This document shows positions 1 through 33,260 of a stretch of 33,260 nucleotides of DNA, piece after piece; position 1 is the first letter of the stretch, and each line of letters opens with the position of its first letter. The notes under the pieces were generated by a model. The model saw nothing but the letters and a program-made list of their open reading frames with translations. It had not been told where the DNA came from and ran no database searches. The DNA comes from an uncultured Aliivibrio sp. GTDB taxonomy: Bacteria > Pseudomonadota > Gammaproteobacteria > Enterobacterales > Vibrionaceae. The stretch covers positions 1-33,260 of the forward strand of contig NZ_CAMLHO010000035.1 in assembly GCF_946479765.1 (NCBI RefSeq), in the 5' to 3' direction. Made by a program: the position numbers and the translations under genes.

Positions 1-1
1 G

Positions 2-514
2 AGCATCTCAGTATTATTATTATTTACCATTTTAAAAATTAAATATCTAAATGTTGAAAATTTCACAGATCCATTAACTCGCTGCCTAAACCGTCGAAAG
101 TTTATGATTGATTATGATAAGGCGATGAAAAGCGATCATGGCTTTTTGATTTTAGATATTGATAATTTTAAATCGATTAATGATAATTACGGACATGATG
201 TTGGTGATTACGTTCTAGTTAAGGTCGCGAATGTTCTTAAAGTTGCACTTGGCAATGAGCAGCAATGTTATCGTATTGGTGGTGAAGAGTTTGTTGTTAT
301 CTTTGATGAGAACAATAAAGAACGTGCAATTAAGTTAGCTGAAGATATTAGGCATAGTATCGAAAATGTAATTTGGAACGATGAAATTATCGTGACCATT
401 AGTGGTGGGTTAAGTTTTTCTGATGTAAATAAGAATACTTATAAAGCCGCAGATGAATTATTGTATAAAGCTAAGCGTGGCACGAAAAATATTATTATTA
501 ATGATATTGAATAA
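2..514 (+). CDS. GGDEF diguanylate cyclase, C-terminal part (5' end outside window)
   Basis: The reading frame is open from base 2, so the gene begins before the window; about 170 residues are visible. They begin with a hydrophobic run (SISVLLLFTIL), probably the end of the last membrane helix. Next comes the GGDEF-domain opening DPLTRCLNRRKF, the metal/substrate segment LDIDNFKSINDNYGHDVGD, and the active-site loop YRIGGEEF. GGEEF is a catalytically competent form, so the protein should make cyclic di-GMP from two GTP on the cytoplasmic face of the inner membrane. The RxxD product-inhibition site usually found five residues before the motif is not present (the residues there are NEQQCY). The sensory N-terminus cannot be seen, so the input signal is unknown. 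The ATG at 104 lies inside the GGDEF domain and is not the real start. Confidence 0.9.
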   Translation, partial: SISVLLLFTILKIKYLNVENFTDPLTRCLNRRKFMIDYDKAMKSDHGFLILDIDNFKSINDNYGHDVGDYVLVKVANVLKVALGNEQQCYRIGGEEFVVIFDENNKERAIKLAEDIRHSIENVIWNDEIIVTISGGLSFSDVNKNTYKAADELLYKAKRGTKNIIINDIE

Positions 515-588
515 TCAATGCTTATTGTAATGCTATGGTTAAATAGTCAGATTTTTCCATTTCAAATATATCCGTTATAACGAAAACT

Positions 589-632
589 AAAGCACATTAA
601 ATGACACATATTTAATGTGCTTTACCTCTATT
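589..632 (+). terminator. Hairpin terminator after the GGDEF gene
   Basis: A perfect 13-bp inverted repeat (589-601 with 611-623, arms AAAGCACATTAAA / TTTAATGTGCTTT, 9-nt loop) lies 75 bases after the GGDEF stop. The T-rich tail is interrupted (TTTACCTCTATTTTT). A- and T-runs flank both arms, so it could act in either direction. The rest of 624-932 is very AT-rich leader/promoter sequence for the PTS operon. I see no convincing gene or binding site there. Confidence 0.75.
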
Positions 633-932
633 TTTGTCCATGGTTCTTTCTGTGTATTCATTTTTTATCGATTTTTAAATCATCCCTTTATTTTAAATTT
701 ATGTAACTCATTGTTAATTAAGGTGGTTTGCTCGGTGATTTGCTGGTTTCTTTACTTTCTATCTTTTTTTAACGACATAATTGTTACTGCCATCACACTT
801 TGATTCTACGGGTACAAAAATCCAGTAAATGCTTGAAATGTCATCTTACCAATACTCGATTAAATTCATATTATTCCCTTGTCAACTTAATGCAGTTTGA
901 ATTAAGTAAAAATTCTTATTAAGGGCAATACC

Positions 933-1364
933 ATGATCACGACACTAGTAAATACCAATCTAATTAAATTGAATTTAGAAGCAACGACCAAAGATGGCGT
1001 ATTTTCTGAATTAGCTGAGATGTTATTACAAAATAACCGTATTGATAATAAAGAAAACTTTTTAGCCGGTATTTATGAGCGTGAGGCACAGTGTGTTACC
1101 TCTGATATGGGCATCGCTTATCCTCATACTAAAAATGCCGCTGTTATTGAACCCGCTATTGCTATTGGTGTTGCAAAAACTGCCATTGAATACGATGCAG
1201 ATGATGACCAACCAACCGTATTTTTTATGATTGCTTCACCAGAAAGCGGCGATCACCACATTTATGCACTACAAGCGTTATTTGAAAAGTTCGGTGATGA
1301 CTTAATTGCCGACATACACAAAGCGACAACGGAACAAGAAATTTTAGACCTATTGATTAATTAA
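933..1364 (+). CDS. PTS EIIA component, fructose/mannitol family
   Basis: This 143-residue stand-alone EIIA domain of the fructose/mannitol (PTS_EIIA_2) family accepts phosphate from HPr and passes it to the EIIB domain encoded next door. The phosphorylated histidine is recognisable as His65 in GIAYPHTKN, and the length is that of a single EIIA domain. It lies 23 bases upstream of the EIIC-EIIB gene in the same orientation, so the two form an operon and together make a complete sugar-specific enzyme II. A purine-rich AAGGGC precedes the ATG. No sugar-phosphate kinase, isomerase or PTS regulator is adjacent, so the sugar cannot be named. Related EIIA-like proteins can be purely regulatory (PtsN), but the adjacent EIIBC argues for transport. 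Confidence 0.9.
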   Translation: MITTLVNTNLIKLNLEATTKDGVFSELAEMLLQNNRIDNKENFLAGIYEREAQCVTSDMGIAYPHTKNAAVIEPAIAIGVAKTAIEYDADDDQPTVFFMIASPESGDHHIYALQALFEKFGDDLIADIHKATTEQEILDLLIN

Positions 1365-1387
1365 TTTCACTTTTAGGAATACTTCTT

Positions 1388-2797
1388 ATGTCAACGATGA
1401 CTGCAACGCAAAGTCCAACTGATTGGAAAAAAACTTTATCTACACTAAAAGGGCATTTACTTTTTGGTACGTCTCACATGCTTCCATTCGTGGTTGCTGG
1501 TGGGGTTTTATTAGCTCTAGCGGTAATGGCAACAGGTAAGGGTGCCGTTCCTGATACGGGTATCTTAGCGGATATTTCTACCATTGCGATCAAAGGCCTT
1601 GTACTTTTCCCTATTATTCTTGGTGGCTTCATTGGTTACTCAATTGCAGACAAACCAGCGTTAGCGCCAGCATTTATTGCATCAGGTATTATGGCTGATT
1701 TGGGTGGTGGTTTCCTTGGCTGTATCATTGCCGGTTTTATCGCTGGCGGTGTGGTACTTCAACTTAAGAAGCTTCCTATTCCGGCTCACCTAAGTGCGCT
1801 TGGTGTGTACTTTATTTACCCTCTAGTTGGTACATTAGTCTCTGCGGGTATCGTTATGTGGGGCCTAGGCGCTGCTATCTCTTCATTCATGATTGCGATG
1901 AACGAATTTTTAGCATCAATGGCGGGTTCTTCTAAAGCGGTTCTTGGTGCGATTCTTGGTGGTATGACGGCATTTGATATGGGTGGCCCAATCAATAAAG
2001 TAGCAACCTTGTTCGCTCAAACTCAAGTAAATACACAACCATGGTTGATGGGTGGTGTTGGTATCGCGATTTGTACTCCGCCGCTAGGCATGGCACTTGC
2101 TACTTTCATGTTTAAGAAGAAATTCTCTAAAGAAGAGCAAGAAGCAGGTAAAGCAGCAGCAATCATGGGTTCAATTGGTATCTCTGAAGGTGCTATCCCA
2201 TTCGCAGCAAATGACCCAATGCGTGTTCTTCCATCTATCGTTGCTGGTGGTATGGTTGGTTGTGTGTTCGGCTTTATGACTGATGTGTTACTTCATGCAC
2301 CTTGGGGTGGATTAATTACCGCTCCGGTATCTAGCAACATCCCAATGTACGTGGTTGGTATTGTTTTAGGTTCATTAACAACGGCATTAATCGTTGGCTT
2401 TTGGAAGCCGGTTTATGTAGAAGAAAATGACGCTGTTGCAACCGCTCCAGTACAAACACAAACACAAACAGCGGCACCAGTTGCTGGTGAAGGCGAGTAC
2501 GATGTTCTTGCGGTTACTTGTTGTCCTTCAGGTGTTGCGCACACATTCATGGCAGCAAAAGCGCTAGAGAAAGCGGGTGCAGCAGCAGGTATCAAGATTA
2601 AAGTTGAGACACAAGGCTCTAATGGTTTAATGAATAAGCTGACAGCGAAAGATGTTGCGAACGCGAAGTTCATCATCCTTGCTCATGATATTCCAGTAAA
2701 AGAAGGTGAACGTTTCACGAACATTCGCCAAGTTGAATGTTCAACCAAAGGCGCAATGAAAACGGCACTATCATTGATTCAAGATAACTTAAAATAA
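1388..2797 (+). CDS. PTS fructose-like permease, EIIC-EIIB fusion
   Basis: This 469-residue inner-membrane sugar permease of the fructose-type PTS takes up and phosphorylates a sugar. Residues about 15-345 are a multi-helix EIIC channel with the family signatures FDMGGPINK (197-204) and GISEGAIPFA (264-273). A Thr/Gln/Ala-rich flexible linker (about 345-368, with a TQTQTQ repeat) leads to an EIIB domain starting at YDVLAVTCCPSGVAHTF. The phosphocysteine is Cys379, the one before Pro; the usual pattern is ACPTGVAHTF, so the extra Cys378 is a local variation. The order C-then-B is reversed relative to the commoner B-then-C fusions. AGGAA sits 8 bases before the ATG. It forms an operon with the upstream EIIA. 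Substrate unknown: fructose, mannosylglycerate and similar sugars are all handled by relatives. Confidence 0.92.
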   Translation: MSTMTATQSPTDWKKTLSTLKGHLLFGTSHMLPFVVAGGVLLALAVMATGKGAVPDTGILADISTIAIKGLVLFPIILGGFIGYSIADKPALAPAFIASGIMADLGGGFLGCIIAGFIAGGVVLQLKKLPIPAHLSALGVYFIYPLVGTLVSAGIVMWGLGAAISSFMIAMNEFLASMAGSSKAVLGAILGGMTAFDMGGPINKVATLFAQTQVNTQPWLMGGVGIAICTPPLGMALATFMFKKKFSKEEQEAGKAAAIMGSIGISEGAIPFAANDPMRVLPSIVAGGMVGCVFGFMTDVLLHAPWGGLITAPVSSNIPMYVVGIVLGSLTTALIVGFWKPVYVEENDAVATAPVQTQTQTAAPVAGEGEYDVLAVTCCPSGVAHTFMAAKALEKAGAAAGIKIKVETQGSNGLMNKLTAKDVANAKFIILAHDIPVKEGERFTNIRQVECSTKGAMKTALSLIQDNLK

Positions 2798-2819
2798 CAA
2801 GTTTGCTCTAAGCTAATCC

Positions 2820-2853
2820 AAAGCCTCTTAATTCCCCTAAGAGGCTTTTTTAT
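2820..2853 (+). terminator. Rho-independent terminator of the PTS operon
   Basis: A 10-bp stem AAGCCTCTTA (2821-2830) pairs with TAAGAGGCTT (2838-2847) around a 7-nt loop, followed by a T-run. It lies 24 bases after the EIIBC stop. The opposite strand has no matching T-run, so it serves mainly the plus-strand operon. Confidence 0.9.
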
Positions 2854-2882
2854 GTATTAATTATACTTATTTAATCAGGAGA

Positions 2883-3446
2883 CTATTTATTATTTACTAG
2901 CTTTTTCATTTGTAAGCCAAGAAAAATAAAGCTGATCCCTTCTAGTAGTAATGAAACACCAACAAAAGTACCTAATAATGATAATGAGAACTCAGGATTA
3001 TCTAGTAGAAAGAAGAAATATCCTCCAATAACAACGGAGAGTAGACCACTTAAAATCACCATACCGCTACCAGGAAGACTTCTATTTGTCATCCCAAAAA
3101 TCATACGTGTTAGACCGTTAAAAATCATTACAACAACCATTATTGTTGTTATTGTCATAAGACCTTCTAGCGGGTTAAAGAGAATAAATAAACCGCCAAC
3201 AATATAGAGTAGTGCACTTAATACGTACCATAATTTTTCTTTCCAAGAATGAATACGGAAAGTATGGTAAACCTGAACAAGACCTGTAATTAATAATAAG
3301 GTGCCGATGATCGTTGAAATCGTTACACCAGCAATTACAGGTAGGCTCGTTGCCCCTAACCCTGCAAGCGCGACAATGACGCCAACAATAATAAAATATT
3401 TCCAGCTTTTTGAAATTAATGCCTGACTTGACGTTTGATTTTCCAT
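2883..3446 (-). CDS. HdeD-family (DUF308) membrane protein
   Basis: This 187-residue protein is made almost entirely of six hydrophobic segments (about residues 16-34, 39-60, 72-90, 93-112, 127-147 and 154-180) separated by short turns. That is the layout of the HdeD/DUF308 family, whose E. coli member is linked to acid resistance at high cell density; the biochemical role is unknown. The small turn NPLEGLMT and the paired-helix pattern fit the family. AGAGG lies 6 bases before the ATG. It is a single gene on the minus strand, facing the PTS operon; nothing nearby indicates an acid-resistance cluster. Family membership is recognised from sequence; function is inferred only from the name-giving homologue. 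Confidence 0.8.
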   Translation of the reverse strand: MENQTSSQALISKSWKYFIIVGVIVALAGLGATSLPVIAGVTISTIIGTLLLITGLVQVYHTFRIHSWKEKLWYVLSALLYIVGGLFILFNPLEGLMTITTIMVVVMIFNGLTRMIFGMTNRSLPGSGMVILSGLLSVVIGGYFFFLLDNPEFSLSLLGTFVGVSLLLEGISFIFLGLQMKKLVNNK

Positions 3447-3741
3447 TTTAACCTCTGAGTTAAATGTAAGGGACTTAATTATTGTAGTCTAAAACATATG
3501 ATGTGAATCAAAGGCAAACTTAGTTTTCATATTTTGTGATTTAGCTCGCATTGTAATCTTCTTGTATAAGAAAGAAGCGGCTTGGAATTATAATGCGTAC
3601 ATTCATACTTTTTACGAACATATATAGACTAAAATTAGTACTTGTAGAATCAATTTAATAGCTTAAAATTATTGTTTTAAATCGGTATATTCATGCCATA
3701 TTCTTCATTTTTTAAGTGAATAAGAAAATAAGGACGACAAC

Positions 3742-4998
3742 TTGTTAGATCATCATGTACGTAATTATATTTCAGCTAAATTAACCTCTTTCGGCATAAA
3801 TAGTGACCCTTATGGTTTAGAACTTACGGTTGTATTTGTTCTTGCTGTCATCGTGGTTGCTATTATTAGTTATCTGATTACTCGACATATTATTATTCGG
3901 ACGATCACAAATATCCTCCATCGAGCGAATAAACCTTTATTAGAGAGTTTTTTAAATAACAACGTGTTCGAAAAGTTGACTCTGCTTGTCCCTATTACTA
4001 TTCTGGATTTACTGATCCCTCTGGCTCTTGGCCACTATACGTTACTCTCGGCTATTACTGATAAAGTTCTGAGTATTTCGATTCTTGTTATCTTCTTATC
4101 CATGCTGTTTGCATTACTTGATGCTCTTAATGATTTTGCGACATCTAAAGGCATTACACGCCGAATGCCAATCAAGAGTTTTGTCCAGCTGACTAAGCTA
4201 TTTGCTTTTTTTGTCGGGATCGTCGTTTCTATGTCTATCCTTGCTAATGAATCTCCGGTGATATTCTTAAGTGGATTAGGGGTGGCAACCGGGTTTGTTA
4301 TGTTGGTATTTAAAGACACTATTTTGGGTTTTGTTGCCGGTATACAGCTTTCTGCTAACCGTATGATCAGTTTGAATGATTGGATTGAAATGGATTCGTT
4401 TAAAGCAAATGGCACAGTAGAAGAGATTTCATTAACGACGGTAAAGGTCCGAAATTTTGATAATACCCTCAGTATGATCCCCGCATATGCATTAGTTCAA
4501 AATGCGTTTATTAACTGGCAAGGTATGTCAGATTCTGGTGGCCGACGCATTAAACGTGCGGTTAACATTGATGTTAATTCGATTCGCTTTATGACAGATG
4601 AAGAGATTGAGTCACTAAAAGAAATTCGTATTCTTAGAGAGTATCTGTTTGAAAAAACAAAAGAGATAAAAACATTTAATGAGGAGTTAGATGATATTCC
4701 GCATTTGGGTAATATCCGTCAAATGACTAATATGGGAATTTTCCGTGCCTATTTAGCTTCTTATTTACGTACTCATAAAGACATTCATCCATACATGATG
4801 TTTATGGTGCGTCAATTAGAACCAACTCCGGAGGGATTACCATTACAGATCTATGCGTTTACCAATAATACAGATTGGGTAGTTTACGAAGGTGTGCAAG
4901 CTGATATTTTTGATCATATCTACTCGATCATGCCATTGTTTGATTTACGAGCATATCAAGCGATTAGTGGTCACGATGCTTTATTGATTGGTAAATAG
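3742..4998 (+). CDS. ybdG: YbdG-type miniconductance mechanosensitive channel
   Basis: This 418-residue MscS-superfamily channel of the YbdG class (E. coli YbdG has about 415 residues) opens under membrane tension to release solutes during osmotic down-shock. Several transmembrane helices fill the first about 200 residues. The pore helix region ISGLGVATGFVMLVFKD and the following VAGIQLSANRMISL.DWIEM are characteristic of YbdG, as are VKVRNFDNTLSMIP and GGRRIKRAVNIDV in the cytoplasmic beta domain. The C-terminal QADIFDHIY also matches. The start is TTG at 3742, preceded by AAGGA with a 7-base spacer; no ATG near this position fits. It is a single transcription unit. The 295 bases upstream hold no gene I can support. 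Confidence 0.93.
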   Translation: MLDHHVRNYISAKLTSFGINSDPYGLELTVVFVLAVIVVAIISYLITRHIIIRTITNILHRANKPLLESFLNNNVFEKLTLLVPITILDLLIPLALGHYTLLSAITDKVLSISILVIFLSMLFALLDALNDFATSKGITRRMPIKSFVQLTKLFAFFVGIVVSMSILANESPVIFLSGLGVATGFVMLVFKDTILGFVAGIQLSANRMISLNDWIEMDSFKANGTVEEISLTTVKVRNFDNTLSMIPAYALVQNAFINWQGMSDSGGRRIKRAVNIDVNSIRFMTDEEIESLKEIRILREYLFEKTKEIKTFNEELDDIPHLGNIRQMTNMGIFRAYLASYLRTHKDIHPYMMFMVRQLEPTPEGLPLQIYAFTNNTDWVVYEGVQADIFDHIYSIMPLFDLRAYQAISGHDALLIGK

Positions 4999-5042
4999 AA
5001 ATAAATCTTAATTTTCTGAAGATCTTATTTAATAGAAGCTAA

Positions 5043-5099
5043 GAATTATCCCTCCTTCCATGCGACATTGATGTAATGTCGCACGGAGGGGGAGAATTC
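5043..5099. repeat. Long imperfect palindrome between convergent genes
   Basis: A 57-base dyad starts GAATT and ends AATTC. It contains CCCTCC (5050-5055) pairing with GGAGGG (5085-5090), and a 9-bp core TGCGACATT (5061-5069) pairing with AATGTCGCA (5075-5083) around a 5-nt loop. The ybdG and chemoreceptor genes converge on it. Neither strand has a proper T-run after the stem, so it is not a standard Rho-independent terminator, although it could still stop or protect both transcripts. It is markedly GC-richer than its surroundings. Confidence 0.7.
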
Positions 5100-5114
5100 G
5101 TAAATTGAGTATTA

Positions 5115-6989
5115 TTACAATTTAAAATGTGCGATTTCTTGCTTTAAATTATTCGCTAAATCAGCCAATATTGCAGACTGTTCTTCGGCATTTATTAAAT
5201 CAGCGACTAATGATACTGTTGAATCTCGAATCGCAAGAGTATTTTGATTGATTTCATTAGTAACAGCAGTTTGTTCTTCAGCTGAGGTGGCAATAGTCGT
5301 GGTCATATCATTAATTTGATTGATAACTTGATTAATCACAGTTAAAGATTGAGAGACATGTTGAACATTCGATACGCTATTGTCGGCAAGTGAATGGCTT
5401 TCATCCATGATATCAATAGCATTTTGAATGACTGCTTGTAAGGCTTCAATGGTTGTTTGTATTTCTTCCGTTGATGCGTGTGTACGTTGGCTTAACATGC
5501 GAACTTCATCAGCAACAACGGAGAAACCTCTACCATGCTCTCCTGCACGAGCGGCTTCGATAGCTGCATTTAATGCTAATAAATTAGTTTGTTCTGAAAT
5601 GTTTTTAATTGTAGATAATATTATCGATATATTTTGAGAGTGGATGTTTAAAGTATAAACAACATCCATTGCAGTTTTAGTTTTATTGGATAAGTCATTA
5701 ATTGCTTGCTGGCTTTCATTCATTTTTGACGCACTGTTCATTGAAAAATCTACTGCGTTATTCGCTTCTTTTGCTGCATTTTCTGTGTTGTATGCAATTT
5801 CTTGAGTGGTCGCTGCCATTTCATGTATAGCTGTTGCAATAAGGTTAATTTCATCTTGTTGATCTTGGATATTAATTTTACTTAAATTTGTATTTTTAAG
5901 AGATTGTTGAGATTGAATTTCTAGTTCAATAGAAATATCACGTAAACGAGAAATCATGGTGTGCATACCTTCTATAAAGGTATTAAAATAAGTGGCAAGT
6001 AAACCAATCTCATCCATGTATTTTGGTGTAATTTTTTGTGTTAGGTCTCCCTCGCCTTCAATAATTTTTCGCAAGGAATTGGTGATGTCATTTAATGGTT
6101 TAAGTAAAAATCCAATTAATAGTGCAGTGATAACAAGGCTAATTAATAGTAATATCACTGCTGGTGTTAAGTTATTGATTAATAGTTCTCTTAATGGAGC
6201 ATCTATTTTTTTCTGATCGAGAATGTAAACTAGGCTCCAGTCACTATTAGGAATTTTACTTCCCCATATGCTTTTGTTTTCATGGTCACTCTGAAATGTA
6301 ATGTTCAACATTTCATTTGCATTCATTATTTTATTTAATACTGTAGCTGTTAATGCAGGTTCAATGTCTGAAATAGGTTTTAAAGTATTGTCAGGATCGT
6401 AATGAGCTAAAATCATGCCATTGTTATGAATTAAAATAGTTTTACCATTAGCGGGTAATTGAATGTTATTCACTTTTTTAATCAATGAATCAATCGGTAA
6501 ATTAGCGCCGACTACGCCATTTTTGCTTGGCGTAGGGGATACGATCATGATACGCAAAATATCTTTACTTGACGCACTATAGCTTGGTTTTGTGGTCATT
6601 AATGTATTTTTTTCTAAAGCGTTATTATACCACGATTTAGTTAATGGATCGTATGCGGTACGATCAATGCTCGTATCTGAGTCTCTCATTCGACCATTAT
6701 TTTCCGCAAAATAAGTTAGTTGTAATTCACCAATTTTCTGTGCTTGTTGTAACGCGAAAATGACATCACCATTATTAATGTCTTGAGCTAAAGAGTTTAC
6801 AATGTCTTTGTGTAATAGTAACCATTCACCAAATCGCTCAGCTTGAACTTTACCTATATTCATAGTTTCGGAATGAATTTGAGAATGTAAATTATTCTTT
6901 TGAGTTATATATGTAATAGTTGTGAGTGTTGTGATTATTATTGTTATGAATATAAACATTGAAACGAGTAATTTTGCTTTTAAAGACAT
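5115..6989 (-). CDS. Methyl-accepting chemotaxis protein with dCache sensor
   Basis: A transmembrane chemoreceptor of about 624 residues. It has a first membrane helix (residues about 8-28), a periplasmic double-Cache sensor up to about 270, a second helix (about 275-295), a HAMP linker, and a long cytoplasmic coiled coil. The coiled coil carries the conserved signalling hairpin [20 protein letters not shown] and [15 protein letters not shown] that binds CheA/CheW. I place the start at the ATG at 6987-6989 (MSLKAKLL): AAGG stands 7 bases before it, and the ten residues encoded upstream look like untranslated leader. The sensor has YDPLTKSWY where amino-acid sensors have an Arg, and Asn where they have the carboxylate-binding Asp, so its ligand may not be an ordinary amino acid. 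It ends in a typical HFKL tail without a CheR pentapeptide. The 300 bases upstream are AT-rich with no gene. Confidence 0.93.
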
Positions 6990-7276
6990 AGATGAACCTT
7001 GTATATTGAGTGAGCACATTCTTAAATGTAGATTCTAATATTTTTAATTAATTATCATATATCTTAATTTATTTTAATTAAATGTACATTTAGTAGACTG
7101 TATTGAAAGTAAAACTAAAATTAGTGCTGTAGAGAAAAAATAAAAGAAAATTAATTTTGATACAACCAAAATACTTTATTATATTGATTAGTAAGGTGTG
7201 AATTATTTTAAATAAAAGGAAAATCGTTATAATTTAGTAAAACAAGTGTGAGTATAGTAGGTTTAGTTTGAAGTAT

Positions 7277-7305
7277 GAAAAAAGCCCTTGAATAATCAAG
7301 GGCTT
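7277..7305 (-). terminator. Terminator of tRNA-Ser copy 1
   Basis: On the minus strand, an 8-bp stem AGCCCTTG / CAAGGGCT (7297-7304 with 7283-7290, 6-nt loop) is followed by five or more T. It begins 7 bases beyond the encoded CCA end of the tRNA gene. Confidence 0.9.
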
Positions 7306-7311
7306 AATGTT

Positions 7312-7402
7312 TGGTGGAGGGATAGGGATTTGAACCCTAGAACCGCTATTAACGGTTGCCGGTTTTCAAGACCGGTGCTTTCGACCACTCAGCCATCCCT
7401 CC
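7312..7402 (-). tRNA. tRNA-Ser (anticodon UGA), copy 1
   Basis: This 91-base gene includes an encoded CCA. The acceptor stem GGAGGGA/TCCCTCC is perfect. The anticodon arm CCGGT-CTTGAAA-ACCGG places TGA in the loop. A long variable arm (AACCG...CGGTT) marks it as a class II serine tRNA, and the T arm has GGTTCAAATCC. It reads UCA and related serine codons. The sequence is identical to the copy at 13513-13603. Confidence 0.98.
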
Positions 7403-7411
7403 AATGCCTAT

Positions 7412-7440
7412 ATAATAGATATAGACCTTTTAATTGTAAA
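7412..7440 (-). promoter_or_regulatory. Sigma-70 promoter of tRNA-Ser copy 1
   Basis: On the minus strand TTTACA (7435-7440), a 17-base spacer and TATTAT (7412-7417) end 9 bases before the mature tRNA 5' end. The same arrangement occurs at copy 2. Confidence 0.8.
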
Positions 7441-7761
7441 CCTTTAATTCATGCAAATGACGCGTTTGCTCTTTAATTGCACAATTTGCTTTTTATTTAT
7501 GCTTTAGGTAGGCATGTATGAATAAATGAGTGCAGAAAAGCTGAGTTAGTATTGTTGATAGCTAATCCAATACAATGTAAGCAAACGTATATCAATTTAA
7601 AATTTAATATATCAATTAGTTGATGTGGTTGGAGTTATGTTAATGGGCGGTTATTATTGTAGTGAGGTGATTTTAGGCTAACAATGCGATATAATTAGTA
7701 TAGGAATAATTAAGTACGTAGTTTATTAATGACTATGCGTATTATAGAGGTTAGATCTACC

Positions 7762-8853
7762 ATGTTATCTTTCGATATTTTTAGAAAAACACATTTCCAC
7801 GAAGAAAAAATTAATGAGCTTCAACATGCAATTGAACAATTACAATATAAAATTATCGAGAAAGATAATGAACTTAGTAATCAACAAAATGATCTAGAAC
7901 AACAAGATCAACTGCTGAGAGTGCAGATCGCATTTTCAAATAGTTTATTACAAACAATATCACCAATTGAACATATACGCACAAATATGGCGACATCTGT
8001 GGATAAGCTAAAAGGATATCTGGAACAAAATGTAAAAGATAACCGTGATGGCATTTCTATTTTAACTGCATTTAGCAGTATATTAAGTGAGTTGATGATA
8101 GAAGTAACTAATAGTGGCAATTCTCTTGATGTGTTAAAAATAAATTCAACAGATATTAGTCAATTCGTTATTACGATTAATTCTGTTTCAGATCAGACTA
8201 ATTTATTGGCATTAAATGCAGCGATAGAAGCGGCAAGAGCAGGTGAGCATGGTCGCGGATTTGCCGTGGTTGCTGACGAAGTGAGAAAATTAGCACAAAA
8301 TGCAAGTATAGCAGCGAGCCAGATTCAGTTAGAAGTAAGTAATATTAGTGATAATACTCTGCGTTGTGATCAAAGTGCGCAGTTAATTGAACAACAATGT
8401 GCTCATTTAAGTGAAAGGATTAATGAATTAGTCGAGATTGTGACATCTTTAGTTAATAAGTCACAACAATTGTATTCTCTAGTTGAATCTATTTATTCTT
8501 CCATTTTTTTAAGATTAGTACAATTAGACCACGTTGTGTGGAAAGCAAATATATATCAACGAGTTCATAAGCGAGATTTCAGTAGTTCAGATGTAGCAGA
8601 CCATCATCAGTGTCGTTTAGGTAAGTGGTATTATATTGGTCGTGGGAAACAGTTATTTTCAGATTGTTCATCATATAAACAATTGGAAGAGCCTCATGCT
8701 AATGTCCATAATGAAGGTCGATTAGCACTTCTGGCTTTTAATGAAGCTGATGAAATTCAAGGAATGCATCATTTAGAATTAATGGAGAAAGCTGCTGAAA
8801 TCGTTATTCACTTACTTGATAAAATCGAAGGTGAAATAATGTTACTTTCGTAA
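7762..8853 (+). CDS. Soluble chemoreceptor-like protein with C-terminal zinc-binding CZB domain
   Basis: This 363-residue cytoplasmic protein has no membrane helix. An N-terminal coiled coil (residues about 12-60, Glu/Gln/Asn-rich) leads to a short methyl-accepting signalling hairpin (about 130-195, [19 protein letters not shown] and [15 protein letters not shown]). It ends in a CZB domain (about 250-355) with the expected zinc ligands His257 (LDHVVWK), Cys284 ([11 protein letters not shown]), His312 and His316 (PHANVH). Known CZB proteins sense zinc or hypochlorous acid, and the Cys-Zn centre here would allow either. The ATG at 7762 has GAGG 11 bases upstream; an in-frame ATG at 7729 would add 11 residues but lacks a good ribosome site. 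It is a single gene inside the tRNA-Ser-bounded segment. Between 7441 and 7761 I see only AT-rich sequence. Confidence 0.88.
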
Positions 8854-8956
8854 GAGTAATTAAAATTATGTTTATTTTCTAAAAGTAGAAGAGATGGTCG
8901 TCGTTTATTGTTAAGATCTAGCGATTAATCAGCATCACTCATTCAACCTTAGCTCT

Positions 8957-9002
8957 TAAATATTGATACAACACCTAAAGTATCAATATTTAGGCGTTGT
9001 AT
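8957..9002. repeat. Two overlapping, mutually exclusive hairpins
   Basis: TAAATATTGATAC (8957-8969) pairs perfectly with GTATCAATATTTA (8980-8992). The loop of that hairpin plus part of its 5' arm (8966-8979) can instead pair with 8989-9002 (13 of 14 positions). Only one fold can form at a time. The element lies in the 382-base gap 8854-9235 between two convergent genes, with no strong T-run. The rest of the gap holds no gene that I can support. Confidence 0.6.
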
Positions 9003-9235
9003 TTGTTCTAAGGAGTACGTTAGTATTGATAATGCTACTTATGAACATTCCTTTTGAGTTGTTTGAATACAGGTTATTTTCATTCAGATAATAAGCATAT
9101 ATCGTTATATTAAGTCAAATTGAATCGATATCAAAGAGATGTAATAACTGCTATTTGTAGTAATGTCAATAAGTTCATCATTGACGCTCACCGACCGTTA
9201 CTTAACTGACACATTGAATGTAGCTAGTTTAAATA

Positions 9236-9802
9236 TTACGAAATTAATTTTAGGTTTTTCTTAAATAAGCTTAAATCTATTTTTGATTTAATATTAGCTC
9301 TATGGTATTCGACTGTTTTAATAGCTAGATTTAATTCTATTGCTATTTCTTTCGAAGAGAACCCAAAGGCAAGCCAATCAGCTATTACACATTCTCTTTT
9401 TGTCAGTTTGTGCCTCTCTTGATAAAACTCAATTAAGGACCCACTGCGAATTAATGCAGTATTGATGGTTTCTAGTAAAATATGGTTATCAATTGGTTTT
9501 TCTAAAAAATCGATAGCCCCTTTTTTTATAGCTTCGACCACAATATGGACTTGACTATGACCCGTTAAAAAAATAATTGGCCAATGAGGCATTATTTCAT
9601 TTAGTTTATTTTGCAGTTCTAATCCACTCATTTCTGGCATGCGTAGATCGAGTATAATACATGCAGGTTCATAAGTTACTTTAATGCTCTCTAAAAATGC
9701 CGTTGCAGAGGAAAATCCTTTGCAATTTAGGTTATTAATAAGAAATAATCGTGTCATTGCTTTTAATAATAGTGGGTCGTCATCAATAAAATATACGGTC
9801 AT
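9236..9802 (-). CDS. FixJ/NarL-type response regulator
   Basis: A 188-residue two-component regulator. The receiver domain (residues 1-about 115) has the acidic pocket DDD at 7-9, the phosphorylation site Asp52 in ILDLRMPEMSG, the conserved Thr in FLTGH, and Lys in LEKPID. A short linker leads to a LuxR-type helix-turn-helix (about 128-178, LTKRECVIADWLAFGFSSKEIA and KTVEYHRANI). It is the DNA-binding partner of the histidine kinase encoded just upstream: the kinase stop and this ATG overlap by four bases (ATGA), so translation is probably coupled. The C-terminal tail after the recognition helix (KSKIDLSLFKKNLKLIS) is less typical of the family. The target genes are unknown; the divergent lipoprotein gene at 11696 is an obvious candidate. 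Confidence 0.9.
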   Translation of the reverse strand: MTVYFIDDDPLLLKAMTRLFLINNLNCKGFSSATAFLESIKVTYEPACIILDLRMPEMSGLELQNKLNEIMPHWPIIFLTGHSQVHIVVEAIKKGAIDFLEKPIDNHILLETINTALIRSGSLIEFYQERHKLTKRECVIADWLAFGFSSKEIAIELNLAIKTVEYHRANIKSKIDLSLFKKNLKLIS

Positions 9803-11424
9803 GATAATGTGTTAACTGTAGGTAAATAGAGTTGGAATGTTGCACCTGTTTTATGGTGTGTTTTTTCTTTGTGTATTAATTTTATTTTTCCACCAAAGCC
9901 TTCTAACATTGTTCGACAAACCGATAAGCCTAATCCGAAGCCATCTTTTTTTGTGGTAAATAAGCTATCAAAAATACGGTCAGCGACAACATTGTCAATA
10001 TCTTTACCATTATTAGTTATATTTATCTCTACATATCCATGACTTGTTCGTGCTGAAATTTCAACATAAGTAGCATCTGCTTGAATTGCATTTTTAATTA
10101 AATTAATGAAGACTTGCGTCATACAAAGGCGGTCGGCTTTTATGATCACGTTAAAGAGACTATCGATACCTTTGAATTGAACTTGATTATTCCTACATAG
10201 ATCATTCAGTAAACGTAGAGCGTCATTAACGCAATTTGATAATATTATTTCCTCAATATAAAGAGTTTCCTTTGCAAGGATACCTTTGTAAATTCGATGG
10301 TGAATTTGCACCGCTTTACTTAAAGCAAATGCTACATCTTGGTTAAGTTCTAGTAGTAAGCTTCGGCTAACATCCTTTCCTTTTTTGAGCAGGTCGATAG
10401 ATAGCTGACTAGTGGTTAATGCGGCTTGTAGAGGTGAGGCAACTTCGTGTGCAATGGTTGCTCCTAGTTCACTTAATGATGACTTTTGCGCCAAGTTCGC
10501 CAACATCATTTCACTATTACGTAAACGCTCATTTGATATTTTTTGATTATCGTAATAAGTCCCGAGTAACAGAGCAATAAATGCAATGACTGCAAATAAC
10601 GTTTGTATCTCAGTTACTGTATATATTGTTGTTTCAGTGTAGATGAAAATAAATGCAACGAATAAGTTAACAATAAATGCGGTAGTTATCCCTGATTTTA
10701 GACCATATTTGGCTGAGATTAATGTGACAGGAAGAAGAAGCAAATAGTGATATGTAGCAAGCTCAGGCTTTAAAGTTACTAAGATAAAAAGCCCAGCACT
10801 AAGTGAAATAGCAAGAAAACAATGCACTAGTATTAAAGAGTGCACGCTACGTTTTAGGAGCAGCAATTGCGTCCTTACATTCCGATTATAAGCAGTATAC
10901 TCTAGCCAAAAAGCGAGGAGAGTAAACATTAATAACCCAGTGAAATCACCGATAAAAAAGGATATAAAGAGTTTATGAATATTTTGCCAGTTGATAAATC
11001 CATAATGATAAAAGAGAGCAGATGCAAGCATACTAGAAATTAACGTTGAGACTAGACACGTTATGATAAAAGGCCAAAGTGTTTTTACGTGAATAATACA
11101 GAATGTTTTAGAACCTAATAACCATTTTAATACGATACCAGACAAGCCATAAGTTAAGGTTTGACGTAAAATATGTAACCAATTGAACGATGTTAACTCC
11201 CAAGGAGGAACATCAAAAAAACTAGCTAAAGTGGCACAAATATAAATAAGTGGCAGTACCTTTAAACCTTGAATAAAACTAATTGCCAATATAAAGGCAG
11301 GAGCAGGAAAAAAGGTACTTAATGCGGAGGCATGTGGATCTGCTAAAAATAATAGCGAAAATTGATATAGAACGATAAATGTAATGACATAGCGTAAGCC
11401 ATAAAGAAAAGAAGTGCTATTCAC
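9799..11424 (-). CDS. MASE1-domain sensor histidine kinase
   Basis: A 541-residue inner-membrane kinase. Residues 1-about 290 are a multi-helix MASE1-like sensory region (N-terminal LFLADPHASALSTFFPAPA and later FFIGDFTGLL fit the family). A short coiled segment follows, then the dimerisation/phosphoacceptor helix with His326 in GATIAHEVASPLQ. The ATPase domain shows N box NLIKNAIQAD, G1 NNGKDID, F box FDSLFTTKKDG and G2 GFGLGL. The phosphoacceptor context and ATPase order resemble FixL/DctB-type kinases that pair with FixJ-like regulators, as here. The start codon appears to be GTG (11422-11424), with an in-frame stop three codons upstream and no clear ribosome site, so initiation may be weak. 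The signal is unknown. The 271 bases up to the lipoprotein gene contain the divergent promoters and a 7-bp hairpin (11589-11609). Confidence 0.9.
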   Translation of the reverse strand: MNSTSFLYGLRYVITFIVLYQFSLLFLADPHASALSTFFPAPAFILAISFIQGLKVLPLIYICATLASFFDVPPWELTSFNWLHILRQTLTYGLSGIVLKWLLGSKTFCIIHVKTLWPFIITCLVSTLISSMLASALFYHYGFINWQNIHKLFISFFIGDFTGLLMFTLLAFWLEYTAYNRNVRTQLLLLKRSVHSLILVHCFLAISLSAGLFILVTLKPELATYHYLLLLPVTLISAKYGLKSGITTAFIVNLFVAFIFIYTETTIYTVTEIQTLFAVIAFIALLLGTYYDNQKISNERLRNSEMMLANLAQKSSLSELGATIAHEVASPLQAALTTSQLSIDLLKKGKDVSRSLLLELNQDVAFALSKAVQIHHRIYKGILAKETLYIEEIILSNCVNDALRLLNDLCRNNQVQFKGIDSLFNVIIKADRLCMTQVFINLIKNAIQADATYVEISARTSHGYVEINITNNGKDIDNVVADRIFDSLFTTKKDGFGLGLSVCRTMLEGFGGKIKLIHKEKTHHKTGATFQLYLPTVNTLS

Positions 11425-11695
11425 GAGGATCTACTTATTTATTTTAATAAATATAGCCCGTAGGCTGATAATGTGGCGCGAACTATAACTATTTGTAATC
11501 CTCGTTACTATTAATTTTTTTCAGAAACATAATTATGATAATGCAATTGTTCGAAATAACATCAAATTATTCGTAAGTAGTTCTTTTCGGTTTGAATTTC
11601 AATCAAACCTAGTAATTTTTACTGATCCGCATTCTGTCTACTTCGAGTACATTCACCTCTTCATTTAGAAGAATAATTAATACACGAGGATCCGT

Positions 11696-13042
11696 ATGAC
11701 ACACTCGAAATTAACAGCATGCATGAGTTTAATAGCCGCTTTGTTAACTGGCTGTAATGAATCAGATAAGTCTAATAATTCAAATTCTGACACTCATTTT
11801 CTTAAAGCTATCGATGGCTATTTAGTTGATGCTGAAGTTTATATTGATCGTAATGAAAACGGCTTACCAGATAATGATGAGAAATTAAAGCAATTAACAA
11901 ATGAGTCTGGTGTTATTGCCATACCAGTTAAAGATAAAGGTTTTGATGTTATCGTTGAAGCAATTGTAGGTAAAACACGTGATAGTGACAAAGGCGGGAC
12001 GATAGATCAAAGCTTTAGGCTTGTAGCTAATGGTGTTGGATCGGTAATTACGCCATTTACTACTATTGCAAAGGCACAAAACAAAACGCTTCAAGAATTA
12101 GCCACAGAGCTTGGTTATGATGTTGATGTGTTAAGTCAAGATTACATTGCATTAAAGGCCTCTAATCCAGAAGCTAAAAAGGTGCACCTCTTTGCTCGTA
12201 GTGTGGTAAGTGAATTAAATAAAGATTTGGGAAGTGATATTTTTGATAAACAAATTAAAACGATTAAGGACGAGATTGATACCTTGGTAAATAAAGATGA
12301 AGATCTTGATAGTTTTAATATTTACTTATCTGATACAGGTCTAGCGTCAACAGTGCCAATGCAACCACCACTGCATAAATTTTTAGATAATACTAAATAT
12401 ACATCGATGAGTTTCAATGATTTTTGGAGAACGGGAGATGATGAGCTAGCAAATTGGCAGTTTGATATCAAGAAAAAGACGGTTTCTATTGGGGGTGAGT
12501 TATATGAATTAATGTTTGATAAATTTAATCCGAATTCATTTTTTATGACATTTCCTGATAATGGAGAGGGTTGTGAGGTTGCTTATACCGCAGGAATTTG
12601 TCGTTCTGATATGCAAGATGACTTTGTTTTTATAGATAATAAATTTGCCTTAGCTACATCTATTGATGGTGATCTTCAAATGTACTTGAAACCAAGTTCA
12701 ACGGAGTTGATTACTAATCAATTGTTAGGGGTTGATAGTTTTCCTTTAACTGGTATGAATATCGATGGAAATAGTTATTATCATCTTGATGACAAATCAG
12801 CCAATTGGGACTCAAATCCTGTTCTTAGTGAGATTAGTAAAGGAAGCATTACTGTTTCTAATATTGAAAATGGCTTGATTACTATGAATAATAAGGATTA
12901 TGTTATTTTGCGTGGTAACGGGCAGGTTTATATTATGAAGCGAGTTCGTGATAATCACCCGTCATTGCTATTTCGTAGTAAGGAATTGGCTGATTTTATT
13001 CTAGATAAATGGAAAAATCATACGTTAGAGCAACCTCAATAA
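11696..13042 (+). CDS. Putative lipoprotein of unknown function
   Basis: This 448-residue protein begins with a lipoprotein signal peptide: hydrophobic SLIAALLTG followed by Cys20 (lipobox LTGC). A low-complexity Asn/Ser linker follows. The mature part starts with AIDGYLVDAEVYIDRNENGLPDNDE, a beta-sandwich-like opening containing an Asp/Asn-rich loop (DRNENGLPDNDE) that resembles calcium-binding loops. A later VGSVITPFTTIAK segment recurs in cell-surface lipoproteins of marine gammaproteobacteria, as far as I remember. The remainder (about 230-440) is not recognised. It has one Cys pair (GCEVAYTAGICR) that could form a disulfide. GAGGAT precedes the ATG by 5 bases. It is divergent from the kinase/regulator pair, which may control it. 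No enzyme activity is suggested. Confidence 0.75.
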   Translation: MTHSKLTACMSLIAALLTGCNESDKSNNSNSDTHFLKAIDGYLVDAEVYIDRNENGLPDNDEKLKQLTNESGVIAIPVKDKGFDVIVEAIVGKTRDSDKGGTIDQSFRLVANGVGSVITPFTTIAKAQNKTLQELATELGYDVDVLSQDYIALKASNPEAKKVHLFARSVVSELNKDLGSDIFDKQIKTIKDEIDTLVNKDEDLDSFNIYLSDTGLASTVPMQPPLHKFLDNTKYTSMSFNDFWRTGDDELANWQFDIKKKTVSIGGELYELMFDKFNPNSFFMTFPDNGEGCEVAYTAGICRSDMQDDFVFIDNKFALATSIDGDLQMYLKPSSTELITNQLLGVDSFPLTGMNIDGNSYYHLDDKSANWDSNPVLSEISKGSITVSNIENGLITMNNKDYVILRGNGQVYIMKRVRDNHPSLLFRSKELADFILDKWKNHTLEQPQ

Positions 13043-13133
13043 AGCGACCTGATTTATTATGATATTTATATTAGGATAAGTGTTTAAAGTTAGGTATGTT
13101 TTGTTTGGGACAAACATTACTAATAAACGAATT

Positions 13134-13162
13134 GTAGTGGCATGGTGAATTATGCCACCTAC
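13134..13162 (+). terminator. Possible hairpin after the lipoprotein gene
   Basis: GTAGTGGCAT (13134-13143) pairs with ATGCCACCTAC (13152-13162) with one bulged base and an 8-nt loop, 91 bases beyond the stop. There is no T-run, so the terminator call is weak. Confidence 0.35.
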
Positions 13163-13226
13163 TTAGAGTTCTAGGCATAAAATAGTAAGCCTAATTGCAG
13201 AAATTGAATTCAAGTTCAATCTCGCA

Positions 13227-13400
13227 CTAACAAACTTTGGGAAAAAAACGAGTTAGAAAATGCGATCTTCCGTAGGTCATGTTTTGATGTTTATGGCCTA
13301 CAATTTCAGACACTACATGCTCTTCGACATTCTCACGTTTTAACTTGTCAGTAAAGGTATGACGGAGTGAAAGTGGAGTAGCGATACGAGTATAGTACAC
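13227..13400 (-). pseudogene. Tyrosine recombinase (integrase) C-terminal remnant
   Basis: About 57 codons on the minus strand resemble the end of a phage/island integrase: SLRHTFTDKLKRENVEE (box with the catalytic Arg), then VVSEIVGHKHQNMTYGR (the GH box). The His normally three residues before the Arg is Leu here (LSLR), and Ser stands where the nucleophilic Tyr would be expected ten residues after the GH histidine. It is therefore truncated and lacks key residues. The frame stays open upstream only because it runs through the tRNA terminator and the tRNA-Ser gene, so that part is not protein. The fragment sits just beyond the 3' end of tRNA-Ser copy 2, the classic place for an integrase. 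It is a relic of a mobile element. Confidence 0.75.
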
Positions 13401-13470
13401 GCTATTTGGGAGTCTTAATAAGTACATCTGTGCCACCTTTCTGTGCAAGGTGATTTTCGATAGTACAGAT

Positions 13471-13500
13471 ACAAAAAAACCGTTGTAAAAACAGCGGTTT
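13471..13500 (-). terminator. Terminator of tRNA-Ser copy 2
   Basis: On the minus strand a 9-bp stem with one G-U pair (13492-13500 with 13477-13485, 6-nt loop) is followed by a run of seven T. It starts 13 bases after the tRNA end and is unrelated in sequence to the terminator of copy 1. Confidence 0.85.
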
Positions 13501-13512
13501 AATCTTTTAATT

Positions 13513-13603
13513 TGGTGGAGGGATAGGGATTTGAACCCTAGAACCGCTATTAACGGTTGCCGGTTTTCAAGACCGGTGCTTTCGACCACTCAGCCATCCC
13601 TCC
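13513..13603 (-). tRNA. tRNA-Ser (anticodon UGA), copy 2
   Basis: Identical over all 91 bases, including the encoded CCA, to the gene at 7312-7402 and in the same orientation, 6,201 bases away. All structural features are intact, with its own promoter and terminator. An integrase remnant lies directly downstream. Confidence 0.98.
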
Positions 13604-13612
13604 ATGCCGCGT

Positions 13613-13641
13613 ATAGTAGTGGCTTACTCTTATCTTGTAAA
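13613..13641 (-). promoter_or_regulatory. Sigma-70 promoter of tRNA-Ser copy 2
   Basis: TTTACA (13636-13641), a 17-base spacer and TACTAT (13613-13618) on the minus strand, 9 bases before the tRNA. The upstream flank is recognisably similar to that of copy 1 (shared TGTAAACC, CAAAT and TTTGC blocks) but diverged, so the gene and its promoter were duplicated together some time ago. Confidence 0.8.
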
Positions 13642-14027
13642 CCCTTAAATGCATACAAATAGTCTATTTGCCTTTAAATTGAACGATGTGTGTCAATTTT
13701 GAACTTTTCTAAGATAATCTAGCGTATCGCAAAGTATACTGTTTTTTTGCATTACCCTAACGTAATGAAATAACAAATATTTGTAGAGAAGTTGTGTGGG
13801 AAAAGTTAGTTGATGTAAGAATGGAATATTTTACGCAGAAAAAATTGCAATCAAACTAAGATATTGAACTAAAGTTGAGAGTTTTATTCAATTTAAAGAG
13901 AAATATATACAGACTATTTTTCTTGAGGTTTTAGCCAGTAATCTCATTTTTATAGCATTTATATTGGGAAATAAAATGATGATTTTTATCAGGTGATAAA
14001 CTTAGCTTAGGGTTCTTGATTTACTTT

Positions 14028-14036
14028 TGCTACAAT
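14028..14036 (+). promoter_or_regulatory. Possible extended -10 promoter of rhlE
   Basis: TGCTACAAT (14028-14036) is an extended -10 element 32 bases before the chosen start; no good -35 is visible. The stretch 13642-14027 otherwise holds no gene that I can support. Confidence 0.4.
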
Positions 14037-14068
14037 CGGCGCAAATTATTGCCAATCAAAGGTTCATC

Positions 14069-15328
14069 ATGTCATTTGCTTCATTAGGGTTATCTGAACA
14101 GCTTCTTAATACCGTATCGGAATTAGGTTTTAAAGAGGCGACACCTGTTCAGCAACAAGCTATTCCTCTCGTATTACAAGGACATGATGTACTTGCAGGA
14201 GCACAAACAGGTACAGGTAAAACAGCCGCTTTTGGTTTACCTCTTATCCAACGTTTGATTGAGAATCCAACTAACCGTAGTCAAGGCTCAAAAGTTATCC
14301 GCAGTTTGATTTTGACGCCTACGCGTGAATTAGCACAACAAGTATTTGATAGCTTGGTTAGTTATACTAAAAATACAGACATTAAAGTCGTTGTTGCTTA
14401 TGGTGGTACGAGTATTAATGTTCAAAAAGATAATTTAGCGGGTGGTGCGGATATTGTAGTCGCTACACCAGGGCGCTTATTGGATCTAGTTCATATCAAT
14501 ACGATCACTTTAAACCAAGCAGAATTTTTAGTGTTAGATGAAGCCGACCGTATGTTAGATATGGGCTTTATTCCTGATATCAAAAAGATTTTATGTAAAA
14601 TGCCAGCAGAACACCAAACACTATTTTTCTCAGCAACGTTCAGTGCCAAAGTAAGAGAAATTGCTCATTACATGCTGCACAAACCAAAAGAAGTGCAAGT
14701 AACGCCAACAAATAGTACGGCGGATACGGTAGAGCAAATTATTTATCCTGTAGATAAACATCGTAAAAGTGAGCTACTAGCATATTTGATTGGTTCTCGT
14801 AATTGGCAACAAGTGCTTGTGTTTACTAAAACAAAGCAAGGCTCTGATGATCTAGTTAAAGAGCTTAAGAAAGATGGTATAAAAGCGGTTTCTATTAATG
14901 GCGATAAAAGTCAAGGTGCTCGTTTACGTGCGCTAGAAGAGTTTAAAACAGGTAAAGTTCGCGCGTTAATCGCAACAGATATCGCGGCTCGTGGTCTTGA
15001 TATTGAACAGTTAGAATGTGTGATCAACTATGAATTACCATTTAAAGCCGAAGATTATATACACCGTATCGGTCGTACTGGTCGAGCTGGACATACGGGT
15101 AAAGCTATTTCATTAATGAGTTCAAATGAAGAGTATTTATTGCAAGCGATTGAAACCCTGCTTGAAACTCGTTTACCGCAAGAGTGGCTAAAAGGATACG
15201 AACCTGATCCAAACGCTCGAGTAGTAAAAGAAGACCATTCACGTCAAAGTCGTGGTCGCTCAGCGGATAAAAGAAAAATGAAAGCAAAAATGAAAGTACA
15301 CGCAAACCGCGGTAAGAATAAGCGTTGA
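14069..15328 (+). CDS. rhlE: DEAD-box ATP-dependent RNA helicase, RhlE type
   Basis: A 419-residue RNA helicase that unwinds short RNA duplexes using ATP. Motifs in order: Q motif (FKEATPVQQQAIP, about 21-33), motif I AQTGTGKT (45-52), PTRELAQQ (84-91), DEAD (157-160), SAT (188-190), ATDIAARGLDI and HRIGRTGRAG. The opening MSFASLGLS matches E. coli RhlE (MSFDSLGLS). The tail is short and strongly basic (KRKMKAKMKVHANRGKNKR), an RNA-contact extension. I chose the ATG at 14069 because AAAGG precedes it by 6 bases and the homology begins there; an in-frame start at 14027 would overlap the putative promoter. RhlE proteins act in ribosome assembly and RNA decay. It is a single transcription unit. 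Confidence 0.92.
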   Translation: MSFASLGLSEQLLNTVSELGFKEATPVQQQAIPLVLQGHDVLAGAQTGTGKTAAFGLPLIQRLIENPTNRSQGSKVIRSLILTPTRELAQQVFDSLVSYTKNTDIKVVVAYGGTSINVQKDNLAGGADIVVATPGRLLDLVHINTITLNQAEFLVLDEADRMLDMGFIPDIKKILCKMPAEHQTLFFSATFSAKVREIAHYMLHKPKEVQVTPTNSTADTVEQIIYPVDKHRKSELLAYLIGSRNWQQVLVFTKTKQGSDDLVKELKKDGIKAVSINGDKSQGARLRALEEFKTGKVRALIATDIAARGLDIEQLECVINYELPFKAEDYIHRIGRTGRAGHTGKAISLMSSNEEYLLQAIETLLETRLPQEWLKGYEPDPNARVVKEDHSRQSRGRSADKRKMKAKMKVHANRGKNKR

Positions 15329-15360
15329 TACTATATTGCTCTTAAATTATTGATGAAAAA

Positions 15361-15404
15361 ATGCCAGTGTGAAGATGATTAAATCCTCACACTGGCATTT
15401 TTAT
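15361..15404 (+). terminator. Rho-independent terminator of rhlE
   Basis: A perfect 12-bp stem ATGCCAGTGTGA / TCACACTGGCAT (15361-15372 with 15387-15398) is followed by TTTTATTT, 33 bases after the stop. The 230 bases from here to the next gene contain promoter-like AT-rich sequence only. Confidence 0.92.
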
Positions 15405-15641
15405 TTGGCTATATATTAAGCTATATTAGTATTGTGTCCGTTTGCTCTACAATTTGTTGGTTCTAATTTTTAATTTTGTGATCTTAATTATAGCCCGTAC
15501 TAAATTACTCAAATATTAGACTTGACTTATTGCTTTGTAAAATAATGTAAAATTGAGTTGATCATATCAATATCAAGCGTATGATTCCGAAAAACTGAAA
15601 CCACTTTTGGGCTACTTTCCTTCAGTTCTGGAGCTTTTATG

Positions 15642-16514
15642 ATGCAAAGAGCACTTTTTGTACTTTGCCTATTGTTTTTATCTCACTCTCCTTCTTTATT
15701 CGCAGAATCTTTTACACTACCCATTTGGAAAAAAGAAGCAGAAGCGCGTGGCTATACACTGCCTGAAGCGTTTGGTCTGAACGTCAGTTACATGAAGCAA
15801 ACTCAAGATATCTCGGTAGATAGTATTGGTTTTGAGGGGACTATTCCCGCGTTGTTCCCTTGGAAGCCACCTCATCAAATTAGTAATTTAGTTGAAATAG
15901 ATGCAGTTGGTACTGGTAAACAAATGAGTGAAGTCCTTACCTTACGTGGTGATGTTTGGTTATTTCCTTTCTTAAATTTATACGGAATTGTAGGGCAGCT
16001 TAAAGGATATTCAGAAACTGATATAAAGATAGATCTAAAAACTTCGAAAGGGAATAGACCACTAGGAACTACCCCCTTCAGATTGGATCTTAATGGTACA
16101 CTTTATGGAGCCGGTTTTGTTCTGGCTGGTGGCTATAAAGATATTTTTGCATTAGTAGATGCTAGTTATACTGAAACTAATTTAAATGTTATTGATGGTT
16201 CAATCTCTTCAATTGTTATCTCTCCACGTATAGGGTATGACTTCGCTCGAATGGGAGCTCCCGTTCGCCTATGGGTTGGTGCTATGTATCAAGATGTAGA
16301 GCAATCTTTATCTGGAAACTTAAATGATATCGGCTTAGGAGCTCTATCTGGATTAGTTGATAATGGTCGCTTTAATGTAGAGCAACACTTAATAACACCG
16401 TGGAACCCAATTGTAGGTATGCAGTATAAATTGCATGATCGACTTTATTTACTGGGTGAGGCGGGGTTTGGTAACCGTACAAGTTTATTCTTAAGCGTTG
16501 ATATGCGATTTTAA
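15642..16514 (+). CDS. Outer-membrane beta-barrel protein, first gene of an envelope trio
   Basis: About 290 residues with a cleavable signal peptide (LFVLCLLFLSHSPSLFA, cleavage probably before ESFT). It continues with alternating hydrophobic strands and ends in Phe (FLSVDMRF), the C-terminal signature that the BAM machinery recognises. It is therefore very probably an outer-membrane barrel of roughly 8-12 strands. The early part (PIWKKEAEARGYTLPEAFGLNVSY) is a short periplasmic plug-like or amphipathic segment. I do not recognise the family with certainty. GGAG precedes two adjacent ATGs (15639 and 15642); the spacing favours the second. Its stop is 3 bases before the Omp85-like gene, so the two are translationally linked, and a third gene follows 11 bases later. 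Confidence 0.75.
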   Translation: MQRALFVLCLLFLSHSPSLFAESFTLPIWKKEAEARGYTLPEAFGLNVSYMKQTQDISVDSIGFEGTIPALFPWKPPHQISNLVEIDAVGTGKQMSEVLTLRGDVWLFPFLNLYGIVGQLKGYSETDIKIDLKTSKGNRPLGTTPFRLDLNGTLYGAGFVLAGGYKDIFALVDASYTETNLNVIDGSISSIVISPRIGYDFARMGAPVRLWVGAMYQDVEQSLSGNLNDIGLGALSGLVDNGRFNVEQHLITPWNPIVGMQYKLHDRLYLLGEAGFGNRTSLFLSVDMRF

Positions 16515-16517
16515 ATC

Positions 16518-17642
16518 ATGAAGTTATTAACTATATCGACGGCAGCTTTACTAAGTTGCTGCGCATTTTCGATCTCTGCGAAAGAGAAGCCACAAAGCTG
16601 GGTTGATACTTTTCTTGAAGAATTAGGGTCATCTGAAGATATTGACGTCAGTAAAGGTGTCGATTGGGCTGTACTCCCCGGGCCTTTTGTTAATCCTGAA
16701 CAAGGTTTTGGCATTGGCGTTGCGGCTGTTGGTTTATATTCACCACTTAAAGATAAAGAAAGCGCACCGTTATCAACCATTAATATTACTGGTTATGGTT
16801 CAACGTCTGGATCTTACGGTGTTGGGGTTAATAATCGAACCTATTTTGAGAATGATGACTTACGTTTATTGGTTCAAGCTAAAGCTAGTCATACTCCTGA
16901 ATATTATTGGGGAGTAGGTAAATCAGCGGCAGAAAATGAGAATAATAAAACCCTCGTTGAGGCTCAAATTCTCGGATTTACTCCGAAAATTGCTTATCAA
17001 TTCTTACCGAGTACGTACTTTCTTATCGGGGTTGATATGGAGAGTTATCGCAATATTTCATCAGATACCTCTATGCTGACACAGAATGAACTGAGTGATA
17101 CGTTCTTAAGCGCTTCTACATTGAGCATTGAATACGACAGTCGCGATTTCGAGTTAAATGCACATAAAGGAATGCTATTTAGTGTTAATTGGAATGCGTA
17201 TCGTACTGAGTTTGGTTCAGATTATGACTTTGATAAAGTAACAGTAAATTATCGTCAATATCAAAAAGTATTACCTAATACTGTATTGGCATGGGAAGTG
17301 TTTGCTGAAGATGTACAAGGGGATATTCCTTGGTTTGCTCTGTCATCTTTAGGTAGTGATAAGCGAATGAGAGGCTATTATTCTGGTCAATATCGAGATA
17401 ATAGTCAGTTATCCGCACAAATTGAAATTCGCCAACAATTCACTCAACGACATGGAATGGTCGCGTGGGTCGGTGGTGGTAATGTTGCAGGTTCTCATCA
17501 AGATCTACTTGATAGCAAGTGGCTACCGACTTATGGTATAGGTTATCGTTTTGCGTTTAAACCAAGAGTTAATGTAAGACTTGACTATGGATTAGGGAAA
17601 GACAGCCAAGCGGTCTATTTTCAAATAAATGAAGCATTTTAG
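16518..17642 (+). CDS. Omp85/BamA-like surface-antigen barrel without POTRA domains
   Basis: A 374-residue protein with a signal peptide (LLTISTAALLSCCAFSISA). It consists mainly of an outer-membrane barrel of the bacterial surface antigen (D15/Omp85) family. Supporting features are the start of the barrel VLPGPFVNPEQGFGIGVAA, the strand pattern SLSIEYDSRDFELNAHKG (YDSRD...P/HKG is typical of the family), the MRGYYSGQYRD loop corresponding to the conserved VRGF/Y motif, and a C-terminal Phe (FQINEAF). At this length there is no room for POTRA repeats, unlike BamA or TamA, so it probably does not insert other proteins by the BamA route. Only about 50 residues precede the barrel. It is the middle gene of a tight trio with another barrel and a DUF4056-like protein. 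The family is fairly sure, the role unknown. Confidence 0.82.
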   Translation: MKLLTISTAALLSCCAFSISAKEKPQSWVDTFLEELGSSEDIDVSKGVDWAVLPGPFVNPEQGFGIGVAAVGLYSPLKDKESAPLSTINITGYGSTSGSYGVGVNNRTYFENDDLRLLVQAKASHTPEYYWGVGKSAAENENNKTLVEAQILGFTPKIAYQFLPSTYFLIGVDMESYRNISSDTSMLTQNELSDTFLSASTLSIEYDSRDFELNAHKGMLFSVNWNAYRTEFGSDYDFDKVTVNYRQYQKVLPNTVLAWEVFAEDVQGDIPWFALSSLGSDKRMRGYYSGQYRDNSQLSAQIEIRQQFTQRHGMVAWVGGGNVAGSHQDLLDSKWLPTYGIGYRFAFKPRVNVRLDYGLGKDSQAVYFQINEAF

Positions 17643-17653
17643 AGAATAAGTAA

Positions 17654-18712
17654 ATGAAGAATACAGTAACCACGCTTATTATTAGTAGCTTATTATCGAG
17701 TTTGTCTTTCTTTGCTGTGGCTGATGCTGATGCGCCGGCAGGAGTAAGACCCTGCTGCGCGTTTGGAACCAATCTAAAAACAGAGGTAGGCGGGATCCCG
17801 GTGCCGTTTGTATTAGTAGAGAATGTAATGAATATCAAGGATCTTGGTGTTCATATCTATAACGATGGTTCTCAAGGAATTGCTAGCAGTTTGATGGGCT
17901 TAGGAGATGAAAGTAATGGCATATTTTACTCTGAAAAGGGGGGCTTTTTAGATTCTGCTCATATTCGTGATACTGCGGATTTTACTTATTATCTTTATGG
18001 TGAGTTCTATAAGCATTTAGGGAGTGACTATAAAGTGATGCTGTCACCTGAGTTAAAAACTCGTATTATACAACTACATCCTACATATCAAGAATACACT
18101 CAAGTAGAGCGACAAAAGATCAGTATTGAGCTTGCTGCATTAACATCTTATCGTTTGGCACAGTGGCATGAAATTGCTCAATGGTTTGGTATGGAGTCGG
18201 TCGGTGGTTTTAAAGAGTACGCCTCGGCGTTTTCGCCAGAAGATCTTTATTCGAATATGCTGGGAGCTCTTTTAGCAAGTGATGTTATCAGTGTTAATCC
18301 AAATTTAAACAAAGATGCATTTTCTACGGCAATGACGAAGGCAATAAATACAAAATTTATTGAGTTAGGTGTTGGCACTAAAGAAGAATCAAAAGCGCAA
18401 ATTCAAAAAATGGATGGGATCTGGTGGGACAGTTCTAAGCGGTTGCCAAATAAATGGGTTGTGATCCACAGAGAGTATCACTTAGGAACCGATTTACAAC
18501 CAAATGGCTTTAAAGGTGAAGTTGAAGAGAGTGTTTCAACTGAATATGAAGCATTAGCTACGTTTATGTTAATGCCAAATGAAAATGATAAAGATTTTTC
18601 AGCATTACCTAACTCGTTAAAAAATAAACCTTATTGGACGCCAAGTGATTTTCAGGCAATTGCTGATTTTGCTAAAGCGCATGATGATAAAGAATTGGCG
18701 ACGAAAAGATAA
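17654..18712 (+). CDS. Periplasmic DUF4056-like protein, third gene of the trio
   Basis: A 352-residue protein with a signal peptide (LIISSLLSSLSFFAVADA). The mature start PAGVRPCCAFGTNLKTEVGG (a Cys-Cys pair) recalls the DUF4056 family, as do GGFLDSAHIRDTADF and YRLAQWHEIAQWFG; I am moderately sure of this from memory. The spaced His/Asp/Glu residues (DSAHIRD, HEIAQW, FSPEDLYSN) look like a metal or catalytic site. HEIAQ is close to but not the HExxH peptidase motif. No membrane segment follows the signal, so it is probably periplasmic or outer-membrane attached. It lies 11 bases after the Omp85-like gene, the last gene before a strong shared terminator. Function unknown; a hydrolase acting at the envelope is a guess. 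Confidence 0.7.
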   Translation: MKNTVTTLIISSLLSSLSFFAVADADAPAGVRPCCAFGTNLKTEVGGIPVPFVLVENVMNIKDLGVHIYNDGSQGIASSLMGLGDESNGIFYSEKGGFLDSAHIRDTADFTYYLYGEFYKHLGSDYKVMLSPELKTRIIQLHPTYQEYTQVERQKISIELAALTSYRLAQWHEIAQWFGMESVGGFKEYASAFSPEDLYSNMLGALLASDVISVNPNLNKDAFSTAMTKAINTKFIELGVGTKEESKAQIQKMDGIWWDSSKRLPNKWVVIHREYHLGTDLQPNGFKGEVEESVSTEYEALATFMLMPNENDKDFSALPNSLKNKPYWTPSDFQAIADFAKAHDDKELATKR

Positions 18713-18728
18713 TTAAATAATGTGTAAT

Positions 18729-18780
18729 AAAAAGCCCCGAACAAGTACTTTAATTTAAAGTATTATTCGGGGCTTTTTTT
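18729..18780. terminator. Bidirectional terminator between the envelope trio and the BCCT gene
   Basis: AAAAAGCCCCGAA pairs with TTCGGGGCTTTTT (arms about 18729-18741 and 18766-18778) with T-runs on both strands and an inner AT-rich secondary hairpin. It serves two convergent units. Confidence 0.92.
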
Positions 18781-18792
18781 ATCTTTTATTAA

Positions 18793-20394
18793 TTATGCTT
18801 TTGCTTTATTTGATTTTGGAATAGTGCCGTATTTCTCAGTACTAAATCCTTTAACTAAACTTACGCACATTAAAAGTAAGATAAAAGTAAATGGTAACGC
18901 TGTAGAAACAGTACCGGCTTGCAGTGCTTGCATCGCTTCAGTCCCACCAACCCATAATAATACGGCAGCGATAGAACCTTGAACGATTGCCCAGAAAATG
19001 CGTTGTGGTACTGGCGCATCTACTTTACCACCAGCGGTAATACTGTCGATAACCAATGAACCTGAATCTGATGATGTTACAAAGAACACCATGATTAGGA
19101 TGATTGAGATCACAGAAAGAGCAGTGCTCATTGGCAATGCATCATACATATTAAACAATGCCATTGTGATGTCTTGTAGACCATTTTCACCAAGCTCACC
19201 GACTTTGTTCGTGACTTGTTTCATAGCGATACCACCAAAAGCCGACATCCATAATGCGGTTGCTGCTGTTGGGATTAGCATTACTGAAATCAAGAATTGA
19301 CGAACCGTACGGCCTTTCGATACACGTGCAATGAACATACCTACAAATGGAGACCATGAAATCCACCATGCCCAGTAGAATACTGTCCAACCGTGCATCC
19401 AACCTTCATCAGGACGACCGTGTGGATTACTTAGTGGAATGATGTTCTCGATGTAGCCCATAACCGTTAATGGTATTGCTGCCATGACATCAGAAAATCC
19501 GATGATGATAATGAAAATAAGTAAGGCAAGAGCAACAAGCATATTTACATTACTAAGTAGTTTTACACCACCATCAATCCCACGAATAACCGAGATCATT
19601 GCAAGCATTGTAACAAAAATGATGACACCAATTTGCATATTGACGCCGCCATTAGTACCAAATACATGGTTGATACCACCAGCGGCTTGTTGTGCGCCTA
19701 AACCAAGAGAGGTTGCAAGGCCAAATAATGTCGCTAATACGGTTAAGATATCAATGATATGACCAAACCAGCCCCATGTTCTGTCACCTAAAATAGGATA
19801 GAAAACAGAACGCATAGATAGCGGTAAGCCTTTGTTAAACGTAAAGAAAGCTAAAGAAAGAGCAACAATACCGTAAATAGCCCAAGGGTGAATACCCCAG
19901 TGATACATAGTTGCACCTAATGCTAATTTTCTTGCTTCTTCAGTCAATGGTTCAACCGCTAGCGGTGTACCATACCAATCAGTAAAGTAAGCTACAGGCT
20001 CAGCAACACCATAAAACATTAACCCAATACCCATGCCAGCAGCAAATAGCATTGCCATCCATGAAATAGTGGAATGTTCAGGTTTTGCGTTATCGCCACC
20101 AAGGCGGATCTTACCAAAAGGAGAGATAATTAGAAGTAAACTGAAAACAAGGAAGATATTACTAGACCACATAAATAAACCATCAAAGTTATTGATGATG
20201 CTTAATTTTACGCCGTCAAGAATGGATTTTGCTTCTGTTGGGTCCATAACCAGAAGAACAGTAAGAAATAAAATAATTGCACCAGCGCTAATACCAAAAA
20301 CTTGGTTATGTATATCAAAACCCCATTTTTGAATATTGTCTTGCCCAATTTCATAATCAGTACTGTCAATGCTGTACTTATCCGTAGTACTCAT
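18793..20394 (-). CDS. BCCT-family betaine/choline/carnitine-type transporter
   Basis: A 533-residue inner-membrane transporter with about 12 helices. Family hallmarks: AAGMGIGLMFYGVAEP (GMGIG at 120-124, the flexible ion/substrate-coupling segment) and the tryptophan box WAWWISWSPFVGMFIARVSKG (Trp341, 343, 344 and 347 lining the quaternary-ammonium site). It imports a trimethylammonium or similar osmolyte such as glycine betaine, choline or DMSP; the sequence alone does not decide. The N-terminal extension of about 30 residues and the short C-terminal tail lack a long osmosensory domain like that of BetP. It is a single gene; the upstream 199 bases hold its promoter and the yiaV terminator. 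No betaine synthesis genes are adjacent. Probable role: osmoprotection in a marine bacterium. Confidence 0.92.
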   Translation of the reverse strand: MSTTDKYSIDSTDYEIGQDNIQKWGFDIHNQVFGISAGAIILFLTVLLVMDPTEAKSILDGVKLSIINNFDGLFMWSSNIFLVFSLLLIISPFGKIRLGGDNAKPEHSTISWMAMLFAAGMGIGLMFYGVAEPVAYFTDWYGTPLAVEPLTEEARKLALGATMYHWGIHPWAIYGIVALSLAFFTFNKGLPLSMRSVFYPILGDRTWGWFGHIIDILTVLATLFGLATSLGLGAQQAAGGINHVFGTNGGVNMQIGVIIFVTMLAMISVIRGIDGGVKLLSNVNMLVALALLIFIIIIGFSDVMAAIPLTVMGYIENIIPLSNPHGRPDEGWMHGWTVFYWAWWISWSPFVGMFIARVSKGRTVRQFLISVMLIPTAATALWMSAFGGIAMKQVTNKVGELGENGLQDITMALFNMYDALPMSTALSVISIILIMVFFVTSSDSGSLVIDSITAGGKVDAPVPQRIFWAIVQGSIAAVLLWVGGTEAMQALQAGTVSTALPFTFILLLMCVSLVKGFSTEKYGTIPKSNKAKA

Positions 20395-20534
20395 GTGTCC
20401 TCACATAATATATATGATAGCTCCAATCGGAGGCTACCCAAGCTCTGTTAACATTTTGATAACAGCTTTTTTCGCGACGAATAGTATCAGAGTTAAGAAA
20501 AAAAGCATATGTTTATTTATGGGATTTGACATTT

Positions 20535-20565
20535 AAAAAACGCCTTAAAACAGTGTATTAAGGCG
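20535..20565 (-). terminator. Terminator of the yiaW-yiaV operon
   Basis: On the minus strand CGCCTTAA (20558-20565) pairs with TTAAGGCG (20541-20548), followed by six T (20535-20540). It lies 28 bases after the yiaV stop. Confidence 0.88.
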
Positions 20566-20593
20566 CTATAAATTGATTCATATTTCTGGTTGT

Positions 20594-21724
20594 TTAGTGG
20601 TCAAGATACAGATAGTTTTGCCAAGACTTCATACGGATTAATACCTTGCGCATAATAGACACATGTTCAAAACTATCGGAATAAACGGATATTTCAGCAT
20701 TAGCACCGATAGGAAGGTGGAATTCTGACACGTCTTCCGTTAATTTTAATTTAACCATCGCTCGGCCATTGGTTCGGATTGCATTCGTGCCAAGCAATGA
20801 GCCAGAGGCTTGGATTTGTCCCTCTCCAATTGCTGGAATGACTTCGACGATTTCTCCTTGGAATACTCTACCTGGGATTGCGCGGAATAAAAATTCTGCT
20901 TTAAAGCCTTTTTGTAAACGTTGTAATGAGTTTTGACGAAAAGCACCAACAAAGTATTGGTCTTCAGTATGAACAAATGTCATTACAGGGCGAAGAGGGA
21001 TAGGTACAGCCATCATTCCTGGACGAAGTGCCATTTGTGTCACATAGCCATCCGTTGGGGCTCTTACTATCGTCTCATCTAAATTGAATTGTGCTTGCTC
21101 TAACTCTGCACGCATACGAGCAACTGTCGTGTTTTCACCGTTAATTTCAGATTCTAATGCCAATTTAGCTTGCTGCTCTTGAGCTTGAACTGATTCAACT
21201 GTTGCTTGAGTTGCTTTGTATGTTTGTTTACGTGTATCTAATTGTTGTGCAGTAAACGCCCCTTTTTTATAGCCTTTATCGTAACGTTTAAATTCACGAT
21301 ACGCTTTGTCTTTATCTGCAATGGCTTTGATGGTGTTTGCTTGAGCAGATTTATAGATAGACTCTAATTGTAAAGCAGCTTGCTCTGCTTCATTTAATGA
21401 AGCCTGCTTACGGACGACTTCAGCCCGAAATGGAATGTCATCGATTTTAAATAGAATATCACCAGTCACTACCGGTTCGTTAGGTGTAACATTCACCTCA
21501 ACAACTTTTCCTTTTACGCTAGGTACAATAGGGGTTGTCACATAGAACTGACCACCATATTGGGTAAATGGGTGGTTATAGTTCATTAATAAAACCAGAG
21601 TGCCGACTAAAATAACACCACCAAGACCAGCGGTAGGTACTGTCCATTTATTTAGTGGGATCTTGAAGATCTTAAAGATGGCGATACATAACGCGGTGTA
21701 GGTAAGAATAAGCAATAAATCCAT
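20594..21724 (-). CDS. yiaV: HlyD-type membrane fusion protein, YiaV
   Basis: A 376-residue periplasmic adaptor anchored by N-terminal helices (MDLLLILTYTALCIAIFKIFKIP, then a second at about 33-48, VILVGTLVLLMNYNHP). This opening is very close to E. coli YiaV. It continues with a first half lipoyl/barrel segment (about 60-95, VKGKVVEVNVTPNEPVVTGD), a long alpha-helical hairpin (about 100-215), the second half lipoyl motif (IVRAPTDGYVTQMALRPG), and a beta-barrel domain. Such proteins bridge inner-membrane exporters to outer-membrane channels, but no exporter or TolC gene is nearby. Its ATG overlaps the yiaW stop by one base (TAATG) and has GAGGAG upstream. Export of aryl acids or drugs, known for related AaeA/EmrA, is only a possibility. 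Confidence 0.88.
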   Translation of the reverse strand: MDLLLILTYTALCIAIFKIFKIPLNKWTVPTAGLGGVILVGTLVLLMNYNHPFTQYGGQFYVTTPIVPSVKGKVVEVNVTPNEPVVTGDILFKIDDIPFRAEVVRKQASLNEAEQAALQLESIYKSAQANTIKAIADKDKAYREFKRYDKGYKKGAFTAQQLDTRKQTYKATQATVESVQAQEQQAKLALESEINGENTTVARMRAELEQAQFNLDETIVRAPTDGYVTQMALRPGMMAVPIPLRPVMTFVHTEDQYFVGAFRQNSLQRLQKGFKAEFLFRAIPGRVFQGEIVEVIPAIGEGQIQASGSLLGTNAIRTNGRAMVKLKLTEDVSEFHLPIGANAEISVYSDSFEHVSIMRKVLIRMKSWQNYLYLDH

Positions 21725-22104
21725 TATACTTGCTCCTCTTTAGGTGGCTGCAGGGGTGACTGTTTGGCTTGATTTACTTCTAGTTGAGAGAGTTTTTCTG
21801 TCAGTAACTCAACTTGATCGTTTAAATGATTAACGCGTGTTTGCAGTTCTAACTGATTATTTTCAATCTTATGAAACCCCCAACCACGATCTTCTCTCCA
21901 TAGCGTTGCCCAGATCCAAAGGAATGGCCATAGAACGTGAAGAGTAAATAAACTGACCCATCCGGCAATATGGATAGCATCTGAATGAGGGTGGTCACGC
22001 TTATGAGCTATTTCGTATGGAATGTCATGAATAACAATAATCCCGTAGAAAATAACTAGAGCAACAAATACTAATAAGCCTAGAGCAAAATAATCTAAAA
22101 ACAT
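21724..22104 (-). CDS. yiaW: DUF3302 inner-membrane protein, YiaW
   Basis: A 126-residue protein. The first 75 residues are nearly the same as E. coli YiaW: MFLDYFALGLLVFVALVIFY, then IPYEIAHKRDHPHSDAIH and GWVSLFTLHVLWPFLWIWAT, giving two membrane helices flanking a His-rich loop. The remaining about 45 residues form a predicted coiled coil (ELQTRVNHLNDQVELLTEKL). I start at the ATG at 22102-22104 because AAGGA precedes it by 7 bases and the homology begins there; a longer frame from 22194 adds an implausible 30-residue leader. It is co-transcribed with yiaV, as in E. coli, so the two presumably form one envelope complex of unknown substrate. Confidence 0.88.
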   Translation of the reverse strand: MFLDYFALGLLVFVALVIFYGIIVIHDIPYEIAHKRDHPHSDAIHIAGWVSLFTLHVLWPFLWIWATLWREDRGWGFHKIENNQLELQTRVNHLNDQVELLTEKLSQLEVNQAKQSPLQPPKEEQV

Positions 22105-22215
22105 AAACGCATCCTTGTAGTTTACTATTTTGATAGTAACAAAGTAGTTACTTTTTAATAACTTGAGTGTCGCATTGCTTAGATAAATACGCAAGACATT
22201 ATCTAATTTGAAAAT

Positions 22216-22256
22216 AAAAAAGCCAACATAGACTCATGTTGGCTTTTTTGTTTTTT
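22216..22256. terminator. Terminator after the GGDEF gene, active on either strand
   Basis: A 9-bp stem AGCCAACAT / ATGTTGGCT (22221-22229 with 22236-22244) is flanked by T-runs on both strands. On the minus strand it ends the diguanylate cyclase gene (stop at 22273) and insulates yiaW from it. Confidence 0.9.
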
Positions 22257-22272
22257 TATTACGATTTAGTTT

Positions 22273-23505
22273 TTATAAGCTAACGCAATTTCGTCCACCA
22301 TCTTTAGCTCGGTAGAGTGCAGTATCCGAGGCTTTGATGACTTCTTGTGGTTTTCGGTATTCGGTATTGTCCGCAACCCCGATACTAATTGTCACGTTAA
22401 CCACTTTAGTTTTATTGTTTTTACCTCGGTTCGCTTGCCCTTCTTTTTTGTCTTTAGGACGAGTCGATGGATCTCGGATAATTAAGTCATAATTAGCAAT
22501 ATCTTCACGAAGCTCTTCCAAATACTCAAGGCTTTGTTCAGCCGTTTTTCCTTTGAACAATACCGTAAATTCTTCACCACCATAACGATATACTTTTGCA
22601 TTGCCGCCTGTTTGTGCCATGACACTTGCGACCAATTTGAGTACATCATCGCCAGTATCGTGACCATAAGTGTCATTAAATTTCTTGAAGTGATCGACAT
22701 CAAGCATCGCTATAGTATAGCGACGACCTAGATGTTTCATTTCTGACTCTAAAGCTCGACGACCAGGGATATTGGTCAATTGATCAATAAAGGCCAATTC
22801 ATGGCTAGCTGAAATAATGTAAAGAAGTAAAAGCAAGGCAGCAATTGAAAACATGGTGCTTGAGATGAAATCAACACTAAAGAGTGCAAAGGTTAAAGAT
22901 GAATACAATAAACAAGTATAAGACGCCAAATCAGTGCTGTTGTTGCGGGTAAGAACAAAGATGGCAGAAAGCCCACACATTACTAAACTATAAAGAACAA
23001 TGATAATGGGTAGTGGTGAAACCTCTGGGATATTGAGTAGGTAAGTCCCCCAAATATTAGACATGTCATTATCAGCAAAGTGAGAGACAATGATCCAGCA
23101 CCAAAAGAACATAAAAAGAAGAATACCTAAATAACCTGCACCATATTTAGAGAAAATACGACGTTCAGGAAAAATAAAAGTGGCCATCATAGAAATAGGT
23201 AATAATAGGGCGGTTAAGGTAAATTCAATTCGTGTTGTGGCGTAGGAGAGTGGTACTTGCAGTCGTTCTTGAATTACCCAGTAAGCAATTGCCATACTGA
23301 TGGCTATCATGCCAACTCGACCTTGGTTGAAAGGTTGGCTTAAAAGCAATACAATAAATAATACAATGTATGGTAATATATATGAAAATCCTTTGTTTTC
23401 AGAGGATAATTGGATAATGCCATCCATTCCTGTAATCACAGAAACAACGATGATTATAGGCAATAACAGCTTAAATAATGGATGACTCAGAAGGCTAAAA
23501 GACAT
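22273..23505 (-). CDS. Membrane-bound GGDEF diguanylate cyclase
   Basis: A 410-residue protein with about eight hydrophobic helices in the first 235 residues and no large periplasmic domain, so it probably senses something in or near the membrane. The GGDEF domain follows: IDQLTNIPGRRALE, LDVDHFKKFNDTYGHDTGD, and the active loop YRYGGEEF, ending RAKDGGRN. The GGEEF form should be active. No RxxD inhibitory site precedes it. An unusual Lys/Arg/Asn-rich insert (about 345-370, around RPKDKKEGQANRGKN) interrupts the domain after the helix that follows the active site. It is divergent from a ComFB-family gene with 147 bases between them. The ribosome site is weak. I do not recognise a named orthologue. 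Confidence 0.9.
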   Translation of the reverse strand: MSFSLLSHPLFKLLLPIIIVVSVITGMDGIIQLSSENKGFSYILPYIVLFIVLLLSQPFNQGRVGMIAISMAIAYWVIQERLQVPLSYATTRIEFTLTALLLPISMMATFIFPERRIFSKYGAGYLGILLFMFFWCWIIVSHFADNDMSNIWGTYLLNIPEVSPLPIIIVLYSLVMCGLSAIFVLTRNNSTDLASYTCLLYSSLTFALFSVDFISSTMFSIAALLLLLYIISASHELAFIDQLTNIPGRRALESEMKHLGRRYTIAMLDVDHFKKFNDTYGHDTGDDVLKLVASVMAQTGGNAKVYRYGGEEFTVLFKGKTAEQSLEYLEELREDIANYDLIIRDPSTRPKDKKEGQANRGKNNKTKVVNVTISIGVADNTEYRKPQEVIKASDTALYRAKDGGRNCVSL

Positions 23506-23557
23506 TGTTTTTTAACTAATCCTAATTAATCTAAAAAAAGAAAGAGTTTGTCACTGA

Positions 23558-23587
23558 ATTGATAGGACAAGTCTTTATTCTATCAAT
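23558..23587. promoter_or_regulatory. Dyad in the divergent DGC/comFB control region
   Basis: ATTGATAG (23558-23565) and CTATCAAT (23580-23587) form a perfect 8-base inverted repeat with a 14-base spacer, between the two divergent starts. The arms lie about 22 bases apart centre to centre, two helical turns, as expected for a dimeric regulator. It is a possible shared operator; no known consensus was matched. Confidence 0.45.
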
Positions 23588-23652
23588 AACGTAGCTCTAT
23601 TCATATGCTTGCAATGATACTTATATGCATTTAATAACAATAAGGCATCTTT

Positions 23653-24012
23653 ATGGGATCAAATATTCATAATTATATGGAAGTTCTAGTTGGAAAGCGA
23701 TTTATTGAACTCAATTTTCATCAGTTTTATACACTTGACCAAATCTCGGATATAAAATGTATTGCTTTAAATCAGCTTCCAACACTTTATATTCGTCATA
23801 GCTTAGATATGTTAGCGGCAACACCTCAGAAAAAATTAGTACAATATGATGATATGGTTGCGGCGGCAGTTGAAAATGCAGAAAAAATGGTGGCAAATGA
23901 TCGCAGAGAAAGAAAGGATGACTTCGAAAATATTGTTGTCTATGCTCCGAAAGATCGTTTTGAGTTAGAAGATGAAGAAATTCCATTTTCTGGTGAGATT
24001 AAATTAGATTAA
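23653..24012 (+). CDS. ComFB-family protein, probable c-di-GMP receptor
   Basis: A 119-residue protein. The pattern IHNYMEVLVGKRFIEL followed by IKCIALNQLPTLYIRH matches the late-competence ComFB family (consensus N-Y-M-E ... ALN-LPP-Y). The zinc-binding cysteine cluster of Bacillus ComFB is absent; only one Cys remains. Cyanobacterial ComFB/CdgR proteins are known to bind cyclic di-GMP. The divergent diguanylate cyclase gene next door makes the same role attractive here, but that is inference. The C-terminal half (about 65-119) is charged and probably helical, then acidic, and could contact a partner. AAGG lies 9 bases before the ATG. A terminator shared with rnb follows directly. Confidence 0.8.
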   Translation: MGSNIHNYMEVLVGKRFIELNFHQFYTLDQISDIKCIALNQLPTLYIRHSLDMLAATPQKKLVQYDDMVAAAVENAEKMVANDRRERKDDFENIVVYAPKDRFELEDEEIPFSGEIKLD

Positions 24013-24052
24013 AAAAATCCCATACAGCGGTGTGTCTGTATGGGATTTCTTG
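24011..24052. terminator. Bidirectional terminator between comFB and rnb
   Basis: A 13-bp perfect stem AAATCCCATACAG / CTGTATGGGATTT (24015-24027 with 24036-24048) lies between convergent stops, with an A-run on the left (a T-run for rnb) and a short T-rich tail on the right. Confidence 0.88.
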
Positions 24053-24069
24053 TTAACTAAAGAAACAGA

Positions 24070-26082
24070 TTAAGCGTCAGTTGGTTCAACTTGCTCTGTT
24101 ACTTCAACGACAGGCGCAGGAAACGCTTGTAATGGCTTTGCAACCATATTACGAGTGTCTTCTTTAACTTCAGCAAGAATAACGGTCAGTTGATCGCCAA
24201 GCTTGAATGTCTCATGCTTATCGATTGAGATCGTTCCTTGGTCTCCATTACACTCAATGCGTTCTTTGTTATCAACAATTAATGAACCCGGAATGAAAGC
24301 CGCAGCGCCGTTCTCAATTAAACGAACACGCATGCCTGCACGATTAATATCAAAAATCTCAGCGGTAAATTGCGTTTCTTTTTCAACTTCAGACGCTAAC
24401 GTTCGGCAATATAGCCAATCACTTACATTGCGTTCAGCCATACGATGGTAACGACGGCTTAATGCTAACTCTTCACCAACGATATCATCAGGACGTTGCA
24501 CTGGTTCTTTATTTAAGATGTGTGCTTTAAGCATGCGATGGTTGATCATATCGCTGTATTTACGGATAGGAGACGTCCATGTTGCGTAAATATCTAAGCC
24601 CATTGCGTAATGAGGTAATGGTTCGTTGCCTGTTTCGCTATAGGTTTGGTATTTACGAATACGAGCATCTAAGTAAGAAGTAGGTTGCTTACCAAGAAGA
24701 CGACGAAGCTCACTAAAGCCTTCTAGAGTGGCAATTTGCTCTTCGCTGAACTCAACACCATCTAATTGATTTACAATTTCAATTACGTCTTTCAATTTGT
24801 CAGATTTAATACCGGCATGAGAGTTAAAAACGCCCATGTTAAAGGTATTACGAAGCGTTTTACCCGCACAGATGTTTGCAGTAACCATTGCTTCTTCAAC
24901 TAACTTATTTGCACTACGACGCATATCAGCATGAATAGCTACGACATCATTCGCTTCATCTAATTCAAAACGATAATCAGGACGGTCAGGGAAGATAACC
25001 GCATGAGTTTCACGCCATGCAGTGCGTGCTTGTGCAAATGCATATAATTCAGTTACAACCTGAGCGATAGTTTCATTAGGCTGCCATTTATCACATGAAC
25101 CCGTTTCTAGAAAATCTGACACATTATCGTACGCTAGACGAGCATGAGATTTCATTGTCGCAGCGAAGAAGTTGATAGACTCTTCATCGATGGTGCCATC
25201 AGCGGCTACTTTTACTGTGCAGCAAATAGCAGGGCGTTCTTCGTTTTCGATAAGTGAACATAATTGGTCACTTAAATCACGAGGTAGCATCGGAATGTTG
25301 CGACCTGGCAAGTAAATAGTATAGCCACGTTTACGAGCTACTTGATCCATGCTGTCATCTGGTGTGATGTAAGCCGTTGGGTCTGCAATCGCAATCGTTA
25401 ATTCAAAAGAACCGTCTTCTTGTTTTTTAATGTATAGCGCATCATCCATGTCTTTGGTTGATTCACCATCAATCGTAACGAAAGGCGTTTCTGTCATATC
25501 GATACGGATTAGATCTGCATCATCTTTGATTTCCCAATTATCTATGCCTTCTGGTTCAGAGTTTGGTAAATTATTTTGTGCAAGTGTTACCCACCATGGT
25601 GCAATTTTATCATCACTGTCTGTTATTTTATGGGTAACTTCACATAGGAAGCTTTGATCACCTTTCAATGGGTGCTGAGTTAGTTCTGCAACAACCCAGT
25701 CTCCTTCTTGTAAGCTTTCAGGGTTTACGCCTTTACGAGCTTTTGCTTTTATAGCATTTTTTAGACTTGGGTGATCTGGCATTACTTGTAGGCGTTTTTT
25801 AAACATCTGAATGCGGCCGATAAATCGAGTAATTGATTGTTCAATTAATTGATCTGGTTCGGCTTGTTCTTTGTCATTTTCAGTTCGGACCAAGGCGACT
25901 ATCTTGTCACCATGCATCACTTTTTTCATTTGTGCTGGTGGTATAAAGATACTTTTCTTTTTATCGTCTGATTCTAAAAAACCAAAACCACGGTCGGTTG
26001 CTTTTACCGTACCTTCTTTTTTAGGCAGCTTATTTTGTATTTGTTGCTTTAATTGCGCTAGTAGTGGGTTATCTTGAAACAT
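24070..26082 (-). CDS. rnb: Exoribonuclease II
   Basis: A 670-residue 3'-to-5' hydrolytic exoribonuclease that degrades single-stranded mRNA and tRNA precursors. It starts [14 protein letters not shown], as E. coli Rnb does. Cold-shock-like RNA-binding domains (about 20-80 with [15 protein letters not shown], and 85-170) precede the catalytic RNB domain. The four metal-binding aspartates fall at 205, 211, 213 and 214 ([14 protein letters not shown]), corresponding to Asp201/207/209/210 of E. coli with a constant offset. An S1 domain (about 565-650) follows. The C-terminus is some 25 residues longer than E. coli's and ends in an acidic, Pro/Val-rich tail ([13 protein letters not shown]). It is divergent from deaD, with 328 bases between. 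Confidence 0.96.
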
Positions 26083-26410
26083 GAGCCTTCATACTATAAA
26101 TAAGGAAATGACCTGCTAACTTTACTATCGCCCTTAATTGATTGCTAGAAAAGACCGATGAAATATGCAAAAAAGCATGCGCAATGTACAAAAAACTATC
26201 AAAACTAAGAAAATATCACTAAATTTGTGAAGTTGCTCAATTTTTTCTGGTAATTCTTGCCGTATTAGGGCATCATCCGCGCCCTGAGTTAATCATCTTC
26301 TATATTGTTATTTGAAGTGATAAACCGTCCTGTCCCGAGTGCTTGTGTGTGTGTATGGAACTTGCTGAGCAAATGGGACCTTTTTTATATGTTTAATTAT
26401 TGGGATCCCA
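26083..26410. promoter_or_regulatory. Divergent rnb/deaD control region with a likely long deaD leader
   Basis: A 328-base gap without genes. The right half is less AT-rich and carries a small GC-rich hairpin AGGGC (26267-26271) / GCCCT (26281-26285). It also contains a GTGTGTGTGT run near 26346 and a short dyad TTGCTGAGCAA. The E. coli deaD gene has a long regulated 5' leader; a similar arrangement is likely here, though I cannot fix the transcription start. Confidence 0.5.
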
Positions 26411-28336
26411 ATGTCAGAAACTATTACTGAATTCCGCCAACTGGCTTTAGAAGAAACTTTACTATCTGCTCTTGATGAAATGGGCTTTATTTCACCAACG
26501 CCTATCCAAGCAGAATCTATTCCTCTATTGTTAGCTGGACGTGATGCACTTGGTAAAGCTCAAACAGGTACTGGTAAAACAGCTGCTTTCTCTTTACCTC
26601 TTCTAAATAAAATCAACCTTAAGCAACATAACCCACAAGCAATCATCATGGCTCCAACGCGTGAACTTGCTATTCAGGTTGCTGCTGAAGTTAAAAACCT
26701 TGGTCGTAACATTAATGGCCTTAAAGTTTTAGAGATCTACGGTGGTGCATCTATCGTTGATCAAATGCGTGCTCTAGGCCGCGGTGCTCATATCATCGTT
26801 GGTACTCCTGGCCGTGTTAAAGATTTACTTAACCGTGACCGTCTAAACCTAGGCGAAGTTCATACGTTCATCCTAGATGAAGCTGATGAAATGCTAAAAA
26901 TGGGTTTTGTTGATGATGTAACTTGGATTCTTGAAAAAGCACCAGAAACAGCTCAACGTATCCTATTCTCAGCAACTATGCCTCCAATGGTTAAGACTAT
27001 TGTTGACCGTTACCTACGTAATCCTGCTCGTGTTGATGTTGCTGGTTCTAACCATACGGTTGACAAAGTTACTCAAAACTTCTGGATCGTTAAAGGCGTA
27101 GAGAAAGACGAAGCAATGTCTCGTCTTCTTGAAACTGAAGAAACTGATGCATCTATCGTATTCGTTCGTACTCGTCAAGATACAGAGCGTCTAGCTGATT
27201 GGTTAAGCGCACGTGGCTTTAAAGCTGCTGCACTTCACGGTGATATTCCTCAGTCTCTACGTGAACGTACTGTTGATCACATCAAAACTGGTGTTATCGA
27301 TATCCTAGTTGCAACTGACGTTGTTGCACGTGGTCTTGATGTTCCACGTATTACTCACGTATTCAACTACGACATCCCATTTGATGTTGAGTCTTACATC
27401 CACCGTATCGGCCGTACTGGTCGTGCTGGACGTAAGGGTAAAGCGATTCTTTTAGTTCGCACAAACCAAATTCGTATGCTTCGTACGATTGAGCGTGTAA
27501 CTAAATCTTCTATGGAAGAGATTGAGCTTCCACATCGCGATCAAGTTGCAGAAGCTCGTCTAGCGGTTCTTGGTGCTGAATTAGCAGCAGACAAAGAATT
27601 CGTTGCATTAGAAGCGTTCTCTGACTTAATCACGAAACTTCAAGAGACTCTAGAAGTTGATGCAGCAACAATTGCAGCAATGCTTCTTAAGCGTCAACAA
27701 GGTAAGCGTCCTTTATTCTACAAAGGTCCAGATCCAATGATCGCAGCGATGGAACGTGCTAAACGTCGTCCAGAGCGTAGTGAACGTAGTGATCGTGGTG
27801 ACCGTCCTGATCGTGGCGAACGTCGTGATCGTGGCGAACGTCGTCAATACAACAATGACGATTTCGATACGTATCAATTAGAAGTTGGTCGTGACCAAGG
27901 TGTTCAAGTTAAAGACATCGTAGGTGCTCTAGCTAACGAACTTGGCTTCACTAAAGGTGCTATCGGTGCAATCAAACTTGCTCCGGGTCACACATACGTA
28001 CAGTTACCTAAGAAAATGTCTGCAGACGTTGCAAGCAAACTTAAGCAACTACGTATTCGTCAAAACGAAGTGAAAGCGGTTGTTGTTGAAGGTGTTGACC
28101 TAACAATTGATCGACGTCCTCGTACTGGCGGTGGTGCTGGTGCTGGTGCTGGCCGTGATGAGAACCGTGGTGGTAACAGCCGTGGTGGTTATCGTGGTAA
28201 TCGTGAAGGTGGTGCTGCTGCTGGTGGCGAACGTCGTTTTGACCGCAACAAAGGTGGCGATCACCGTGGTAGTCACCGTGGCGAACGAGCTCCAGGCGCA
28301 AGCCGTGCTCCACGCACGCCTCGCAACGAAGGTTAA
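26411..28336 (+). CDS. deaD: Cold-shock DEAD-box RNA helicase DeaD/CsdA
   Basis: A 641-residue RNA helicase for ribosome assembly and mRNA decay at low temperature. Motifs: Q motif (FISPTPIQAESIP), AQTGTGKT (50-57), PTRELAIQ (82-89), DEAD (156-159), SAT (187-189), ATDVVARGLDV and HRIGRTGRAG. A C-terminal RNA-binding domain of the DbpA/CsdA type (about 490-560, YQLEVGRDQGVQV and LAPGHTYVQLP) is flanked by two disordered Arg-rich segments. The first (about 452-480) is built from repeats of RSDRGDRPDRGERRDRGERR type; the second (about 565-641) is Gly/Arg/Asn-rich. The codons favour highly expressed choices (CGT for Arg, GGT for Gly). The long leader upstream is probably regulatory. A strong terminator follows. 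Confidence 0.95.
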   Translation: MSETITEFRQLALEETLLSALDEMGFISPTPIQAESIPLLLAGRDALGKAQTGTGKTAAFSLPLLNKINLKQHNPQAIIMAPTRELAIQVAAEVKNLGRNINGLKVLEIYGGASIVDQMRALGRGAHIIVGTPGRVKDLLNRDRLNLGEVHTFILDEADEMLKMGFVDDVTWILEKAPETAQRILFSATMPPMVKTIVDRYLRNPARVDVAGSNHTVDKVTQNFWIVKGVEKDEAMSRLLETEETDASIVFVRTRQDTERLADWLSARGFKAAALHGDIPQSLRERTVDHIKTGVIDILVATDVVARGLDVPRITHVFNYDIPFDVESYIHRIGRTGRAGRKGKAILLVRTNQIRMLRTIERVTKSSMEEIELPHRDQVAEARLAVLGAELAADKEFVALEAFSDLITKLQETLEVDAATIAAMLLKRQQGKRPLFYKGPDPMIAAMERAKRRPERSERSDRGDRPDRGERRDRGERRQYNNDDFDTYQLEVGRDQGVQVKDIVGALANELGFTKGAIGAIKLAPGHTYVQLPKKMSADVASKLKQLRIRQNEVKAVVVEGVDLTIDRRPRTGGGAGAGAGRDENRGGNSRGGYRGNREGGAAAGGERRFDRNKGGDHRGSHRGERAPGASRAPRTPRNEG

Positions 28337-28354
28337 TCATTAAAGATTAAAATA

Positions 28355-28385
28355 AAAACCGAGCTCAAGTAGCTCGGTTTTTTTA
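28355..28385 (+). terminator. Rho-independent terminator of deaD
   Basis: An 11-bp stem AAAACCGAGCT / AGCTCGGTTTT (28355-28365 with 28371-28381) with a 5-nt loop is followed by more T, 18 bases after the stop. Confidence 0.93.
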
Positions 28386-28516
28386 TGCCTGTCGTTTGTG
28401 TTTTATGTGAATTTATTTATTTCCGTTTTTATTGAATAGTGGTATTTTCTGCAAATCGCAATATGGATAAGATCGTTTGCGATGAATATTATTTTATTAG
28501 TTAATGGATAACTATA

Positions 28517-29038
28517 ATGAACAATGAAATTCGACTACGCGCACTTGAACAAACCGACTTACGCTTTATCCATCAGTTGAATAACAACAGATCGATCATG
28601 TCATACTGGTTTGAAGAACCTTACGAATCTTACTATGAGCTTGAAGATTTATTTCGCAAGCATATTCATGACAGTACAGAGCGCCGTTTTATTGCAGAAA
28701 ATAATGACCAACAGTCTATTGGTTTAGTTGAGTTGGTTGAAATTAATAGCATTCACCGCAGTGCAGAGTTTCAAATTATTATAGCCCCAGATTTTCAAGG
28801 CAATGGATATGCACGAGGTTTAATTCATCGTGCTTTAAATTATGCATTTACGATATTGAATTTGCATAAGGTTTATCTACACGTTGCAGTGAACAATGAT
28901 AAAGCGATTCATCTTTATGAAAAATGTGGGTTTGCTGAAGAAGGGCATTTAGTTCAAGAGATTTTTGTGAATGGCAAATACTGCGATATTAAGCGTATGT
29001 ATATTCTTCAAGATCATTATTTAGAAAGCCGAAAATAA
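28517..29038 (+). CDS. speG: Spermidine N-acetyltransferase
   Basis: A 173-residue GNAT-fold enzyme that transfers acetyl from acetyl-CoA to spermidine or spermine, limiting polyamine toxicity. The alignment with SpeG is direct: [20 protein letters not shown], then [14 protein letters not shown] (polyamine-site loop), [31 protein letters not shown], the acetyl-CoA loop FQGNGYARG, and [14 protein letters not shown] near the end. The length is slightly shorter than E. coli SpeG at the N-terminus. It is a single gene with its own short leader, and a hairpin follows the stop. In Vibrio relatives, SpeG is a dodecamer with an allosteric polyamine site. Confidence 0.95.
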
Positions 29039-29064
29039 TAACGATTTCAAATGTTAGATACATA

Positions 29065-29091
29065 AAGGGGCTTCTATTTTAGAAGCCCCTT
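29065..29091. terminator. Hairpin between convergent speG and focA
   Basis: A 12-bp perfect stem AAGGGGCTTCTA / TAGAAGCCCCTT (29065-29076 with 29080-29091) has a 3-nt loop. Only a weak T-tract follows on either strand, yet its position between two converging stops supports a terminator role. Confidence 0.75.
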
Positions 29092-29121
29092 GCTTACCAA
29101 CTGTGTTGTTATATTTTAAGG

Positions 29122-30591
29122 TTAAGCAACAATCGCTTCCATTTCATCTTCTTGCGTTTTTACGACTTCCATACGTTCGCCGTAGATTGAGCGTAACTGA
29201 GTAACAACATCACCACGAGTCACTACACCGACAAATTTATTGTCTTCGATAACCGGTAAAACACGTGGTTTAGCAATACGCATGTCACGAGCGCGGTCAT
29301 TAACAGATAATGTACTGTAGCTAGTTGCATATCCCATGTCTGTTGTTGGGTATAAAGTTGGTTTATCAATCGCATAGAATTCAGCCAATTGAAGCAGGGT
29401 ATCTTTTGATGAAATACTTGTGATATCGGTTTTCATTAAATCAGCAACAGTACGACCTTTTTCAGGTAAATAATCTTCACACCATAACTCAACTAATACA
29501 TCATGTTCAGAGAAGAAACCTACGACTTCATTGTGGCTGTTGATAACAATTGCACCAGAAAGGTGGCGGTCTAATAGGTTATCCAGTGCAACTTCAACAG
29601 GCATTTCAGGGCGAAGTACGTAAGCGTTAATATCCATAAATTGATTTACTGTTTTATTCGCGTTCATTTCAGTTATTTCCTTTGTGTCTGAATCGGTAAA
29701 AAGAGGAGTAATTTGTGATGCTGGTACTGCATTTAATTGAGGGCGAGAGAAGATAGCCCAGTAACCTAAACCAACCAATCCTGCACCGCCGACGATATTC
29801 CCAAGAGTGACAGGGATAAGGTTGGCTGTAATAAAGTTAACGATATTTAGATCGGCGTATTGTTCTGGTGTTGAACCAACGGCAAGCCAGAATTCTGGTG
29901 GAGCAAGTTGTTGAATAGCAATACCTAATGGAACCATGAACATATTGGCAACACAGTGTTCAAAACCGCTGCTAACAAACATAGCAACAGGAAGAATTAC
30001 CATGACTGCTTTGGTTAACATATTGGTTGAGCAGAAGGTCAGCCATACCGCTAAACACACCAACAAGTTACATAAAATACCTAAAGCAAATGCTTCTAAT
30101 GGTTGATGGTGTAATTTATGTTGTGCGATGTTTAAGGCGTTTAAACCCCATTGACCGCCATCGTTTTGATACATACCGGCAGAAACAACGAGTGCTAATA
30201 ACAAAGTGGCACCGATAAAGTTACCGATATAAACCTTGCCCCATATGCCCAACATCTTGCCAAAACTGATCTGTTTATTTGCAACGGCTATCGCCGAAAG
30301 TACAGAACTGGTAAATAATTCACCACCACCTATAACAACAAGAATCAACCCTAAGCTAAAGGCTAAACCACCCGCAAAACGACTGATCCCCCAACCTGTT
30401 TGCGTATTACCTGTTGTGACCGTGATATAAAAAATGAAGGCTATTCCGATAAACACACCGGCCATAATAGCTAAGCCAATTACCATGCTTGTCGGCTTCT
30501 TTGATTTAGCCAGTGCGTAGTAAGCCGCTTGTTCCATCATTTCACTGGGATTAAATTGTCCAGTAGTATTTGGACTGAGGTTAGAGCTCAT
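29122..30591 (-). CDS. focA: FocA-type formate/nitrite channel fused to CBS domains
   Basis: A 489-residue protein. Residues 1-about 285 are a six-helix formate channel closely matching E. coli FocA: GGLAFSLGLILVV, ELFTSSVL with the gating Thr94 (E. coli Thr91), NGQ/GGQWGLNAL, and GFEHCVANMFMVPLGI with the key His212 (E. coli His209). After a short linker, about 200 extra residues hold a pair of CBS domains (about 308-370, VNQFMDINAYVLRP and VVGFFSEHDVL; and about 388-470, VADLMKTDITSI and FVGVVTRGDVV). CBS pairs bind adenine nucleotides, suggesting the channel is gated by energy state. Ordinary FocA lacks this part. No pflB is adjacent, unlike the enterobacterial operon. It is divergent from a LysR gene. 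Confidence 0.9.
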   Translation of the reverse strand: MSSNLSPNTTGQFNPSEMMEQAAYYALAKSKKPTSMVIGLAIMAGVFIGIAFIFYITVTTGNTQTGWGISRFAGGLAFSLGLILVVIGGGELFTSSVLSAIAVANKQISFGKMLGIWGKVYIGNFIGATLLLALVVSAGMYQNDGGQWGLNALNIAQHKLHHQPLEAFALGILCNLLVCLAVWLTFCSTNMLTKAVMVILPVAMFVSSGFEHCVANMFMVPLGIAIQQLAPPEFWLAVGSTPEQYADLNIVNFITANLIPVTLGNIVGGAGLVGLGYWAIFSRPQLNAVPASQITPLFTDSDTKEITEMNANKTVNQFMDINAYVLRPEMPVEVALDNLLDRHLSGAIVINSHNEVVGFFSEHDVLVELWCEDYLPEKGRTVADLMKTDITSISSKDTLLQLAEFYAIDKPTLYPTTDMGYATSYSTLSVNDRARDMRIAKPRVLPVIEDNKFVGVVTRGDVVTQLRSIYGERMEVVKTQEDEMEAIVA

Positions 30592-30783
30592 TTGTCCTCC
30601 TTAAGTAATTGGTTATTAAGAGACTCAAGAGAAAGGAGTTGACCTCGCTTGCTTGAGCCCATTTAGATTATGAGAAAATCAAAGGTAGGTAAAATTGATT
30701 ATTTTTAGGATCTATATCAGTTTTATTGATGCGAGTAAGATGGTATGATTATTTCAAAATAAGTTCTTATAAAAGAGATGGTT

Positions 30784-31689
30784 ATGCGTTATTCATTAAA
30801 GCAGTTGGCAGTTTTTGATGCAGTCGCAACAACAGGAAGTGTCAGCCAAGCGGCAGAGTTATTGTCATTAACTCAATCAGCGACCAGTATGTCGTTGTCT
30901 CAATTAGAAAAAATGCTAGGACGATCTTTGTTTGAGCGCCATGGAAAGCGAATGGGGCTAACTCATTGGGGTGTATGGCTTCGTCCTAAAGCAAAGAAGC
31001 TCATTCATGATGCACAACAGATAGAATTAGGCTTTTATGATCAGCATTTGATCAGTGGAGAAATCTCTTTAGGCGCGAGTCAAACGGCGGCAGAGCACTT
31101 AGTTCCAAACCTTATCAGTAATATTGATAATGATTTCCCAGAGATTCGAATTTCTCTAGGGGTAAAAAATACCTCAGGGATCATTAATGGCGTGCTTGAT
31201 TATAAATATGAACTTGGCATCATTGAAGGGCGATGTGATGACAGTCGTATTCATCAAGAAGTCTTTTGTAAAGATCACTTAATTATCGTGGCAGCAGCTC
31301 ATCATCCTTTTGCTAAGCATGAAACAGTAAGCTTAGCCCAGTTAGAGCAAGCTAAATGGGTATTACGTGAGCATGGGGCAGGGACGAGAACGATCTTTGA
31401 TAGTGCAATCCACGATAAAATTCCAGATTTAGATGTGTGGCGAGAGTATGAATATGTGCCAGTATTAAGAACATTAGTCGCAAATGGACAATACTTAAGC
31501 TGTTTGCCTTACTTAGATGTGGTTAAATACATAGATCGAGGTGAGTTAGTGGCTTTAAACGTCCCTGAATTAAATATGGAGCGAACCTTGTCTTTTATTT
31601 GGCGTTCTAGTATGGACCAAAATCCAATCAGTAGCTGTATTCGTCGTGAAGGGATCCGAATGATAAAGAGCCATCATGTTATTCGTTAG
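30784..31689 (+). CDS. LysR-family transcriptional regulator
   Basis: A roughly 301-residue regulator with an N-terminal winged helix-turn-helix (residues about 3-62; QLAVFDAVATTGSVSQAAELL and SLSQLEKMLGRSLFER). A two-lobe effector-binding domain (about 90-295) contains ISLGASQTAAEHLVP and RTLVANGQYLSCLP. The pattern LREHGAGTRTIFD and the overall layout recall YeiE-like members, but the match is not close enough to name it. The second ATG, at 30784, has AAGAG six bases before it and is preferred to the one at 30778. It is divergently transcribed from focA with about 190 bases between, the usual geometry for a LysR protein controlling its neighbour; formate-channel control is an inference. Confidence 0.9.
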   Translation: MRYSLKQLAVFDAVATTGSVSQAAELLSLTQSATSMSLSQLEKMLGRSLFERHGKRMGLTHWGVWLRPKAKKLIHDAQQIELGFYDQHLISGEISLGASQTAAEHLVPNLISNIDNDFPEIRISLGVKNTSGIINGVLDYKYELGIIEGRCDDSRIHQEVFCKDHLIIVAAAHHPFAKHETVSLAQLEQAKWVLREHGAGTRTIFDSAIHDKIPDLDVWREYEYVPVLRTLVANGQYLSCLPYLDVVKYIDRGELVALNVPELNMERTLSFIWRSSMDQNPISSCIRREGIRMIKSHHVIR

Positions 31690-31784
31690 CATTTCTACAT
31701 GAAAATCGACTTCTTAGTTTGTGTGTTATTTGCTATTCTCATTCACAGATAATTACGACTTATAGATTTAGGGATAAAAAAGAG

Positions 31785-32465
31785 ATGCCAGCCTTATCAG
31801 TTTTATTGATGGATAGCTTTAATTACTTCAAAAAGCATTTTATTGCTTTCTGTATTCTTGTTTTACCATTTGCATTACTTACCAATGGTATTGCATTGAG
31901 TTTTAATGAAGAGGATGGCTCAGGTAAGTTTTTAATTTACATGTTGTTTATTTTAACTATCTATCCTTTTTATAAAGGCGCGATTCTTTATTATATTGCG
32001 TATTCGTTTGATGGACGTCGTGTTCCATTCAGTCAGCTATACCAGATCCCTGCAACCACGTGGTTTTCATTTGTTTTAATGAATATTATTTTAGGTGCAG
32101 CAGTATTAACTGGATTTATTGCCTTAGTGTTGCCTGGTTTATATCTGATGGCGCGTTTCTCATTCACCGAAATTTATTGTGTGCTTTATAAAGAGAAGAC
32201 ATTAGATGCAATAAAACTAGGTTGGCATGAGACAAAAGACAATTATTGGATACTCTTTAAAGGTTTAGTTATTATTTTTGGCTTTACCACAGGATTAATG
32301 TGGATAATTGAACATGGTTTTTCCTTAATTGGTCTTAAATCAACAGCACTATCTTTCTTTTTTTCGGTGTGTGAAGTGGTTTTATCAATGATGAATACGA
32401 TCTTTATGTTTAGAGTCTTTACAGTGAACACTAAGAGATTAGAAGAAATTCAACAAATTGACTAA
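31785..32465 (+). CDS. YciC-like (UPF0259) multi-pass membrane protein
   Basis: About 226 residues with five or six hydrophobic helices: FIAFCILVLPFALLTNG, FLIYMLFILTIYPFYKG, WFSFVLMNIILGAAVLTG continuing into a Pro/Gly turn IALVLPGLYLMARF, then WILFKGLVIIFGFTTGL, and a last one near the end. The LPGLYL.ARFSF segment followed by a cytoplasmic DAIKLGWHETKDN stretch is typical of the YciC family, whose function is unknown. The ATG at 31785 (MPALSVLLMDSF) fits the family's start; the longer frame from 31719 would cover apparent leader. A terminator follows within 50 bases. It may be co-transcribed with the LysR gene 95 bases upstream. Confidence 0.75.
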   Translation: MPALSVLLMDSFNYFKKHFIAFCILVLPFALLTNGIALSFNEEDGSGKFLIYMLFILTIYPFYKGAILYYIAYSFDGRRVPFSQLYQIPATTWFSFVLMNIILGAAVLTGFIALVLPGLYLMARFSFTEIYCVLYKEKTLDAIKLGWHETKDNYWILFKGLVIIFGFTTGLMWIIEHGFSLIGLKSTALSFFFSVCEVVLSMMNTIFMFRVFTVNTKRLEEIQQID

Positions 32466-32509
32466 CTTAGTTACTATAATATTATAACTGTCTGAAATAT
32501 CAATAGAAG

Positions 32510-32540
32510 CAGCTAATCCGAGAGGTTAGCTGTTTTTTTA
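32510..32540 (+). terminator. Rho-independent terminator after the YciC-like gene
   Basis: CAGCTAA (32510-32516) pairs with TTAGCTG (32526-32532), with two further inner pairs possible, followed by seven T. Confidence 0.88.
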
Positions 32541-32660
32541 TGCTTATTTATAAATGAGACAGCTGTTGCAAAATTGTTGTACTGTGCTTTATTAGTTGTT
32601 TGTAATCATAGAAGGTGTCAATTAATGTAAGAATTCATTGCTGAATATAGGGAAGTATCT

Positions 32661-33260
32661 ATGAAGTTTCGTCATAAAATAATTGCAGCGTTCTCCGTTA
32701 TCATGGTGTGTACGTTATCGATGTTAAGTTTTGTTCAATACCTGAATATGAAACAAGAAGTGGAGTATCAAGTTGAGTCAAGTATTGTAGAAATCGTCAA
32801 CGGCGTTCGAAATACGGTGAGCTCAGAGCTTTCGGGTAAGGTGATGCTGGCGGAATATGCAACAGCGATGATTAAAGCGAACCCAAAGCCAGATTCAATA
32901 TTGACAGTATTCAAGCAAGCACAAATAAAAAGCGCTTTTCTTCTTGCTGGTGTAGGCTTTGAAGATGGAACCTTTTTAAGTAATGATCTGTCTTGGAACC
33001 CTTCTGATTATGATCCAAGGGCAAGAGGTTGGTATATAGACTCAAAGAAATTGAGAAAAACACTGATTACAGCCCCTTATGAAGATGCTGAAACAAAAGA
33101 TATCCTTATATCCATTGCTACTACTATTGAAGAAAACGGTCAATTTAAAGGGTCTTTATTTTTTGATTTAAGCCTTTCTCGTTTAGCTGATTTAGTGAAT
33201 CAAGTTGAGTTGTTTGGAGCTGGGTATCTATTTATTGTAGATCAAGATGGTACAGTAATC
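32661..33260 (+). CDS. dCache sensor protein, probable amino-acid chemoreceptor (3' end outside window)
   Basis: The first 200 residues of a membrane receptor. A transmembrane helix (about 6-28) is followed by a periplasmic double-Cache domain. Tyr117, Arg122, Trp124 and Tyr125 (in YDPRARGWY), Tyr140, and Asp169 (LFFDLSLS) sit at exactly the spacing of the amino-acid-binding residues known from dCache_1 receptors such as Pseudomonas PctA. The N-terminus (MKFRHKIIAAFSVIM) and layout are those of a methyl-accepting chemotaxis protein. The output domain is not in the window, so a GGDEF or kinase output cannot be excluded. GGAAG precedes the ATG by 6 bases. Confidence 0.85.
   Translation, partial: MKFRHKIIAAFSVIMVCTLSMLSFVQYLNMKQEVEYQVESSIVEIVNGVRNTVSSELSGKVMLAEYATAMIKANPKPDSILTVFKQAQIKSAFLLAGVGFEDGTFLSNDLSWNPSDYDPRARGWYIDSKKLRKTLITAPYEDAETKDILISIATTIEENGQFKGSLFFDLSLSRLADLVNQVELFGAGYLFIVDQDGTVI

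Follow-up and report, generated by a model that had tools for sequence, protein, structure and literature searches.

A tight Aliivibrio gene trio encoding two predicted outer-membrane barrels and a DUF4056 protein: a possible mobile lipid-remodelling cassette

A tight, terminated cluster of three genes, called A, B and C here, lies at positions 15639–18712 of the window, i.e. the whole stretch of 33,260 nucleotides that was analysed, from an Aliivibrio-type genome (Table 1). The gaps of 3 bases between A and B and of 11 bases between B and C, together with the strong terminator, bear out an earlier proposal that the three genes are made together. Gene A starts with two adjacent ATGs, and its reading frame was taken from 15639 rather than from the second ATG at 15642. 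Signal-peptide-like N-termini, judged by eye, are found on all three proteins. None of 200 shuffles gave a fold as good as that of the terminator, which is absent from the output of a simple hairpin scanner; this hairpin is probably common to the trio and the convergent transporter gene, presumably for a BCCT transporter. Among the named Aliivibrio loci, compared by size and strand, a gene of 418–434 aa lies upstream in 9/9 and one of 527–537 aa downstream in 8/9. A, B and C are considered real genes since dN/dS values are 0.05–0.15 across 15 comparisons (three genes at five Aliivibrio loci). Scans of phage and defence libraries gave no useful match.

Table 1. Features of the three-gene cluster and its downstream boundary (positions in the window)
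Feature	Position	Strand	Description
Gene A	15639..16514	+	291 aa; exported, predicted 10-stranded outer-membrane beta-barrel
Gene B	16518..17642	+	374 aa; Omp85-superfamily barrel without POTRA domain
Gene C	17654..18712	+	352 aa; exported DUF4056 protein, CapCone-type Lipocone domain
RPCCAFG segment of gene C	17747..17767	+	residues 32–38, just past the signal peptide; vicinal Cys34-Cys35 in 56/56 rows
Terminator	18724..18782 (approx.)	+	strong palindromic hairpin, -26.5 kcal/mol, z -7.66
Transporter gene (neighbour outside the module)	18793..20394	-	533 aa, convergent

The product of gene A matches no Pfam family. It is predicted by structure modelling to be an outer-membrane barrel of roughly 10 strands, in line with the small barrel first proposed, and carries a conserved periplasmic helix motif, LPIWKKEAEARGYTLP, at its N-terminus. 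The assignment of B is supported by a match of residues 92–374 to the Omp85 family of Pfam (PF01103, E 4.5e-11, exceeding the cut-off), by a second match, under the cut-off, to NF047779 of NCBIfam, and by a profile of 33 relatives that matches PDB 9ccg_A in its barrel part (385–675) only, with an E of 2.8e-12. The two motifs first noticed in this protein, YDSRD and MRGYYSGQYRD, are both present, and D207, D210 and R285 occur in 52/52 alignment rows and G286 in 49/52. The conserved R285-G286 pair corresponds to the RG motif of loop 6 of Omp85 proteins. Since Pfam gives no POTRA match in B at E up to 1 and only ~35 residues (by eye) separate the signal peptide from the first conserved barrel-like segment, the noNterm class is the only one among Omp85 proteins that fits, and the POTRA-less Omp85 barrel of the earlier note is thus upheld.

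The product of gene C matches DUF4056 (PF13265) with an E of 1.3e-110 and 369 bits for a cut-off of 23.6; 40/40 members of the set of C proteins (A5) also match this family. DUF4056 was placed by Burroughs et al. 2025 (PMC12419801) in the Lipocone superfamily, as CapCone-DUF4056, a superfamily whose members, according to predictions in that work, remove or exchange lipid head groups attached through phosphate; the statement that no function had been described is therefore outdated, although our literature search found no tested function for DUF4056 proteins or for POTRA-less Omp85 barrels. In an alignment of 56 rows, residues C34, C35, H103, D106, H172 and E173 are invariant, and H103, E173 and D197, which correspond to the Lipocone H2 His, H3 Glu and H4 Asp, are likewise found in 56/56. 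G97, H103, E173, D197 and N201 are kept in 40/40 members, as are S191 and S200, and S194 in at least 90%, with F193-S194 in the window protein. Hence C also shows the rest of the published signature, namely a Gly six residues before the His, S/GxxSxx before the Asp, an aromatic-Ser at -3 and a small-Asn at +4. H103, E173 and D197 are predicted to form the active site. In a model of medium confidence they lie in turn on helices 101–121, 150–177 and 195–214 (local pLDDT about 91, 65 and 72), and strands 90–93 and 97–100 before the first helix may correspond to the clasp feature, a beta-hairpin leading into H2.

Our own attempt to confirm the Lipocone link through YfiM gave no support, with hhalign P values of 0.07–0.09 for the C core against six YfiM proteins and of 0.07 against a single YfiM sequence; the published HHpred value for the link, p 2.5E-05, was obtained with a different query (PMC12419801). 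A PDB fold search with C returned no match, and the one weak VanZ row in a Pfam scan of 40 members (E 0.18) is at chance level. The reading of DSAHIRD and HEIAQW as marks of a metal-dependent enzyme was abandoned because Pfam gives DUF4056 only, NCBIfam gives no family, and the residues fit the active site that PMC12419801 proposes for Lipocones. What stands of this proposal is its enzyme-like character, the His and Glu residues of both motifs showing none of the variation that had been set as grounds for refutation.

The Cys-Cys start of C was considered as a lipoprotein signal and rejected for the window protein, in which the pair lies ~9 residues beyond a Sec-like signal peptide without a lipobox. 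In some families C is apparently a lipoprotein, judging from its N-terminal sequence. The raw lipobox pattern, which misses the weak lipobox of one locus (L052), is found at 20/21 loci with an extra gene X or with C before B, and elsewhere in 3/36 rows (L065, L075 and L087), the 36 including one duplicate (L060). When the hits are filtered crudely by position, the counts become 17/21 versus 0/36, though this filter is imperfect: it discards the L065 start, which in the alignment has the look of a genuine lipobox. X is a fourth gene inserted in three families and encodes an alpha/beta-hydrolase lipoprotein; all four X proteins scanned are alpha/beta-hydrolases. The membership of B in the Omp85 proteins, and the role in assembly suggested for noNterm members (PMC4104836), are consistent with an accessory device for outer-membrane protein assembly or translocation, in which B inserts A or secretes C. 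Such a device is very unlikely, as it leaves the invariant Lipocone residues of C and the added hydrolase X unexplained.

Both marine bacteria and gut bacteria carry the A–B–C set, in some cases on plasmids; one carrier is a strain of A. fischeri (L040). Among 295 genomes sampled within the order of the host, 39 encode a full-length C, a number that excludes four of 43 DUF4056 genomes with weak or partial matches (G175, G020, G198 and G160). The three genes are side by side in 34 of the 39; strong A is found in 39/39 and strong B in 36/39, with thresholds for ‘strong’ chosen after the score gap was seen and with profiles built mostly from clustered loci, hence biased towards such loci. Intact trios account for 46/56 distinct full-length loci, one locus (L060) being counted once with L038, which is the same contig. 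Pairwise distances of A, B and C correlate with r of 0.947–0.969, and 0/2000 permutations did as well. Conservation of the cluster, named in advance as a check on the earlier note, thus extends far beyond close relatives, while gene order within the cluster varies among loci. Trios are also present on conjugative plasmids. In the 12 of 18 plasmid records with C that were inspected, A and C occur together without B in four and C only in two; lone C is found at 3/56 loci, two of them in genomes without any A. A and B are therefore not strictly needed, a point against the cassette proposed below.

This patchy distribution is one argument for C being a secreted anti-competitor effector that uses the two barrels for its own export. 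Related CapCone families are toxins according to PMC12419801, a DUF4056 gene within a T6SS cluster of Salmonella counts as a candidate effector gene, and a Rahnella trio lies ~3.5 kb from T6SS genes. However, C carries an export signal and co-varies closely with the barrels, the genes are under purifying selection in Aliivibrio, and in the window C is followed by the terminator and the convergent 533-aa gene, with no small immunity-like gene there. The look of an effector branch belongs rather to short DUF4056 relatives that lack a signal peptide and have a small co-directional gene next to them (L090, L103 and L105). For the trio, an effector role is highly improbable.

With two outer-membrane barrels and a Lipocone-superfamily protein, the module probably alters lipids of the outer membrane or sugars linked to lipid; the theme first proposed, handling of lipids or surface polymers, is the likely one. 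Clustering, co-occurrence, distance correlations, the Lipocone signature of C, the alpha/beta-hydrolase X and the precedents discussed below favour, with a probability of roughly 0.5, a mobile outer-membrane lipid-remodelling cassette that works like PlpD but is split into separate proteins. B would thin the outer membrane locally or offer a place where lipids are scrambled, an activity shown in liposomes for BamA, which is not a POTRA-less barrel. C, in the periplasm, would dock beneath B; the putative His/Glu/Asp pocket of C could then split off the phosphate-linked head group from the presented lipid or exchange it, the reaction predicted for its superfamily (PMC12419801). A, the predicted barrel, may act as a further subunit in the membrane that lets substrate in or product out, and X, where present, may take off or transfer acyl chains of the same substrate. 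A stronger version, in which B is a dedicated scramblase feeding C (plus the acyl hydrolase in some families) and A a co-channel, is speculative and unlikely. If true, it would provide a built-in means of outer-membrane lipid change outside Mla, PldA and PagP.

Genomic neighbours bring in two other substrates. On four E. coli IncF plasmids, A and C follow genes for a polysaccharide deacetylase, a glycosyltransferase and VirK/YbjX (DUF535), which would suit a role of C in cleaving or transferring a glycan linked through phosphate (from LPS, a lipid-linked capsule or another polymer), with the barrels exporting or anchoring it. From annotations, a Shigella locus resembles these IncF loci. One gene of the Shigella locus encodes a protein able to add glucose to lipid A in vitro, and a glycan substrate is among the options suggested for outer-membrane Lipocones in PMC12419801. 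In the window, however, no polymer-synthesis gene lies beside the trio. Moreover, A would be an unusually small polysaccharide exporter, and a surface-polymer module is judged unlikely. Uptake or salvage of an outside amphiphile, admitted by the barrels and hydrolysed by C and X for food or detoxification, would agree with long A paralogues that have a carboxylesterase and a FUSC exporter as neighbours (L100 and, judged from gene sizes and similar starts, L119) and with several consecutive A and B paralogues after an RND pump (L106). The genes at these three loci are paralogues, however, and nothing for catabolism or for uptake across the inner membrane is linked to the trio itself, making this explanation decidedly unlikely. 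Taken as a lipid-remodelling cassette, the operon joins two loose predictions, that Omp85 barrels can move lipids and that Lipocones cut head groups, in one system of a tractable genus, and it may explain a surface-altering gene set on conjugative plasmids.

Comparison with known systems places the trio between several precedents. With CapCone-DUF4056 (PMC12419801), C shares the H2 His, H3 Glu, H4 Asp, Gly -6, SxxSxxD and Asn +4, although the main text of that work names no barrel partner, trio or X for DUF4056. With the noNterm Omp85 class (PMC4104836), B shares a barrel without N-terminal extension, whereas the account of the class describes no partner enzyme or operon. In PlpD of Pseudomonas aeruginosa an Omp85 barrel is joined to a patatin domain in the periplasm, and the levels of many lipids rise when PlpD is deleted (PMC11116518). 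The trio likewise combines an Omp85 barrel with what would be a lipid-active periplasmic enzyme, but PlpD is one fused patatin protein, whereas the trio has a separate Lipocone protein and a second barrel, with no space for POTRA domains; as Pfam finds no patatin domain in A, B or C, the likeness is limited to the way of working. CapCone-2 two-gene systems (PMC12419801) also unite a Lipocone enzyme with an outer-membrane barrel, some with a patatin or an alpha/beta-hydrolase, but belong to other Lipocone families, and a POTRA-less Omp85 barrel paired with a 10-stranded one is not part of their description. Given these barrel operons of other Lipocone families, the ‘new kind’ of module announced at first was too strong a term, and the trio is better seen as a new variant.

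In the window, genes A (a predicted small barrel), B (an Omp85 barrel without POTRA domains) and C (a DUF4056 protein) are separated by only 3 and 11 bases and followed 3' by a palindromic hairpin with a U-run (-26.5 kcal/mol, z -7.66), which bears out the exported three-gene cluster described in the earlier note. Purifying selection acts on all three genes (15 comparisons within Aliivibrio give dN/dS of 0.05-0.15). C has its closest named relatives in nine Aliivibrio records (identity 74-88%), by which the window is assigned to an Aliivibrio-type genome; the assembly comprises 3.80 Mb in 120 contigs. In A, a strongly conserved helix motif at the N-terminus precedes the barrel and may serve for docking or as a plug.

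Coordinates of the trio and of related features (window positions, or locus:positions)
Feature	Position	Strand	Description
Gene A	15639-16514	+	exported protein
A N-terminal helix	15717-15770		motif PIW..EA...GY.LP
Gene B	16518-17642	+	exported protein
Gene C	17654-18712	+	exported protein
C residues 32-38	17747-17767		vicinal Cys34-Cys35
Paralogue runs	L106:6407-12947; L099:4316-11008; L114:5875-12524		A-like and B-like genes without DUF4056
Operon-like runs	L100:1604-8092; L119:3591-10015		long A-like barrel, 583-586 aa
Fusion	L102:5149-6780		PG_binding-OmpA-DUF4056
Predicted astA	L124:10851-10964		inside IS1414 transposase gene, by annotation
E. coli IncF plasmid loci	L125, L137, L138, L139		deacetylase, glycosyltransferase, VirK/YbjX (DUF535), A, 84-aa ORF, DUF4056

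The trio module is far more widespread than a single window could show. Among 295 sampled genomes of the Enterobacterales, 43 have a DUF4056 match, full length in 39, and A, B and C are adjacent in 34 of these 39, spanning six families of the sample (f1, identified by shared contigs as the Vibrionaceae, and f2, f6, f10, f11 and f19). Strong matches to A (E below 1e-100) occur in 41 genomes, namely all 39 with C and two without it, one of which (G223, locus L092) holds a decaying copy with, beside A, an 82-aa remnant of X, the alpha/beta-hydrolase lipoprotein gene found in some loci. Strong matches to B (E below 1e-140) occur in 36 genomes, every one within the 39. Fisher values for this co-occurrence assume independent genomes and serve for description only; looser cut-offs bring in paralogues (A in 54 genomes at E 0.001, B in 50 at E 1e-30). 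Adjacency fails in five genomes: G071 and G083 have no B, A lies elsewhere in G257, C stands by itself at its site in G099, and in G080 a divergent B adjoins C, the strong B lying elsewhere. A class-level sample gave DUF4056 in 4 of 369 genomes, full length only in the window's own genome, the three outside the order being partial matches; in a phylum-level sample all 9 of 299 were full length and inside the order.

Adding 18 named loci to those of the order sample gives 56 distinct full-length loci, 46 of them intact trios, ordered A-B-C (24), A-X-C-B (12), A-C-B (6), B-A-B-C (3) or A-B-X-C (1). The other ten comprise three decaying, split-frame trios (B split in L037, A in L048, both in L050), L056 with a divergent B, two A-X-C, one B-C and three with C alone, among them L042 and L049, where a whole-genome search for A gave 0 matches. 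Pairwise distances over the 46 complete loci are strongly correlated (A-B 0.954, A-C 0.947, B-C 0.969; reached by none of 2000 permutations), and the 18 loci in which C precedes B group as a single clade in all three midpoint-rooted trees. These correlations fit inheritance as one unit, much of the signal being shared host ancestry. X adjoins C in 15 loci of three families (f1, f6, f10); 14 of the 15 proteins have a lipobox-like start, judged by eye, and all four scanned are alpha/beta-hydrolases (PF00561, PF12697). A lipobox pattern also occurs in C at 20 of 21 loci with X or with C before B, of which a crude filter leaves 17; among the other rows it occurs in 3 of 36.

The module is found on mobile DNA as well. 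In a tblastn search with C, 18 of 72,556 plasmid records matched, ten typed as conjugative, though several very large ones look like mislabelled chromosomes. Twelve were inspected: six carry A-B-C (L124 and L130 being the conjugative-typed pair), four A and C without B, and two C only. The trio also lies on a Salmonella houtenae contig in a phage collection. On the E. coli plasmid p12A2 (L124), the predicted astA is separated from the trio by a few kb and has IS66 genes nearby. The four IncF loci, where no B was detected, are a surface-type, shf-like locus that has gained A and C downstream of its own genes. Together with a Shigella locus similar by annotation, one product of which transfers glucose to lipid A in vitro (PMC7355660), they speak for the rather unlikely alternative of a surface-polymer module, in which C would act on a phosphate-linked glycan and the barrels would export or anchor the product.

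DUF4056 has been assigned to the Lipocone superfamily as CapCone-DUF4056, with a listed signature (Burroughs, Nicastro and Aravind, PMC12419801), which gene C matches at G97-FLDSA-H103, E173 within HEIAQW, S191-AF-S194-PE-D197 and N201. G97, H103, E173, S191, S194, D197 and N201 are invariant in 56/56 relatives, and in a broader set including plasmid copies each signature residue is kept in 40/40, S194 excepted (at least 90%); the His and Glu singled out by the earlier note do not vary. In the structural model (mean pLDDT 73, pTM 0.80), the His, Glu and Asp are placed on three successive helices, the first preceded by a possible counterpart of the hairpin described for the family. When we compared profiles of C and YfiM Lipocones, the result did not reach significance, and a PDB fold search gave no match, so classification of C as a Lipocone relies on the residue match together with the published analysis. 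The proposal of a periplasmic enzyme was right in spirit, although the predicted chemistry is that of a Lipocone rather than the metal-dependent kind put forward there. The vicinal cysteines of C, also invariant (56/56), are absent from the signature as listed in that source.

An alternative reading makes C a secreted anti-competitor effector served by export barrels. A DUF4056 effector candidate of the Salmonella T6SS is in print (PMC11669294); this candidate may belong to an effector branch of the family, likely represented by short relatives without signal peptide beside a small same-strand gene (L090, L103, L105) and by the fusion in L102. The trio C is set apart by its export signal and barrels, and in the window it has no immunity-like partner, making an effector role very improbable.

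Paralogues of A and B recur together without C in six further loci, as runs (L106, L099, L114) or two-barrel pairs (L107, L108, L109). The L106 run directly follows an RND pump gene, and the long A-like barrel of L100 adjoins a FUSC exporter and a carboxylesterase by family scan, L119 being likened to it by size and similar starts only. With such neighbours, the two barrels resemble a platform in the outer membrane that can be reused, and which may have taken on different enzymes or pumps. A second B subfamily (about 383-409 aa; L111, L113, L117) is followed on the same strand by a 236-270-aa protein, weakly DUF3108-like (below cut-off) in L113 and without any match in L111.

Literature searches of main texts, in which four papers name DUF4056, found no published account of the trio. 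Three precedents lead to the simplest model: PlpD combines an Omp85 barrel with a patatin domain in the periplasm, and many phospholipids rise when it is deleted (PMC11116518); BamA scrambles lipids in liposomes (preprint PMC10491306); and Lipocones of other families, co-encoded with outer-membrane barrels, are predicted to remodel the head groups of lipids in that membrane (PMC12419801). By analogy, B would form a lipid site on which C would act, assisted by A and, in some families, by X. The module probably works in this way: the linkage of the genes, their families and the invariant residues are observed, the barrel fold of A and the Lipocone chemistry of C are predicted, and we infer the trio complex, its substrate, the direction of the reaction and any surface role. 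The trio extends the known theme of Lipocones paired with barrels.
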